Positions 1 through 64,000 of a stretch of 64,000 bases of DNA are shown piece after piece (the stretch's first letter is position 1; each line of letters starts with the position of its first letter). The stretch covers positions 124,001 through 188,000 of the forward strand of contig NZ_JABAEF010000001.1 of NCBI RefSeq assembly GCF_023701945.1. Reading direction: 5' to 3'. The position numbers and the translations under genes are program-made. The stretch is from Rhizobium sp. CG5. GTDB taxonomy: Bacteria > Pseudomonadota > Alphaproteobacteria > Rhizobiales > Rhizobiaceae. Below the pieces are notes generated by a model. That model was not told the origin of the DNA and did not search any database. It saw nothing but the letters and a program-made list of their open reading frames with translations.

Positions 1-756
1 ACCGGCGAGGCGCGCGATCTGGTGCGCGATACCCGAAGCCGTGCCGAACACTCCGGCGTCGTGGTCAACAATGCGGTGTCGGCCATGGAGCGCATCGAAC
101 ACTCGTCGCGCCAGATCGGCCAGATCATCGGGGTGATCGACGAGATCGCCTTCCAGACCAACCTGCTGGCGCTGAATGCCGGTGTTGAGGCCGCGCGAGC
201 CGGCGATGCCGGCAAGGGTTTTGCCGTGGTGGCACAGGAAGTGCGCGAATTGGCACAGCGTTCGGCCAATGCCGCCAAGGAGATCAAGTCGCTGATCTCC
301 AATTCGGAAGTGGCCGTCAGCGAAGGGGTCAAGCTGGTCAACGATACGGGCGAGGGGCTGACGGCGATCGCTGGTCTCGTGCAGTCGATCAATGCGCATA
401 TGGATGCGATTGCCACGGCAGCGCAGGAACAGTCGGTCGGGCTTGGCGAAGTCAATACCGCCGTCAACCACATGGACCATGCGACGCAGCAGAATGCGGC
501 GATGGTCGAGGAGATGAACGCGGCCGGCGCCGGTCTGGCGCAGGAAAGCGGCAAGCTGGCAGACCTGCTTGGCCAGTTCCGCACCGGAGACGACCGCCAG
601 CGCCAGACCCAGACCCGCCAGCAAGCCTATGCGCCTGCCGCCCGTGCCCCCGCTGCTCCGGTGAGATCCGCAGCACGGCCGGCCGCATCGTCCCGGCAGA
701 CCTATGCCACGCAGGGCAATGCCGCGCTGAAGGGCGAGAGCTGGGAAGAGTTCTGA
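1..756 (+). CDS. Methyl-accepting chemotaxis protein, 3' part (N-terminus outside window)
   Basis: The reading frame is open from base 1, so only about 251 C-terminal residues are present. They contain the highly conserved cytoplasmic hairpin tip of chemoreceptors ([20 protein letters not shown] then [20 protein letters not shown]), which binds CheA and CheW. The upstream and downstream helices look like methylation-helix regions. A proline/alanine/glutamine-rich linker follows, and the protein ends in SWEEF. Such an xWxxF-type pentapeptide is known in other receptors as a tether for CheR/CheB. Ligand-binding, membrane and HAMP regions lie upstream of the window, so the stimulus cannot be inferred. 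A strong intrinsic terminator follows the stop. Confidence 0.95.
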
Positions 757-789
757 GTTAGCCTGCGTTCAGGCGTAGACATGATACAA

Positions 790-815
790 GCGGCCGTCAT
801 CGACGGCCGCTTTTG
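790..815 (+). terminator. Rho-independent terminator after the chemoreceptor gene
   Basis: A 9-bp perfect stem (GCGGCCGTC / GACGGCCGC) with an ATC loop is followed directly by TTTT. It lies 34 nt after the chemoreceptor stop and before the next promoter region. Confidence 0.85.
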
Positions 816-875
816 CGTTTAGAGGGTGGCAAAGGTCTCTTGCGGTCAGAAAACGCTTGCGCATCGAGCGCTTAC

Positions 876-897
876 GACATAAAGATATCTTTATGTC
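876..897. promoter_or_regulatory. 22-bp perfect palindrome, likely operator of the ArsR-methyltransferase/metF operon
   Basis: The left arm GACATAAAGAT is followed immediately by its exact reverse complement ATCTTTATGTC. It ends 27 bp before the ATG of the regulator gene, where bound protein would block transcription. ArsR-family dimers bind such AT-rich palindromes, and SahR-type regulators of methionine metabolism belong to this family. That this is the regulator's own site is inference. Confidence 0.7.
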
Positions 898-924
898 TTG
901 ATTGGATCGAAAGCTGCAAACTGC

Positions 925-1938
925 ATGACCTTTGGTGTGGATGAACTCGTCGAATTGCTGAAGGCTGCCGGAGAGCCGACGCGGTTGCGGCTGCTCGCCC
1001 TTCTGGCGGCGGGCGATCTCACCGTGTCCGATCTGACCGAAATTCTCGGCCAATCGCAACCCCGCATTTCGCGGCACCTGAAACTCCTGACCGAGGCCGA
1101 TCTGATCGACCGCTATCAGGAGGGCGCCTGGGCCTATTTCCGTCTTAAGCAGGACGGGCGGGCCGCCAACCTGGTTCAGATGCTGCTGATGTCGGCCTCC
1201 TCCGCAGATCCGGTGCTGTTGCGGGACGGGGAGAGGCTGACCACGGTCAAGAAGGCGCGCGCCGAGCGGGCCCAGGAGTATTTCAGCCGCAACGCTGCCG
1301 AATGGGACGAATTGCGCCGCCTGCATGTCGATGATCGCGATGTCGAGGCGGCCTTGATGCGGCTGATCGGCTCGGAGCCGGTCGAGGCCCTGCTCGACCT
1401 TGGCACCGGGACCGGCCGGATCCTGCAATTGCTGGAGGGGGTCTATCGTCGCGCCGTTGGCATCGATGCCAGCCGCGACATGCTGGCCGTCGCGCGGGCC
1501 AATCTCGACAAAGCCGGGATTCTGAAGGCATCGGTTCGCCAGGGCGACATTCTCAACCTGCCGCTCGACGGCGCGGAATTCGATGTGGTGGTCATTCACC
1601 AGGTCCTGCATTTCCTGCTGCAGCCGGAACTGGCCCTGCATGAGGCCTCGCGCATGCTGCGGCCCGGTGGCCGTCTTGTCATCATCGATCTGGCGCCGCA
1701 TCGGCTGGACTACCTGCGCGACGACCACGCCCATGTCCGTCTCGGCTTTTCCCATCAGACCATGGGGGAGTGGCTGGCCAAGGCCGGTCTCAAGGTCGAA
1801 CAGGCCGTCGATCTCACGCCGAACAGCAATGGCGCGCAGGCCCTGACCGCGACGATCTGGGTGGCCCGGCAGGGTCGCGCAGCCTCGCTTGCGCCGGCCG
1901 ATGCCGATGTACTACCAGCCTCAGTGGGGGGGAATTGA
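925..1938 (+). CDS. ArsR-family HTH regulator fused to a SAM-dependent methyltransferase domain (SahR-like)
   Basis: 337 residues. Residues about 5-85 form an ArsR winged helix (AGEPTRLRLLALLAAGDLTV, then SQPRISRHLKLL as recognition helix). Residues about 145-320 form a class I methyltransferase fold with motif I LLDLGTGTGRIL and a later VVIHQVLHFL segment. The fusion suggests a sensor of SAM or S-adenosylhomocysteine rather than a metal-responsive ArsR, and no metal-binding cysteine pair is evident. Its stop codon is immediately followed by the metF ATG, so both are in one operon, and a perfect palindrome precedes it. I chose the ATG; an in-frame TTG at 898 would overlap the end of the palindrome. 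The SahR-like assignment rests on architecture and context, not on a search. Confidence 0.88.
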   Translation: MTFGVDELVELLKAAGEPTRLRLLALLAAGDLTVSDLTEILGQSQPRISRHLKLLTEADLIDRYQEGAWAYFRLKQDGRAANLVQMLLMSASSADPVLLRDGERLTTVKKARAERAQEYFSRNAAEWDELRRLHVDDRDVEAALMRLIGSEPVEALLDLGTGTGRILQLLEGVYRRAVGIDASRDMLAVARANLDKAGILKASVRQGDILNLPLDGAEFDVVVIHQVLHFLLQPELALHEASRMLRPGGRLVIIDLAPHRLDYLRDDHAHVRLGFSHQTMGEWLAKAGLKVEQAVDLTPNSNGAQALTATIWVARQGRAASLAPADADVLPASVGGN

Positions 1939-2868
1939 ATGCTACGCGATCTCAAGAGCCCGGCCAAGGCGCCGCATCTGCGGCTGTCCTTCGAGTTTTT
2001 TCCGCCGAAGTCGGAGGACATGGAAGGGCAGCTCTGGGCTACCGTTGGCGACCTGGCCGGCTGGCAGCCTGACTTCGTGTCGGTCACCTATGGCGCCGGC
2101 GGCTCGACCAGGGCGCCGACCCTGTCGACAGTGCGGCGGCTGATTGCCGAGACCACCCTGCCGACGGCGGCGCACCTGACCTGCGTGAATGCCACGAAGG
2201 AGGATGTGGCCCATGTGGTCGAGGAGTTCCGGGCAGCCGGTGTCCGGCATTTCGTGGCGCTGCGCGGCGATCCCGCGGGTGGCGTGGGAACGGCCTACCA
2301 GCCGCATCCCGGCGGTTATGAGAATGCGGCCGCCCTGGTGGGGGGCCTGCGTGACATCGACGATTTCGAAATCTCCGTGTCTGCCTATCCGGAAAAGCAC
2401 CCGGAAAGCCCGGATGAGGCCGCCGATATCGACATGCTGAAACGCAAGGTCGACAATGGCGCGACGCGGGCGCTGACACAGTTCTTTTTCGACAACGATA
2501 TTTTCGAGCGTTACCTCAACCGCGTGCGGGCGGCGGGCATCACCATTCCGATCGTGCCCGGCATCATGCCGATCCAGAACTTGACCCAGTTGAAGCGCTT
2601 TGCGTCGATGTGCGGCACCACCGTGCCGGCGCGGCTCGATCCGCGCTTTGCCGGACTGGATGACAAGCCGGAAGAGCGAACCAGGGTTGCCGCCGAGGTG
2701 GCCGCCGAGCAGATCGAGGATCTGGTGGCGCGCGGCGTTGGCGAATTCCATCTCTACACCATGAACCGGGCGCCGCTGGTCAATGCGACGCTTTCGCAAC
2801 TGGGATTGGTTCGTGGCGATACGGCGCGCCGTTCGTCGGCCGGCGATTCGGCGGGAGCCGCTGCCTGA
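1939..2868 (+). CDS. metF: Methylenetetrahydrofolate reductase
   Basis: 309 residues, close to the usual length of bacterial MetF. The protein reduces 5,10-methylene-THF to 5-methyl-THF with FAD and NADH, supplying the methyl group for methionine synthesis. The N-terminal LSFEFFPPK motif carries the catalytic glutamate. The conserved VSVTYGAGGS, LRGDP and TQFFFDN segments of the TIM barrel are all present, followed by VPGIMPI. The ATG directly abuts the stop codon of the ArsR-methyltransferase gene with a GGGGGGA ribosome site inside that gene, so the two are translationally linked. A perfect 13-bp hairpin terminator follows. Confidence 0.97.
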   Translation: MLRDLKSPAKAPHLRLSFEFFPPKSEDMEGQLWATVGDLAGWQPDFVSVTYGAGGSTRAPTLSTVRRLIAETTLPTAAHLTCVNATKEDVAHVVEEFRAAGVRHFVALRGDPAGGVGTAYQPHPGGYENAAALVGGLRDIDDFEISVSAYPEKHPESPDEAADIDMLKRKVDNGATRALTQFFFDNDIFERYLNRVRAAGITIPIVPGIMPIQNLTQLKRFASMCGTTVPARLDPRFAGLDDKPEERTRVAAEVAAEQIEDLVARGVGEFHLYTMNRAPLVNATLSQLGLVRGDTARRSSAGDSAGAAA

Positions 2869-2897
2869 TCGGCAAGCTGTCCGGAGATCAAACGGGA

Positions 2898-2934
2898 ACG
2901 GGCGCATGCAATGCCTGCATGCGCCCGTTTTCTT
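2898..2934 (+). terminator. Rho-independent terminator after metF
   Basis: A 13-bp perfect stem (ACGGGCGCATGCA / TGCATGCGCCCGT) with a 5-nt loop is followed by TTTTCTTT. It ends the regulator-metF transcript. Confidence 0.92.
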
Positions 2935-3012
2935 TACTTAAACTGCTGTGTCAGTTCTGCCCGAGACGGACCACTTTCTATCGGCCTCCCGGCTTTCGTT
3001 CATGCGTATGTC

Positions 3013-3090
3013 TCAGATGAAGAGCATCGTTGCAATGAATACAAACGCCGCACCGACGATCAGGACGTTGAGAGAATGTGTAAGTCCCAT
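3013..3090 (-). CDS. Tiny (25-residue) predicted single-pass membrane protein
   Basis: The sequence begins MGLTHSLNVLIVGAAFVFIA and ends TMLFI. Residues 8-25 are almost entirely hydrophobic, so this is a single transmembrane helix with a very short polar N-terminus. Translation signals are strong: AAGGAGG lies 5 nt before the ATG, and a -10-like TATTAT with a -35-like TTTTCA at 18-bp spacing lies just upstream. It is alone in a gap between metF and the EamA transporter. Function unknown. Membrane peptides of this size often modulate transporters or respiratory complexes, but nothing here identifies a partner. Confidence 0.72.
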   Translation of the reverse strand: MGLTHSLNVLIVGAAFVFIATMLFI

Positions 3091-3116
3091 CTCTGCCTCC
3101 TTGCGTTGACCGTTAA

Positions 3117-3146
3117 ATAATATGTCTGTTTTGTGTCGTTTGAAAA
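3117..3146 (-). promoter_or_regulatory. Candidate sigma-70 promoter of the 25-residue membrane protein
   Basis: Read on the minus strand, TTTTCA (-35) and TATTAT (-10) are separated by 18 bp. The -10 lies 26 nt before the ATG, giving a short leader. This is a pattern match only. Confidence 0.45.
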
Positions 3147-3332
3147 GGAAATTCTGTGCTGCGATGCAGCGCCCGGCAGTGGATAACTCCTGATAACGGC
3201 GCCTAACGCAGTGAAATATTTCGAGAAAGACCGAATTTAAAATGCGGGCTTATCCGTTAACAAATTCGGCACCGTGGGGCTGGTCGGGCCGCCGATTGTC
3301 CTGATGCGATGCGGTTGTGTGCCGGGCTGGCC

Positions 3333-4253
3333 TTACGCTCCGGCTGGTCTTGCGCGCCGCAGCAGCCGCCCGTCCAGCACGAGAAGACCGGTGCCGATCA
3401 GCAGCATGCCACCGATATCGAGCAGTTGCAGCCGTTCGCCAAGGAACAGTGCACCCAGCAGGATGGCGCTCGGTGGCACCAGCAGCGTCACCAGCGAGGT
3501 ATTGGTGGCGCCGGCCAGCGCCATGATGCGGAAGAACAGGATATAGGCAAAGGCGGTGGACACCAGGGCCAGCGCCAGGATCGACAGAACGGCCGACAGC
3601 GGCGGCATGGCGAGGTGGAAGGGCTGGTCGACGATCAGCGACACCGGCAGCATCATCAGGGCCGATGCCGTCAACTGGCCCGTTGCCGTCACGGGTGCGG
3701 GTATGCCTTTGAAACGCTTACCGAAAATTCCGGCGAAGCCGTAACTGATGGCGGCCAGCAGCGGCAGGCTGACGGCCCAGAGCGGTACCGACGAGGCATC
3801 GAGTACGCTTGGGCCGATTAGCAGGACCGTTCCCGCCAGACCCAGCAGGCAGCCGGCGATCTTGGCCGGCGTCAGCTTCTCGTCCGTCGTCAGGCTATTG
3901 GCGATCAGCACGGTCCAGATCGGCGTGGTGGCGTTGAGAATCGAGGCGAGGCCGGCGCCGATCTGTGTCTGGCCCAGGAAGATCAGGGTATGGGGAATGG
4001 CATTGTTGATCAGGCCGAGCAGCAGAAAGGACCGCCAACGGCTCTTCAGGAGGTCGTAGAGGCCGAACCGGCCGCGCAGATAGAGATGCAGGGCGAGCGC
4101 TGCCAGCGACAGGCGCAGGAAGACCAGGGTAAACGGCGGCACATGGGCAACCGCAATGCGCGCGAAAAAGAACGAGCCGCCCCATAACAGGCCGAGCAGC
4201 ATGAGCAGCGCCCATGTCTTGGAATTCAACTGGTTGGCAGCAGCAGCGGGCAT
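3333..4253 (-). CDS. EamA/DMT-superfamily transporter
   Basis: 306 residues with about ten hydrophobic segments arranged as two EamA repeats. The first begins at LLMLLGLLWGGSFFFARIAV and the second at SYGFAGIFGKRFK. This is the usual layout of inner-membrane drug/metabolite exporters. Substrate cannot be predicted. The start is supported by AAGGAGAG seven bases before the ATG. The gene is divergent from the antiporter gene that follows, so the intervening stretch of about 120 bp should hold promoters for both. The C-terminus is short and basic (LLRRARPAGA). Confidence 0.92.
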   Translation of the reverse strand: MPAAAANQLNSKTWALLMLLGLLWGGSFFFARIAVAHVPPFTLVFLRLSLAALALHLYLRGRFGLYDLLKSRWRSFLLLGLINNAIPHTLIFLGQTQIGAGLASILNATTPIWTVLIANSLTTDEKLTPAKIAGCLLGLAGTVLLIGPSVLDASSVPLWAVSLPLLAAISYGFAGIFGKRFKGIPAPVTATGQLTASALMMLPVSLIVDQPFHLAMPPLSAVLSILALALVSTAFAYILFFRIMALAGATNTSLVTLLVPPSAILLGALFLGERLQLLDIGGMLLIGTGLLVLDGRLLRRARPAGA

Positions 4254-4376
4254 GAGACTCTCCTTCGATCACGCCGCAGATTAGGAATAGGCTGACCCAT
4301 TTGCCACCCGAAACCTGCCGTGCATGATGCTGCGGACAAAAGAATCGCTGAAAGGAACAGGATACTGGACGCAACA

Positions 4377-5741
4377 GTGACGGAAAGCGTAACGCATGCC
4401 GCCGGCCATGGCACGGCCATGCTCGGCATTGCCATCGTGGTGGCGGTTGCGACGCTGCTCGGCTTGGTGTTTCTGTGGCTCCGGCAACCGCCGCTGGTTG
4501 GCTTCATCGTGGCCGGCGTGGCGCTCGGACCGACCGGGGCGGGGCTGATCTCCAATTCCGACAATGTGGCGCTGCTCGCCGAAATGGGCGTGGTCGTGCT
4601 TTTGTTCTTCATCGGCATGGAACTGTCGGTCAAGGCCTTCGTGCTCAGCCTGCGGCAGGCGCTGCTGGTCACCGGCGGGCAATTGCTGGCGGCCATGGCG
4701 CTGGCCGTGGTGATCGGGCAGGTGATCCATGCCTCGGTGTCCGAGACCATCATTCTAGGCTTCGTCATCGGCATTTCATCGACCGTGGTGGCGATGAAAA
4801 TGCTGGAAGAGATGGGCGTGCTGCGGGCCAATGCCGGACGGGTGGCGGTCGGCGTGCTGATCGCCCAGGACATTGCCGTCGTGCCGATGCTGATCTTCGT
4901 CGCCGGCATGGGCCGCGGCGAGGCGGATTATGTCGGTATCGCCATCAAGGTCGCCGTGGCGCTGTCGCTGCTCGGCGGCTTGCTGTGGTGGTTCGGCCGC
5001 CATGGCAAGATCCGGGTGCCGTTTGCCGAGCGGGTCGAGGACAAGATCGAGATCCTGGCGCTCGGCTCGCTGGGGCTCTGCTTCAGCGCCGCGTCGCTCT
5101 CGGGCGTTGCCGGCCTGTCGCCGGCCTATGGCGCCTTCCTGGCCGGGTTGCTGGTCGGCAATTCGACGCTTCGAAGCCGTGTCATCCCGGTCATCGAGCC
5201 GATCCAGAGCGTGTTGCTGGTGGTGTTCTTCCTGTCGATCGGCCTGCTGATCGACCTCAACTTCATCTGGGCCAATCTCTGGCGGGTGCTGCTGGTGTCG
5301 CTGCTGGTGATTTCCGCCAAGACCGTGCTCAACATCTTCCTGTTGCGCCGCACTGGGTCGGATGCGCAGACGGCGCTGATCGCCGGCCTGTCGATGGCGC
5401 AGGTCGGCGAGTTCTCCTTCGTGCTGCTGGCGGCCGGCTTTTCGGCGCAGGCGATCAACAGCGAGCTGTTCCGCCTGTCGATTGCCGTAACCGCGGTGTC
5501 ACTGCTGTTCTCGCCGCTCTGGGTCAGCGTCATGCACCGGCTGGAGAATATCGCCAGCGGCGGATTGAAGGACTATCGCCATGCGCTGGCGGTGGCCTAT
5601 GCCCACGAGCTACACGAGATGAGCCGCGGCCGCGCAGCGCTGGCGGGCGGCCTGCACTGGCTCAACGTGCGCTACCGGGCGATCCGGCTGGCGCTCTATC
5701 ACCGCCGCGCGGCAGATCGGCGCGACCGCGGCGAGAGATGA
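4377..5741 (+). CDS. CPA2-family (KefB-like) monovalent cation:proton antiporter
   Basis: About 454 residues, nearly all membrane. Signature segments are GFIVAGVALGPTGAGL near the N-terminus, LIAQDIAVVPMLIF with the acidic residue of the ion-binding helix, and MAQVGEFSFVLLAAGF, which is typical of the Kef branch. The usual C-terminal TrkA-N/RCK domain is absent; the protein ends in a short arginine-rich tail, so nucleotide or glutathione gating of the Kef type is not expected. The start is uncertain: this GTG has a weak GGAC ribosome site, and an in-frame GTG at 4320 is possible. The gene converges with the transglycosylase gene downstream. Confidence 0.88.
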   Translation: MTESVTHAAGHGTAMLGIAIVVAVATLLGLVFLWLRQPPLVGFIVAGVALGPTGAGLISNSDNVALLAEMGVVVLLFFIGMELSVKAFVLSLRQALLVTGGQLLAAMALAVVIGQVIHASVSETIILGFVIGISSTVVAMKMLEEMGVLRANAGRVAVGVLIAQDIAVVPMLIFVAGMGRGEADYVGIAIKVAVALSLLGGLLWWFGRHGKIRVPFAERVEDKIEILALGSLGLCFSAASLSGVAGLSPAYGAFLAGLLVGNSTLRSRVIPVIEPIQSVLLVVFFLSIGLLIDLNFIWANLWRVLLVSLLVISAKTVLNIFLLRRTGSDAQTALIAGLSMAQVGEFSFVLLAAGFSAQAINSELFRLSIAVTAVSLLFSPLWVSVMHRLENIASGGLKDYRHALAVAYAHELHEMSRGRAALAGGLHWLNVRYRAIRLALYHRRAADRRDRGER

Positions 5742-5774
5742 TCCCGCCGCGGCCGATGTGCAGATGGGATCGGC

Positions 5775-6965
5775 TCAGAGAGCGCTCAGAAGGGCAGGGG
5801 TCGGCCAGCCGTCGGCCGGAATGCCGAGCCGCTGCTGTTCCTTCTGGATGGCGGTGCGGGTGCCGGCACCGAGGATGCCGTCGATCTTGCCGACATCGTA
5901 GCCGAGGCCCTGCAGCTTGGTCTGCAGCGCCTTCATCTCCTCGTCGGACAGACCCTGTTCCGGATTGCCCTTGAGATAGGGTTCGGCCCCCATCAGGCGG
6001 GTGGCGAAATAGGCCGCCGAGGTGGTGTAGATGAACGACTGGTTCCATTCGAGATAGATGCCGAAGTTCGGATAGGTCAGGAAGGCCGGACCCTTGCGGC
6101 CCTGCGGCAGGACGATCGAGGCATGCAGGGCGCCGAACCGGGTATTGCCGTCGCGCGGCGTGACGCCGAGCGCGAACCAGTCGGCCGCCGTCAGGCCGCT
6201 GTCGAAGCCGGTCTTTTCCCAGGGCAGGTTGTCGGGAACGGTGATTTCCTGGATCCACGGTTCGCCGCGCGTGAAGCCGAGATGTTCGATGAACTTGGCG
6301 GCGGTCAGGATGGCGTCGGGCGAGCTTTTCTTGACGTTGACATGGCCGTCACCATCGCCATCGATACCGAAGGCGACGATGTCCTTTGGCAGCATCTGCA
6401 CCTGACCGATTTCGCCGGCCCAGGCGCCGGTATTGCTCGCCGGATCGACATCACCATGTTCGACCATGGTGATCAGCGCCATCAGCTGCGGGCGGAAGAG
6501 TTCCGGGCGGCGGCAGTCATGGGAAAGCGTGACGAGCGCGTTGCGGGTGTTGAAATCGCCCTGCACGGCGCCGAAATCGGTTTCCATCGCCCAGAAGGCG
6601 GCGATGACGCCGGCCGGCACGCCGAATTCGCTCTCGGCCCGGCCGAAGACCTCGGCATATTGCTTCATCTTCTGGCGACCGATGTCGAGCCGCGCCTGGC
6701 TGACGGTGCGCTTGGAGAATTCCTGGAAGGTCTGCTTGAAGACGCCCTGGGCGCGGTCGCGGCCCAGCACCTTCTGATCGATCTGCGCTCCGGCAAGGGT
6801 GGCGTCGATGGCGGACGCGGACGCGCCGGACGCTGCGGCTTCAGCCTTCACGCCGGCGAAGAAAGTCGCGAGGTCACCGCCGCATTCGGCCGCACTGGCC
6901 GCGACTGTCGAGGAGAGAAAGGCTGCAAGAGCAGCGGCGATGGTCAGACGATGGGCGCGGGGCAT
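5775..6965 (-). CDS. Lytic murein transglycosylase, MltB type, with C-terminal peptidoglycan-binding domain
   Basis: 396 residues. An N-terminal signal peptide (LTIAAALAAFLSSTVAASA) exports it to the periplasm. It has no lipobox at the signal cleavage region, so it is probably soluble. The SLT_2 (MltB) domain covers about residues 30-320, with catalytic glutamate in FWAMETDFG and the family segments SHDCRRPELF and GEIGQVQMLPKD. A PG_binding_1 domain (LQTKLQGLGYDVGKIDGILG) ends the protein. It cleaves glycan strands to 1,6-anhydro products. The frame is open far upstream, but this ATG has AAGGA seven bases before it and starts the signal peptide, so longer starts are rejected. Confidence 0.94.
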   Translation of the reverse strand: MPRAHRLTIAAALAAFLSSTVAASAAECGGDLATFFAGVKAEAAASGASASAIDATLAGAQIDQKVLGRDRAQGVFKQTFQEFSKRTVSQARLDIGRQKMKQYAEVFGRAESEFGVPAGVIAAFWAMETDFGAVQGDFNTRNALVTLSHDCRRPELFRPQLMALITMVEHGDVDPASNTGAWAGEIGQVQMLPKDIVAFGIDGDGDGHVNVKKSSPDAILTAAKFIEHLGFTRGEPWIQEITVPDNLPWEKTGFDSGLTAADWFALGVTPRDGNTRFGALHASIVLPQGRKGPAFLTYPNFGIYLEWNQSFIYTTSAAYFATRLMGAEPYLKGNPEQGLSDEEMKALQTKLQGLGYDVGKIDGILGAGTRTAIQKEQQRLGIPADGWPTPALLSAL

Positions 6966-7126
6966 TCGAACATCCTTGTTTCTGTCGGCATAGCGTTCTT
7001 CTTCAAAAGCATTGTGACGGAAGCAAGGAGTTTGGCCAAACAACTGCATGGCGCAGCATTCTATTATGCCGACCGGCGTGTTGGACTGCTGTGATGGATG
7101 TTGCGGCCGGCCGATGTCTGCTGCGC

Positions 7127-7909
7127 TTACTGCTTGGAGACGGCGGCGACCCAGCTCTTCCAGTTCTTCTGGGTGCCGGCAAAGACATTGATGTCCGTGT
7201 CGCCCTTGATGCCCGGCACGACGCCGGTCGAGGTATATTGCCAGAACGCCCAGCGCCGATCGGAATAGATCTCCTGGGGATGCTGCGCCACGGCGCGGAC
7301 CCAGAAATGGTAATCCTTGAACTCGCCGACCAGGTTGTCGCGGTGGAAATCGACCGAGGTGTAGATGATCGGACGCTTGCCGTAATAGGCCTCGATGCGG
7401 TCCATGAAGCGCTGCATTTCGGTGCGCACGGTCAGCGGGCTCGGCTGGTACTTGCAGGTCTTGGAGGTGTGGTTCCACTCGACGTCGAGCACCGGCGGCA
7501 GATGCATCGAGGCCTTCGGTACATTGCGGATGAACCAGTCGGCCTGCTCGTCGGCGGTCGAACAGAAATAATAGAAATGGTAGGGCGCGTGGGCAAGGCC
7601 GGCGGCGGCTGCCTTTTTCCAGTATTCGTCGAACTTCGGATCGACCATGTCCTTGCCTTCGGTCGCCTTGATGAAGACGAAGGAGACGCCGGATTGCTTG
7701 ACCTTGCCCCAATCGACATCGCCGTTCCATTTCGACACGTCGATGCCGTGTACAGCGTGAAGGTTCGGGGTCTTGGCGCCGAAATCCTGGGGATCCTTGT
7801 CGGCGAAGCGCGGCGGGATCGATGCCGTCTCCATGAGATCATAGTTGCCGGACGTGCAGCCACTCAGAGCCAAGGACAGGGGCAAAAGCGCCAGGAGAAG
7901 CCACCGCAT
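7127..7909 (-). CDS. GH25-family lysozyme, predicted lipoprotein
   Basis: About 260 residues. The N-terminus MRWLLLALLPLSLALSGCTS contains a lipobox (LSGC), indicating lipid anchoring. The remainder is a glycoside hydrolase family 25 domain: HGIDVSKWNGDVDW near the start, FVFIKATEG, then PVLDVEW with the catalytic Asp/Glu pair, and PIIYTS. It should hydrolyse the MurNAc-GlcNAc bond. The frame stays open upstream to 7972, but starting at the internal ATG places the signal peptide at the N-terminus. It lies 160 bp upstream of, and on the same strand as, the MltB-type transglycosylase, so the two may be co-transcribed. Confidence 0.92.
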   Translation of the reverse strand: MRWLLLALLPLSLALSGCTSGNYDLMETASIPPRFADKDPQDFGAKTPNLHAVHGIDVSKWNGDVDWGKVKQSGVSFVFIKATEGKDMVDPKFDEYWKKAAAAGLAHAPYHFYYFCSTADEQADWFIRNVPKASMHLPPVLDVEWNHTSKTCKYQPSPLTVRTEMQRFMDRIEAYYGKRPIIYTSVDFHRDNLVGEFKDYHFWVRAVAQHPQEIYSDRRWAFWQYTSTGVVPGIKGDTDINVFAGTQKNWKSWVAAVSKQ

Positions 7910-8041
7910 CGCTGATCCGTTCGTTGCGATTGAAAATATCCCCCGATGCAGCGCGCACACACGCAATGACAAAAGAGGCGCTAGTCCCTTTTTGCCGCTA
8001 TCATCGTAAAAAATTCGTTATTTTCAACTGCTTTATCGGCT

Positions 8042-8707
8042 TCAGGTGCGAATTATGGCGTGCCAGGCATAGCCGCGGCCGATTTTCTCGAAGTCCAGGT
8101 GCAGGCCGGCCCGATCGGCGCGGCTTTTCAGCGCCTCGTGCAGATCTTTTCGCGGCGTCACATGAAAGCGGGCCAGCCACGCCTTCAGGAAACGTCCGAA
8201 ACGCGGCGGCAGACCTTCCTGCTGGCCGAAGTCGACGATGTGCAGGGAGCCGCCCGGCGCCAGGGCTGCGAGCCCGGCGTCGACGGCCTTTTCCCAATCG
8301 GGGATCATCGACAGGGCATAGGAGATCAGCACCCGATCAAAACCGCTAAGGCCGAATTCGGAGGCCTCAAACGCGGTGGCATCGGCGACCTTCAGCACGG
8401 GCTGCCGGGCCTTGCCGCGGAAATTGGCGCGCGCCGAAGACAGCATTTCGGCAGAGATATCCAGGCCGTAAAGTCTGGCGGTCGGGTAGAGCTTATGGGC
8501 CAGAAGCAGATTTCGACCTGTGCCGCAGCCGATCTCCAGGACGGTGCCGCCCTCGGGTGCGTCGAGGCGGACGATCGCCCGGTCTCGTCCGAGCAGGTAA
8601 TATTTGCGCGTCAGGTCGTAGATATGGCGCTGATAGCGGTACATGCGGTCCATGCGTCGCGCATGGCCGGTGCTGGAGGGGTCGGCAATCGTCCCGGCGC
8701 CGGTCAT
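8042..8707 (-). CDS. btaB: Diacylglyceryl-homoserine N-methyltransferase (betaine lipid synthesis)
   Basis: 221 residues. Class I SAM methyltransferase with motif I VLEIGCGTGRN at about residue 57, followed by LYGLDISAEML and LISYALSMIPDW. BtaB trimethylates diacylglyceryl-homoserine to DGTS, a phosphorus-free membrane lipid. The assignment depends on the partner: its ATG overlaps the stop codon of the btaA gene by 4 bases (ATGA), the arrangement expected for a two-gene operon. A longer in-frame start at 8800 would run far into btaA and is rejected. On sequence alone it would only be called a methyltransferase. Confidence 0.9.
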   Translation of the reverse strand: MTGAGTIADPSSTGHARRMDRMYRYQRHIYDLTRKYYLLGRDRAIVRLDAPEGGTVLEIGCGTGRNLLLAHKLYPTARLYGLDISAEMLSSARANFRGKARQPVLKVADATAFEASEFGLSGFDRVLISYALSMIPDWEKAVDAGLAALAPGGSLHIVDFGQQEGLPPRFGRFLKAWLARFHVTPRKDLHEALKSRADRAGLHLDFEKIGRGYAWHAIIRT

Positions 8708-9954
8708 GATGCGCGCTTCTCGTAGATGTGGAAACCGCCATAGATGGCCGAACGATCGAGGCGATTGAGCTCTTCGGAGCGTTCCGGCAGATAGGTCCAC
8801 TGGTCGAGCAGGGCGGGCGACAGCCGGCCGTCAAGCACGCTTTTTTCGGCCGCCGTGCGGAAGATGACGCGGGCCGAAGGGGAAGACGTGCGGGTGATCT
8901 CGGTCCACAGGTCGTTCAACTGGCCATCGGTCATCCAGTCCTGCGCATCGAGCAGCACATAGCGGTCGACGCTTTCCGCCGGTTTGCCGGCCAGAAGTTC
9001 GGTGAAGCTGGCGTGATGAACCGTGACGCTGTCGGTGTGCTTGCGGATCGCCGCATAATGCTCCGGCCGCAGATAGGTCGGAAGCGTGCCTTCATGGGAC
9101 TGCGGATAGCGGCGGGCAAAGGCCTGCCAGGCGAAATAGTTGTCGCGAATGGGGAAATGGCAGGCGAGCTTCTCCAGCCGGCCGCGCAGCACCGGAGCAA
9201 TGGTGCCGCCCTCAGAGAGGCTGGCCAGCTCGTCATACTGCTGGGGCGGGATGCCGAGGCCGAACAGCGAACTCTTGCGGCTTGTCATCCAGCGGATGAC
9301 CGGACGCTCGAACAGCGGAGCGATGCGGTCTTCGAAGAACTGGCGCTGCTCGCGCAGCGAACGCGCCTTGGTGATGTCCTGCAGCTTGACGCCATGCAGG
9401 CGGGCAATGACGTGGCCGGCGCCGATGAAGCGGCCGAGCAGACCGGTGCGGTAGAAGTTGCGGTTGAAGGCGGTGATACGGCGGCGGCCGGTCAGGCCGC
9501 GCTTGTTCCAGTAATCACGGGTCGCGCTGTCGAGATGGGGGGCGATGTAGCGGTCGAAGGAGCGGCTGTTGGTGCTGACGCGGTCGGCGCCCAGATGCCG
9601 CACGACGGCGCCATGGTCCGGCAGGTGGCGAAACGCCGCCAGTTTCAGCCGGTTGAGGGCGATGTGATGGGGATTGAGGTCGACTACGTCGATGCGGGCC
9701 GGCTCGCAGGACAGATAGGCCAGCATGTTGCAGCCGCCGGAGCCGATCGTCACGATGCGGTGGCCGGGACCAAGCTCCATGGCCGCCATGTCGACATCGG
9801 GATCTTCCCAGATCTGCGGGTAGACCAGGCCTGAGAACAACAGGCCGAACAGGCGCTCGGAAAAGCCGTCCTTCGAAAGCGCCTTATGTTGGAGCAGCGC
9901 GCTCTTCAGTTTGTGGTTCTTGCCAAAGCCAGCGTCCGGAGCAACATCGGTCAT
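8704..9954 (-). CDS. btaA: SAM:diacylglycerol 3-amino-3-carboxypropyltransferase (DUF3419, betaine lipid synthesis)
   Basis: 416 residues. Recognised by the DUF3419 pattern: FGLLFSGLVYPQIWEDP near residue 40, the nucleotide-binding loop IVTIGSGGCNMLAYL, VVDLNPHHIALNRLK, and later YVLLDAQDWM. BtaA transfers the aminocarboxypropyl group of SAM to diacylglycerol, the first step to DGTS. In Sinorhizobium and Agrobacterium this lipid replaces phospholipids during phosphate limitation under PhoB control. A Pho-box-like sequence lies about 50 bp upstream of the ATG. Translationally coupled to btaB. Confidence 0.94.
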   Translation of the reverse strand: MTDVAPDAGFGKNHKLKSALLQHKALSKDGFSERLFGLLFSGLVYPQIWEDPDVDMAAMELGPGHRIVTIGSGGCNMLAYLSCEPARIDVVDLNPHHIALNRLKLAAFRHLPDHGAVVRHLGADRVSTNSRSFDRYIAPHLDSATRDYWNKRGLTGRRRITAFNRNFYRTGLLGRFIGAGHVIARLHGVKLQDITKARSLREQRQFFEDRIAPLFERPVIRWMTSRKSSLFGLGIPPQQYDELASLSEGGTIAPVLRGRLEKLACHFPIRDNYFAWQAFARRYPQSHEGTLPTYLRPEHYAAIRKHTDSVTVHHASFTELLAGKPAESVDRYVLLDAQDWMTDGQLNDLWTEITRTSSPSARVIFRTAAEKSVLDGRLSPALLDQWTYLPERSEELNRLDRSAIYGGFHIYEKRAS

Positions 9955-10002
9955 GGTGTATTAGCCTTCCCGTTCGAAGTTCACGGCGTTTAACCCGGCA
10001 GT

Positions 10003-10020
10003 GCTACAGTTTGATGACGA
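10003..10020 (-). promoter_or_regulatory. Pho-box-like site upstream of btaAB
   Basis: On the minus strand the sequence is TCGTCAT-CAAA-CTGTAGC, compared with the Pho box CTGTCAT-AWAW-CTGTCAT: 9 of 14 half-site positions match at the correct spacing. It lies about 50 bp before btaA. The match is imperfect; context makes it plausible. Confidence 0.4.
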
Positions 10021-10145
10021 GGGATGTGCATGGCCGTTATAGGACGGTTGTGCCTTTGTTATTGTAGCTCGCGAACCGCGTAGTAATAACGAAGCTTTAA
10101 TCGCTCGTATCGTAAGGTTTCGCTACAGTTTCGGGGGCGATTAAC

Positions 10146-11705
10146 ATGATGTTAAATGCGTTTCTGCCGACGTCCCGTATACGATATGTCTTCGTGGGCT
10201 CGGCAATAGGTGCGGCGATGCCGCTTTTGATATTTTCGGCCATGGCCTTAATCGACGGGCCGTCTGCGGCTATAGACCTTTTTCGAATAAGTCCGGGCCA
10301 TATCGCCACGGTGGCGCTGGCCGCTGTGCTTGGCATGGGGTTCGGCCATCATCAGGACCGGCTTCGTCAGCGGATCCAGGACCTGGAGCGAGACGAGCAA
10401 AGGCTTCTGTACGAGGCGAGGCACGATCGGCTGACCGGCTTGCCCAATCGGATGGCGCTGGAACAGGAGTTGCAGCGCTTTTTGGAGGCGCGGGATCGTC
10501 GATCCGCTACGGCGGTTTTGCTGCTTGATCTGGATCGCTTCAAGTCCGTCAATGACACGATGGGGCACGATGCGGGCGACGAGTTGCTGATTGCGCTCAG
10601 CAGGCGTCTGGCCGCGCTGCTCGGCGAGACGGGGCAGTTGTTTCGCCTGGGCGGCGACGAATTCGTGGCGGTGGGCGGCAATGTCGTCGACAGGGCCGAT
10701 ATCGTGACATTGTGCCAGCGCATCGAAACCGATGCCGGCGCGCCGTTCGACCTGTTGCGCGGCCGGGTGGTCAGCGGCGTCAGCATTGGCGTGACCTTTG
10801 TCGAGGCTGCGGATTGCGGCATGTCGCAGATCCTCAAGCGGGCCGATCTTGCCCTCTACAAGGCCAAGGAAGCCTTTGGCTCGACCCATTTCTTCTATTC
10901 CGTCGAGATGGCCACCGAGGCATTGCTGGATATCGAGACCGAACGGGATCTGGCGCGCGCCCTGCAGGACAATGAACTGTTCCTGGAATATCAGCCGATT
11001 ATCGGCGTCGAGAGCGGTGCCGTGCGTTCGCTCGAAGCGCTGCTGCGCTGGCAACATCCACAGCGCGGCGTGATCGCGCCCGGCGTCTTCATTCCGCTCG
11101 CCGAAAAGACCGGCATGATCCTGGCGATCGGCCGATGGGTGGTGAAAAACGCCTGCCTTGAAGCGGCAGGCTGGCCATCGCCGACCGGTGTCGGCGTCAA
11201 CGTGTCCGGCGACCAGTTCAAGGACCGCGGCTTCGTCGCCTATGTCAGGGACTGCCTCGAGGAGGCGGGACTGGCGCCCGGCCGGCTGACGATCGAGGTG
11301 ACGGAGTCCGTGTTTTCGGTCGACATGCAGGTGGTGTGCGAAAGCCTGACGGCGCTGCGCGCCATGGGGGTTCGCATCGCGCTCGATGATTTCGGCACTG
11401 GATTCTCGTCGATCAACAATCTGAAGATGTTTCCGCTCGACCAGTTGAAGATCGACCGGTCGTTTGCCAAGGAAATGCTGGAAAGCCAGCGCGACGCCCA
11501 TCTGGTCGATCTGATGCAGAAACTGTCGACCACCTTTCAGATCCACACGACGATCGAGGGAATCGAAACGGAGCAGCAAATGGCCTTTGTGCGGACGCTC
11601 GGGATTTCCGAGGCGCAAGGCTTCCTGATTTCAAAGCCGGTGCCGGCTGCCATGGTCGGCTCCTTGCTGCTCGCTCACCCTCAGCCGGCTGCCCTGGTCG
11701 GCTGA
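10146..11705 (+). CDS. Membrane-bound GGDEF-EAL protein (cyclic di-GMP synthesis/breakdown)
   Basis: 519 residues. Two hydrophobic segments at about residues 12-70, then a short coiled stretch, a GGDEF domain (about 90-250) with an intact GGDEF at about 172, and an EAL domain (about 265-510). EAL residues appear intact: SLEALLRW, GVNVSGDQF, IEVTES, ALDDFGTGFSS, LKIDRSF and QGFLISKP. No RxxD inhibitory site precedes GGDEF. Both domains may be active, so net activity cannot be decided from sequence. There is no sensory PAS/GAF domain; the membrane part is the only possible input. A second ATG follows directly at 10149. The gene stands alone, between divergent btaA and the serine hydrolase gene. 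Confidence 0.95.
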   Translation: MMLNAFLPTSRIRYVFVGSAIGAAMPLLIFSAMALIDGPSAAIDLFRISPGHIATVALAAVLGMGFGHHQDRLRQRIQDLERDEQRLLYEARHDRLTGLPNRMALEQELQRFLEARDRRSATAVLLLDLDRFKSVNDTMGHDAGDELLIALSRRLAALLGETGQLFRLGGDEFVAVGGNVVDRADIVTLCQRIETDAGAPFDLLRGRVVSGVSIGVTFVEAADCGMSQILKRADLALYKAKEAFGSTHFFYSVEMATEALLDIETERDLARALQDNELFLEYQPIIGVESGAVRSLEALLRWQHPQRGVIAPGVFIPLAEKTGMILAIGRWVVKNACLEAAGWPSPTGVGVNVSGDQFKDRGFVAYVRDCLEEAGLAPGRLTIEVTESVFSVDMQVVCESLTALRAMGVRIALDDFGTGFSSINNLKMFPLDQLKIDRSFAKEMLESQRDAHLVDLMQKLSTTFQIHTTIEGIETEQQMAFVRTLGISEAQGFLISKPVPAAMVGSLLLAHPQPAALVG

Positions 11706-11800
11706 GCGGCGTGCCGATCTTTGCGTGAAATGTCCGGCGCGGTCTTTCGCCTGTAGCATTTTCCTGCTTGCATGCCTTTCTCTTCGTGGAAGGAATGGTC

Positions 11801-13174
11801 ATGCGGATTGTTCGTCGGGTGCTGCAGGGCTTTGTGCTGGTTTTCGTCATGCTTCTGACCGGCGTGATCGCCTGGCTGTCGCTGGCGCCGCCGGAACTGC
11901 TGCGCGTCGGAACCGGCTATGCGGCCAAGATCGTCTGCTCGAATGTCTTTCTGGCCAAACGCGACGGGGCTCAAGTGCTGGCGCAGGATGTGCAGGCGCC
12001 CGGCCATCCGCTGCTGCGCACCGTGCATGTCGACGTCGACCGCGAGCGGGGACGCGTCACAGCCAGGATGTTGCGCGTCTTCGCGCCGGCGACTGCCGTC
12101 TACCGGGAGGGGCTCGGCTGCGCCAATGTAGCGGACGGCGGCGATCTGCAGACGGTTCTCGATGCGCCGCCGGTCGCTCTGCCGCCGTTGCCGGCCGCGG
12201 CGCACGGCCTGTGGCCGGCTGGCGGTGATCGCATTGTCAACGATCCGCGCCTGGGCGCTCTTCTCAGCGACCCGGATCTCATCGGGCGCGGCATGCGCGC
12301 CGTCGTCATCGTCAAGGACGGTCGGCTTGTCGGCGAGGCCTATGGTCCGGCCTTTGACCGCGACACGCCGCTGCTCGGCTGGTCGATGACCAAGACCGTC
12401 AATGCCGCCATTCTCGGCCGGGCGGTGGCCGAAGGCCGCCTCGATCTCGAGGCTCAAGGGCTTTTCCCGCAGTGGAGCGACGAACCGCGCGCCGCCATCA
12501 CGCCCGCCGATCTGATGGCAATGCAGAGCGGCTTGCAGTTCAACGAGGACTACGGCGGCGTCACCGACGTGACGCGCATGCTCTATCTCGAGCCGGATAT
12601 GGCAGCGTTCTCCGGGGCCATGCCATCGGTTGCCGATCCCGGCACGGTGTTCAACTATTCCTCCGGCACCAGCGTCATGCTGGCGCGCCTGTGGATGAAT
12701 ACGTTCGAGGATCCGGCTGCAGCACTCGCCTATCCGCGATTGGCCCTGTTCGCGCCGCTTAGCATGACCAGTGCGGTGATGGAGACAGACCAGGCGGGAA
12801 CTTTTGTGGCGAGTTCCTACCTCTACGCAACAGCGCCGGACTGGGCGCGGTTCGGGCAATTCCTGTTGCAGGACGGTGTGTGGAATGGCGCGCGTCTGCT
12901 GCCGGCCGGTTTCGTGCAGTCGATGCAGGCGCCAACTCAGGCTTCGGGCCGCAGCTATACGAATGGGCAGGCCTGGCAGGTCGGTCCGGGTAACGAGCCG
13001 GACGAGCGGTTCGGGCTGCCGGGCGATGCCTATTGGGCGCTGGGCCATGACGGCCAGTCGATGGCCATCGTGCCGTCGGAAAGACTGGTGGTGGTTCGAT
13101 TGGGCCTTACGCCATACTCGGTCGGCTATCGGCCGCAGCCTTTCGTCAAGGCGGTGATCGACGCTTTGAAGTGA
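11801..13174 (+). CDS. Serine hydrolase of the beta-lactamase/PBP class C fold
   Basis: 457 residues with an N-terminal membrane segment (VLQGFVLVFVMLLTGVIAWL). The SxxK motif is SMTK at about residues 195-198, in the context LLGWSMTKTVNAAILG. A YSS motif follows in FNYSSGTSVMLA, and the C-terminal region has ALGHDGQSMAIV in the position of the third motif. This is the family of esterases, D-aminopeptidases and AmpC-like enzymes; the substrate is unknown and true beta-lactamase activity is not implied. The ATG at 11801 was chosen because GGAAGGA lies seven bases before it; the frame is open slightly further upstream. Confidence 0.88.
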   Translation: MRIVRRVLQGFVLVFVMLLTGVIAWLSLAPPELLRVGTGYAAKIVCSNVFLAKRDGAQVLAQDVQAPGHPLLRTVHVDVDRERGRVTARMLRVFAPATAVYREGLGCANVADGGDLQTVLDAPPVALPPLPAAAHGLWPAGGDRIVNDPRLGALLSDPDLIGRGMRAVVIVKDGRLVGEAYGPAFDRDTPLLGWSMTKTVNAAILGRAVAEGRLDLEAQGLFPQWSDEPRAAITPADLMAMQSGLQFNEDYGGVTDVTRMLYLEPDMAAFSGAMPSVADPGTVFNYSSGTSVMLARLWMNTFEDPAAALAYPRLALFAPLSMTSAVMETDQAGTFVASSYLYATAPDWARFGQFLLQDGVWNGARLLPAGFVQSMQAPTQASGRSYTNGQAWQVGPGNEPDERFGLPGDAYWALGHDGQSMAIVPSERLVVVRLGLTPYSVGYRPQPFVKAVIDALK

Positions 13175-13177
13175 TGG

Positions 13178-14095
13178 TCAGGGCTGCAGGACGTGCAGCA
13201 TGCCCTTGCTCTTGGCGTCGTAATAATAGCCACGGGCATAGAGGCGGACCGCATTGTCATTGCTGTTGTCGGCCACCAGCCAGGCGCCACGCAGGTATTT
13301 CGCGGCATATTTGATATTGGTCTCGGCATCGAACAGGCCGGCGGCGGGGCCATCGTAACCCATCGACTTGGCGGTCGCATATTTGATCTGCATCAGGCCG
13401 TAATGGCCGCCGTTGAAGGCAGCCGGATTGTAGCGGCTTTCACGATGCACGACGCGATGGATCAGCGCTTCCGGCATGTCGTAGATCTTGGCATATTTGC
13501 TGATCAGGCCATTCAGCGCAGTCGGTCCGGACAAAGCGGCGGCGCCCGGGGCCGGGGCGATGATCTGCGGGGCGGCCGGGCCAGACAGGTCGTACTGGTT
13601 GTCGATCGCGGCCAGCGAGCCACCCTTGCTCGGCGCGGCATAGGCCAGCATGGTGGCGGTAGCCGGCTTGGGGGTCGGTACGATGGACTGGACGGCGGAT
13701 ATCTCGGCTGTCAGTGTCGTGTCGGTCGGGGCGACCATGGCGGTCACCAGGCCATTCTGGGCCGAGGCCACGGCCACAGCTGCGGTCGGTGTTTCGGCGA
13801 GGACCGCGGCATTGGCGGTGTCGACGGGGGTTGCGATCGCCGGAGCAAGGGCCAGCGATATCTCGCTGCCGGGCTTGGGAGTCGGCAGAAGGACGGCGAC
13901 TTGCGTGCCGTCTTCCAAGTCATACATCGCCGGTGCGGTGACGACCGCGGCCATATCGGTCGATGGTGCCGGGGTGGTCGGCGTCGCCTTGAGGTCGGCC
14001 TTGTCCGTTTCGTTCATGGCCGTGCAGCCTGAAAGAGCGGTCATCAGCACGACTGCCAAACCCGGAGCGTAGCTGCTTTTCCAATTCACCATCAT
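13178..14095 (-). CDS. SLT-domain lytic transglycosylase lipoprotein with long Ala/Pro/Thr linker
   Basis: About 305 residues. A lipobox (LSGC) puts the lipidated cysteine near residue 24. Residues about 30-190 are low-complexity Ala/Thr/Pro/Val with recurring PTPKP motifs, probably a spacer across the periplasm. The C-terminal SLT domain has catalytic glutamate in HRESRYNP (about residue 219) and GLMQIKYATAKSMGY. The usual YNAG motif is replaced by YARGYYYDAK, so catalysis may be altered. The end of the gene is only 3 bp from the stop of the convergent serine hydrolase gene. The start is uncertain between ATG 14095, ATG 14092 and GTG 14104. Confidence 0.88.
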   Translation of the reverse strand: MMVNWKSSYAPGLAVVLMTALSGCTAMNETDKADLKATPTTPAPSTDMAAVVTAPAMYDLEDGTQVAVLLPTPKPGSEISLALAPAIATPVDTANAAVLAETPTAAVAVASAQNGLVTAMVAPTDTTLTAEISAVQSIVPTPKPATATMLAYAAPSKGGSLAAIDNQYDLSGPAAPQIIAPAPGAAALSGPTALNGLISKYAKIYDMPEALIHRVVHRESRYNPAAFNGGHYGLMQIKYATAKSMGYDGPAAGLFDAETNIKYAAKYLRGAWLVADNSNDNAVRLYARGYYYDAKSKGMLHVLQP

Positions 14096-14195
14096 GCCGA
14101 TCACCGTCGTTTCACGAATCTTTTGATCGCCGCATAAAGCGTGATCACAAAGCGTTCATAGTCCAAAGGTTAATATTCGGCAAGGTGGACGACTG

Positions 14196-14831
14196 TCACG
14201 CGGCGATCTTGCGATAGCCGGCCGTCACGGCACCGGCCGCGATCAGCATGGTGCCGCCGGTTTTGTTGACCACTCGCTGGGTCGAAGCCTTGCGGATAAA
14301 GCGCCGGGCGCGATCGGCGACGAGCGCATAGACCGTGGCATTCAGCATGGCGAGGATCACGAAGGTTGCCTCGAAAATCGCGATCTGCGGCAGGAAGGGC
14401 AGCGACGGGCTGATGAATTGCGGAACGAAGGCGACGAAGAACACGATGCTCTTGGGGTTGAGCGCGGTCACGATGAAGGCATGGCCGAAGATCTTCAAAA
14501 ACCGCTGCTGCGGCAGATTGTCGTTGTCGGCCAGGTGTCCCTCGATGATCGGCGCCCGCCACAGGCGGATGCCGAGAAAGACGAGATAGGCGCCGCCGAT
14601 CCATTTCAGCACCATGAAGGCCGTGGCCGAGGTGGCCAACAGCGCGCCGACGCCGGCAATGGAGGCGGTCATGGCCACCAAATCGCCCAGGGCGACGCCT
14701 GTGACGGTCGCAAAGGCGGTTTTTCGGCCGTGGCCGAGCGCATAAGACGTCACCAGCAGGATCGTCGGGCCTGGAATAGCCAGCATGATCGCCGATGCCG
14801 CGGCAAAGGCTAGCCAGTGTTCAATGGACAT
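14196..14831 (-). CDS. LysE/RhtB-family amino-acid exporter
   Basis: 211 residues with about six membrane helices. The family signature AIPGPTILLVTSYALGHGRK lies in the first helix-loop region, followed by GVALGDL and LKWIGGAYLVFLGIRLWR. It exports small amino acids or derivatives; the substrate is unknown. The ATG at 14831 is preferred because GAGGGAG lies eight bases upstream; the GTG at 14840 would leave no spacing. It is on the same strand as the PPi-PFK gene, about 50 bp downstream of it, and may share its transcript. Confidence 0.92.
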   Translation of the reverse strand: MSIEHWLAFAAASAIMLAIPGPTILLVTSYALGHGRKTAFATVTGVALGDLVAMTASIAGVGALLATSATAFMVLKWIGGAYLVFLGIRLWRAPIIEGHLADNDNLPQQRFLKIFGHAFIVTALNPKSIVFFVAFVPQFISPSLPFLPQIAIFEATFVILAMLNATVYALVADRARRFIRKASTQRVVNKTGGTMLIAAGAVTAGYRKIAA

Positions 14832-14882
14832 GATGTTCACTCCCTCGCATCATAAAGAGCAAGCCACCATTTGCCGGAGTCG

Positions 14883-16097
14883 TCAATTGGCAGGATCGTA
14901 TTTTTGGCCGATGAAATCCATCACCTCCCCAAACCAGGGGGTTTTGACATCGAAGGCCTTGCCGCCCTGGATGCGCGAAAATTCGATGGCACGCAGCTTG
15001 CCGCCCTGGTCCTCGTCATGGCCGGTGACGCCGGATACCTTGTTGAGGCCGCTTTCGACAGCCAGGTCGACCATGCTCTGGATCAGGCGCAGGTCTTCGT
15101 AATTGGCCGGTGCCGAGCGGGCATAGTAGCCTGATTTCTGCACCATGGAGCGTTCGGCATCGAGCAGCTTGGCGAAATGCTTCTGGAACCAATTGCCGAC
15201 ATTAATGGTGTCAAGCTTCACATGGCCGAAGGCGTCGCGCTTGATGTCCTCGCCGGCGGCTTCGCGATCGGCGACGATTTCGTTCATGCAGGCGCCCTCC
15301 GAGACGAACAGCGTCACGAAGCCGCAGCGGTCCATGATGTCCTTCAGGCGCTCGGCTTCGGCATCGAGGTCGAAATGGGTCTCGGGCAGGTAGATCCCGT
15401 CAATGTTCTTCATCTCGGTGTTCATCATGAAGCCGTCGATATATTCATTGTGACGGGTGCGCTGGATATAGGCGCGGGCGGTGGCCGCGGTCAGCCAGCC
15501 GCAATGGCGGCCCATGACTTCGTGGATGACCAGCGAGCGCGGTGCGGCACTCTGCTCGTTGGAGACGTGGTCGAAGAAGCGGGCGCCGACTTCGGCAGCC
15601 GTCCAGGCGCCGAGCGACTGGCGGATCGGCACGACATCGTTGTCGACTGTCTTCGGCAGGCCGACCACGGTGAGGTTGTAGCCATTGGCGCCGAGATAGG
15701 CGGCAAGGTCGGCAGCCGTCGTGTTGGTATCGTCACCGCCGATGGTGTGAAGGATAGTGATGCCGTCCTCGGCCAGCCGTTCGGCGGCAACGCGCAGCGG
15801 ATTTTCACCTTCCTTGACCAGGCCGCGTTTGACGCAGTCGGCCGTGTTGGTCAGCTTGACGCGGCTGTTGCCGATCGGCGAGCCGCCGTAGCGATGCAGC
15901 ACATGGGCCTTCTCGCGCATCTCCTTGGTGATCTCGATCTTGTAGTCCATCAGAAGGCCGCGATAGCCTGATTTGTAGGCGACCAGCTCGACGTCGGGGT
16001 CGATGTCGGTGTAGCGCTCGATCAGGCCGCCCACTGCGGACGAGAGGCAGGGAGCCAGACCGCCGGCGGTCAGCATTGCGACTTTCTGTTTGGCCAT
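14883..16097 (-). CDS. pfp: Pyrophosphate-dependent 6-phosphofructokinase
   Basis: 404 residues. Interconverts fructose 6-phosphate and fructose 1,6-bisphosphate using PPi. The diagnostic motif is GGDDT at about residues 120-124: aspartate at the second D position marks PPi rather than ATP use. PKTVDND follows, with the catalytic lysine/aspartate region, then EVMGRHCGWL. The length fits the longer PPi-PFK clade. The start has an excellent AAGGAGG six bases upstream. Because the reaction is reversible, it may serve gluconeogenesis as much as glycolysis in rhizobia, which mainly use the Entner-Doudoroff route (established for the group, not shown here). Confidence 0.95.
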   Translation of the reverse strand: MAKQKVAMLTAGGLAPCLSSAVGGLIERYTDIDPDVELVAYKSGYRGLLMDYKIEITKEMREKAHVLHRYGGSPIGNSRVKLTNTADCVKRGLVKEGENPLRVAAERLAEDGITILHTIGGDDTNTTAADLAAYLGANGYNLTVVGLPKTVDNDVVPIRQSLGAWTAAEVGARFFDHVSNEQSAAPRSLVIHEVMGRHCGWLTAATARAYIQRTRHNEYIDGFMMNTEMKNIDGIYLPETHFDLDAEAERLKDIMDRCGFVTLFVSEGACMNEIVADREAAGEDIKRDAFGHVKLDTINVGNWFQKHFAKLLDAERSMVQKSGYYARSAPANYEDLRLIQSMVDLAVESGLNKVSGVTGHDEDQGGKLRAIEFSRIQGGKAFDVKTPWFGEVMDFIGQKYDPAN

Positions 16098-16516
16098 TAT
16101 TCCTCCTTGGACGCCGGGATGCGCCGCTCAGATGTTTGTTTCGGCGCCATGGATGCGACAAGACGGGCGGGGCTGTAAAGTGAATTGTTCAAGAAATTCG
16201 GGCCTTTCGGCCAAGCCAGACGACGACAGCGACGCGGAGCGCGAATCTAATCGTTTCAATGTCGATATGCGCGCCGAGCAGCAGCGCAGAAAAAAACAGG
16301 GTGACGAATGTCTGCATCCTTTGCACCTGTGCGACGCGCGAAATTCCGCCGATCGCCAGGCCGGCATTCCAGAAAATGAAACCGCCGAACACGCGCGCCA
16401 AGGGCAAGAAGGATGGCCGCTCAAGCGCTTGAACGCGTTATTGTGAACAAAGTTTAACCTGGTTCTCAAGTCTCCGTGGCTTGCTTTTTGCGCGATTATT
16501 TGGTCATGCTGCCGGC
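16098..16516. other. Intergenic region of about 420 bp between the divergent pfp and TerB-J genes
   Basis: It should hold promoters for both flanking genes. It also contains a doubtful minus-strand reading frame, listed separately. No convincing hairpin terminator or palindrome was seen. Confidence 0.6.
16189..16407 (-). CDS. Possible small membrane protein (about 72 residues), doubtful
   Basis: The frame encodes two hydrophobic stretches (VFGGFIFWNAGLAIGG and TFVTLFFSALLLGAHI) and a basic end (WLGRKARIS), which looks more protein-like than a random shadow frame. Against it: only TTG or GTG starts are available (TTG at 16407), no ribosome-binding site precedes any of them, and a stop codon lies 10 codons upstream of that TTG. 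It may be a real short membrane protein, a remnant, or chance. Confidence 0.3.
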   Translation of the reverse strand: MPLARVFGGFIFWNAGLAIGGISRVAQVQRMQTFVTLFFSALLLGAHIDIETIRFALRVAVVVWLGRKARIS

Positions 16517-17254
16517 ATGATTTTCGATTTTGCATGCGAACAGATAGCTTCGTTCTGGGATCGGCTGCTCGGCGCTATCGGCGATGCGGCGGGAAATGCG
16601 CTGTCCAGCATGGTCGAAGCGGTCAGGACCGTCTTCGAGGGCGATCCGGAAACCCGCCGTCGCGTGTCGTTTTCGGTAGCGATCATCGCCTTGTCCGCCA
16701 AGATGGCCAAGGCCGACGGCATTGTCACCAATGCGGAAGTGGATGCGTTCCGGTCGATCTTCGATTTTCCGCCGGAAGAGGCGAAAAACGTGGCGCGGCT
16801 CTATAATCTGGCCCGCCAGGACGTGGCCGGCTACGAGGCCTATGCCGAGAAGATCGCCAAGATGTGCGGTTCCGGCACCAAGGGCTGCCCTGTCCTGGAA
16901 GACATCGTCGACGGCCTGTTTCATATCGCCAAGGCCGACGGGCTGATCCACGAGAAGGAACTGGCGTTCCTGGCGCGCATCGCCGACATCTTCGGCATCG
17001 ACGAGGACCGCTTCGAACAGGTGAGCCGCCGCCATCTTTACGCCGAGCGGGATCCTTACGGGGTTCTCGGCGTCTTGCCGTCGGATGATTTTGCAACGAT
17101 CCGCACGCGCTACCGGGCGCTTGCCTCGGAACATCATCCCGACAAGCTGCATGCCCGCGGCGTTCCGGTCGAATTCCATGCCGCGGCCCATCAGCGCATG
17201 GCGACGTTCAACGCGGCCTATGCGGCGATCGAAAAAGAACGCCGCGCCGCATGA
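16517..17254 (+). CDS. DjlA-like protein: TerB domain plus C-terminal J domain
   Basis: 245 residues. Residues about 50-165 form a TerB-like helical domain (ALSAKMAKADGIVTNAEVDA and the related repeat FHIAKADGLIHEKELAFLARI, each with an acidic pair). The last 65 residues form a DnaJ domain, with YGVLGVLPSDDFATIRTRYR and the HPD tripeptide at about residue 207, so it should stimulate a DnaK-type ATPase. E. coli DjlA has an N-terminal membrane helix; here the N-terminus (MIFDFACEQIASFWDRLLGAI) is amphipathic rather than clearly membrane-spanning. The stop overlaps the amidase start by 4 bases, so the two are translationally coupled. Confidence 0.9.
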   Translation: MIFDFACEQIASFWDRLLGAIGDAAGNALSSMVEAVRTVFEGDPETRRRVSFSVAIIALSAKMAKADGIVTNAEVDAFRSIFDFPPEEAKNVARLYNLARQDVAGYEAYAEKIAKMCGSGTKGCPVLEDIVDGLFHIAKADGLIHEKELAFLARIADIFGIDEDRFEQVSRRHLYAERDPYGVLGVLPSDDFATIRTRYRALASEHHPDKLHARGVPVEFHAAAHQRMATFNAAYAAIEKERRAA

Positions 17255-18012
17255 AAATCTTCCACGCCGATTACCCCGGCGCTAAGGTTGTGCCGTCCCC
17301 CAACCATGGGGAGCGGGCCGGCGGTGGCACCGCCGACATGATCATCCTGCACTATACCGGCATGGACTCGGACGAGGGCGCGCTGGCCTGGCTCTGCAAC
17401 GAAGAAAGCCAGGTCTCGAGCCATTATTTCGTGCACCAGGATGGCACGGTTGTGCAGATGGTGCCCGAGGCGCTGCGGGCCTGGCATGCGGGCAAGAGCC
17501 AATGGGCCGGCGAGAGCGATATCAATTCCCGGTCGATCGGCATCGAGATTGCCAATGGCGGCCATCCGGCGGGCCTGCCGGCTTTTCCGGATGCGCAGGT
17601 CGAGGCGGTCGTCAGATTGTGTCGGAATTGCGTCGAGCGGCTTGAAATCCTGCCCGAGCGGGTGCTGGGACACTCGGATATCGCGCCGGGACGCAAGGTC
17701 GATCCGGGCGAAATGTTCCCCTGGGGAAAACTCCATCAGGCCGGCATCGGCCACTGGGTGCAGCCGGTTGCGGTCAGCGGTGGACGCTTCTTCCAGCGCG
17801 GCGATTGCGGACAGCCGGTGGAAGCCCTGCAGTCGATGCTGTCGCTCTATGGTTACGGAATTGATATCACGGGCGAATTCTCGGATAAAACCGAGGCCGT
17901 GGTGAAGGCCTTTCAGCTGCATTTCCGACCGCAGCAGGTCGATGGTATTGCTGACATGTCGACCATCGAAACCCTGCATCGGCTGTTGTCGTCGCTGCCG
18001 CGTTTCGGCTGA
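17251..18012 (+). CDS. N-acetylmuramoyl-L-alanine amidase (Amidase_2, AmiD/AmpD type) with peptidoglycan-binding domain
   Basis: 253 residues. The Amidase_2 domain has the first zinc histidine in ILHYTGMDS (residue 34), SSHYFVHQDG, RSIGIEIANGGH and the second histidine in VLGHSDIAPGRKVDPG, giving the expected zinc ligands. The C-terminal 65 residues match PG_binding_1 (ALQSMLSLYGYGIDITGEFS). It cleaves the bond between MurNAc and the stem peptide. No signal peptide is visible, so like AmpD it may act in the cytoplasm on recycled anhydro-muropeptides, although the binding domain suggests intact murein. The start overlaps the TerB-J gene (ATGA). Confidence 0.92.
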   Translation: MKIFHADYPGAKVVPSPNHGERAGGGTADMIILHYTGMDSDEGALAWLCNEESQVSSHYFVHQDGTVVQMVPEALRAWHAGKSQWAGESDINSRSIGIEIANGGHPAGLPAFPDAQVEAVVRLCRNCVERLEILPERVLGHSDIAPGRKVDPGEMFPWGKLHQAGIGHWVQPVAVSGGRFFQRGDCGQPVEALQSMLSLYGYGIDITGEFSDKTEAVVKAFQLHFRPQQVDGIADMSTIETLHRLLSSLPRFG

Positions 18013-18266
18013 AAAACAGCGGCTGGCGGTTGCCGGAGCGGAGGTCGCCGCACGGTCTTTCTGCCTAAAAATCCGGCGTGCCACAGGAATTCCTTAAAGA
18101 ACGGCTCTAAGCACGGTGCTGAATGCGGCGCCTCGATGAGTAGAGTGGCCGCGAATATCAACGATGAGGGCAGGGCGGCGCGCATCCCGTGGTGGAGCGA
18201 GCTGCCGAAAGACTAACGCAATACAGCGCAGCGATACCGCCCCTGGTTCGGAGACTGACTTTCAAA
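18013..18266 (+). other. Leader/intergenic region before the SLT transglycosylase gene, with possible RNA structure
   Basis: A GGCAG / CTGCC pairing encloses a GC-rich stretch at about 18174-18211, about 60 nt before the start codon. The segment does not match an RNA family that I can name. No coding frame with a ribosome site was seen. Confidence 0.25.
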
Positions 18267-18788
18267 ATGACAAGACCCTTTGTTGCTGCCGCGGCATGCC
18301 TCGCTATTCTTGTGTCCGGATTCGGAACGGCGAGCGCCCGCGATGAGGAACGCACCTACACCAAGCCGCTTTTGACCGTAAAACGCGAGAGCGGCTTTGC
18401 CATGCCGAAATTCTCGCAAAGCCCGTATGGAAAGCTGATCTCGACCTATGCGGCCAAGTATGGCGTGCCGGTCTCGCTGGCCCATGCGGTGGTGCGTGTC
18501 GAAAGCAATTTCAATCCGAAGGCTCGCGGCAGTGCCGGTGAAATCGGCCTGATGCAGATCAAGCCGGCCACCGCGCGGGCCATGGGCTATCGCGGCAAGA
18601 CATCGGGTCTCTACGATCCGGAAACCAATATCATGTTCGGCATGAAATATCTGGCGGCAGCCCATGAACTGGGCGGCGGCGAGACCTGTGGCACGATCCT
18701 GCGCTACAATGCCGGGCATGGCGCGACGCGCATGAACCCGGTGTCCAAGCGCTATTGCGGCAAGGTGCTGGCCCTGATCGGCTCGTGA
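18267..18788 (+). CDS. SLT-domain lytic transglycosylase (short, secreted)
   Basis: 173 residues. An N-terminal signal peptide (FVAAAACLAILVSGFGTASA) is followed by a 40-residue spacer and a compact SLT domain: VVRVESNFNPKA with the catalytic glutamate at about residue 78, GEIGLMQIKPATARAMGY, YDPETNIMFG and LRYNAGHG. All transglycosylase motifs are present, unlike in the longer SLT lipoprotein near 13.5 kb. No lipobox. It acts on peptidoglycan in the periplasm. The ribosome site is weak (GGAG about 13 bases upstream); the frame is open further upstream but the signal peptide starts here. Confidence 0.92.
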   Translation: MTRPFVAAAACLAILVSGFGTASARDEERTYTKPLLTVKRESGFAMPKFSQSPYGKLISTYAAKYGVPVSLAHAVVRVESNFNPKARGSAGEIGLMQIKPATARAMGYRGKTSGLYDPETNIMFGMKYLAAAHELGGGETCGTILRYNAGHGATRMNPVSKRYCGKVLALIGS

Positions 18789-18895
18789 CGCAATGTCGCG
18801 CCGCAGGACGGCTGCGTGGCGCAAACCAATGATGCAGGACATTTGTCCGCATGCTATCTGCGAATGATTGCAGCAGGTCGGATAGTGGATAAGGC

Positions 18896-20089
18896 ATGGC
18901 GGACAGGTTTAAATTTATCATTGTCGGGCGTGGCATGATGGGGGCCGCGGCGGCCCGCCATCTGGCGCAGATGACGGAGGGCGTGGCCCTGATCGGCCCG
19001 GACGAACCGGTCGACATGGCCAGCCATCAGGGCGTCTTTGCCAGCCATTACGACGAGGCGCGCATTACCCGCACCATCGATCGCGATGCGGACTGGGCCT
19101 TGCTCGCCAACCGCTCCATTGCGCGCTATGGCGAAATTGCCGAGCAGAGCGGCATCGACTTCTACCACGAGACGGGGTGCCTGATCGTCGGGCCACAGCG
19201 CGGCGGCGCCAATGCCTATGTGGGCGAGGTGGTGGAGGCCGCAGGCCGGCTCGGGGTTTCGACCGATCTGTTGGACAATGCCGGGCTTTCGGACAGGTTT
19301 TCCTATTTTGCTTTCGAGCCGCAATGCGAAGGGGTGTTCGAGGCGAAACGGGCCGGCTACATCAATCCGCGTCGGCTGGTGGCGGCGCAGGCGCTGCTGG
19401 CGGAACGGGCAGGGGCGGCGATCATTGCCGAGACCGTCGTGTCGGTCGTGCCGGATGGTTCCGGTGCCACGGTGACCACGGCCGAGGGTCGCAGCTACCA
19501 AGCCGACAAGGTTCTGGTGGCCGCGGGCGGTTTCTCTATTGCCCAGAATCTCTTGCCGCGTCCGGTTGATCTGAAGGTTTACGCGAGGACCGTCGCCTTC
19601 TTCGAAATTTCTGACGCCGATCTGCCGCGCTATGCCGGCATGCCGTCGCTGATCGTCGAATCGCACGAACCCCACGATCACATCTACCTGCTGCCGCCGG
19701 TGCGCTATCCCGATGGTCGGACCTATCTGAAGATCGGCGGCGATCCGGACGATCTGCCCTTGGCAAGCGAACCGGAGATCCGTGCCTGGTTCCGGCGCGG
19801 CGGCCGCGACAGCACGCGCGACCATTTGAAGCGGATCATCGACCGGCTGGTGCCGGCTCTTTCGCAGGCGCCGGTGACGATGAGTGCCTGCGTGACATCC
19901 TTTACACCGACGGGCTATCCGGCCATCGGCCCGGCCGGCAGCGACAAGGTTATGATGTTGACCGGCGGCTGCGGGGCGGCGGCCAAGAGTTCCGACGAAA
20001 TCGGCCGGCTGGGGGCTGAGATGCTGCTCACAGGCCGAATCAACGACGAGGGCTACAGCACTGATTTTGAGCCGCATTTCCTTGCGTGA
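18896..20089 (+). CDS. FAD-dependent amino-acid/amine oxidase (DAO family, sarcosine- or N-methyltryptophan-oxidase-like)
   Basis: 397 residues. An N-terminal dinucleotide-binding loop FIIVGRGMMGAAAARHLA is followed by a DAO fold; RRLVAAQALLAERAGA and VLVAAGGFSIAQNLL are typical. The C-terminal CVTSFTPTGYPAIG corresponds to the segment that carries the covalently flavinylated cysteine in monomeric sarcosine oxidases, so covalent FAD is possible. It probably oxidises a secondary or N-methyl amine, producing H2O2; the substrate is unknown. No operon partner: it is followed directly by the RNase P RNA gene. A GGATAAGG ribosome site precedes the ATG. Confidence 0.88.
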   Translation: MADRFKFIIVGRGMMGAAAARHLAQMTEGVALIGPDEPVDMASHQGVFASHYDEARITRTIDRDADWALLANRSIARYGEIAEQSGIDFYHETGCLIVGPQRGGANAYVGEVVEAAGRLGVSTDLLDNAGLSDRFSYFAFEPQCEGVFEAKRAGYINPRRLVAAQALLAERAGAAIIAETVVSVVPDGSGATVTTAEGRSYQADKVLVAAGGFSIAQNLLPRPVDLKVYARTVAFFEISDADLPRYAGMPSLIVESHEPHDHIYLLPPVRYPDGRTYLKIGGDPDDLPLASEPEIRAWFRRGGRDSTRDHLKRIIDRLVPALSQAPVTMSACVTSFTPTGYPAIGPAGSDKVMMLTGGCGAAAKSSDEIGRLGAEMLLTGRINDEGYSTDFEPHFLA

Positions 20090-20149
20090 ACAAAGCGCGG
20101 TCCAGGCGGCGATCTTTTCGGTGGCTTTCCCGGTCGGTGTCGGTTATGG

Positions 20150-20560
20150 ACGCCCTGCCAGTTGGCTGGGCAGCCGCGCTTTACCAATGCCGAAAGGCGG
20201 TAGGGTGAGGAAAGTCCGGGCTCCACGGAAACACGGTGCCGGATAACGTCCGGCGAGGGCGACCTCAGGGAAAGTGCCACAGAAAGCAAACCGCCCCGTT
20301 TACGGGGTAAGGGTGAAAGGGTGGGGTAAGAGCCCACCGCGTCGCTGGTGACAGGGACGGCACGGTAAACCCCACCGGGAGCAAGACCGAATAGGGATGA
20401 CGCGGGCCTCGCGCAAGCGGGGCTACAGCCTGTTTCCGGGCCAGTCATCCGGGTGGGTTGCGAGAGGCAGTGTGCAAATGCTGTCCCAGATGAATGGCTG
20501 CCACGTTCCGGGCGACCGGAGCCATACAGAACCCGGCTTACAGGCCAACTGGCACCCTTT
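20150..20560 (+). ncRNA. rnpB: RNase P RNA (class A)
   Basis: Helix P1 closes the molecule: GCCAGTTGGC at 20157-20166 pairs with GCCAACTGGC at 20544-20553. In between are the universal core elements in order: GAGGAAAGTCCGGGCTCC, ACAGAAA, GGTAAACCCCACC, GACCGAATAGGG and ACAGAACCCGGCTTA. This is the catalytic RNA that processes tRNA 5' ends. Exact ends are approximate. Several short frames across it are not genes. Confidence 0.97.
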
Positions 20561-20689
20561 GCCCAAAGGGCATGAATGAGGACTGAGACTTCCCGTAATG
20601 CATTGAAATTTCATCATTATATTCATTCATTTCAGCGTGGTGAAGCCGCGCCGGCGACGCTTTGCGCACCTCGCGCCAAATGCGCGTTC

Positions 20690-20704
20690 CTAACCATTCG
20701 TTAA
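20690..20704 (+). promoter_or_regulatory. CtrA-like binding site upstream of the dcw operon
   Basis: CTAA-CCATTCG-TTAA compared with the CtrA consensus TTAA-N7-TTAA: 7 of 8 half-site bases match at exact spacing. It lies about 260 bp before mraZ. Confidence 0.45.
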
Positions 20705-20752
20705 ACTTAACGGCTTATAAAGATTTGACTGCCGAACGTGTCGCTACAGACC

Positions 20753-20790
20753 TCATCCCATTGACGCCCAAATTGTCCCATGGTATCCCA
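20753..20790. promoter_or_regulatory. Four CCCA boxes at exact 10-bp spacing, candidate MraZ operator
   Basis: CCCA (TGGG on the other strand) recurs at 20757, 20767, 20777 and 20787. Three of the four are TCCCA. MraZ proteins are known to bind TGGG-type direct repeats separated by 5 bp, i.e. a 10-bp period. The array ends about 176 bp before mraZ, and the TGGGA reading is on the minus strand. Assignment to MraZ is inferred from period, core sequence and position. Confidence 0.6.
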
Positions 20791-20966
20791 TAACTGCACT
20801 TTTGAACGACCCATCGAAGCGTTCGTTTCCGCAACCGGAAGCGATGACTTTGATGGTTTTGTTGGTCGCTCAAGCTGCAATCTTGCAGGCGTCACGACGC
20901 AGGTGCGGGGGAATTCAAGGGGGCGGGCAATCCGTCTCATTCGAGTAGGAGCGGCTGTAAAGCGTT

Positions 20967-21407
20967 ATGAACCGCTTCCTGTCCAATGCGACAAACAGGA
21001 TCGATGCGAAGGGGCGGGTTTCCGTTCCGGCGGCGTTCAGATCTGTTCTGGCGCAACGCGATATTCCGGAGCTTTACTGCTTTCAGGACTTCGTGTTTCC
21101 AGCGATCAGCGTCGGCGGTCCGGATCTGCTCGAGCGGTACGAGCGGCAGATTGCGGCGGAGGATGCGTTTTCGCCGCAAGCCAACGAAATGTCCTTGCTG
21201 GTGCATGGCGGCGGCGTCTTCATGCGCCTCGATGCGGAAGGGCGCCTGATGGTCACGGATTTCATCCGGGACTTCACGGGTATCACGTCCGAGGTCGCCT
21301 TTGTCGGGCGCTCGGATCATTTTCAGCTTTGGCAGCCGCAGGCGTTTCACGAGGCGCAGGCGGCGGCAAGAGAGGAGCGCAAGCGACAAGGTTCGCGCTC
21401 CCGATAG
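20967..21407 (+). CDS. mraZ: Transcriptional regulator MraZ
   Basis: 146 residues, the usual length. Two SpoVT/AbrB-like half domains: residues 1-60 ([20 protein letters not shown], then FRSVLAQ) and residues about 75-130 ([19 protein letters not shown]). It forms a ring and represses the dcw promoter in other bacteria. As first gene of dcw, 14 bp before rsmH, it most likely controls the whole cluster. A regularly spaced TGGG-type array lies about 180 bp upstream. The C-terminus is basic (RKRQGSRSR). Confidence 0.96.
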
Positions 21408-21421
21408 TACGAGGGAACGGA

Positions 21422-22447
21422 ATGGCGGCGGATCTTGGCGGAGGTTTTACTGAAGCTGATGGCGGACCGATCCGTCACATTCCGGTTCTTCTGAAAGAAG
21501 TGCTGACGGCGCTCGCACCTGAGCCGGGCAAGGTTATCCTCGACGGCACGTTCGGTGCCGGCGGCTATACGGCGGCCATCCTCGATGCCGGCGCCGATGT
21601 CATTGCGCTCGACCGCGACCCCACGGCGATTGCCGGCGGACAGGCGCTCGTCGCGTCGCGCGGCGGTCATCTCGCCCTGCATCACGCGCAGTTTTCCAAT
21701 CTCGATCAGTTTGCACCAGACGGCGGGCTCGACGGCATCGTGCTCGATATCGGCGTGTCGTCGATGCAGATCGACGAGGCGGAGCGCGGCTTTTCCTTCC
21801 AGCGCAACGGGCCGCTCGATATGCGCATGTCCGGCGCCGGCGTTTCGGCAGCCGACGTGGTCAATCGCGCCAAAGTGTCGGATCTCATACGCATTTTCGG
21901 GTTTCTCGGCGAAGAGAAGCAATCCGGTCGCATTGCCCGTGCGATCGAAAAGCGGCGGGCCAATGAGCCATTTCGGACGACCCGCGACCTGGCGGGCATG
22001 ATCGAGATCGTCACGCCGCGCAAGGCCAAGGACAAGATCCATCCGGCGACGCGGGTCTTCCAGGCGCTGCGCATCTTCGTCAATGACGAACTCGGGGAGC
22101 TGGCACAGGCACTGTTTGCGGCGGAACGGTCGCTGAAGCCCGGCGGACGGCTGGTGGTCGTGACCTTCCATTCGCTGGAGGACCGGATCGTCAAGAAATT
22201 CCTGTCGGATCGCGACGGCCGGGCCGCCGGTTCGCGGCATATGCCGATGGTGCATGAGCGTCCTGCCACCTTCGAGCCGCTCGGCAAGACCATGGTGTCG
22301 GCAAGCGAGGAAGAGGCGGAGGCCAATCCGCGGGCCCGCTCGGCCAAGCTGCGGGCCGCGGTGCGCAGCCAGGCGCCGGCCGAGCGCGACGACCTGTCAA
22401 TCTTCGACCTGCCGGATCTGGCAGAGATCAACCGGATGGGAGGCTGA
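21422..22447 (+). CDS. rsmH: 16S rRNA (cytosine(1402)-N4)-methyltransferase
   Basis: 341 residues. N-terminal [13 protein letters not shown] and the SAM-binding motif [14 protein letters not shown] are diagnostic of RsmH (MraW). [12 protein letters not shown] and the C-terminal [16 protein letters not shown] complete the pattern. It methylates C1402 in the ribosomal decoding centre. The frame is open far upstream through mraZ in another register, but the ATG at 21422 has GAGGGAACGG before it and begins the conserved protein. Second gene of dcw. Confidence 0.96.
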
Positions 22448-22450
22448 TCG

Positions 22451-22840
22451 ATGCTGAAGACCTTCGATATCGTCATGATCGGGGCCATGGCGGCTGCGGC
22501 CACCGTGACCTATCAGATCAAGCATCTGACCGACAACAAGCGGCAGGACGTTCGCCGAATCGAGGCGGAGATCAAGCTCGAGAAGGATACGATCGAGCTT
22601 TTGAAAGCCGACTGGGCGCTGCTCGCCCAGCCCAACCGCCTGGAGCGGCTGATTGCCGTCTATGGGCCGGAGCTGAAGCTGGAACCGACCATGCCGACGC
22701 AACTGGCGCGGCCCTTCGAACTGCCGATGCTGCGCTCGCAACTGCCGCCGGCCGAGCCCAAGGACGAGATCGCCAAGGACACTGGTCCTGCTTCGGACAT
22801 GGCCACGGATGATATTGCAACAGGATCGGTGAACCGCTGA
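22451..22840 (+). CDS. ftsL: Cell division protein FtsL
   Basis: 129 residues. One N-terminal membrane helix (FDIVMIGAMAAAATVTYQI), then a coiled coil of about 45 residues (DNKRQDVRRIEAEIKLEKDT) and the conserved LLAQPNRLERLIAVYG segment. The tail from about residue 90 is Pro/Asp-rich and probably disordered. It links the FtsQLB complex to FtsWI in the divisome. It is identified mainly from position between rsmH and ftsI and from topology, since FtsL sequences diverge. The stop overlaps the ftsI start by one base (TGATG). Confidence 0.92.
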   Translation: MLKTFDIVMIGAMAAAATVTYQIKHLTDNKRQDVRRIEAEIKLEKDTIELLKADWALLAQPNRLERLIAVYGPELKLEPTMPTQLARPFELPMLRSQLPPAEPKDEIAKDTGPASDMATDDIATGSVNR

Positions 22841-24591
22841 TGTCCTTCCTTTCCCGTATCATGCTCTTGAAGAGCCAGGCGCATTTCTCCTCGGACGGCA
22901 AGGGCGGCGTGTCCCATTCCGTCAAGAAGCCGGCCTTCGAAGGCTCCGGCAAGCGCAAGGGGGAACTGGCCAGGAAGCGCGTCGGCCTGATGATCGCCGG
23001 CTTTGCGGTGGCCTATGGGGTGATCGGCGGACGGCTGGTGCAGTACGGCTATGCGCAGCCCGAGACGGTGTCGAGCATCATGCCGGCCGACCGGCTGATG
23101 GCATCGCGGCCGGACATTCTCGACCGCAATGGCGAGCTGCTGGCGACCGATATCCGCACCGTGTCGCTGTTTGCCGAGCCGCACAAGGTGGTCGATCCCG
23201 ACGAGGCGATCGAAAAGCTCTCGACGGTGCTCACCGATCTCGACATGAAGGACACCTACAAGAAGCTGTCCTCCAAATCGCATTTCCAATGGCTGCGCCG
23301 CCAGCTGACCCCGAAGCAGCAGAGCCAGATCCTGGCGCTCGGCATTCCTGGCATCGGCTTCCGTCCGGAAAAGCGGCGCTTCTATCCCGGCGGCTCGACC
23401 GCCTCGCATATCGTCGGTTACGTCAATATCGACAACCGCGGCATGGCGGGCATGGAAAAGTTCATCGACAACCAGGGCCTGGCCGATCTCGCAGCGCTCG
23501 GCATGACCAGCGACACGCCGCTCGAGCCCGTCAAGCTGTCTATCGATCTTCGCGTCCAGAACATCGTTCGCGACGTGCTGGTGGGGGCGATCAGCAAATT
23601 CGAAGCGCTCGGCGCCGGTGCCGTGGTCATCGACGTGCATACCGGCGAAGTGCTGGCGATGGGCTCGCTTCCCGATTTCGACCCGAACAATCCGGCGGCC
23701 AGCGCCAAGGAAGGCTGGCTCAACCGCATGTCGAACGGCACGTTCGAGATGGGCTCGACCTTCAAGTCCTTCACCATCGCGATGGGGCTTGATTCCGGCA
23801 AGGTGAAGCTCACCGACAGTTTCGATGCCCGCGCTCCGATCCGCATCGGCGGGTTCACCATCAAGGATTTTCACGGCAAGAATCGCGTGCTGACAGTGCC
23901 GGAAATCTTCCAGTACTCGTCGAATATCGGAACGGCAAAGGTCGCCGACATGGTCGGCATCGAGGGGCACAAGGAATTCCTGACCCGGATCGGCCTGCTC
24001 AGCAAGATGCAAACGGAATTGCCTGAAGTGGCGATGCCAAGCCAGCCGCGCCAGTGGAAGAAGATCAACTCCATCACCATTTCGTTTGGCCACGGTGTCT
24101 CGACCACCCCCTTGCAGACGGCGGTGGCCGGCGTGGCGCTGGTCAATGGCGGCAAGCTGATCGAGCCGACCTTCCTGCCGCGGACCCGAGAGCAGGCCGA
24201 CCTGGTGGCCACGCAGGTTCTGCAGCCCTCGACCAGCAAGGACATGCGGTTCCTCTTCGAGTGGAACGGCGTCAACGGTTCGGGTCGCAATGCCCGCGTC
24301 GACGGCTTCAACGTCGGCGGCAAGACCGGCACGGCCGACAAGGTGGTCAACGGCCGCTATGTCGGCGACAAGAACTTCAACGCCTTCCTGGCGGCGTTTC
24401 CGATCGACGATCCGAAATATGTGGTTTTGACCGTGATCGACGAGCCGAGGACCGACAAGGGCAATGGTGCGGCGCTGGCCGGCAATTCAGCCGCTCCGAT
24501 GGTTGCCGACATTATTCGCAGAAGCGCCGCAATTCTCGGTGTAGAACCAAATTTCGGTGAGGTGGGCAGCGAATTGCTCGTGTCCTATTGA
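22840..24591 (+). CDS. ftsI: Peptidoglycan D,D-transpeptidase FtsI (PBP3)
   Basis: 583 residues. A basic cytoplasmic tail, a membrane helix at about residues 48-66, a PBP dimerisation domain (ADRLMASRPDILDRNGELLA) and a class B transpeptidase domain. The three active-site motifs are intact: S306-T-F-K309, S360-S-N362 and K495-T-G497. It crosslinks septal peptidoglycan with FtsW as glycosyltransferase partner. Overlap with ftsL by one base indicates coupled translation. Nothing is missing compared with the family. Confidence 0.97.
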   Translation: MSFLSRIMLLKSQAHFSSDGKGGVSHSVKKPAFEGSGKRKGELARKRVGLMIAGFAVAYGVIGGRLVQYGYAQPETVSSIMPADRLMASRPDILDRNGELLATDIRTVSLFAEPHKVVDPDEAIEKLSTVLTDLDMKDTYKKLSSKSHFQWLRRQLTPKQQSQILALGIPGIGFRPEKRRFYPGGSTASHIVGYVNIDNRGMAGMEKFIDNQGLADLAALGMTSDTPLEPVKLSIDLRVQNIVRDVLVGAISKFEALGAGAVVIDVHTGEVLAMGSLPDFDPNNPAASAKEGWLNRMSNGTFEMGSTFKSFTIAMGLDSGKVKLTDSFDARAPIRIGGFTIKDFHGKNRVLTVPEIFQYSSNIGTAKVADMVGIEGHKEFLTRIGLLSKMQTELPEVAMPSQPRQWKKINSITISFGHGVSTTPLQTAVAGVALVNGGKLIEPTFLPRTREQADLVATQVLQPSTSKDMRFLFEWNGVNGSGRNARVDGFNVGGKTGTADKVVNGRYVGDKNFNAFLAAFPIDDPKYVVLTVIDEPRTDKGNGAALAGNSAAPMVADIIRRSAAILGVEPNFGEVGSELLVSY

Positions 24592-24605
24592 GAGATGTTT
24601 AATTA

Positions 24606-24624
24606 CGCGACCGATTCGGTCGCG
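24606..24624 (+). promoter_or_regulatory. Hairpin containing GATTC between ftsI and murE
   Basis: CGCGACCG / CGGTCGCG forms an 8-bp perfect stem with an ATT loop, 20 bp before murE. No T-run follows, so it is not an intrinsic terminator. GATTC spans the loop and matches the GANTC methylation site of CcrM. Role unknown: RNA processing, pausing or an operator are possible. Confidence 0.4.
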
Positions 24625-24644
24625 CCACTGGAAAAGTCGACATC

Positions 24645-26105
24645 ATGAAACTGCGAGATCTGGCTGACGGGACCTTCGATGAACAGGGAGACCGTCCCGA
24701 CGATGCAACGGGCGATATCGAGATCTCCGGTCTGACGGCCGATAGCCGCAAGGTGACGCCCGGCATGCTGTTCGTGGCGCTTTCCGGCACCAAGGCTGAC
24801 GGTGCGACGTTTATCGACGATGCCGTCGCGCGCGGTGCAGCCGCCGTCGTCGCTTCGCACGCCCATTCCACATCGGTTCCGGTCCTGGTCTCCGAGACGC
24901 CGCGCCGCTTTCTGGCGCTGGCGGCAGCACGGTTCTACGGCGCGCAGCCGCAGACCATGGTGGCCGTCACCGGGACCGCCGGCAAGACCTCGGTTGCCTC
25001 GTTCACGCGGCAGATCTGGGCGCATCATGGTCTTGCCGCCGCACAGATCGGCACAACAGGCGTCATTTCACCCAGCCGCAACGATTATGGCTCGCTGACC
25101 ACGCCCGACCCGATCGCCCTGCACAAGCTGCTGGCGGAGCTTGCCGCCGAGGGCGTCACCCATGCGGCGATGGAGGCTTCCAGCCATGGACTCGACCAGA
25201 GCCGGCTCGATGGCGTCAAGCTTACGGCGGCCGGCTTCACCAATCTCGGCCGCGACCACATGGATTATCACCCCACGGTCGAGGCCTATATGGCCGCCAA
25301 GATGCGGCTGTTCGATACGCTTTTGCCAAAGGGGTCACCGGCGGTGATCTTTGCCGATGATCCCTGGTCGGATGAGGCGATCCGGGTTGCGACAGCGGCC
25401 GGGCACGATGTCCGCACGGTCGGCCGGCACGGGGACTTCCTGGCGCTTAAGCGCGTCGAGCATTTCCGCCACAAGCAGGTCGCCGAGGTTCATGCCGAGG
25501 GCCAGATCTTCGAGGTGCATATCCCGCTGGCCGGCGATTTTCAGGTGGCCAATGCGCTTGTCGCGGCCGGCCTGGCGATCTCGACCGGTGTGCCGGTTGC
25601 GGTCGCGTTGAAGGCACTCGAAAAGCTGGTCGGTGCCGCCGGCCGCCTGGAACTGGTCGGTCACACCAAGGCCGGGGCGCTGGCCTATGTCGATTATGCC
25701 CACAAGCCCGATGCGCTGGAAAACGTGCTGGCTTCGGTGCGGCCGTTTACCACCGGCCGGGTGATCGTCGTGTTCGGCTGCGGCGGCGACCGGGATCGCG
25801 GCAAGCGGCCGATCATGGGCGAAATTGCTTGCCGGCTGGCCGATGTGGCAATCGTCACCGATGACAATCCACGCTCCGAAGTGCCGGCGGAGATCCGCGC
25901 CTCCATCCTGAAGGCAGCGCCCGGTGCCGTCGAGATCGGCGATAGGGCGCAGGCGATCCGGCAGGCCGTCTCTATGCTTGCCGCCGGCGACACCCTGATC
26001 GTTGCCGGCAAGGGGCATGAAGAGGGCCAGACGGTCGGCGATGTGACGCTGCCGTTCTCCGACCATGCAGAATTGCGCAAGGCGCTGGAAGGGATGGAGA
26101 TTTGA
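24645..26105 (+). CDS. murE: UDP-MurNAc-L-Ala-D-Glu:meso-diaminopimelate ligase
   Basis: 486 residues. Mur-ligase layout: N-terminal substrate domain ([20 protein letters not shown]), ATP-binding loop [13 protein letters not shown], the [14 protein letters not shown] segment, and a C-terminal domain with the TDDNPRSE motif. DNPR specifies meso-diaminopimelate rather than lysine as the added amino acid, as expected for a Gram-negative. It adds the third residue of the stem peptide in the cytoplasm. The stop overlaps the murF start. Confidence 0.97.
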
Positions 26106-27535
26106 CTTTTCTCTGGACGACCGAAGACCTGATAGCCCATCTCTCCGGACGGCCGTTCGGCACCTTGCCGGCGGGCATCACCGGCATCTCGATCGACAGC
26201 CGCAGCATCGCTGCGGGCGAGGCGTTCTTTGCGATCAAGGGCGATCGGGTCGACGGCCACGACTACGCGAGCATTGCGGTTGCCAATGGTGCGGCGCTGC
26301 TCATCGTCAGCGAGGCCAAGCTGCCGGCGCTCGGCCGCATCACCGTTCCGATGATCGTCGTCGAGGACGTGCTGGCCGCCCTGCAGAAACTGGGCATTGC
26401 GGCGCGCGACCGCAGCCATGCCAGGATCATCGCCGTCACGGGATCGGTCGGCAAGACGACGACCAAGGAAATGCTGCGGCGCGTGCTTGAGCCGTCGGGC
26501 CAGGTGCATGCCGCCGTCGCCTCGTTCAACAACCATTGGGGTGTGCCGGTGACGCTTGCCCGCATGCCGGCCGATACCGACTACGGCGTCTTTGAAATCG
26601 GCATGAACCATGCCGACGAAATCCGGCCCCTGGTCAAGATGGTGCGTCCGCATGTGGCGGTGATCACCACGATCGCGCCGGCCCATCTCGGTAATTTCGC
26701 CGACCTGGAGGAGATCGCCGCCGCCAAGGCCGAGATCTTCGAAGGCATCGAGCCGGGCGGCCATGCCCTGCTCAACCGCGACAACAGCCAGTTCGAGTAT
26801 CTGGAGCGGGCCGCACAGGCGGCCGGCGTCGAGCATATCCACAGCTTTGGCCAGCATGCCAAGGCCGAGTTCCGGCTTGCCGAATTCGACGGTTCTGCCG
26901 AAAGCTCGGTGGTCTGGGCGGTGATCGGCGGCGAGACGCGGGAGATCGCCATCAGCGCGCCCGGCCGGCATCTGGCCGAGAATGCCATGGCGGCGCTCGG
27001 GGCTGCGAGCCTCTGCGGTGCCGATCTCGACAGCGCGATCGAGGCCCTCGGACACCTCTCCGCCGTCAAGGGGCGCGGCCAGCGTCACCGGCTGGCGCTC
27101 GATACGGGCAGCTATGTGTTGATCGACGAAAGCTATAATGCCAACCCGGCTTCCATGCGCGCGGCGATCGCGGTGCTTGCCTCGTCGGTTCCGACCGGCG
27201 AGGGGCGGCGGATTGCCGTGCTCGGCGACATGCTGGAAATGGGCGCCTTTTCAAAAGAGGTTCACAGCGAGCTTGCCGGGCCGCTGCTGGCGGCCGGCAT
27301 CGAGCATGTCTGGCTGGCCGGTCCGGAAATGGCGGCGCTGCGGGACGCGCTGCCGGACAGCGTTCACGTGGAATACCTGGAAAAGACCGAGGATCTGGCG
27401 GCTTTCGCCGTTCGCGCCGTGCGGCCGGGCGATGTCGTGATGGTCAAGTCGTCGCTTGGCATCGGCTTCGGCAAGATTGTCGCGGCACTGCTTGACAAGC
27501 ATGCACCATTCACCGACACCGAGCGCCAAATTTAA
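26102..27535 (+). CDS. murF: UDP-MurNAc-tripeptide:D-Ala-D-Ala ligase
   Basis: 477 residues. Adds the D-Ala-D-Ala dipeptide made by Ddl. ATP loop [14 protein letters not shown], then [18 protein letters not shown] and [10 protein letters not shown], which are characteristic of MurF, and [17 protein letters not shown] in the C-terminal part. The start is a TTG that overlaps the murE stop (TTGA), with AAGGGA eight bases upstream. No ATG is available without losing the conserved N-terminus ([14 protein letters not shown]), so TTG is chosen. Confidence 0.95.
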
Positions 27536-27560
27536 ACTTGGGCTTTTGGAAAGGGTTCTT

Positions 27561-28661
27561 ATGCTGATCTGGCTTGTGGAACTGGCGGACAATCTTCAAT
27601 TTTTCAACCTGTTCCGGTACATTACCTTCCGCACGGGCGCAGCCCTTTTCACCTCGGCGCTGATCGTCTTCCTGTTCGGACCGCGGATGATCTCGTCGCT
27701 GCGGGTGCGCCAGGGCAAGGGACAGCCGATCCGGGCCGACGGGCCGCAGACCCATTTCAAGAAGGCTGGCACGCCGACCATGGGCGGGTTGATGATCCTG
27801 GCCGGTATCGTCGGCTCGTCGCTGCTGTGGGCCGACCTCTCCAACGTCTATGTGGTGGCGACGCTGCTGGTGACGCTCGGCTTCGGTGCCATCGGCTTCT
27901 ACGACGACTATCTGAAGGTCACCAAGCAGACCGACAAGGGCTTTTCCGGCAAGGCACGGCTGGCCATCGAATTCGTGATTGCCGGCATTGCCGTCTATTG
28001 CATGATGAACACGGCGCTGGCCTCGGGGCAGCATGGCTCGACCTTCGGCTCTTCGGTCGCCTTTCCGTTCTTCAAGGATTTCCTGATCGACCTCGGCATC
28101 TTCTTCGTGCTGTTCGGCGGCTTCGTCATCGTTGCGGCCGGCAATGCGGTGAACCTCACCGACGGTCTCGACGGTCTGGCCATCGTGCCGGTGATGATCG
28201 CGGCGGCCTCGTTCGGCATCATCGCCTACCTGACCGGCAACGCGGTATTCTCCAACTACCTGCAGATCAATTTCGTGCCGGGGACGGGCGAACTTGCCGT
28301 CATCCTGGGCGCGGTGATCGGGGCAGGCCTCGGCTTCCTGTGGTTCAATGCGCCACCGGCCGCCATCTTCATGGGCGATACCGGATCGCTGGCGCTCGGC
28401 GGCCTGATCGGTTCGGTGGCGGTTGCCACCAAGCATGAGATCGTCATGGCGATCATCGGCGGACTGTTCGTCATCGAAACCATGTCGGTGATCATCCAGG
28501 TCGGCTATTTCAAGATGACCGGCCGGCGCGTCTTCCTGATGGCGCCGATCCATCACCATTTCGAAAAGCTCGGCTGGACCGAAAGCCAGGTGGTGATCCG
28601 CTTCTGGATTATCGCCGTCGGGCTTGCCATGCTCGGTCTCTCGACGCTGAAACTGCGGTGA
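27561..28661 (+). CDS. mraY: Phospho-MurNAc-pentapeptide transferase
   Basis: 366 residues, typical length, with about ten membrane helices. It moves phospho-MurNAc-pentapeptide to undecaprenyl phosphate, forming lipid I. Key motifs are intact: [41 protein letters not shown] and the [10 protein letters not shown] loop. The ATG has GGAAAGGG seven bases before it; the frame is open upstream inside murF but the family N-terminus ([11 protein letters not shown]) starts here. Confidence 0.97.
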
Positions 28662-28668
28662 GGCAATC

Positions 28669-30078
28669 ATGATACCGGTCACCACTCTCAAAGATCAGCG
28701 GGTTGCGCTTTTCGGGCTCGGTGGCTCGGGGCTCGCCACGGCGCGGGCGCTTGTGGCCGGTGGTGCCGATGTGACCGTCTGGGACGACAATCCCGACAGC
28801 GTGGCCAAGGCTGAGGCCGAGGGCCTGCGGGCTGAGGACCTGCGCGGTATCGACTGGAGCGGCCTGTCGGCCCTGGTGCTGTCGCCCGGCGTGCCGCTGA
28901 CCCATCCCAAGCCCCATTGGTCTGCGGATCTGGCGCGGGCGGCGGGTGTCGAGATCATCGGCGATATCGAACTGTTCGTGCGCGAACGGCGGGCACATGC
29001 GCCGGATTGCCCGTTGATCGCCATTACCGGCACCAACGGAAAATCGACGACCACGGCGCTGATCGCCCATATTCTGACCGCCAGCGGACGGGATACGCAA
29101 CTGGGCGGCAATATCGGCACGGCCGTGCTTACGCTCGATCCGCCGAAACAACAGCGCTTCTATGTGGTGGAGTGCTCGTCCTACCAGATCGACCTGGCAC
29201 CGACGCTCGATCCATCTGCCGGCATCCTGCTCAACCTGACACCCGATCATCTCGACCGGCATGGCACGATGCAACACTATGCGGATATCAAGGAGCGGCT
29301 GGTCGCCGGCAGCGATGTGGCTGTTATCGGCATGGACGACAGCTTTTGCGAGCGCATCGCCGACCGTGTCGAGCGCTCCGGCACCAAGGTCATCCGCATC
29401 TCCAAACGCCTTGCATTGGCCGATGGTTATTATGCCGAGGCGCATTTTATTGTCGCAGCGCATGGCGGGGCGAATTTGGTGGTCGCCGATCTCGACGGGA
29501 TCCAGACGCTGCGCGGCAGCCACAATGCCCAGAATGCCATCGCGGCGGTGGCCGCCTGCCTCTCGGTCGGATTGTCGATCGAGGAAGTGCAGGCCGGGCT
29601 GTCGTCGTTTGCTGGGCTCAAGCATCGCATGCAGCCGGTCGGACGGCGGGGCAACGTCGTCTTCGTCAATGACAGCAAGGCCACCAATGCCGATGCTGCC
29701 GCACCGGCTCTTTCGAGCTACGAGCGGATCTACTGGATCGCCGGCGGCCTGCCGAAGGAAGGCGGGATCACCAGTCTCGCGCCGCTGTTTCCGCGCATTG
29801 CCAAGGCCTATCTGATCGGCGAGGCGGCGTCCGGCTTTGCCGCCACGCTGGGCAATGCCGTTCCCTTCGAGATCTCCGGCACCCTCGACAAGGCTCTGGC
29901 CCATGCGGCTGCCGATGCGACCGCGGACGGGGCCGATGTGGCCGTGATGTTATCACCGGCTTGCGCAAGCTTCGACCAATATAGGAATTTTGAAGTCAGG
30001 GGCGACGCCTTCGTTAGCCAGGTGGCGAGCCTTGACGGCGTGACCATGCTGATCGACACAGCCACAGGAGACAGATGA
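28669..30078 (+). CDS. murD: UDP-MurNAc-L-alanine:D-glutamate ligase
   Basis: 469 residues. N-terminal Rossmann-type UDP-binding domain ([20 protein letters not shown]), ATP loop [26 protein letters not shown] and [15 protein letters not shown] in the central domain, and [17 protein letters not shown] in the C-terminal domain. It adds D-glutamate, the second residue of the stem peptide. It starts 7 bp after mraY and ends one base before ftsW, inside the same operon. All motifs look intact. Confidence 0.97.
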
Positions 30079-30079
30079 G

Positions 30080-31237
30080 ATGGTAAGCCGTGCGGAGCGA
30101 GGGCCGGTCGCCGACTGGTTTTGGACGATCGACCGTCTGTTCTTGGTGCTGTTTGTCCTGCTGATGGGCATCGGCTTCATGCTGTCCTTTGCGGCATCGC
30201 CGGCGGTGGCCGAGCGGCTCGGTCTCGACAGCTTCCATTTCGTCAAGCGCCATGCTGCCTTCATGCTGCCGGCACTCGGCGTGATGATCGGCCTGTCCTT
30301 CCTGTCGCCCCGGCAGATCCGCCGCACCGCCATGCTGATCCTAATCGTCTCTCTCGGCATGATGCTGCTGGCGCTGTTCTTCGGCATCGAGGTCAAGGGC
30401 GCGCGGCGCTGGATCACCATTGCCGGCCTGTCGATCCAGCCGTCCGAATTCATGAAGCCGGCCTTTGTGGTGGTCTGCGCCTGGCTGTTTGCCGAGCATT
30501 CCCGCCAGCCGGAAATTCCCGGCAATTTTTTCGCCATGATCCTGTTCGGCATCGTGGCGGTGCTGTTGATCGCCCAGCCTGACTTCGGCCAGACCATCCT
30601 GACATCGGTCGTCTGGGGCGGCATGTTCTTCATGGCCGGCGTGCCGTGGTTCTGGATCTCGGTCCTGGCCGGGCTCGGGGCCGCCGGTCTGGTCGGCGCC
30701 TATTACACCCTGCCGCACGTGACGGGCCGAATAGACCGCTTCCTGACCGGCGAGGGCGACACGTTCCAGACCGACACGGCGCGCGACGCCATCGTGCGCG
30801 GCGACTGGTTCGGCGCAGGACCTGGCGAGGGCGTCGTCAAGCGCATCATTCCCGACAGCCATACCGACTTCATCTTCTCGGTGGCGGCCGAAGAGTTCGG
30901 CATCATCTTCTGCATGGTTCTCGTGGCAATCTTCGCCTTCCTGGTGCTGCGTGGCCTCAGCCACGCCTTCAAGGAGCGCAACGACTTCAACCGCTTTGCG
31001 GTGGCGGGCCTCGTGCTGCAGATCGGCGTGCAGTCGATGATCAATATCGGCGTCAATCTGGAACTGCTGCCGGCCAAGGGCATGACCCTGCCGTTGATAT
31101 CCTATGGTGGTTCGTCGATGATCGCGGTCTGCGTCACCGCTGGCTTCATCCTGGCCCTGACACGGCGCCGTCCGGAAAAGCGCGCCCAGGAGCGCAGCCT
31201 GTTCCGGACCATTCATCACGGCGTCCCGGCGGAGTAG
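30080..31237 (+). CDS. ftsW: SEDS peptidoglycan glycosyltransferase FtsW
   Basis: 385 residues with about ten membrane helices. SEDS signatures are present: GARRWITIAGLSIQPSEFMK, IAQPDFGQTIL, DSHTDFIFSVAAEEFG and LPLISYGGSSMIA. It polymerises lipid II at the septum in partnership with FtsI, encoded upstream in the same cluster. FtsW rather than RodA is inferred from the dcw position between murD and murG. It directly abuts murG (stop then ATG). Confidence 0.96.
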   Translation: MVSRAERGPVADWFWTIDRLFLVLFVLLMGIGFMLSFAASPAVAERLGLDSFHFVKRHAAFMLPALGVMIGLSFLSPRQIRRTAMLILIVSLGMMLLALFFGIEVKGARRWITIAGLSIQPSEFMKPAFVVVCAWLFAEHSRQPEIPGNFFAMILFGIVAVLLIAQPDFGQTILTSVVWGGMFFMAGVPWFWISVLAGLGAAGLVGAYYTLPHVTGRIDRFLTGEGDTFQTDTARDAIVRGDWFGAGPGEGVVKRIIPDSHTDFIFSVAAEEFGIIFCMVLVAIFAFLVLRGLSHAFKERNDFNRFAVAGLVLQIGVQSMINIGVNLELLPAKGMTLPLISYGGSSMIAVCVTAGFILALTRRRPEKRAQERSLFRTIHHGVPAE

Positions 31238-32365
31238 ATGTCGATGAACAAAGGGATCATTCTCCTGGCAGCCGGCGGCACCGGCGGCCATCTCTTTCCG
31301 GCCGAGGCGCTGTCGCACGAGCTGATCGCGCGGGGCTATGCGGTCCATCTGGTGACCGACAGCCGGGCTGAGCGATTTGCCGGCATGTTTCCCGCCGACA
31401 CCATTCATACGGTTCCCTCGGCGACGATCGGCTCGAAAAATCCGGTGGCCGTGCTGCGTTCGCTGTGGACCCTGTGGCGGGGTTTGCGGGCGGCGCGCCG
31501 GCTGATCGCCGAGCTGAAGCCTAGAGCCGTCGTTGGTTTTGGCGGCTATCCGACCGTGCCGCCGCTTTTGGCGGCGACCGGGCTTGGCGTGCCGAGCGTG
31601 ATCCACGAACAGAATGCGGTGATGGGACGGGCCAACAAGGCGCTCGCCAAGCGTGTCAGGGCGATTGCCGGCGGCTTTTTGCCGGAGGGCGGCATCTATG
31701 CCGAAAAGACCGTGGTGACCGGCAATCCGGTGCGGCCGGCGGTTCTGGAGGCGGCGCACCGCGCCTATGTGCCGTCTGCAGCGGGTGAACCGTTCCACCT
31801 TGTCGTGTTCGGCGGCAGCCAGGGCGCGCAGTTCTTTTCCTCGGCCCTGCCGACCGCCATCAGCCTGCTCGACGAGGCGCTGCGCGACCGCCTGACCGTC
31901 ACCCAGCAGGCACGGCCGGAAGATGGCGAGCGGGTGACGTCCTGCTACGGCAAACTCGGCATGGCCGCCGCGGTCTCGCCGTTCTTCAAGGACATGGCGG
32001 ACCGCATCGCATCGGCCCATCTGGTGATCTGCCGGTCGGGGGCATCGACCGTCTCTGAACTTGCGGTGATCGGCCGGCCGTCGATCCTGGTGCCTTACCC
32101 CTATGCGCTCGATCACGATCAGGCGGCCAATGCAGCGGCGCTGGCCGCTCTTGGCGGGGCCAAGGTCATTGCGCAGTCGGAGCTTTCGCCGGAAAAACTG
32201 GCCGAACTGCTGAAGAATGCGATGAACGATCCCATCCGGCTGCAGACCATGGCGGATGCGGCGCGACAAACTGGCAAACCGCAGGCGACGCGCTTGCTTG
32301 CCGATCTGGTTGAGGCTATTGCCGCTGGAAAGAGTGTCGCCGAGGTCAAGGGAGCCCATTCATGA
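31238..32365 (+). CDS. murG: UDP-GlcNAc:undecaprenyl-PP-MurNAc-pentapeptide GlcNAc transferase
   Basis: 375 residues, GT28 family, peripheral on the inner face of the membrane. Converts lipid I to lipid II. The N-terminal glycine loop [12 protein letters not shown], the [12 protein letters not shown] segment and the C-terminal [12 protein letters not shown] and [11 protein letters not shown] segments are all characteristic. An alternative ATG lies two codons inside. The end overlaps murC by 4 bases (ATGA). Confidence 0.97.
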
Positions 32366-33774
32366 AAATGCCGACAACCATAGGACTGGTCCATTTCATC
32401 GGGATCGGCGGCATCGGCATGAGCGGCATTGCCGAAGTGCTTCACAATCTCGGCCATAAGGTCCAGGGCTCCGACCAGTCGGACAGCGCCAATGTGCAGC
32501 GCCTGCGCGACAAGGGCATCGAAGTGTTCGTCGGCCACAAGCCGGAAAATTTGGGCGAGGCGGAAGTGGTCGTCGTGTCGACGGCGATCAAGAAGAGCAA
32601 TCCGGAACTGATCGCGGCGCGCGAAAAGCTGCTGCCGATCGTGCGACGCGCCGAAATGCTGGCCGAACTGATGCGCTTTCGCAATGCGATTGCCATCGGC
32701 GGCACCCATGGCAAGACCACCACGACCTCGATGGTGGCGGCCCTGCTCGATGCCGGCGGCCTCGACCCGACCGTCATCAACGGCGGCATCATTAATGCCT
32801 ATGGCACCAATGCCCGCATGGGTGAGGGCGAATGGATGGTGGTGGAGGCCGACGAATCGGACGGCACCTTCCTGAAATTGCCGGCCGAAGTGGCTGTTGT
32901 CACCAATATCGACCCTGAACATCTCGATCATTACGGCACATTCGATGCCGTGCGCGCCGCCTTCCGCCAGTTCGTCGAAAACGTGCCGTTCTACGGGTTC
33001 GGGGTGTTGTGCCTCGACCATCCGGAAGTGCAGGCGCTGGTCGGCAAGATCGAGGACCGCAAGGTCATCACCTATGGCGAGAATCCGCAGGCCGACGTGC
33101 GCTTTTCCAATGTCCGGCAGGACGGCATCCGGTCGATTTTCGACGTGGAGATCCGTCGCCGGCGCACCGGCCGCATCTTCAACCTCAACGATCTGGTGCT
33201 GCCGATGCCCGGCCGGCACAATATTTCCAATGCCTGCGCGGCAATTGCGGTTGCCAACCGGCTGGGTATCTCGGAAGAGGCGATCAAGAAGGGCCTGTCG
33301 TCGTTCGGCGGCGTCAAGCGGCGCTTCACCTTGACCGGCACCTGGAACGGCGTGCAGGTCTTCGACGACTACGGCCACCATCCGGTCGAGATCAAGGCGG
33401 TGCTCAGGGCCGCGCGCGAGGCCTGCAAGGGCCGAATCATCGCCGTGCACCAGCCGCATCGCTTCAGCCGGCTCTCCAGCCTGTTTGAGGATTTCGCCAA
33501 TTGCTTCAACGATGCCGACAGTATTTTCCTGGCGCCGGTCTATGCGGCCGGAGAGGACCCGATTGAAGGTTTCAACTCGGAAACGCTGGTTTCGCGCATC
33601 AAATCCGGCGGTCACCGCGACGCCCGCTATCTTCCTTCGCCCGATGGACTGGCTTTGGCCGTTTCAGCCATTGCGCAACCGGGTGATTTCGTGATTCTCT
33701 TGGGGGCTGGGAATATCACGCAATGGGCGGCTTCGCTGCCCAGGGAACTGGAAGCTCTTTCGGGAAAGTCTTGA
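32362..33774 (+). CDS. murC: UDP-N-acetylmuramate:L-alanine ligase
   Basis: 470 residues. Adds the first amino acid of the stem peptide. N-terminal [22 protein letters not shown] loop [20 protein letters not shown], the [11 protein letters not shown] and [12 protein letters not shown] segments, and [12 protein letters not shown] in the C-terminal domain mark it as MurC. Translation is coupled to murG by a 4-base overlap, and murB starts immediately after its stop. Confidence 0.97.
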
Positions 33775-34749
33775 ATGAAACAGGTGGATGGGGAAAAGCT
33801 GCTGGCCTCGTTGGGCAAGGGGGTCAATGATCTACGCGGGCGGTTGACGCCTGACGCGCCGATGGACCGGGTCACATGGTTCCAGGCCGGCGGACTTGCC
33901 GAGCTGATGTTCCAGCCGCACGACATGGATGATCTCGTCACCTTCCTGAAGCTGCTGCCGGAAGAGGTGCCCCTGACGGTGGTCGGCGTCGGCTCCAATC
34001 TGCTGGTGCGCGATGGCGGCATTCCGGGCGTGGTGCTGCGGCTGTCGGCCAAGGGTTTCGGCCAGGTCGACCTGGCGGGGGAAAACCGCATCCGTGCCGG
34101 CGCGATCTGCCCCGACAAGCACATTGCCGCGATGGCCATGGACAACAATATCGGCGGCTTCCATTTCTACTACGGAATTCCCGGCTCGATCGGTGGCGCA
34201 TTGCGGATGAATGCCGGTGCCAATGGCGGCGAGACCGCCGATCGGCTGGTCGAGGTCGAGGCCGTCGACCGAAAGGGCAATGTCCATATCCTGTCGAAAT
34301 CCGACATGGGTTACGCGTACCGGCATTCGGCAGCGCCCGAAGGCCTGATCTTCACCAGCGCCGTGTTCGAGGGTTACCCGGAAGAGAAGGCGAAGATCCG
34401 CGCCGACATGGATGCGGTGCGCCATCACCGCGAGACCGTGCAGCCGATCAAGGAAAAGACCGGGGGCTCGACTTTCAAGAACCCGCCGGGCCATTCCGCC
34501 TGGGAATTGATCGACGAAGCCGGCGGTCGCGGGCTGATGATCGGCGGCGCGCAGATGTCGTCGCTGCACTGCAATTTCATGATCAATATCGGTCACGCCA
34601 CCGCCTATGATCTGGAATATCTGGGCGAGACGGTCCGCCAGCGCGTCTTCGAGCATGCCGGCATCAAGCTGTCCTGGGAAATCAAGCGTCTGGGCCTGTT
34701 CATGCCGGGACGTGAAATCGTTCCCTTCATGGGCGTCACCACCGAATAG
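33775..34749 (+). CDS. murB: UDP-N-acetylenolpyruvoylglucosamine reductase
   Basis: 324 residues, FAD enzyme that reduces UDP-GlcNAc-enolpyruvate to UDP-MurNAc. FAD-binding segments [17 protein letters not shown] and [20 protein letters not shown] are present, as is [21 protein letters not shown] with the catalytic serine. It abuts murC directly. A hairpin with a short T-run follows its stop, so the first dcw transcript may end here, before the GGDEF gene. Confidence 0.97.
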
Positions 34750-34758
34750 GTTTCATAC

Positions 34759-34790
34759 CTGCGGCGACCGACTGTGCGCCGCAGCATTTT
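34759..34790 (+). terminator. Weak intrinsic terminator after murB
   Basis: CTGCGGCG / CGCCGCAG gives an 8-bp stem with a 10-nt loop, followed by CATTTTC. The T-run is short, so termination may be partial. Confidence 0.5.
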
Positions 34791-34802
34791 CTCCGGAGTT
34801 AC

Positions 34803-34831
34803 CATTTCGCGCCGACGGTCGGCACGAAATG
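34803..34831. promoter_or_regulatory. 29-bp near-perfect inverted repeat before the diguanylate cyclase gene
   Basis: CATTTCG-C-GCCGAC-G-GTCGGC-A-CGAAATG: 14-base arms with one mismatch around a central G, ending 46 bp before the GGDEF gene start. No T-run follows. It could be an operator or a leader hairpin. Confidence 0.55.
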
Positions 34832-34877
34832 TTAAGAGCGCGGCCCTAAACTTCTGCGGATTGTTTGGAGTTGCACT

Positions 34878-35735
34878 ATGGTACTCGCTACCCGGAACTG
34901 GATCATTCGTCAGCTGTCGCTTGGTGAATTTGCATCCCGTGGCGATGTCGTGCGGCATGCCTTCTGGATGTCCCTGAAGATCGCGGCCCTTGCCTATGGT
35001 CTCAACCTGGTCGCTCATTTCAACCTATACGCCTTCGACCTCCTGCCTTACGATCTGTTTCCCTCGCTGATCATTGCGACGGTGTTGACGCCGCCGGTCT
35101 CGTTTGTCGTGGCCATGGCCGCCTACAGCGTCGTCGGTTTCGCCGTCTACGATCTGGCCTTGTCGTCCCAGGAACTGTCGCGGCTGAGCCGCACCGATCC
35201 CCTTTCGGGACTGCTGAACCGCCGCGCCTTTCTCGACGCCTTCGAGACCCGCAGCAAGGATGTGGTCCTGGTGCTTTTCGACATCGACCGGTTCAAGACG
35301 ATCAACGACACCTATGGCCATCTGGCAGGGGACGATGCGATCATCGCCGTCGGCAGAGCCATCAAAACCTCCTTCGGTCCGGAAGCGGTTTCGGCGCGAA
35401 TCGGTGGTGAGGAGTTTGCCGTGCTGTGCGCCGACGACAGCCACGAGGCGCTTTTGCAGCGGGTAGAGGCGGCCCGTCATGCCGTCAGCGAGTGCCGTAT
35501 CGTGTCCGGCACGCAGCAGTTCCGGGTCACCGTATCCGCCGGCATGGCCAATCCGGCCGGATTGCGCGGCTTTGCCGAGGTTTTCACCGAGGCTGACCGG
35601 GCCCTTTATCGGGCCAAGGCGGATGGCCGCGATCGTGTCGCCAGCTTCCTTGACCTTGATATGACCCTGGTCAGCGAGCCGCCGCAGCAGGCAGGCCAGA
35701 TAACGGAAACGACTCCGTTTAGAAAATACGCCTGA
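34878..35735 (+). CDS. Diguanylate cyclase (GGDEF) located inside the dcw cluster
   Basis: 285 residues. An N-terminal region with two hydrophobic segments (about residues 30-50 and 62-95: LKIAALAYGLNLVAHFNLYA; LIIATVLTPPVSFVVAMAAY) anchors it in the membrane. A GGDEF domain follows, with DPLSGLLNRRAF, FDIDRFKTINDTYGH and an intact GGEEF at about residue 176. No RxxD inhibitory site is present. It should make cyclic di-GMP from two GTP. There is no periplasmic sensor domain. It sits between murB and ddl on the same strand, with its own upstream inverted repeat and a 240-bp gap after it. This suggests an independent transcript, yet the position hints at a link with division or wall growth. Confidence 0.93.
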   Translation: MVLATRNWIIRQLSLGEFASRGDVVRHAFWMSLKIAALAYGLNLVAHFNLYAFDLLPYDLFPSLIIATVLTPPVSFVVAMAAYSVVGFAVYDLALSSQELSRLSRTDPLSGLLNRRAFLDAFETRSKDVVLVLFDIDRFKTINDTYGHLAGDDAIIAVGRAIKTSFGPEAVSARIGGEEFAVLCADDSHEALLQRVEAARHAVSECRIVSGTQQFRVTVSAGMANPAGLRGFAEVFTEADRALYRAKADGRDRVASFLDLDMTLVSEPPQQAGQITETTPFRKYA

Positions 35736-35850
35736 GCTGGCTGCGCAGAAATAGATTGGCTTCTGCGAAGCGATTTCAACGGCTTAACAGCACATTTTCG
35801 CTTTTTGATTCCGGATCGCCCGCGCGGGGCTGTCAGCCGGTTAACCAAAG

Positions 35851-35866
35851 TAAACGCTTCGTTAAC
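35851..35866 (+). promoter_or_regulatory. CtrA-like site upstream of ddl-ftsQ-ftsA-ftsZ
   Basis: TAAA-CGCTTCG-TTAAC matches the CtrA consensus TTAA-N7-TTAAC with one mismatch. GATTC, a CcrM (GANTC) site, lies at 35807-35811 and another TTAAC at 35841. It lies about 110 bp before ddl. Confidence 0.45.
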
Positions 35867-35975
35867 TATAATGTCGTCATATAGCGGCTAGCGAATGCCC
35901 CAGAGATTCTCCTCCGGTCAGTTTCGCGCAAGCGTTTCGTGGTTCTCTGCAGGTTATTTTTTTCCGAGGTCGTAA

Positions 35976-36902
35976 ATGGGTAGCAAGCATGTCGCCGTCC
36001 TGATGGGCGGATTTTCCTCGGAACGGCCGGTCAGTCTGTCGTCGGGAACGGCATGCGCCGCGGCACTCGAAGGCGAGGGCTACCAGGTCAGCCGAATCGA
36101 TGTCGGTCGCGATGTGGCTGAGGTGCTGGCCGCGTTAAAGCCGGATGTCGCCTTCAATGCGCTGCATGGCCCATTCGGCGAGGATGGCACCATCCAGGGC
36201 GTGCTGGAATATCTTGAAATTCCCTATACCCATTCGGGCGTGCTGGCCTCGGCTCTGGCCATGGACAAGGCGCAGGCCAAGATCGTTGCCAAGGATGCCG
36301 GTATCGCGGTGGCCCAAGCGCGGGTCATGCAGCGATTCGATATCGGCTCGGAGCATCCGCTTGCGCCTCCTTACGTCGTCAAGCCGGTCCGCGAAGGATC
36401 GAGCTTCGGCGTGGTGATCGTGCAGGAGGGGCAGTCCCATCCGCCACAGGTCATCGGTTCGTCCGATTGGCGCTATGGCGACCGGGTCATGGTGGAAAAA
36501 TACGTGGCTGGCCGGGAGCTTACCTGCGGGGTCATGGGCGACACGGTTCTCGGCGTGACCGAGGTCGTGCCGCAGAGCGGCGCCTTCTATGACTATGACG
36601 CGAAATATGCCGCCGGCGGATCAAAGCATGTCCTTCCGGCGGAAATTTCACCAAATATTTACCAAAAAATACAAAGAATGGCACTAAGGGCGCATCAGGT
36701 GATCGGGTGCCGCGGCGTCAGTCGATCCGACTTCCGCTACGACGATCGCTTCTCCGAGGATGGCGAGCTTATCTGGCTGGAAATCAACACGCAGCCCGGC
36801 ATGACTCCCACTTCGCTGGTGCCTGAAATGGCGGCGCATGCCGGCTATTCCTTTGGTGATTTTGTTCGTTGGATGGTGGAGGACGCGTCGTGTTTGCGTT
36901 GA
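35976..36902 (+). CDS. ddl: D-alanine--D-alanine ligase
   Basis: 308 residues, DdlB size. ATP-grasp enzyme making the D-Ala-D-Ala dipeptide used by MurF. N-terminal [39 protein letters not shown], then the ATP-grasp segments [13 protein letters not shown] and [16 protein letters not shown], and metal-binding [22 protein letters not shown] lies six bases before the ATG. The last 13 bases overlap the start of ftsQ. First gene of the second part of dcw, behind a CtrA-like site. Confidence 0.96.
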
Positions 36903-37816
36903 GCGGCCGAAAAGCTCTGGGAAGTGGTCGTCGCGCCGTTATGGCTGCGGACGAAGACAGCTTCATTCTGCCGAGGCCGCTGCGTCGCGTCGTGCGATTC
37001 GTGATTGCGCTTTGCTCCGGCAAGGTCGCCGTGCCGGCTTATGCCGGCCGTATTTCCTTTGCGATTTATTGTTCCGCGGTCGGTGCCTACGGCGTCGTGG
37101 CCGGTGGTCATGGGCCGGCCTTCACCCAGGCGATGACATCGGCCGCCGGCTTTGCCATCGAGGATGTTCGGGTGTCCGGCAATGAGCACACCTCGGAAAT
37201 CGATATCCTGCAGCTGCTCGGCCTGGATGGCGCGACATCGCTGGTGGCGCTCGACATCGACGAGGCGCGGCAGAAGCTGTCGAGCCTGGTCTGGGTCGAG
37301 GCTGCCGAAGTCCGCAAGATCTATCCGCGCACCATCGAGGTCGTTTTGAAAGAGCGTCAGGCCTATGGTATCTGGCAGCACGGAACCGAACTGTCGCTGA
37401 TCGAGCGCAACGGCAGCGTCATTGCGCCGCTGCGCGACAACAAGTTTGCCGATCTGCCGCTGTTCGTCGGCCGCGATGCGGAAATTGCCGCTGCGGCCAC
37501 CGAAGCGGAATTTGCCGGCTGGCCGGATATCGCCGCGCGCGTCAAGGCCTATGTGCGGGTCGCCGGTCGCCGCTGGGATCTGCATCTCGACAATGGCATC
37601 GTCGTCAAGCTGCCGGAAGAAAACGTCGAGTCGGCGCTGACGCTGCTGTCGAAGCTCGAAGCCGATCAGCAGGTTCTGTCGCGCGATATCGCCGCGATCG
37701 ACCTCAGGCTCAGTGACCGTACCGCCATCCAGCTGACGCCGGAGGCAGCCCTTCGTCATCAGGCGGCGCTGGCCGAGCGCGGCAAACTCATCAAGAAGGC
37801 GGGTCAGCGCACATGA
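36890..37816 (+). CDS. ftsQ: Cell division protein FtsQ
   Basis: About 308 residues. A long basic cytoplasmic N-terminus, one membrane helix (about residues 50-75), a POTRA domain ([20 protein letters not shown]) and the beta domain typical of FtsQ ([21 protein letters not shown], then [20 protein letters not shown]). It recruits FtsL and others to the septum. The GTG start is chosen because GGAGGA lies seven bases upstream, within the end of ddl, so the genes overlap by 13 bases. An in-frame ATG at 36869 would lack such a site. The stop overlaps ftsA by 4 bases. Confidence 0.94.
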
Positions 37817-39144
37817 GCCTTTTTGGATCGTCCCATTTCGGTCTGCCCCGCCTGAAGCCGCTATCGTCGAAGCGGTCTCATGTCGTTTCCGTGCTGGATA
37901 TCGGCTCGACCAAGGTCGTCTGCATGATCGGCCGGCTGACGCCTCGCAAGGAAAGCTCCGTTCTGCCGGGCCGCACCCACAATGTCGAGGTGATCGGCAT
38001 CGGCCACCAGCGCTCGCGCGGCATGAAATCCGGCGTGATCGGCGACCTGGAAGCGGTCGAAAGCGTCGTCCGCCTGGCCGTCGATGCCGCCGAGCGCATG
38101 GCGGGCCTGACCGTCGAGAGCCTGATCGTCAATATTTCGGCCGGCCGGATCGGCAGCGACGTCTACACGGCGACCATCGATCTGGGTGGCCAGGAGGTCG
38201 AGACCGGTGACCTGAAGCGCGTGCTGACGGCTGCCAGTCAGCAGTCGCTGAGCCAGGACCGGGCCCTGCTGCATTCGCTGGCAACGGGCTTCTCGCTCGA
38301 CGGCGAGCGCGGCATCCGCGATCCGCTCGGCATGTTCGGCGACGTGCTCGGCGTCGACATGCATGTGGTGACCGCCGAGCGGGCGGCGCTGAAGAATCTC
38401 GAACTGTGCATCAACCGTGCCCATCTGTCGGTCGAGGGCGTGGTGGCCACCCCTTACGCCAGCGGTCTCGCGGCGCTGGTCGACGACGAGGTCGAGCTTG
38501 GCTGTGCGGCCATCGATATGGGCGGCGGCACGACGACGATCTCGGTCTTTGCCGAGGGCAAGCTGATCCACACCGACGCGATCGGCATTGGCGGCCATCA
38601 CGTCACCACCGACCTGGCGCGCGGCCTGTCGACCCGCATCGAGGATGCGGAGCGGCTGAAGGTCGTGCACGGTTCGGCCTTTTCCAACAGCGCCGACGAG
38701 CGTGATGTGATTTCGATCCCGCCGATCGGCGAGGACGACCGCGATCTGCCGACGCAGGTTCCCCGCGCCCTGGTGACGCGGATCATCCGCGCCCGCATCG
38801 AGGAAACGCTGGAAATGATTCGCGACCGCATCCACGCCTCGGGTTTCAGCCCGGTGGTCGGCAAGCGCGTCGTGCTGACGGGTGGCGCCAGCCAGTTGAC
38901 CGGCCTGCCGGAAGCGGCCCGCCGCATTCTGGCCCGCAATGTTCGCATAGGTCGTCCGATGGGCGTCTCCGGACTGCCGGCGGCAGCCAAGGGACCGGCC
39001 TTTTCGACGGCGGTCGGGTTGATGATCTATCCGCAGGTGGCGGACCAGGAAATCAGCATCGGGCAGGGGGGCTTGTTCTCCCCGTTCGGAATGGCCAACA
39101 GCCGCGTCGCGCGGGTCGGCCAATGGCTGAAAGAGAGTTTTTGA
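37813..39144 (+). CDS. ftsA: Cell division protein FtsA
   Basis: 443 residues, somewhat longer at the N-terminus than E. coli FtsA. Actin-fold ATPase that tethers FtsZ to the membrane. Nucleotide-binding phosphate loops are VLDIGSTKVVCMIG and AAIDMGGGTTTISVF, and the adenosine motif is VVLTGGASQLTGLPE. The 1C subdomain lies between about residues 100 and 180. The C-terminus (VARVGQWLKESF) is amphipathic, as expected for the membrane-targeting helix. Start overlaps ftsQ (ATGA). Confidence 0.96.
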   Translation: MSLFGSSHFGLPRLKPLSSKRSHVVSVLDIGSTKVVCMIGRLTPRKESSVLPGRTHNVEVIGIGHQRSRGMKSGVIGDLEAVESVVRLAVDAAERMAGLTVESLIVNISAGRIGSDVYTATIDLGGQEVETGDLKRVLTAASQQSLSQDRALLHSLATGFSLDGERGIRDPLGMFGDVLGVDMHVVTAERAALKNLELCINRAHLSVEGVVATPYASGLAALVDDEVELGCAAIDMGGGTTTISVFAEGKLIHTDAIGIGGHHVTTDLARGLSTRIEDAERLKVVHGSAFSNSADERDVISIPPIGEDDRDLPTQVPRALVTRIIRARIEETLEMIRDRIHASGFSPVVGKRVVLTGGASQLTGLPEAARRILARNVRIGRPMGVSGLPAAAKGPAFSTAVGLMIYPQVADQEISIGQGGLFSPFGMANSRVARVGQWLKESF

Positions 39145-39247
39145 GCATTCGCCAGTCCGCCCCCAAAAAGGCGGATCGGCGGGAGACACGAATTGAAGTG
39201 ATATGGCCGGCGTGGCGATGCGGCCAGAGAAAGAAGGAACGGGTACA

Positions 39248-41020
39248 ATGACGATCAAGCTGCAAAAGCCAGATATCACCGAGCTGAAGCCTCGGATCAC
39301 GGTGTTCGGGGTTGGTGGTGGTGGCGGCAACGCCGTCAACAACATGATCACGGCCGGCCTCCAGGGCGTCGACTTCGTCGTCGCCAATACCGATGCCCAG
39401 GCCCTGACCATGACCAAGGCCGAACGGATCATCCAGCTCGGCGTCAACGTCACCGAAGGCCTCGGCGCCGGCTCGCAGCCGGAAGTCGGCCGGGCGGCGG
39501 CCGAAGAGTGCATCGATGAGATCATCGATCATCTCAACGGCACCCACATGTGCTTCGTCACCGCCGGCATGGGCGGCGGCACCGGCACGGGTGCTGCCCC
39601 CGTCGTTGCCCAGGCGGCCCGCAACAAGGGCATCCTGACCGTCGGCGTCGTCACCAAGCCGTTCCATTTCGAAGGCGCGCGCCGCATGCGCCTGGCGGAA
39701 GCCGGCATCGAGGAACTGCAGAAGTCCGTCGATACGCTGATCGTCATCCCGAACCAGAATCTCTTCCGCATTGCCAATGACAAGACGACTTTCGCCGACG
39801 CCTTTGCCATGGCCGACCAGGTGCTCTATTCGGGCGTTGCCTGCATCACCGACCTGATGGTCAAGGAAGGCCTGATCAACCTCGACTTCGCGGACGTTCG
39901 CTCCGTGATGCGCGAGATGGGTCGCGCCATGATGGGCACCGGTGAGGCATCCGGCCCAGGCCGTGCCATGCAGGCGGCAGAAGCAGCGATCGCCAACCCG
40001 CTGCTTGACGAAACCTCGATGAAGGGCGCGCAAGGCCTGCTGATCTCCATCACCGGCGGTCGCGACCTCACCCTGTTCGAAGTGGACGAAGCGGCAACCC
40101 GCATTCGCGAAGAAGTCGACCCGGATGCCAACATCATCCTCGGTGCCACCTTCGACGAAGCGCTGGAAGGCCTCATCCGCGTGTCGGTCGTCGCCACCGG
40201 CATCGACCGTGCGATGAATGCCCAAGCCAACAAGGCATTCGACGCCCGTCCGATCGCAAAGCCGATTGTCCGTCCCTCTGCGGCCGTTGCTCCGGCACCG
40301 GCCGCGATGCAGCCTGTCCAGCCGCAGGCACCCAAGGCCATCGACCCGATCGCCGACACCATCCGCTCGGCAGAAGCTGAAATGGAACGCGAACTGGAAA
40401 TCGCCATTGCTCGCCAGGCCATGCAGTCGCAGCCGGTTCAGCCGGCTCCGGTCGAAGACTTCCGTCCGCAGAGCAAGCTGTTTGCCGGCGCGACCCCGAT
40501 GGAAGCCCAGCCGGCTCCGCGCATGGCGGCCGCTCCGGCTCCCCAACCGCAGCCAGCGCCTGTGCCTGCGCCTGCGCCGGTCATGACCCGTCCGGCCGCT
40601 CCGGTCCAGCCGGCGCCGCAGCGTCAGGAGCCCGTGGCTCCGGTCGTGCGTCCGACGGTCGACAATGTCCGCATGCCGAAGGTGGAAGATTTCCCGCCGG
40701 TCGTGCAGGCCGAGATGGATCACCGGACCCATGGCACTGTGGCCGCCTCGAGCGAAGAACGCGGCCCGATGGGACTGCTGCGGCGAATCACCAATTCGCT
40801 TGGCCGTCATCAGGACGAAGAGGGCGTTGCCTCCGACATGACCGCTCCGCCGCCGGCTGCCGCCTCGCAGCAGCGCCGGGCACTGTCGCCGGAAGCCAGC
40901 CTCTACGCACCGCGTCGCGGCCAGCTCGACGACCAGGGCCGCCAGGTTCCGCAGTCGCGCACCAGCCACGAAGACGATCAGCTTGAAATCCCGGCATTCT
41001 TGCGCCGCCAGTCGAACTGA
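39248..41020 (+). CDS. ftsZ: Cell division protein FtsZ (long alphaproteobacterial form)
   Basis: 590 residues. The tubulin-like GTPase core (residues about 15-320) has [15 protein letters not shown] and the GTP loop [17 protein letters not shown] disordered Pro/Ala/Gln-rich linker of about 240 residues follows (many PAPAPAP runs), then the conserved C-terminal peptide [12 protein letters not shown], which binds FtsA. Long linkers are typical of alphaproteobacteria. The ATG at 39248 has AAGGA eight bases upstream; an in-frame start at 39203 is rejected. The 103-bp gap after ftsA may hold an extra promoter. A clear terminator follows. Confidence 0.97.
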
Positions 41021-41042
41021 TCACGCTCTCCAGAGGTTCTCT

Positions 41043-41077
41043 CGGCGCCCGGGCATCAGCTCGGGCGCCGCTGTTTT
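41043..41077 (+). terminator. Rho-independent terminator after ftsZ
   Basis: CGGCGCCCG / CGGGCGCCG forms a 9-bp perfect stem with a 10-nt loop, followed by CTGTTTTC. It ends the ddl-ftsZ transcript. Confidence 0.8.
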
Positions 41078-41348
41078 CAGGGCTTTGGTCGCGTCGTCAG
41101 ATGCCGAGCCTTTTCAATCACCTGACGTCGTCACGGCCGGCACCTGACTTCGTAACAATCGGAAAGAAACATTGATTTGGATTGTTCCGCGACGATCCGT
41201 ATATCCCAGACAGGGCAAGGGAAACCGGCTGCCGACTCTATGGCGCACAACGGCCGGGTTGACATCTTGATGAATACTCAGCGAGAGCGCAGCCGCTCCA
41301 TCTCGGGCGGCTCCGGTTTTTGCTGACACTGCGGAAGGCGACACATTC
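41078..41348 (+). other. Intergenic/leader region before lpxC
   Basis: A TTGACA hexamer lies at 41259-41264 without a convincing -10 at the standard distance. A hairpin with a T-run lies close to the start codon and is listed separately. No coding frame with a ribosome site was seen. Confidence 0.5.
41291..41320 (+). promoter_or_regulatory. Terminator-like hairpin in the lpxC leader
   Basis: AGCCGCTC pairs with GGGCGGCT (8 bp including one G-T) around a short loop. Three bases then GGTTTTT follow, 28 bp before the lpxC ATG. It could act as an attenuator or simply be a leader structure. Confidence 0.35.
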
Positions 41349-42305
41349 ATGGCAATCGGATTGCTCAGTTTTCAGACGACCATCGCGAACCCCGTGACGT
41401 TGACGGGGATCGGCGTGCATTCCGGCGTGCCTGTGACGATGAGCTTCCTGCCGGCCGAAGCCGGTACGGGCGTCGTCTTCAACCGTCTGCATCCCGATGG
41501 CAATGTCACCGAACTGAAGGCCGTGTCCTCGCAGGTCGGCAATACCGATCTCTGCACCGTGCTGGGCTTTTCGCCGGCCCATTCGATCGCCACCATCGAG
41601 CATGTCATGGCGGCGGTCTATTCGCTCGGCCTCGACAATCTGATCATTGAGGTCGACGGTGCCGAAGTGCCGATCATGGACGGCAGCTCGGGCTATTTCA
41701 TTGATGCGATCGAGCAGGCCGGTATCCAGATCCTCGGCGTGAAGCGCCGCTACATCCGGGTGACCAAGCCGGTCCGGATCGAATCGGGTGCATCCTGGGC
41801 CGAGTTCCGCCCCTATGACGGCACGCGCTTCGAAGTGGAGATCGATTTCGATTGCCCGCTGATCGGCCGCCAGGCCTGGAACGGCGACCTGACGGCTGCA
41901 AGCTTCAAGCAGGAACTGTCGCGGGCCCGCACCTTCGGCTTCATGCGCGATGTCGAGCGGCTTTGGGCTGCCGGCTTTGCGCTCGGCTCGTCGCTGGAAA
42001 ATTCCGTCGTCATTTCCGACGACAACAAGGTCATCAACATGGAAGGCCTGCGTTACGAGCAGGAATTCGCGCGCCACAAGACGCTGGACGCCATCGGCGA
42101 CCTGGCGCTGGCCGGCGCGCAGTTCATCGGCTGCTACCGCTCCTATCGCGGCGGTCACAAGCTGAATGCCAATGCCCTGAAGGCGCTGCTCAGCGACAAC
42201 GGCGCCTACGAAGTCGTCGAGGCGCCGGCTGCACGAGGCCCGCAGGCACGGGTCCGCGAATTCGTCGCCGTCAACGCACCGGGCTTTGCTCCCTGGTCGG
42301 CCTGA
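41349..42305 (+). CDS. lpxC: UDP-3-O-acyl-N-acetylglucosamine deacetylase
   Basis: 318 residues, usual length. Zinc enzyme for the committed step of lipid A synthesis. The duplicated fold starts with the Gly-rich TLTGIGVHSGVPVTM. Zinc and catalytic residues are visible in ATIEHVMAAVYSLGLDN (first histidine) and HKTLDAIGDLALAG (second histidine, aspartate and catalytic region). VEVDGAEVPIMDGSSGYFIDAI contains the conserved glutamate/aspartate segment. It is a single-gene transcript, bounded by terminators on both sides. Confidence 0.97.
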   Translation: MAIGLLSFQTTIANPVTLTGIGVHSGVPVTMSFLPAEAGTGVVFNRLHPDGNVTELKAVSSQVGNTDLCTVLGFSPAHSIATIEHVMAAVYSLGLDNLIIEVDGAEVPIMDGSSGYFIDAIEQAGIQILGVKRRYIRVTKPVRIESGASWAEFRPYDGTRFEVEIDFDCPLIGRQAWNGDLTAASFKQELSRARTFGFMRDVERLWAAGFALGSSLENSVVISDDNKVINMEGLRYEQEFARHKTLDAIGDLALAGAQFIGCYRSYRGGHKLNANALKALLSDNGAYEVVEAPAARGPQARVREFVAVNAPGFAPWSA

Positions 42306-42346
42306 TCGGCACGCGGCCGACGCGGTTTGCGACGACCTAGATCAAG

Positions 42347-42395
42347 GGCCGTGATCCTTTCCCGTCAAGGGTGGGGATCACGGCCTTATTTTTTT
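42347..42395 (+). terminator. Strong rho-independent terminator after lpxC
   Basis: GGCCGTGATCC / GGATCACGGCC, an 11-bp perfect stem with a 17-nt loop, is followed by TTATTTTTTT. Confidence 0.92.
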
Positions 42396-42427
42396 GCACG
42401 CACTGGCAGCTGCGGTTCGTCAACGGC

Positions 42428-42447
42428 TTTGCGCCGAGCGGCGCAAA
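42428..42447. repeat. 20-bp inverted repeat upstream of bamD
   Basis: TTTGCGCCG-AG-CGGCGCAAA, perfect 9-base arms with a 2-bp centre. It lies about 160 bp before bamD and has no T-run, so it is not a terminator. A possible protein-binding site. Confidence 0.45.
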
Positions 42448-42607
42448 TAACTGAATTTACTTTCCGACGCGCCATAAAAATGCGTTAAATCGCCATCATT
42501 GCGTTGCTCTCAAGTGGCTTTTATGGCTAGAAACGCCAGTCGGAAGCGATGGCTTTTCTAGCGACGCTGCAATCGGGATCTGTCGAATGAGTGAAGTAGG
42601 GTCTGCA

Positions 42608-43456
42608 ATGGTAAAGAATGCGGCGCGGATTTTGACCGTGTGTTTGTCGATCGCCGGCGCCGGTGCCCTGCTATCGTCCTGCCAGACCGACCCGGATATC
42701 GACATCACCAAGCTTGCCGCCGAAACCGATCCGCCGGAAGTGCTCTACAATCAGGGTCTTGCCAATATCAAGGCGGGCAAGATGGCAGAAGCCGGCCGCA
42801 AGTTCGATGCCGTCGATGCGCAGCATCCGTTCTCGGAATGGTCGCGCAAGGCACTGGTGATGAGCACCTTCGTCAAGTATCGGCTCGGCCGCTACGCGGA
42901 AGCCAATTCGACCGGCGCGCGCTATCTCAATCTCTATCCGAAGTCCGATGATGCGGCCTATGTGCAATATCTGGTCGGCCTGTCCAACTGGCGGCAGATC
43001 GCTTCGGTCACCCAGGACCAGAAGCAGTCGCAGCGCACCATCGAAGCGATGCAGAAGGTCGTCGACGAGTATCCCGACTCGCAATATGTCGAGGACGCTC
43101 AGGCGAAGATCCGCTTTGCCCGCGACCAGCTGGCCGGCAAGGAAATGCAGATCGGCCGCTACTACCTGGAGCGCAAGGAATATCTGGCCAGCATCTCGCG
43201 CTTCCGCGTCGTGGTCGAGCAATATCCCAATACGAACCAGGTCGAAGAGGCGCTGGCGCGTCTGGTCGAAGCCTATTTCGCCATGGGCATCGTTACCGAA
43301 GCCCAGACCGCTGCGGCGGTTCTCGGTCACAACTATCCTGACAGCCAGTGGTATGCCGACAGCTACAAGCTCCTGAAGAGCGGCGGCGTCGAGCCACGGG
43401 AGAATTCCGGCTCCTGGATTGCCAGAGCCGGCAAGAAGCTTCTTGTGGGTTCCTGA
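42608..43456 (+). CDS. bamD: Outer membrane assembly lipoprotein BamD
   Basis: About 282 residues. The N-terminus [25 protein letters not shown] contains a lipobox (LSSC), so it is a lipoprotein. The rest is built of TPR-like repeats with the YfiO/ComL pattern: [54 protein letters not shown] and [15 protein letters not shown]. BamD is an essential partner of BamA in inserting outer membrane proteins. Two starts are possible; this ATG has AGGG six bases upstream and gives a compact signal peptide, while ATG 42587 adds seven polar residues. recN follows after 32 bp. Confidence 0.93.
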
Positions 43457-43488
43457 TCCTCCTTCCTCTGCGCGAGATTTGAACGCCC

Positions 43489-45159
43489 ATGCTGGTCCAG
43501 CTTTCGATCCGCGATATCGTCTTGATCGAGCGGCTGGACCTTGCCTTCGAGGCGGGGCTGTCTGTGCTGACCGGTGAAACCGGCGCCGGTAAATCCATTC
43601 TCCTCGACAGCCTGTCGCTGGCCCTTGGCGGGCGAGGCGATGGCTCGCTGGTGCGCCACGGCGAGGACAAGGGCCAGGTGACGGCCGTCTTCGACGTTCG
43701 GGCCGATCATGCGGCGCGATTGCTGCTTCGCGAAAACAGCATCGATGACGATGGCGACCTGATCTTCCGCCGTATGCAATCGGCCGATGGCCGGACCAAG
43801 GCCTATGTCAACGACCAGCCGGTCAGCGTGCAGTTGATGCGCCAGGCCGGCCAGATGCTGGTTGAGATCCACGGCCAGCACGACGACCGGGCGCTGGTCG
43901 ATATCAATGCACACCGGATCCTGCTGGACGCCTTTGGCGGGCTGACGGACGAGGCGGCGACCGTCTCGCAGGCCTATCGGGCCTGGCGGGATGCCGAGCG
44001 GGTGCTGAAGGTGCACCGCGCCAAGGTCGAGGCAGCAGCCCGCGAGGCGGATTATCTCCGGGCCTCTGTCGAAGAGCTCGAGGCTCTGGCGCCGCGCGAC
44101 GGCGAGGAGGACGAGCTTGCCGACCGTCGCGGGCAGATGCAGAAGTCGGAGCGCATTGCCGGCGATATTTCCGAGGCCTCGGAATTCCTCAACGGCAATT
44201 CGTCGCCGGTGCCGCTGATCGCCTCGCTGATGCGCCGGCTGGAGCGCAAGAGCCACGAGGCGCCGGGTCTGCTCGAAGAAACCGTGCAGCTGCTCGGCAC
44301 GGCGCTCGACAGCCTGTCCAATGCCCAGATGGAAGTGGAAACGGCGCTGCGGCGCACCGAATTCGATCCGCGCGAGCTGGAGCGGGTCGAGGAACGGCTG
44401 TTTGCGCTGAGGGCTGCCGGCCGGAAATATTCCGTTCCGGTCACCCAGCTGCCGGCGCTGGCCGAAAAGATGGTGGTGGATCTGGCCGATCTCGATGCCG
44501 GCGAGGAGCGGCTTGGCCATCTGGACAAAGCCGTATCGGAGACCAAGCTGGTTTTCGATCGGCTGGCGCGGGCGCTGTCCGACAAGCGCCAGCATACGGC
44601 CACGGCCCTTGCCGATGCGGTGATGGAAGAATTGCCGGCGCTGAAGCTGGAGCGGGCCCGGTTCATGGTCGAGGTTGGTACCGATGCCGAGCAACCGACG
44701 GCCGACGGCATCGACACGATCGAATTCCATGTCCAGACCAATCCAGGCACGCGGCCGGGGCCGATCATGAAGGTGGCCTCGGGTGGCGAGCTGTCGCGTT
44801 TCCTGCTGGCGCTGAAAGTGGCGCTGGCGGATCGCGGCTCGGCGCCGACCCTGGTGTTCGACGAAATCGACACGGGCGTCGGCGGCGCCGTTGCCGACGC
44901 GATCGGCCAGCGGTTGAAGAAACTTTCGCGCCGCGTCCAGGTGCTGTCGGTGACCCATGCGCCGCAGGTTGCGGCCCGCGCCGAGACCCATCTGCTGATT
45001 TCCAAGGGTCCGGCGGGTGATGGGGACAAAATCGCCACCCGCGTCGCCACCATGCAGCCGGAGCATCGCACCGAAGAGATCGCCCGCATGCTGGCCGGTG
45101 CTTCGGTGACCGACGAGGCGCGGGCGGCGGCGGCCAAGCTGCTGGCTGGAGACCACTGA
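43489..45159 (+). CDS. recN: DNA repair protein RecN
   Basis: 556 residues, SMC-like. Walker A is LTGETGAGKSILLDSL at residues about 25-40. A long coiled-coil middle region follows, with the QMLVEIHGQHDD segment near its start and, at the end, SGGELSRFLLALKVAL (signature) and LVFDEIDTGVGGAVADAIG (Walker B). It acts in double-strand break repair with RecA. I found no alphaproteobacterial LexA box (GTTC-N7-GTTC) in the 32 bp before it, so it is probably transcribed from the bamD promoter. Confidence 0.96.
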   Translation: MLVQLSIRDIVLIERLDLAFEAGLSVLTGETGAGKSILLDSLSLALGGRGDGSLVRHGEDKGQVTAVFDVRADHAARLLLRENSIDDDGDLIFRRMQSADGRTKAYVNDQPVSVQLMRQAGQMLVEIHGQHDDRALVDINAHRILLDAFGGLTDEAATVSQAYRAWRDAERVLKVHRAKVEAAAREADYLRASVEELEALAPRDGEEDELADRRGQMQKSERIAGDISEASEFLNGNSSPVPLIASLMRRLERKSHEAPGLLEETVQLLGTALDSLSNAQMEVETALRRTEFDPRELERVEERLFALRAAGRKYSVPVTQLPALAEKMVVDLADLDAGEERLGHLDKAVSETKLVFDRLARALSDKRQHTATALADAVMEELPALKLERARFMVEVGTDAEQPTADGIDTIEFHVQTNPGTRPGPIMKVASGGELSRFLLALKVALADRGSAPTLVFDEIDTGVGGAVADAIGQRLKKLSRRVQVLSVTHAPQVAARAETHLLISKGPAGDGDKIATRVATMQPEHRTEEIARMLAGASVTDEARAAAAKLLAGDH

Positions 45160-45333
45160 GCGACCGGGCCGGCATCACGATCCGCAGGACGGCCATGCTG
45201 GATCTTTTCGGGGGCTGATCGATGGAACAATGTCTAGGGCTGGCGCGTCCTACCGAGGGTCGAACACTGCCACGCCGCCACGGCTGGCGCAGGTTTGCCG
45301 CCGCCCATGCCGATCCTCTTTCCCCGGTGCGCA

Positions 45334-46782
45334 ATGCTTGAGGTCTTCACGACATATTGGCCGCATATCCTTGCGGTCATTTCCACCGTCATGGGCACGG
45401 TCGCGGCGGTGCATGCGGCGATGACCAAGCGCGATGTGCGCTCCGCGGTCGGCTGGGTCGGCGTGATCATTCTCTCGCCGATCCTAGGCGCGCTGATCTA
45501 TGCCATGGTGGGCATCAACCGCATCCGCCGTGCCTCGATCATGGCGCGCCGGGCACTGCGTCTCGGTCCGCTGCAGGACGTTCTCTCGCAATATGCCGTG
45601 GAGCCGGGCGATGTCGGGCGACGGTTCGGCGGGCGGATGGAGTCCCTGCGCACGCTGGGCGATTGGGTGGCCAAACACACGCTGACATCGGGAAATGTCG
45701 TGGTGCCGCTGGCGACCGGCGACGAGGCCTATGATGCGATGTGCCGGGCGATCGAGGCGGCCGAGCGCAGCATCATCCTGGAGACCTATATCTTCGACCG
45801 CGATGCGGTCGGCCTGCGGGTGGCCGATTGCCTGATTGCCGCAAGAGCCCGGGGCGTCGAGGTGCGCGTGCTGGTCGACGCAGTCGGGGCGCGCTACAGC
45901 GTGCCCAGTATCCTCGGCTATCTCGAGGATGGCGGCGTGGCGGTCAATGCCTTCAACGGCAAGGTCATCATGGGCCTGCGGCTGCCCTATGCCAATCTGC
46001 GCACCCATCGCAAGATCATTGTGGTGGACGGCCGGACGGCGTTCATCGGCGGCATGAACATCCGCGCTGCCTTTGCCGGCACGGATGCGGCGCGCGATAC
46101 GCATTTCCGCCTGACAGGTCCTGTCGTGTCGGATCTGTTTTCGGTGGCGGCCGACGACTGGCATTTCGAAACCGGCGAGGTCCTGAAGGGCGAGGCCTGG
46201 CATATTTCAGTGGAGGATGCGGTTCCCGGCGAGCCGCCGTTGGTGCGCACGGTGGTGTCCGGCCCCGATACCAATCTGGAAACCAACCACAAGATGCTGC
46301 TGGGAGCCTTTTCCGTGGCCGAGCGGTCGATCCGCATCATGTCGCCCTATTTCCTGCCGGACAACGTCTTCCTCAGTGCCCTGTCGACGGCGGCGCGCCG
46401 TGGCGTGGCGGTCGATATCGTGGTGCCGGAGAAAAATAACCAGGCGATCGTCAACCATGCCATGAACGTGCAGTTCGAGCAGATCGTCAAGGACGGTTGC
46501 CGGATCTGGCGGGCGCCCGGCACCTTTGACCATTCCAAGCTTTTGGCGGTGGACGGGCAATGGGCCTTTGTCGGTTCGTCCAATCTCGATTCGCGCTCGC
46601 TGCGGCTCAATTTCGAGGTGGATATCGAGGTGTTCGACACGGCGTTGGCCGAGTTCATCGATAACCGGGTCGCGGTGGGAATTGAAAACGGCGAGCCGGT
46701 GACGCTGGAGCGCCTGCAGGCGCGGCCGTTCGTGCTGCGTCTGTTCGAACGGTTCCTGTGGCTCGCTTCGCCCTATCTATAG
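45334..46782 (+). CDS. Phospholipase D family protein, probable cardiolipin synthase
   Basis: About 482 residues. Two N-terminal membrane helices (YWPHILAVISTVMGTVAAVH; VGWVGVIILSPILGALIYAM) precede two PLD domains with intact HKD motifs: HRKIIVVDGRTAFIGGMN and HSKLLAVDGQWAFVGSSN. This arrangement is that of bacterial cardiolipin synthases, which join two phosphatidylglycerol molecules at the inner membrane. The start is uncertain: ATG 45307 is also in frame and no start has a strong ribosome site. The next gene, an EEP hydrolase, follows after 37 bp and is probably co-transcribed. Confidence 0.9.
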   Translation: MLEVFTTYWPHILAVISTVMGTVAAVHAAMTKRDVRSAVGWVGVIILSPILGALIYAMVGINRIRRASIMARRALRLGPLQDVLSQYAVEPGDVGRRFGGRMESLRTLGDWVAKHTLTSGNVVVPLATGDEAYDAMCRAIEAAERSIILETYIFDRDAVGLRVADCLIAARARGVEVRVLVDAVGARYSVPSILGYLEDGGVAVNAFNGKVIMGLRLPYANLRTHRKIIVVDGRTAFIGGMNIRAAFAGTDAARDTHFRLTGPVVSDLFSVAADDWHFETGEVLKGEAWHISVEDAVPGEPPLVRTVVSGPDTNLETNHKMLLGAFSVAERSIRIMSPYFLPDNVFLSALSTAARRGVAVDIVVPEKNNQAIVNHAMNVQFEQIVKDGCRIWRAPGTFDHSKLLAVDGQWAFVGSSNLDSRSLRLNFEVDIEVFDTALAEFIDNRVAVGIENGEPVTLERLQARPFVLRLFERFLWLASPYL

Positions 46783-46819
46783 GCGATGCGCCTCAACGCG
46801 GCTTTCGCATAACGACAAG

Positions 46820-47650
46820 ATGGAACGGTTGGCCTGCATGAAGAAGTCCCATCCCACCCTCGCCACCCAGATGATGGCCTCGCTTCGCAGCCGCGGGGAA
46901 CGGCCGCTGCTGTCGGTGCGGGATGACAGTGACGGCGGGCTGCTGGTCGCGTCCTACAATGTGCACAAATGCGTCGGCACGGACGGTAAGTTCGATCCAG
47001 ACCGCATCATCCAGGTCATTCGGGAGATTGGCCCTGATGTGATCGCGCTGCAGGAGGCCGACAAGCGGTTCGGCGAGCGCATGGGCCTGCTCGACCTGCC
47101 GCGCCTGCATCTGGAAACCGGACTGACGCGGGTGCCGGTGCTGAGCCAGCCGAAATCCCATGGATGGCGCGGCAATGTGCTTTTGTTCAAGGAGGGCGTG
47201 GTGCGCGATGTGCATCAGGTCGTGCTGCCGGGGCTTGAGCCGCGCGGCGCGCTGGTGGCGGAGATCGAGATGAAGGGCGGGGCGGAGTTGCGCGTCATTG
47301 CCGCCCATCTCGGCCTCTTGCGCTGGGCGCGGCGCCAGCAGGCCGACATGATCCTCGACCTGATGCGGGCACGATCGCAATGCCCGACCATCCTGATGGG
47401 CGATTTCAACGAATGGCGGCTGGGGCAGGGCTCGTCGCTGAGCCGGCTGGAGCCTGTCTTCGGACCCTTGCCGCCGGCGCTGCCCAGTTTTCCGGCCCGC
47501 CTGCCGGTGCTGTCGCTGGACCGCATCATGGCCAACCAGGCCGGGCTCATCACCGATATCTCGGTGCACGATACGCCGCTGGCGCGCACGGCATCGGACC
47601 ATCTGCCGATCAAGGCGCGGCTTGATCTGACGCTCGGCAAACTTGTCTGA
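46820..47650 (+). CDS. Endonuclease/exonuclease/phosphatase (EEP) family protein
   Basis: 276 residues. EEP fold motifs in order: VASYNVHKCVG, VIALQEADKRFGE (catalytic glutamate), RVIAAHLGLLRWARRQQ, TILMGDFNEWR (Asp-x-Asn) and RTASDHLPIKARL (catalytic His). No signal peptide. This superfamily includes nucleases, sphingomyelinases and inositol phosphatases; pairing with a PLD/cardiolipin synthase-like gene favours a phospholipid-related role, but this is inference. ATG 46838 is an equally possible start. Confidence 0.88.
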   Translation: MERLACMKKSHPTLATQMMASLRSRGERPLLSVRDDSDGGLLVASYNVHKCVGTDGKFDPDRIIQVIREIGPDVIALQEADKRFGERMGLLDLPRLHLETGLTRVPVLSQPKSHGWRGNVLLFKEGVVRDVHQVVLPGLEPRGALVAEIEMKGGAELRVIAAHLGLLRWARRQQADMILDLMRARSQCPTILMGDFNEWRLGQGSSLSRLEPVFGPLPPALPSFPARLPVLSLDRIMANQAGLITDISVHDTPLARTASDHLPIKARLDLTLGKLV

Positions 47651-47694
47651 GGGTTTTGCGAAAGGCGTCTTCTCATGGCGCCGTTTTTCGCTAA

Positions 47695-49884
<2,190 letters not shown>

Positions 49885-49902
49885 GCGTGGCAGCAATAGC
49901 CA

Positions 49903-50313
49903 TCACGGATCGGTAAATCCCACCGGGCGGATCGTCACCTGTTTGCCGGTCGGGTCGGTCTGGAAAATCAACGCGCCGCCGGCCTTGGATTGTGAGGGGA
50001 CGTAGTCGAAGGTCACTTCGGCTTCTTCGACGACCTCGCCATTGTCGGTGATTTCGCCATGCAGGACGACGGCGGCCGCGGTGGCGGTCGAGATGTTCTC
50101 GACCTCGAAGGTGACCCGGTGTCCGGTCGGGCCGCTGTCGGTGCCAAGCAGCGTCACGGACAGCTCCGGCGTCTCATCGGTGCGCGTGACGGCCTCGTAG
50201 CCGACCCAGCCGATGATGGCGAGGATCAGCACCAGCGACAGCATGCCGGCGACCCATTCGATCCAGTGGGGCTGGTCATATTCGGTGCTGTGGCCGCTTT
50301 TGACGGTGGTCAT
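49903..50313 (-). CDS. TIGR02588-type conserved protein, single membrane helix plus extracytoplasmic domain
   Basis: 136 residues. A short cytoplasmic N-terminus, one membrane helix (WVAGMLSLVLILAIIGWVGY) and a C-terminal domain of about 90 residues with a beta-rich, Ig-like character (GPTGHRVTFEVENISTATAA, EAEVTFDYVPSQSKAGGALI). From memory this matches the TIGR02588 family, found next to TIGR02587. Function unknown. The ATG follows AAGGGGA about eight bases upstream. It starts 14 bp downstream of its partner gene on the same strand, and converges with ligA. Translations starting further upstream are not supported. Confidence 0.8.
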   Translation of the reverse strand: MTTVKSGHSTEYDQPHWIEWVAGMLSLVLILAIIGWVGYEAVTRTDETPELSVTLLGTDSGPTGHRVTFEVENISTATAAAVVLHGEITDNGEVVEEAEVTFDYVPSQSKAGGALIFQTDPTGKQVTIRPVGFTDP

Positions 50314-50327
50314 GGGTTGGGTCCCCT

Positions 50328-51209
50328 TTACAGGATCAGGCGGGCGGCGGCGGCGCCCAGGGCAGCGGGAAAGCCGAGCACGATCATCGAGATGATGATT
50401 TCCACCGAGGCGGTGTCGTTGATGCGCTCGAAGGTCCACAGCGCGTAGAGGCTGATCATTAGCGCAATGGCATAGCCGGGCAGGGTGAAGCGGATGAAGG
50501 CATGCCACCAGGGCGTCTCCGGCGACAGTTCATGGCCACCTTCAAATGACACCGCATAGACGAAGCCGTGCATCAGGCCGATCGACAGGACGAGGATGGC
50601 CAGCGCATGCCAGGGCGTCATCTTGTAGGCCAGCACGATCATCTCTTCGGTCGGGGCGACATTGAGCGACAGGAACAGGGCGCCGGCCGCCATCAGGAAC
50701 AGTTCGCCGCCATAGCTGGTCTTGCGCTCCTGTTCCTCGTCATCCTCTTCGTCGTCCTCGTCCTCGTCCTCGTCATCCGCATCGCCGGCCAGCTGGCTGC
50801 GGCCGAGCATGGCGCCGATGCTGGCGGGAACGGCCTGCAGGGCGATCTTGCCGATCCACTCGCTGAGCGGCATGTCGCCCTTCAAGAGACCAAAGGCCAG
50901 GAGGATCACGGTGCTGGCGACGATGCCGATGCCATAGGCGACGATGGCATCGCGGATCGCTTCGCGCCAGGTCAGGGTCTTTTCAAAACCGATGCGGTGG
51001 GACAGCACGATCAGCAGGGGGATATTCAGCAGCATCAGCAGCAGCAGGCGTTCGCGGCTGATGTAGAAGCCGAGATACCACATTTCCATGGTCATCAGCA
51101 TCGGCAGGGCAAACAGCAGGGCACCGGCCAGCCCGCGCGCCAGCCCCATCACAAAGCGATTGCGTTTAAGACGACGCGCGTCCTGCCTGGCTTCGACCGC
51201 TGAAATCAT
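50328..51209 (-). CDS. TIGR02587-type integral membrane protein with long acidic loop
   Basis: 293 residues with about seven or eight membrane helices. Distinctive is a strongly acidic run in the middle (about residues 147-165, almost all Asp/Glu: DADDEDEDEDDEEDDEEQE), probably in a cytoplasmic loop. GELFLMAAGALFLSLNVAPT and EEMIVLAYKMTPWHALAILV follow it and look conserved. It matches my recollection of the TIGR02587 family, whose members occur beside TIGR02588 proteins, as here. Function unknown; the acidic run could bind cations. Confidence 0.82.
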   Translation of the reverse strand: MISAVEARQDARRLKRNRFVMGLARGLAGALLFALPMLMTMEMWYLGFYISRERLLLLMLLNIPLLIVLSHRIGFEKTLTWREAIRDAIVAYGIGIVASTVILLAFGLLKGDMPLSEWIGKIALQAVPASIGAMLGRSQLAGDADDEDEDEDDEEDDEEQERKTSYGGELFLMAAGALFLSLNVAPTEEMIVLAYKMTPWHALAILVLSIGLMHGFVYAVSFEGGHELSPETPWWHAFIRFTLPGYAIALMISLYALWTFERINDTASVEIIISMIVLGFPAALGAAAARLIL

Positions 51210-51549
51210 GATTGTTGCCGCTGCTCCCCGATGTGGGAGGGCAATCGCACACTAGAAAGCCCCTCTCTGGCCTGCCGGCCATCTCCCCCACAAGGGGGAG
51301 AAGACCCGGACGAACCCGCTCGCTTCTATCCATAGAGGGTGCGGCTGGGTTAAGCCCTCCCCCTTGTGGGGAGGGTTTGGGAGGGGACTGTCTTCAGATG
51401 CGATTGCCCTGCCCGATGTGGCGAGGTAATGCGGGCGAGGCGCAATTGTTCCATTCTAAAAAGGCAACCCAAAACCGCCCGCTAAACCGCGTCTGCGCTG
51501 CGTATGGTTGAGCGGACGACCAGCAGGCGCCCAAGACCCTGCCGGATCC
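51210..51549. other. Intergenic region holding the inverted-repeat element
   Basis: 340 bp between the TIGR02587 gene and a LysE gene. Most of it is the RIME/MITE-like element listed separately. The last 130 bp (51422-51549) show nothing recognisable. Confidence 0.7.
51227..51421. mobile_element. MITE/RIME-like intergenic element with terminal inverted repeats and flanking direct repeats
   Basis: Terminal inverted repeats of 12 bp are perfect: AGGGCAATCGCA at 51238-51249 and TGCGATTGCCCT at 51399-51410. Outside them lies a 10-bp direct repeat CCCGATGTGG at 51227-51236 and 51412-51421, each one base from the inverted repeat, as after target duplication. Inside are two GC-rich palindromes in opposite orientation, CTCCCCCACAAGGGGGAG (51283-51300) and CCTCCCCCTTGTGGGGAGG (51357-51373 region), which resemble rhizobial RIME-type repeats. 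There is no coding capacity, so it would move only with an enzyme supplied elsewhere. Confidence 0.65.
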
Positions 51550-52170
51550 TCAATTGCGTGTCGCGATAGCCGCCGCCGCTCCCCCCAAAGCGAGGGCCCC
51601 GATCCGGTTGGCCATGCGTGTGGCACGCGGGGTGCGCAAGAGATGCCGCGCCTTGTGTGCGAGGAAGGTCCAGCTCAGATCGATCGCCGCCAGCGTTGCC
51701 AGCGTCACGGCGGCGAGGATCGCCCATTCCTGTACCCCTGTCCTTGAAAGATCGATCAACGACGGCAGAAGGGCGAGGTAGAACACCATGATCTTGGGGT
51801 TGCCCAAGGTCAGCGCCATACCCGCACCGAACATCGACAATGGCGAGGTCCGCCGCGGAAGATCGTCAATGCCTTCGCCGACCGATTGGCGCCACATCTT
51901 GAAGGCCAGCCAGCAGAGATAGGCAATGCCGAGCCATTTCAGGACATGAAAGCCAAACTGGAAGGTTTGGGCCAGAGCGGTGAGGCCGGCCATCGCCATG
52001 GTCAGCCAGATCACTTCGCCGATCCACATGGCAGCCACGAAGGGGATTACGTCGCGCCATCCATTGGTGATCACACGCGATACCAGTGCGGCAATGCTCG
52101 GACCGGGTGTCCCTGCATTGAGCAGCAAAGCGCCTGCGAAGATGGCAATCGATAGCGGTTCCACGGACAC
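51550..52170 (-). CDS. LysE/RhtB-family exporter
   Basis: 206 residues, about six membrane helices. The signature NAGTPGPSIAALVSRVITNG lies after the first helix, followed by AAMWIGEVIWL, LKWLGIAYLCWLAFKMWR and ALTLGNPKIMVFYLALLPSL. Only distantly similar to the LysE protein at 14.2-14.8 kb, so not a recent duplicate. The substrate is unknown. The GTG at 52170 may not be the true start: the GTG at 52164 has GAGGG at better spacing. It lies downstream of the helicase gene on the same strand, but a hairpin separates them. Confidence 0.9.
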   Translation of the reverse strand: MSVEPLSIAIFAGALLLNAGTPGPSIAALVSRVITNGWRDVIPFVAAMWIGEVIWLTMAMAGLTALAQTFQFGFHVLKWLGIAYLCWLAFKMWRQSVGEGIDDLPRRTSPLSMFGAGMALTLGNPKIMVFYLALLPSLIDLSRTGVQEWAILAAVTLATLAAIDLSWTFLAHKARHLLRTPRATRMANRIGALALGGAAAAIATRN

Positions 52171-52247
52171 CCTCGACGAGATCGGTTTTCAGACGGAAGC
52201 GTAGACAATGGGCAGGATGCCGGATGCCGATATTTCCCGCAAGCAGA

Positions 52248-52277
52248 AACGCTCGCAACATGTCTGCTGCGAGCGTT
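52248..52277 (-). terminator. Terminator-like hairpin after the DEAD-box helicase gene
   Basis: AACGCTCGCA / TGCGAGCGTT, a 10-bp perfect stem with a 10-nt loop, lies 30 bp after the helicase stop. On the minus strand the tail is TCTGCTTG, poor in T; on the plus strand TTTTT follows after four bases. Confidence 0.5.
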
Positions 52278-52306
52278 CCGATTTTTCCAATGTGATTGAG
52301 CTGGGC

Positions 52307-54262
52307 TCAGGCCTTCGGCTTGCGCGGCTTCTTCTTGTCAAAGGAGGGGGCGCCATCGAATTTCGGCTTGCCGGCATAGGCCGGTTTGTCGCCCTTCGGC
52401 TTCCAGGCCGGCTTGTCGCCGGTGGCGGCCTTCGGCGCATCGCCCCAGACTTCGCGGTCGGCCTTGACCAGGTCGTCGTCGCGGCGCTTGCCGGCATAGG
52501 GCTTCTTATCCGCATAAGGCTTCTTGTCGCCGAATGCCTTCTTCTCGCCGTAGGGTTTCTTATCGGCATAGGGTTTCTTATCGGCGTAAGGCTTCTTGTC
52601 GCCAGCCGGCGCACGGCCGCCGCTCAAGTCCGGAACGCCGTCGATCGCCTTGACGGTAATGCCGCGTTCCAGCGCCTTGTTGGGGCCGAGCGCGTCCATG
52701 AAGCGCTCGGCGCTGCCGGCGGCGATCTCTACGAAGGTTTCGTCCTGCTGCATCTTGATCGCGCCGATATCCACCTTGGTCAGCTGGCCATGGCGGCAGA
52801 TCATCGGGATCAGCCAGCGCGGCTCGGCGCTCTGCTTGCGGCCGACCGACAGCGAGAACCACTTGCTGGGACCGAAGGCCGGATCCGGGCCGCGGCTGGG
52901 CGACGGGGCGAAGTCTTCGCCTTCGCGGCGCTTGCGCTCCGGCGTCAGGGCGACGTCGATCAGGTCTTCGGGGGCAGAGCGGTTGTTGCGATAGAGCCGG
53001 ACGAAGGCGGCGGCGATCTGTTCGGCGCCGTGCTTTTCCAGAAGCTCGGCAATGAACGGACGCTCGTCATCGGTCAGCGGCACGGAAAAGGCCGGATCGG
53101 CCAGCACGCGCTCGTCGTCGCGGCGCAGGATATCGTCGGCCGATGGCGGCTTTGCCCAGGTGGCGTCGATATTGGCATTCTGCAGCAGGCGTTCGGCGCG
53201 GCGGCGGCCGCTGGCCGGCACGATCAGCGCCGAGACGCCCTTGCGGCCGGCGCGACCGGTACGGCCGCTGCGATGCAGCAATGTGTCGGGATTGGTCGGC
53301 AGGTCGGCATGGATGACCAGTTCGAGGCCGGGTAAGTCGATGCCGCGGGCGGCAACGTCGGTGGCGATGCAGACGCGGGCGCGACCGTCGCGCATGGCCT
53401 GCAGCGCGTGGGTGCGCTCGTTCTGGCTGAGTTCGCCGGACAGGGCGACCACGGCAAAGCCGCGATTGTTGAAGCGGGCGGTCAGATGGTTGACGGCGGC
53501 GCGCGTCTGGCAGAACACGATGGCGTTCTTGGCATCATAATAGCGCAACACGTTGATGATGGCATTCTCGCGGTCGGACGGGGCGACGACCAGAGCGCGG
53601 TAGTCGATGTCGACATGCTGCTTGGCCTCGGCTGCGGTCTGCAGGCGCACGGCATTGCGCTGGTAGTTCTTGGCGAGATCGGCGATGGCGCGCGGCACGG
53701 TGGCCGAGAACATCAGAGTGCGGCGTTCTTCAGGGGAAGCCTGCAGGATGAATTCCAGATCGTCGCGGAAGCCGAGGTCGAGCATTTCGTCGGCTTCGTC
53801 CAGCACCACGGCGCGCAGGCCGGACAGATCCAGCGAGTTGCGGGTGATATGGTCGCGCAGGCGGCCCGGTGTGCCGACGACGATATGGGCGCCGCGGTCG
53901 AGCGCCCGGCGCTCGTTGCGCATGTCCATGCCGCCGACGCAGGAGGTGATGACGGCGCCGGTCAGTTCATAGAGCCATTCCAGCTCGCGCATGACCTGCA
54001 GGGCGAGTTCGCGGGTCGGCGCGATGGCGAGCGCCAAAGGTGCCTCGGCCTTGCCGAAGCGTTCGGCCGTTCCCAGCAGCGTCGGGGCGAGCGCCAGGCC
54101 GAAGGCCACGGTCTTGCCCGAACCGGTCTGGGCCGAAACCAGTGCGTCGGCTCCGTTCAGCTCGCCATCCAGGACTGCCTTCTGGACGGGGGTGAGGTCG
54201 AGGTAACCGCGCTTGCGCAAGGCCTCGGCGATCGCCGGGACGATGCCGTCAAATTGTGTCAT
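52307..54262 (-). CDS. DEAD-box RNA helicase with DbpA-type RNA-binding domain and repetitive basic tail
   Basis: 651 residues. Two RecA domains with all motifs: SAQTGSGKTVAFGLAL (I), APTRELALQ (Ia), GTPGRLRDH (Ib), VLDEADEMLD (II, about residue 158), FSATVP (III), IVFCQTRAAVNHL (IV), ATDVAARGIDLPGL (V) and HRSGRTGRAGR (VI). A DbpA-like RNA-binding domain lies at about residues 470-550. The C-terminus is Lys-rich with tandem DKKPYA hexapeptides and ends KKKPRKPKA, probably for nonspecific RNA contact. Likely roles are ribosome assembly or RNA decay, as for DbpA/CsdA. Confidence 0.94.
   Translation of the reverse strand: MTQFDGIVPAIAEALRKRGYLDLTPVQKAVLDGELNGADALVSAQTGSGKTVAFGLALAPTLLGTAERFGKAEAPLALAIAPTRELALQVMRELEWLYELTGAVITSCVGGMDMRNERRALDRGAHIVVGTPGRLRDHITRNSLDLSGLRAVVLDEADEMLDLGFRDDLEFILQASPEERRTLMFSATVPRAIADLAKNYQRNAVRLQTAAEAKQHVDIDYRALVVAPSDRENAIINVLRYYDAKNAIVFCQTRAAVNHLTARFNNRGFAVVALSGELSQNERTHALQAMRDGRARVCIATDVAARGIDLPGLELVIHADLPTNPDTLLHRSGRTGRAGRKGVSALIVPASGRRRAERLLQNANIDATWAKPPSADDILRRDDERVLADPAFSVPLTDDERPFIAELLEKHGAEQIAAAFVRLYRNNRSAPEDLIDVALTPERKRREGEDFAPSPSRGPDPAFGPSKWFSLSVGRKQSAEPRWLIPMICRHGQLTKVDIGAIKMQQDETFVEIAAGSAERFMDALGPNKALERGITVKAIDGVPDLSGGRAPAGDKKPYADKKPYADKKPYGEKKAFGDKKPYADKKPYAGKRRDDDLVKADREVWGDAPKAATGDKPAWKPKGDKPAYAGKPKFDGAPSFDKKKPRKPKA
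52494..52601 (-). repeat. Six tandem 18-bp repeats coding DKKPYA-type hexapeptides
   Basis: Within the helicase gene the units read DKKPYA, DKKPYA, DKKPYG, EKKAFG, DKKPYA, DKKPYA. At DNA level several units are nearly identical, so copy number may vary by slippage. Confidence 0.75.
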
Positions 54263-54472
54263 GAGGTCCGTCTTTCGAAATTCTGTTCACTTGCACCCGT
54301 AGCCGATGGTGCAATCGGGCGGCCATAGGCGCCGCTCCCGCGCCAGCGCGGGTCATTCCTGATGGGCCGTTCCTACTTTGCAATCGTCGCATTGTATAGA
54401 GCCGAAACGCAGCCACTGGCGAGAAAAGCCGCCCGGCCGGCCGAATTTGCGGCCGGGACGGCTGTTTCGGTC

Positions 54473-55015
54473 TCAATGACGGTTGATTCGCGCCATGGAA
54501 TAGGCATCGACATAGGATCCCGCCCGAAAGGCGAAATCCTGCAACCGGCCCTCGCGAACGAAGCCGAAGCTTTCATAGAGAGCGATGGCGCCGGTATTGT
54601 CGATAAAGACCGTCAGTTCCAGGCGCGCCAGGTTCAACCAGTCATCGGCGATCGCGACGATTTCGCCGAGCAGCGCCCGGCCGATGCCGCGCCGCTGATA
54701 GGCGTCATGCACGCCCATGCCGATGCCGGCGGCGTGCGAGCGGCGTCCGACGAAGCGATTGAGGCCGATATCGCCGACGATCATCCCGTCCATGACCGCG
54801 ACGAGCGAGACGCTGCCGGGATTCTCGGATTCGATGAACTTGCGCACGTCCTCAAGCTTCGGATAGGGCAGGCGCAGGGTGCCGGCGCGAAAGCCTGGCT
54901 GCTGCTGCATGGCGGTGATCCCTTCGGCATCGGCCGCGGCGCGAGCGCGGATGACAAGACCCTCGGGCCAGGCGCTGGCGGCATTGATCGGATTTATGGG
55001 CGGGATGTCAGGCAT
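54473..55015 (-). CDS. GNAT-family N-acetyltransferase
   Basis: 180 residues. Acetyl-CoA-binding motif A is visible as GIGMGVHDAYQRRGIGRALLGE (Q/RxxGxG/A type), preceded by the beta strand SLVAVMDGMIVGDIGLNRF and followed by LELTVFIDNTGAIALYESFGFV, the motif B region of this family. It transfers an acetyl group to an amine; substrate unknown. The ATG at 55015 is chosen because GGAGAG lies about five bases upstream; an ATG four codons earlier lacks a site. No operon partner. Confidence 0.9.
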   Translation of the reverse strand: MPDIPPINPINAASAWPEGLVIRARAAADAEGITAMQQQPGFRAGTLRLPYPKLEDVRKFIESENPGSVSLVAVMDGMIVGDIGLNRFVGRRSHAAGIGMGVHDAYQRRGIGRALLGEIVAIADDWLNLARLELTVFIDNTGAIALYESFGFVREGRLQDFAFRAGSYVDAYSMARINRH

Positions 55016-55238
55016 GCTACTCTCCATCTTTGGTGCCGGGAGAGCAGGCGTTTTTAGAACCCTACTCGCCTCGGTAGGGTTCGCCGGATGATCGTGCCGT
55101 TATCGACGCAACCGTGCTCCCGCGCCCTCGATGAGGACGGTGGTGGAGACGGTCATATGCAGGGTCGAAGCGACAGCGTTCATCCCGATATGGTGTTGGC
55201 GATCGGTGGCGATGTCAAGCCTTGGCCGGCCCGCCGGT

Positions 55239-55265
55239 TTGCCAGGTCGCTGCACAGGCTATAAT
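55239..55265 (+). promoter_or_regulatory. Candidate sigma-70 promoter of the exonuclease gene
   Basis: A perfect TATAAT at 55260-55265 lies 24 bp before the ATG. TTGCCA at 55239-55244 is the best -35, with a short 15-bp spacer, so the -10 is better supported than the -35. Confidence 0.4.
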
Positions 55266-55289
55266 GAGTGCGAATCGTCCTCATCCTGA

Positions 55290-55907
55290 ATGGTCCGTCC
55301 GTTGAAAGCCATCGCCATCGATTTCGAGACTGCCAACGAAATGCGGGGCAGCGCCTGCTCGGTGGGGCTTGCCTTCATCGAGGACGGTGTCGTGACCCGG
55401 GTTGAGGAGCGCATGATTCGGCCGAAGGTGATGCGGTTTTCCTCCTTCAATACAGCCATTCACGGGATCCGCCCGGAACATGTCGAGGACGCCGGCGAGT
55501 TTCCCGAAGTGATGGACGAATTCGCCGACGATTTCGCAGGCGCCACGATGATCGCCCACAATGCGGCCTTCGACTTCAGCGTCTGGCGCTCGACGCTGGA
55601 CCTCTACCGCCAGCCCTATCCGGCGTTCCAGTATCTGTGCAGCGTCAAGCTGGCCCAAAAAGTCTGGCCACATCTGCCGTCCCACAAGCTGAATATCCTG
55701 GCCCAGCATCTGGGCCTGCGCTTCGTGCACCATAATGCCGCCGAAGATGCCGTGGTCTGCGCCAGCGCCACCATCGCCATGGCGCGTCAGGCGGGCGTCG
55801 GGGCCATCCTGGACCTGGCCGCCAAGATCGGCATGCGGCCGGGCCGGCTGCATGCCACGGGTTACGAATCCTGCTCGGTGCGCAAGGGCACGCTGCACGT
55901 CTTGTAA
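55290..55907 (+). CDS. DEDD-family 3'-5' exonuclease (DnaQ-like)
   Basis: 205 residues. The three exonuclease motifs are present: IAIDFETAN (Exo I, Asp-x-Glu), MIAHNAAFDFSVWRS (Exo II) and HNAAEDAVVCASATIAM (Exo III, with His five residues before Asp, i.e. DEDDh type). It resembles the epsilon proofreading subunit and related RNase-T-like nucleases, but no polymerase gene is nearby, so proofreading is not implied. Function probably in DNA or RNA end processing. creA follows after 54 bp, with its own ribosome site. Confidence 0.92.
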   Translation: MVRPLKAIAIDFETANEMRGSACSVGLAFIEDGVVTRVEERMIRPKVMRFSSFNTAIHGIRPEHVEDAGEFPEVMDEFADDFAGATMIAHNAAFDFSVWRSTLDLYRQPYPAFQYLCSVKLAQKVWPHLPSHKLNILAQHLGLRFVHHNAAEDAVVCASATIAMARQAGVGAILDLAAKIGMRPGRLHATGYESCSVRKGTLHVL

Positions 55908-55961
55908 CGATCTGCCACTCCCTTATGTAATGCAGCAACGCAATCCTCTGGGAGCCTGTCG

Positions 55962-56453
55962 ATGTCCTACAAACTTCTCATTGCCGCCGGTGTGGCAACC
56001 CTTTCCCTTGCCGGCGGGATGGCGCTCGCCGAAGAGGTGGGCAAGGTCGGTGTCGACTGGGTCGGCAACGATATTGTCGTCGATGCCGTCAGCGATCCCG
56101 AGGTCAAGGGCGTGACCTGCCATGTCACCTATTTCGACCGCTCGATCATCGACCGTCTGTCAAAGGGCAACTGGTTCGAGGATCCGTCCAACAATTCGAT
56201 CGCCTGCCGCCAGACCGGGCCGATCGAGATCGGCGATATCGACCTGTCAAAGGATGGCGACGAAGTGTTCCGCGAGGGCATGTCGCTGATCTGGAAGGCG
56301 CTGGTCGTCAACCGCATCTACGACAAGCAGAACGACACGCTGATCTATCTGGCACATTCGCGACAGGTGGTCGATGGATCGGCGAAGATGGCCATTTCGA
56401 CGGTGCCGCTGTTTGGACAGCAGGTGGTGTGGAAGAACGGGAAACCGCAGTAA
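55962..56453 (+). CDS. creA: CreA family periplasmic protein
   Basis: 163 residues. Signal peptide (LLIAAGVATLSLAGGMALAE) followed by a domain with the CreA pattern: VGVDWVGNDIVVDAVSDPEV, GVTCHVTYFDRS, DPSNNSIACRQTGPI and MSLIWKALVVNRIYD. Two cysteines (CH, CR) are in the conserved positions. The function of CreA is not established; the name comes from its position in the E. coli cre locus, and no creBCD genes are near. GGGAG lies seven bases before the ATG. Confidence 0.9.
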   Translation: MSYKLLIAAGVATLSLAGGMALAEEVGKVGVDWVGNDIVVDAVSDPEVKGVTCHVTYFDRSIIDRLSKGNWFEDPSNNSIACRQTGPIEIGDIDLSKDGDEVFREGMSLIWKALVVNRIYDKQNDTLIYLAHSRQVVDGSAKMAISTVPLFGQQVVWKNGKPQ

Positions 56454-56574
56454 GGGCGCCCGACAGCCTGGGCTGAACAGCATTCAGCCCAAAAAAGGTC
56501 TGTCAATTCGTCGAATGACGTACCCCTTTGCGCGGAACTACACTTTTTAAGCGTGAGAAATTCAGGCAAGTTAT

Positions 56575-56706
56575 CGGGGCGTGAAGACGACCGGTGGCGA
56601 AAACCCCATCGTTCCGGTCTCACTCCTGTTCACGTTCTGCCTATGCATTGATCCAATCTGCTGGATCAACGGAAATCGCCCTGGAAATCCTCCAGGGCGA
56701 TTTTTT
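56575..56706 (+). ncRNA. Candidate small RNA ending in a strong intrinsic terminator
   Basis: No plus-strand gene lies between creA and this point, yet the segment ends with TTGATCCA / TGGATCAA (first hairpin) and then a 13-bp terminator with T6. The 5' end is a guess. No protein frame with a ribosome site was found. A long creA 3' untranslated region is the alternative. Confidence 0.4.
56673..56706 (+). terminator. Strong rho-independent terminator, orphan on the plus strand
   Basis: AAATCGCCCTGGA pairs with TCCAGGGCGATTT (13 bp) around a 5-nt loop, and the T-run continues to six T. It lies 220 bp after creA. The reverse reading has few T, so it mainly serves the plus strand. Confidence 0.85.
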
Positions 56707-56752
56707 ATTCAATCGATTAGCCAGCTGATAACGCTAGCCTTATCTTATTGAA

Positions 56753-57124
56753 TTAACGGACGTAAACGGTCTTGCCGCCATTGGCTGCAGTCTGAATGGC
56801 CACGACGTTCTGCAACTGAACATTCTTGGCTTCCAGGGACATCCGCAGCGATTCGTTGGTGGCGATCTCGTCCTGGGCGGCCTTCATGGTCTGCGGCGAT
56901 GCATTGGTGACCGTGTCGGGAATCGCGCTACCGCTGGAGGAGCCGGTGTTTGCCGGGATGACGACGATCGACAGCATGTCATCGGTCATCATCATCGCCT
57001 TCTGCGTGGTCGTGGCAGTGGCAGCCGAGCTGGCGGCAGGAGGAGTCGTCTGGGCAAGAGCAACGCCGCCCAGAGCCGATACGGACATCATAGACGCGAG
57101 AGCAATCTTCAAAATCTTGGACAT
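56753..57124 (-). CDS. Small secreted protein of unknown function
   Basis: 123 residues. A clear signal peptide (KIALASMMSVSALGGVALAQ) is followed by a Thr/Ala/Ser-rich stretch and a region with alternating polar and hydrophobic residues (ASPQTMKAAQDEIATNESLR, LEAKNVQLQNVVAI). No cysteine or known motif is visible. AAGGAG lies eight bases before the ATG, so expression is credible; the in-frame start at 57142 is rejected. It may be a periplasmic protein. Not recognised. Confidence 0.75.
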   Translation of the reverse strand: MSKILKIALASMMSVSALGGVALAQTTPPAASSAATATTTQKAMMMTDDMLSIVVIPANTGSSSGSAIPDTVTNASPQTMKAAQDEIATNESLRMSLEAKNVQLQNVVAIQTAANGGKTVYVR

Positions 57125-57221
57125 GGTGTTTCTCCTTAGCATGGTTTTTTTCGCCCGGACCGCCTCGTGCGGACCCGGTCAAACCGTTGTTTCCATTAGC
57201 GAAGGATAAACACGCCAAGGC

Positions 57222-57257
57222 CCTGGATGTTCCGATGAACACCAGGGCTATTTTTGC
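57222..57257 (+). terminator. Orphan intrinsic terminator on the plus strand
   Basis: GCCCTGG-A-TGTTC / GAACA-CCAGGGC gives a 12-bp stem with one bulge and a CGAT loop, followed by TATTTTT. Both neighbouring genes are on the minus strand, so no annotated plus-strand gene explains it. It may end a small RNA that starts within about 57130-57200. Confidence 0.65.
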
Positions 57258-57347
57258 CAGCCGATAACACCGCCGAGAGAATCAGCGTCAATTCAGGTCC
57301 GGGACGCTGCCAAGATTATGCGAAGCGCCACCTTGTCCGTCGATCGC

Positions 57348-57812
57348 TCAGGCCGCCTGGGCCAGTTCGTCGGCGATGACAGTGTCGAGGTTGAGGAAGC
57401 AGACCATCGACTTCTCCAGGGCGACAATGCCGCGGCAGAAGGCGCGCTGCTCTTCGGGAATGATTTCCGGCGCAGGCTGCAGATCTTCGCCGCGGATGGT
57501 CATCATGTCGGAGACCTGTTCGACCAGCAGGCCGACCAGCTTGCCGGCAATGTCGGTGACGATGATGGCGGCGCGCTCCGAAGGGTCGGTCATTTTCATG
57601 CCGAGACGGCATGCCATGTCGATGACCGGGATCACGGCGCCGCGCAGGTTGATGAGGCCGAGAACGTAAGGGGGCGTGTGGGGCATCGGCGTTACCGGAG
57701 CCCAGCCGCGGATTTCGCGGATCGCCATGATGTCGATGCAGAACTCCTGGTCTCCAAGATGAAAGGAGACGATTTCCAGATAGGCGCCGGACTGTTTAAT
57801 GGCATTGGACAT
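57348..57812 (-). CDS. cheW: CheW-type chemotaxis coupling protein
   Basis: 154 residues covering a single CheW domain: YLEIVSFHLGDQEFCIDIMA, IREIRGWAPVTPMPHTPPYV, GLINLRGAVIPVIDMACRLG and the C-terminal part LVEQVSDMMTI. CheW links chemoreceptors to the kinase CheA. The ATG lies two bases after the stop of the chemoreceptor gene, so both are made from one transcript and may form a dedicated pair. No cheA is in the window. Confidence 0.95.
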   Translation of the reverse strand: MSNAIKQSGAYLEIVSFHLGDQEFCIDIMAIREIRGWAPVTPMPHTPPYVLGLINLRGAVIPVIDMACRLGMKMTDPSERAAIIVTDIAGKLVGLLVEQVSDMMTIRGEDLQPAPEIIPEEQRAFCRGIVALEKSMVCFLNLDTVIADELAQAA

Positions 57813-57814
57813 GA

Positions 57815-59785
57815 TCAAAATTCTTCCCAGTTTTCTTTGGCGGCTGCCGAATTCGGCGCGGCAGACGACGTGCTTCGGTTAAATGCGCCCGCAACCTTGC
57901 CCATGAGGCTCCTTGCGGGTGACGGTTTGGGTTCTGCGGAGGACGTCACGGCCTCCGGTCCACGGTTCGCCACTCGCTGGCGTCCGTCGATCCTGAACTG
58001 GCCGACGAGGCGGCCGAGGTTTTCTGCATCGCTGGCCAGGGTATGGCTTGCGGCATTGGTCTGTTCCACCATCGCGGCGTTCTGCTGCGTCACCTGGTCC
58101 ATCTGGCCGATGGCCGAGTTGATTTCGCTGAGGCCCACGGATTGTTCGCGGGCCGAGGTGACGATCGACTTGACGTGGTCGTTGATCCGCAACACATCCT
58201 CGCCGATGCGATGCAGCGCCTCGCCGGTGGCCGTCACCAGGTCGACGCCGGTCTTGACCTCGACATTCGACTTGCTGACCAGCGATTTGATGTCGCGGGC
58301 GGCATCCGCGGCGCGACCGGCCAAAGCGCGCACTTCCTGGGCGACTACCGCAAAGCCCTTGCCGGCCTCTCCGGCGCGGGCCGCTTCGACGCCGGCATTG
58401 AGGGCCAGCAGGTTGGTCTGGAAGGCGATTTCGTCGATGACGTTGATGATCTTGCCGATTTCGCCGGTGGCGCCTTCAATGCGCTCCATGGCGGCCATGG
58501 CATCGTTCACCACCGATCCCGATGATTCGGCGTAGTTCTTGGCATTGTCGACCATGTGGCTGGCATGTTCGGCCTGTTCGGTCGAATTGCGAACGGTGGC
58601 CGTGATCTGGTCGAGGGCCGCCGAGGTTTCCTCAAGCGAGGCCGCCTGCTGTTCGGTGCGGCGGGCGAGATCGTCTGCCGCCGTGCGCATCTGGTTGGCG
58701 TTGGCCTGGATCGAGCTGCTGTTGCTGGCGATTTCGCCCATGACGCTTTGAAGGTTCTGGGTCACCTTGTTGAAATCGTTGCGCAGGCGGTCGAGGTCGC
58801 CGTGGAAGGGCTGGTCGATGGCGGCCGACAGGTCGCCATCGGAAAGCTTGGTAAGCCCAAGCGCCAGGGCATCGACGGCGGATTTCACGGCCTGGGCATC
58901 GGCGAAGCTTTCGGCTTCGCGGGCGGCGCGTTCCTGCTCGTTGCGCTGGCGGGCTTCGGCGGTGCTGGTTTCCAGGTTGCGCTTTTCGATGGCGGCGAGC
59001 CGGAAAATATCGGCCGAGCGGGCGATGTCGCCGATTTCATCGCTGCGATCGTTTTCCGTCAGGGTTTGCGCATAGTCACCATCGATGATCCGCTGCATGC
59101 TGGCGCGGACTGTGCGGATGCCGTTGACGATGGCGTTGGCATGAATGAACTGCAGCGCCAGAACGGTCAGCAGCGCGAGCAGCCCCAGGCCGGTCTGCAG
59201 GGTCAGCGACAGGCGCGAGGCCTCGGTTGCCTCTGTGACACGCTCTTTCTGAAGCCCGCCTGCCAGCGCCGAAATGTCGTTTAGCGTCTTGGCAAGTCCT
59301 GCGCCGGCTCCGTCGATGGCGTCATCGATCTTGGCGTAGGTGCTCTCGTCAGCACCGGTCTCGACCAGCACCTTGAGATCCACAGCGATCGCCTGGCGCA
59401 GAGCTGCCAGATCGGCGTCGTAATTTGCGGCAAGTGCCGGCTGGCCGACGTCTTCCGCAGCCGCCTTCAATATGGCCGATCCCTCGGCCAGTGTCTTGCC
59501 AGCGGCCTCGATGGTCGCCATGCGCTCGGGCTGGATCTTGCCTTCGCCGCGGTCGATGATGGTGTCCATGGCTGCCAGGACCAGTTCGCCATTGGCAAGG
59601 CGCATCTCGTTGATGCGCTCGAGATCCTGCTGCAATGTGATGGTCCGGTTGAGGGCGTTGTCGACGCGGCTGTTCTGGTAGAAGCCCACCGCGACCATGG
59701 AGGCTATGCCGCAGACAGCGGCGCCGCCAAGGGTCATCATGCGTTGCCTTACGGAAAGCCTGCGGCCCGAAATGATATCAAACAT
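57815..59785 (-). CDS. Methyl-accepting chemotaxis protein, complete
   Basis: 656 residues. First membrane helix at about 16-36, a helical extracytoplasmic domain (about 40-195), second helix at about 200-222, HAMP region(s) with IIDGDYAQTLTENDRSDEIGD and a second HAMP-like segment LSDGDLSAAIDQPFHGDLDR, then the signalling domain with hairpin tip [20 protein letters not shown]. The protein ends NWEEF, a CheR/CheB-tether-like pentapeptide, as does the receptor at the start of the window. Ligand unknown. The ATG at 59785 with GAGGGGA upstream is preferred over GTG 59803. cheW follows immediately. Confidence 0.95.
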   Translation of the reverse strand: MFDIISGRRLSVRQRMMTLGGAAVCGIASMVAVGFYQNSRVDNALNRTITLQQDLERINEMRLANGELVLAAMDTIIDRGEGKIQPERMATIEAAGKTLAEGSAILKAAAEDVGQPALAANYDADLAALRQAIAVDLKVLVETGADESTYAKIDDAIDGAGAGLAKTLNDISALAGGLQKERVTEATEASRLSLTLQTGLGLLALLTVLALQFIHANAIVNGIRTVRASMQRIIDGDYAQTLTENDRSDEIGDIARSADIFRLAAIEKRNLETSTAEARQRNEQERAAREAESFADAQAVKSAVDALALGLTKLSDGDLSAAIDQPFHGDLDRLRNDFNKVTQNLQSVMGEIASNSSSIQANANQMRTAADDLARRTEQQAASLEETSAALDQITATVRNSTEQAEHASHMVDNAKNYAESSGSVVNDAMAAMERIEGATGEIGKIINVIDEIAFQTNLLALNAGVEAARAGEAGKGFAVVAQEVRALAGRAADAARDIKSLVSKSNVEVKTGVDLVTATGEALHRIGEDVLRINDHVKSIVTSAREQSVGLSEINSAIGQMDQVTQQNAAMVEQTNAASHTLASDAENLGRLVGQFRIDGRQRVANRGPEAVTSSAEPKPSPARSLMGKVAGAFNRSTSSAAPNSAAAKENWEEF

Positions 59786-59988
59786 GCGTCCCCTCGAATC
59801 CACCCGGATGCCGGTCTGTCGTGCCGGTCTTTGAAACTTGCATGCGGAGTGCCGGGGGACTTGGAGACTTCGGCGGACGTCATGTCACTGCAATCGTTGG
59901 ATTGCCTTCGCCCATTGAGAATCTCAAAGAGTGGTTAAACTTCCGCTAATAATATTCGCAGTCGATAATATAGCGGAACAAAAAGCTG

Positions 59989-60777
59989 CTATTTTACAGC
60001 AATGGCGCGCTTGTAGAGATGCCAGGTGGCGTGACCCAGCGGCGGCAGGACAAAGAAGAGGCCGAGAAACGCCGGAATCATCGACAGAATCGCTGCCGCC
60101 GCCACGACGAAGCCGAAGCTCAGCATGGCCAGAGGGTTTTCGGTCACGGTGCGCAGGCTGGTGATCATGGCAGTAATGAAATCGATGTCGTGATCGAGCA
60201 GCAGGGGAATTGCGATGACCGTCAGCGAGAAGAGCAGGGTGGCGACGACGGCGCCGACAACCGTGCCGACGGCGAGGAACAGAATGCCCTCGGGGGTGGT
60301 GGTGACCACGGTGACAAAGGCGGCCAGCGAGGCGGGAATCTTGAAGCCGAGGAAGAGGGCCAGCAGCAGGCGGACCTGGTAGACCCAGATCCAGAACACA
60401 AACAGCACGACAAAGGCCATCCAGGACAATTGCCGCTCCCGTTGGCGAAAGACCTCGGCCAGCACGCCGCGCCAGGTGACGGTCAAGCCGGCCCCGTGGC
60501 GGCGGCTGATCTCGTAGAGGCCGACGGCAACGAACGGTCCGATCAGCGGAAAGCCGATGGCCACCGGAATGATCATCCAGGGAAGATGGTAGACGGCAAG
60601 GGTCACGACGATGAACAGGCCGCCGATGGCATAGATGCCGCCGAAGAACAGGCCGAACAGCGGAAAGCGCATGAAATCCCGCCATCCATCCAGAAGCGAG
60701 GCGCGGACATCGGCCAAACCCAGCGGATTGATATGCAGTCTCGGCACTGCGACGGTGCCCGCCAGTTTATCGTCCAT
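59989..60777 (-). CDS. DUF2189 integral membrane protein
   Basis: 262 residues with about six membrane helices. The N-terminus LHINPLGLADVRASLLDGWRD is amphipathic, followed by FPLFGLFFGGIYAIGGLFIV and MIIPVAIGFPLIGPFVAVGL, a pattern I associate with DUF2189. LLLDHDIDFITAMITSLRTV near residue 190 is another conserved segment. Function unknown. GGAGG lies five bases before the ATG; the in-frame start at 60822 is rejected. It is not in an operon: the chemoreceptor gene begins about 200 bp further on. Confidence 0.85.
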   Translation of the reverse strand: MDDKLAGTVAVPRLHINPLGLADVRASLLDGWRDFMRFPLFGLFFGGIYAIGGLFIVVTLAVYHLPWMIIPVAIGFPLIGPFVAVGLYEISRRHGAGLTVTWRGVLAEVFRQRERQLSWMAFVVLFVFWIWVYQVRLLLALFLGFKIPASLAAFVTVVTTTPEGILFLAVGTVVGAVVATLLFSLTVIAIPLLLDHDIDFITAMITSLRTVTENPLAMLSFGFVVAAAAILSMIPAFLGLFFVLPPLGHATWHLYKRAIAVK

Positions 60778-60917
60778 CCGTCCCTCCCAAGACCTGTCGG
60801 CAAGAGATGACGCTAGTGCCAAAGGCCCCGATCAATCCTTGACGATCATCAAGCGGTGACGGTTTGGCGTCAAAATTTGCGCTTTGCCAGAAGAGCAATC
60901 AACGATATCCTGCGACG

Positions 60918-61076
60918 ATGCAACGGATCGACAGCCTCGCGCCGCGTTTTCTGGTCACTGCCCTGGGCCTGCTCCTTGGCGCAGCGCTGGTCGTCGTGGC
61001 GTTTGCCGGATGGATCCGCTATGGCGCGGAGATCGTCATCAGCCTGTCGGAAAGCGGCCTGTCATTCTGCTTCTAG
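60918..61076 (+). CDS. Small membrane protein (52 residues) upstream of the SCO gene
   Basis: One hydrophobic helix (FLVTALGLLLGAALVVVAFA) after a short basic N-terminus, then a polar C-terminal segment ending LSFCF. The ribosome site is weak. It lies 178 bp before the SCO family gene on the same strand, so the two might be related in cytochrome oxidase assembly, but this is only position. Function unknown. An earlier in-frame start (60864) is possible. Confidence 0.55.
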   Translation: MQRIDSLAPRFLVTALGLLLGAALVVVAFAGWIRYGAEIVISLSESGLSFCF

Positions 61077-61254
61077 CACGGATGCTCCCGAGTGCCTTGT
61101 CTCACATGACGGATGGCGAGACAAAAGCGCGCAATCCTGCGTTTTCACGTTCAGTTAATTTGCATGCACACCGCGCCCGGAGTATCAGCGAGCGACGCGG
61201 TTGTACCGGTGGCTTTGGCAGCGGTGCGGACCCATGCCTCAAGGATTGCTGACA

Positions 61255-61854
61255 ATGAAGACATTTCGCATCGTACTTTGGGTGGCCGTTCTGGCCTGCG
61301 CCGGTCTTCTCGGCTGGCTGACGTTGGAAATCACCCGCTCCAAACAGGATATTGCCGAGGCGCCGTTTGGCGTGCCTTTCGCGCTGACCGATCAGACCGG
61401 ACAGCCGATCACCGAGCAGGCCTTCCGCGGCAAGCCGACCGCGCTGTTCTTCGGCTTTACCCATTGCCCCGAGGTGTGCCCGACCACGCTGTTCGAACTG
61501 AACAACTGGCTGACCAAGATTGATCCGGACGGCTCGCGCCTGCATGCCTTCTTCGTCACCGTCGATCCCGAGCGCGATACGCCGGCGCTGCTGGGCGCCT
61601 ATATTGCCAATGTCACCGACCGGGTGATCGGCATTGCCGGCGAACCATCCAAGGTGGCCGAGGTGATCAAGGGCTTCCGGGTCTACGCCAAGAAGGTGCC
61701 GCTCGACGAGACCAAGCCCGACGGCGACTATACGATGGATCACACGGCATCGGTCTTCCTGCTGGATGCAGACGGCCGCTTCGTCGGCACGATTGCCTAT
61801 GGCGAAAACCCCGATGTGGCGGAACAGAAGCTGAAGAACCTGCTCAAGGGATAA
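61255..61854 (+). CDS. SCO1/SenC family copper chaperone
   Basis: 199 residues. N-terminal membrane anchor (FRIVLWVAVLACAGLLGWLT), then a thioredoxin-like domain. Copper ligands are visible: the CPEVC motif at about residues 71-75 in FFGFTHCPEVCPTTLFEL, and the histidine at about 163 in DYTMDHTASVFLLD. SCO proteins deliver copper to the CuA site of cytochrome c oxidase in the periplasm. AAGGAT lies about nine bases before the ATG; the frame is open upstream (61201) but that adds a non-conserved stretch. Confidence 0.95.
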   Translation: MKTFRIVLWVAVLACAGLLGWLTLEITRSKQDIAEAPFGVPFALTDQTGQPITEQAFRGKPTALFFGFTHCPEVCPTTLFELNNWLTKIDPDGSRLHAFFVTVDPERDTPALLGAYIANVTDRVIGIAGEPSKVAEVIKGFRVYAKKVPLDETKPDGDYTMDHTASVFLLDADGRFVGTIAYGENPDVAEQKLKNLLKG

Positions 61855-61986
61855 GAGCCGACCGCCAGCGCCGATTGGCGACTACTGTGTCGCCGGTTGC
61901 CAGACGCGCACAGGCATTGTACCGGAAGCGCAGAGGCGCGCCACGGTGCGCGCCATCCCATCCCGTCCAGAATGGAAGACCGAGCC

Positions 61987-62859
61987 TTGAGCGACATCCG
62001 CCTATACGTGACCACCGGAGAAACGCAGGCCGGCGAAATTCTCGACCTGATGACGATCGCCTTCATCGAGGAGGATTATCCGATCGCCACCAACGAGATC
62101 GACGAAAAGAACGATGTCTGGGAGGCCTCGATCTATCTGATGGCCGACGAGGAGGATGTCATCCGCGAACGGCTGGCGGCGGCGCTGAAGCCCGGCTTTC
62201 CCGATGCGGTTATCCACAAGGAGGTCATCCCCGATATCGACTGGATCGCCAAATCCCTGGAAGGGCTGAGCCCGGTCCGGGCCGGGCGGTTCCTGGTGCA
62301 CGGGTCGCACGACCGCGACAAGGTGCGGGCCAATGACCTGGCGATCGAGATCGATGCCGGCCAGGCGTTCGGCACCGGCCATCATGGCACCACGGCGGGT
62401 TGCCTGGAGATGATCGATCAGGTGATGCGGGCCTATCCGGTCACCAATGCGCTGGATCTGGGAACCGGCAGCGGCGTGCTGGCGATTGCCGTGCGCAAGC
62501 TGCATCCCGTGCCGGTTCTGGCCACGGATATCGACCCGATCGCCGTGCGTGTGGCGCGCGAAAACGGCCGCCGCAACGGCATCGCCTCCGGCATCGATTT
62601 TCGCACCGCGCCGGGCTTCCACTCCACGGCTTTTGCCAGCCACGGGCCGTTCGACCTGATCATCGCCAATATCCTGGCGCGGCCGCTGATGAAGATGGCG
62701 CCGCAGCTCAGCGCCCATCTGGCAGTCGGCGGCTCGGTGATCCTGTCGGGCATTCTGGCGGCGCAGCGCTGGAAGGTGATTGCCGCCTACAATGGCGCGG
62801 GCCTCAAGCATGTCAGGACGATCTGGCGCAATGGCTGGGTGACGATCCACCTGCGATAG
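61987..62859 (+). CDS. prmA: Ribosomal protein L11 methyltransferase
   Basis: About 290 residues, like E. coli PrmA. N-terminal substrate-binding domain (SDIRLYVTTGETQAGEILDL), then the methyltransferase domain with IDAGQAFGTGHHGTTAGCLE, motif I ALDLGTGSGVLAIAV, LATDIDPIAV and the DLIIANILARPLMKMAP catalytic segment. It methylates ribosomal protein L11 several times. The start is uncertain: this TTG has GGAAG eight bases upstream and begins where the family usually begins, while ATG 61972 is in frame without a good site. Confidence 0.93.
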   Translation: MSDIRLYVTTGETQAGEILDLMTIAFIEEDYPIATNEIDEKNDVWEASIYLMADEEDVIRERLAAALKPGFPDAVIHKEVIPDIDWIAKSLEGLSPVRAGRFLVHGSHDRDKVRANDLAIEIDAGQAFGTGHHGTTAGCLEMIDQVMRAYPVTNALDLGTGSGVLAIAVRKLHPVPVLATDIDPIAVRVARENGRRNGIASGIDFRTAPGFHSTAFASHGPFDLIIANILARPLMKMAPQLSAHLAVGGSVILSGILAAQRWKVIAAYNGAGLKHVRTIWRNGWVTIHLR

Positions 62860-62966
62860 GCCGAAGCTATTTGGCCGGATCGCCGATGCCAGCGATCCAT
62901 GTTGCATCGCAGTATTGCATTATGCGCATATCGGCCGCACTTTTCCGGCCAGCGGCGGACATGCAA

Positions 62967-62991
62967 AAGGCGGCATCATGGATGCCGCCTT
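62967..62991 (-). terminator. Rho-independent terminator after the DUF1127 gene
   Basis: AAGGCGGCATC / GATGCCGCCTT, an 11-bp perfect stem with a 3-nt loop. On the minus strand it continues into TTTTGC, so it ends the DUF1127 transcript. Confidence 0.7.
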
Positions 62992-63107
62992 GCAGATCAG
63001 TTTGTGCTGATCATCCCGCGAGCTTGAGGAGGAGGAGAGCGCTCAAGCGGGTTACGTATTCCAAAGGCCGGGCCAGCTGGGAGGAGGAGTGCCGGACCGG
63101 GTCTTGA

Positions 63108-63281
63108 TCAGAATACGTAGTTGTTTGCACCCTTGCGGCGCAGTTCTTCGCGGCTTGTGCCCATGCCCTTCAACGTTTCGTCGTCGAGGTTCAGGAGGGC
63201 GCCGTTCACGTAACGGCTCGCCTGACGTTCGCGTGCCGCTACCACGCGCTGGTATGCATCACGGAAGAAGGAGTTTGCCAT
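63108..63281 (-). CDS. DUF1127 family small protein (57 residues)
   Basis: Translation begins MANSFFRDAYQRVVAARERQ, continues ASRYVNGALLNLDDETLKGM and ends ELRRKGANNYVF. The Leu-Asp-Asp-x-x-Leu-x-x-Met-Gly-x-Ser-Arg-Glu-Glu-Leu core is the DUF1127 (YjiS-like) motif. AAGGA lies eight bases before the ATG. Small DUF1127 proteins of Agrobacterium have been linked to phosphate and carbon metabolism and to RNA turnover. An arginine-rich N-terminal half could bind RNA or protein partners. Confidence 0.9.
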   Translation of the reverse strand: MANSFFRDAYQRVVAARERQASRYVNGALLNLDDETLKGMGTSREELRRKGANNYVF

Positions 63282-63624
63282 TGTCTTTGTCCTTTGGTTC
63301 GGAAGCCATCTGGCCGCCGTTCGATGAGGAGAATATAGGCGCTTCCGACCGGTTCAGGCAGAGGGTTTGCCTCATGGGTGTTATGCATTCAGTGCATAGG
63401 CGCGTTCAAAATCCGGGAAAATCGCTCGAAGTTGCGCAAAATCTGGGCAGCTGCACTGAGGATCTTCCTGCTGCGACGCAGCAAGGGTGTGGGGCCGAGG
63501 TTCTGGCTTGCGGGGGACTTGGCGAACACGCGGTTGCTTTCACATGGGCCGGGGGTGGATTCTCCTGACCGCTGGTATAGCATCCGCGCCAATCGTTTTC
63601 ATTTCTTCAGGCAGGCCGATTCCA
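63282..63624. other. Intergenic region between divergent DUF1127 and aminopeptidase P genes
   Basis: About 340 bp. A TATGCA-TTCAG-TGCATA inverted repeat lies at 63382-63398. The rest shows no recognised site, and the frames that cross it have no ribosome sites. Confidence 0.5.
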
Positions 63625-64000
63625 TGTTCCAATCCTTTGACGTCACCTCCACGCCGCAGTTCGGAAAACAACGGGTGGAGGCGCTGCGGACGCGTTTCGA
63701 GGCGCTGGGCATCGACGGGTTCCTGGTGCCGCGCGCCGACGAGTATCAGGGCGAATATGTGCCGGCCTCGGCCGAGCGGCTGGCCTGGCTCACCGGCTTT
63801 ACCGGATCGGCGGGGCAGGTGCTGGTGACCGCGACCCAGGCCGTGGTCTTTGTCGATGGCCGTTATGTGACGCAGTTGGCCGAACAGGTCGATGGCGCCG
63901 TGTTTAGCGGCGGCGATCTGGTCGGCGAACCGCCGCATCTCTGGCTTTCGGCGCATGCCGTGAAGGGCTTTCGCCTTGGCATCGATCCGTGGCTGCATAC
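63625..64000 (+). CDS. Aminopeptidase P family protein, 5' part
   Basis: The first 125 residues are inside the window: MFQSFDVTSTPQFGKQRVEA, FEALGIDGFLVPRADEYQGE, RLAWLTGFTGSAGQVLVTAT and VVFVDGRYVTQLAEQVDGAV. This is the N-terminal creatinase-type domain of Xaa-Pro aminopeptidases of the larger (about 600-residue) class. The metal-binding pita-bread domain would lie downstream, outside the window, so catalytic residues cannot be checked. The enzyme removes the N-terminal residue from peptides with proline in second position. The ATG begins the conserved protein. Confidence 0.92.

Follow-up and report, generated by a model that had tools for sequence, protein, structure and literature searches.

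We know of no settled answer to the question of how the palindromic repeats that are common in rhizobia have spread. Among them, RIMEs are intergenic repeats of Rhizobiaceae with two large palindromes. The name reportedly stands for Rhizobium-specific intergenic mosaic elements, as described by Osteras et al. in 1995. A locus of Rhizobium sp. CG5 raises this question in a tractable form: in the window, i.e. the whole stretch of 64,000 nucleotides that was analysed (C11:124001-188000 of a 6.50-Mb genome in 53 contigs), a repeat that appears to be of this kind lies between what look like the ends of a transposable unit. What, then, moved this unit, and how did the repeat come to be inside it? 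As argued below, positions 51237-51411 are very probably a non-autonomous miniature element (MITE) of the ISAs1 type, which carries a complete RIME-type two-hairpin cargo that mostly occurs without these ends, and which was presumably moved in trans.

Anatomy and setting of the element

The element starts 27 bases upstream of a DUF2391 gene and, on its other side, lies downstream of a LysE-type gene. The product of ligA in the window is about 80% identical to LigA of Rhizobium leguminosarum and Shinella in plasmid-collection records, in keeping with a host from the Rhizobiaceae. The features of the region are as follows.

47719-49884: ligA
50328-51209, minus strand: DUF2391 gene
51227-51236: left 10-bp target duplication, CCCGATGTGG, identical to 51412-51421; a single copy is present in the empty site of the related genome G030
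51237-51249, plus strand: left end of the element, G followed by the 12-bp inverted repeat AGGGCAATCGCA
51256-51389: cargo, a putative RIME-type repeat of 134 bp with two hairpins
51282-51301: cargo hairpin 1, TCTCCCCC-ACAA-GGGGGAGA, a palindrome; place of ISAs1 insertion in other copies of the family
51352-51378: cargo hairpin 2, AAGCCCTCCCC / GGGGAGGGTTT, a palindrome; interrupted by ISAs1 in the copy L019/L041
51399-51411, minus strand: right end of the element, 12-bp inverted repeat and one base
51412-51421: right 10-bp target duplication, CCCGATGTGG
51550-52170, minus strand: LysE-type gene

The limits of the cargo (51256-51389) are set where matches to other copies usually start and end. 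The terminal inverted repeats expected of a MITE, AGGGCAATCGCA (51238-51249) and TGCGATTGCCCT (51399-51410), are perfect reverse complements over 12 of 12 bases, and one base stands between each of them and its direct repeat. Since this spacer base reads G on the plus strand at both ends, the outermost pair of the 175-bp element is mismatched (G-AGGGC ... GCCCT-G). The sequence bears out the preliminary description as regards the 10-bp direct repeats, the perfect inverted repeats of 12 bp, the single-base spacers and the pair of internal palindromes. The element is also short (175 bp) and devoid of a transposase gene, as a MITE should be: the sole open reading frame of at least 80 aa that overlaps it is a 99-aa frame with a TTG start, which extends through both flanks. 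The predicted RNA fold of 51237-51411 has an energy of -108.5 kcal/mol on the plus strand (z -8.67; none of 200 shuffles as low) and of -99 kcal/mol on the minus strand (z -6.18). A search of the region against Rfam returned, up to E 1, one match, which falls well under the gathering score of its family and lies outside the element; no RIME family was among the Rfam matches to the region. As to the neighbouring gene, the insertion of the element may have displaced or supplied a promoter or leader of the DUF2391 gene (window 51209-51237).

An empty site in a related genome

In G030, a genome of the same genus, the orthologous DUF2391 gene is present and CTGCTCCCCGATGTGG runs directly into CGAGGTAATGCGG, with one uninterrupted CCCGATGTGG. 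The left flank is 94% identical to that in the window; rightwards, the two sequences agree at 24 of 31 positions and then diverge. This empty site defines the insertion as 51237-51411, i.e. 175 bp flanked by a 10-bp duplication of the target, which G030 holds as a single copy. Two further copies of the own genome, L007 and L003, are likewise missing from G030 at the corresponding places; because the bases at these sites have diverged, absence is demonstrated there, and not the exact joint. For a fourth copy, L002, no alignable sequence was found in G030 at the insertion itself, and for a copy of G030, L151, a search of the own genome placed the two flanks on different contigs.

Copies with and without ends

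A 195-bp query gave 50 matches in the own genome (E up to 0.01), of which 16 cover the core (query 35-150) and five reach both ends, so that several dispersed copies with these ends exist, as anticipated for a MITE. The other four copies with both ends are 83-93% identical to the window copy, and since copies differ from it by several percent or more, many of them may be old. Matches to the element at E up to 1e-12 are present in 44 of 63 genomes of the genus, the own genome included.

The core is more widespread than the ends. Forty distinct core copies were scored for the 17-base end motif in the 36 bases that flank the core on either side. They represent the highest-ranking matches of the own genome and, for the most part, the single best match of each other genome, and hence are no census. 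At a threshold of at least 12 of 17 bases, both ends were recognised in 11 copies, one end in six (four of which score at least 13) and neither end in 23; random places from the same loci reach this threshold in 39 of 2160 cases. Many of the end-less core copies belong to genomes in which no ISAs1 was detected. Similarly, 152 plasmid records contain the cargo repeat, most of them from Sinorhizobium (69) and Rhizobium (63), and only one place among these plasmid matches covers 80% of the element. In the 40 plasmid matches listed of the 152, the match stops before the ends of the element and a stretch corresponding to 20-153 recurs; 37 of these 40 have no annotated feature under the match, and the remaining three come from records without annotation.

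With its two hairpins, its occurrence in 152 plasmid records and the want of annotated features under 37 of the 40 listed matches, the cargo agrees with the definition of RIME given in the opening paragraph, and may be considered a RIME-type repeat on this basis. Like a RIME so defined, it is intergenic, contains two palindromes and is found across records of Rhizobiaceae; unlike a RIME, the repeat in the window has ISAs1-type ends on either side of it and a duplicated target around these.

The own genome also contains a second type of repeat, with about 130-150 bp between its ends (e.g. C22:461589-461627, plus strand, and C22:461728-461766, minus strand). Each end of this repeat seems to be formed by the first half of the core, the two being inverted with respect to each other. 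Separately, a core copy with decayed ends (L013, C9:24273-24424 of the own genome) sits inside another RIME-like palindrome, as judged by eye from its flanks.

The same ends with other cargo

A pattern scan of the genome collection for GGGAGGGG followed by the right end returned 29 stretches; as GGGAGGGG was required, hairpin cargo was favoured by the search itself. Twenty of the stretches belong to one Bauldia metagenome-assembled genome (MAG), two to Neorhizobium galegae and two to Sphingobium terrigena, and single stretches come from Mycoplana azooxidifex and from one MAG each of Rhizobiaceae, Sphingomonadales, Proteobacteria and Humisphaera. Judged by eye, N. galegae, Mycoplana and the Rhizobiaceae MAG have cargo of the RIME type, and in Bauldia and Sphingobium the same ends enclose other palindromes.

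In the 20 stretches of the Bauldia MAG, SJ509, an ISAs1-type end is seen beside a hairpin cargo that is not of the RIME type; several of the stretches are found at contig ends, as expected for a high-copy repeat. Their loci are as follows.

Bauldia SJ509: L170-L175, L177-L179, L181-L183, L185, L186, L188, L190-L192, L195, L197

Origin of the cargo

It could be argued that nothing was captured at all: the ISAs1-like ends would be original to the repeat, and the end-less RIME-type copies would be MITEs whose ends were lost or never kept. The six core copies with only one recognisable end are in line with such decay, and so is the tree of 44 cores, where the end-bearing copies are not grouped and 11 changes are needed for 20 end-bearing rows (mean of 14.7 changes in shuffles, with 18 of 500 as low as 11). 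The simplest form of capture, a single acquisition of the core by ISAs1 ends, was rejected, in that one clade of end-bearing cores is incompatible with the AU test (p-AU 0.0076; 15 end-bearing rows against 23, with five one-ended rows assigned to no group, in a run without L071). Both the mixing and the rejection would follow from a repeated loss of ends. The tree and the test are based, however, on some 135 columns, taken from repeats that may recombine, and on this number of columns repeated capture, repeated end loss and gene conversion are indistinguishable. What speaks against ends that are original to the repeat is that neither end is present in more than half of the scored core copies, many of these in genomes without detected ISAs1, that the 20-153 stretch recurs short of the ends in the listed plasmid matches of Rhizobium and Sinorhizobium, and that the same ends enclose other cargo in Bauldia and Sphingobium. 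We therefore consider this explanation unlikely and prefer to view the repeat as a cargo of the MITE. Since the interior is also found without these ends, the earlier suggestion that a RIME-type repeat is carried inside a transposable unit gains support.

An ISAs1 insertion sequence with matching ends

If the element is a MITE, which transposase could have moved it? Ends of the form CAGGG[CG][AT]ATCGCATATG recur in the own genome, where three contig ends and one contig start lie inside an element that bears them. Next to one of these insertion sequence (IS) ends, the DNA encodes the C-terminal 39 residues of a transposase. In a tblastn search of plasmids, the relatives of this peptide are annotated as belonging to the ISAs1 family, with 79.5% identity in Neorhizobium petrolearium and 41% in ISRm21 of Sinorhizobium meliloti; compared with Pfam and NCBIfam, the peptide, a short piece, matched no family. 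The 17-base end motif is common to the element and to the IS pieces of the own genome, as would be expected of an element derived from, or mobilised by, an ISAs1 insertion sequence, this IS being known in the own genome from its two ends, with its middle absent from the assembly. A DNA search for the IS end in the 63 genomes of the genus found it in the own genome only. In N. petrolearium, a copy of 661 bp (L094) shares these ends and is flanked by a duplication of 10 bp, CTACGGAAGG. The own genome additionally contains an intact ISAs1-family IS of another subgroup (L136, C6:144889-145821; 1246 bp), the first 11 bases of whose ends are common with the element-type ends; it is flanked by a 10-bp duplication, GGTGCATCCG, and its site is no RIME-type hairpin.

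In the ISAs1 family (NF033564; e.g. ISRm21 of S. meliloti), of which pieces are found in the same genome, the ends start with CAGGG, as in the element, and the target duplication is 10 bp in both measured copies (L136 and L094), again as in the element; unlike an IS of this family, the window element measures 175 bp and has no transposase gene. The ISAs1 transposase would bind the ends of the element and move it in trans, cutting and joining with a 10-bp stagger. Could a transposase outside the ISAs1 family, with ends that are similar by chance, move the element or have moved it? NF033564, which is matched in four of the 63 genomes of the genus, was found in none of the nine genomes tested that, besides the own one, hold MITEs with these ends, and this would fit another enzyme. 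The element, however, has its 17-base end motif in common with an IS that possesses an ISAs1-like transposase end, and the duplications are of the same 10 bp, which makes such an enzyme quite improbable. A chance arrangement of repeats can be dismissed altogether, despite the abundance of inverted repeats in this GC-rich region (11 12-bp inverted pairs in the window versus a mean of 4.5 in random sequences), because no other site of the window combines a 12-bp inverted pair (60-400 bp apart) with a 10-bp direct repeat at a distance of 0-1 base, the arrangement is absent from all 30 first-order Markov sequences of window length, and the copies and the empty site refute it.

ISAs1-type mobilisation in trans remains the preferred explanation. 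The copies with both ends, the single CCCGATGTGG in G030 and the ISAs1-family pieces at contig ends together answer the checks proposed in the preliminary description and uphold its reading of the locus as a MITE with a target duplication.

Where the insertion sequence and the MITEs land

Sixteen junctions with GCATATG ends were scored, 11 of them in G007, one in G028 and four in the own genome; this count omits L136 and L137, which have other ends, as well as L094 and L095. The motif YCTCCCC occurs within 20 bases before the IS at all 16 junctions, versus 112 of 12098 background places, and every one of the 16 reads as the apex of a RIME-type palindrome. L094 has ends of the GCATATG type, but its target, CTACGGAAGG, is no such hairpin, so that with L094 the count becomes 16 of 17. 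Among the four junctions of the own genome, those at the end of contig C13 and at the start of C32 fall in cargo hairpin 1 of core copies with surviving ISAs1-type ends (14/17 and 15/17, respectively), the one at L041 falls in hairpin 2 of a core copy on which no end was found, and the fourth, L042, is in another RIME-like palindrome. That the C13 end and the C32 start are the two sides of one IS insertion was considered and rejected: the bases that adjoin them do not repeat, as judged by eye, and they were therefore counted as two insertions.

In G007, ISAs1 with GCATATG ends is seen at 11 contig-end places (L138, L140, L142-L150), all in RIME-type hairpins; this genome has no match to the window element at E up to 1e-12.

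Over all collected loci there are 28 distinct end pairs, and in 21 of them the flanks match by at least 80% over 9-11 bases; the other seven are without a good duplication. The same rule is passed by 52 of 5054 random places and by 116 of 756 pairs whose two flanks come from different elements. This last figure reflects the similarity of many targets to one another, which inflates the matching of duplications. A perfect palindrome of eight pairs is found in 12 of the 21 targets versus 18 of 3747 control places. Eight of these 12 belong to Bauldia, two to Sphingobium and one each to N. galegae and the Rhizobiaceae MAG. Scores like those of controls were obtained for the six own-genus targets (4 to 6) and for that of Mycoplana (5), and the target of the window copy, with 5/8, has the commonest control score and is no better a palindrome than the control places. 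Two MITEs lie in hairpins: at L192, a Bauldia MITE is found inside a cargo hairpin of its own family (duplication 10/10; the host copy has lost its left part at a contig end and is poorly readable), and at L184, a MITE of N. galegae with RIME-type cargo is found in a RIME-like hairpin (duplication 11/11).

The cargo is best read as the kind of hairpin that the mobilising IS prefers. Since insertion sequences with these ends sit in C-rich/G-rich hairpins, those of the MITE cargo included, each new copy of the MITE probably adds to the sites at which the IS and further MITEs can land. The cargo would benefit the element by supplying such targets.

Relation to known systems

The insertion of IS elements into REP palindromes is known, S. 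meliloti included, where ISRm22 (10 of 10 copies) and ISRm19 (4 of 4) behave in this way (PMC1525189); Table 1 of the same paper also places ISRm21 in palindromic repeats in two of three cases. The REP-targeting IS of S. meliloti and Pseudomonas (PMC1525189) thus resemble the present case in that an IS resides in palindromic repeats, and differ from it in that the type 1 cases are IS3, IS4 and IS110 elements; the passages of that paper on these elements describe no MITE that has the ends of the targeting IS and carries its target. Another parallel is QMITE2 of Coxiella burnetii, a MITE with a palindromic repeat that is used as a target by IS1111 (PMC10969869). Here, too, a palindrome-bearing MITE is hit by an IS; the passage on QMITE2 is, however, silent on whether this MITE has IS1111 ends, whereas the ends are shared in the case described here. 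The text of the review PMC10969869 contains neither the word ISAs1 nor the word RIME. Among titles and abstract openings of the open-licence literature, we found no report of ISAs1 in connection with palindromic targets or MITEs, nor of MITEs that carry their own target; in this literature we likewise found no report of an ISAs1 MITE with RIME cargo.

Implications for the spread of palindromic repeats

In Rhizobium sp. CG5, one rhizobial repeat is enclosed in a unit that has the ends of a transposon, a duplicated target and a corresponding empty site, and pieces of an IS with the same ends are present in the genome. With the repeat in such a unit and the IS pieces in the same genome, the question of how these repeats spread becomes a simple test of transposition. 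Nested clusters of repeats would also be accounted for by an element that brings along landing sites of its own kind. Tentatively, and with more doubt than confidence, a general scenario can be envisaged in which ISAs1-type MITEs of Alphaproteobacteria carry their own preferred target, the cargo differing by lineage, so that each insertion would create more landing sites for IS and MITEs alike; such a loop may have contributed to the dispersal of palindromic intergenic repeats, those of the RIME type and others, both within species and between them.
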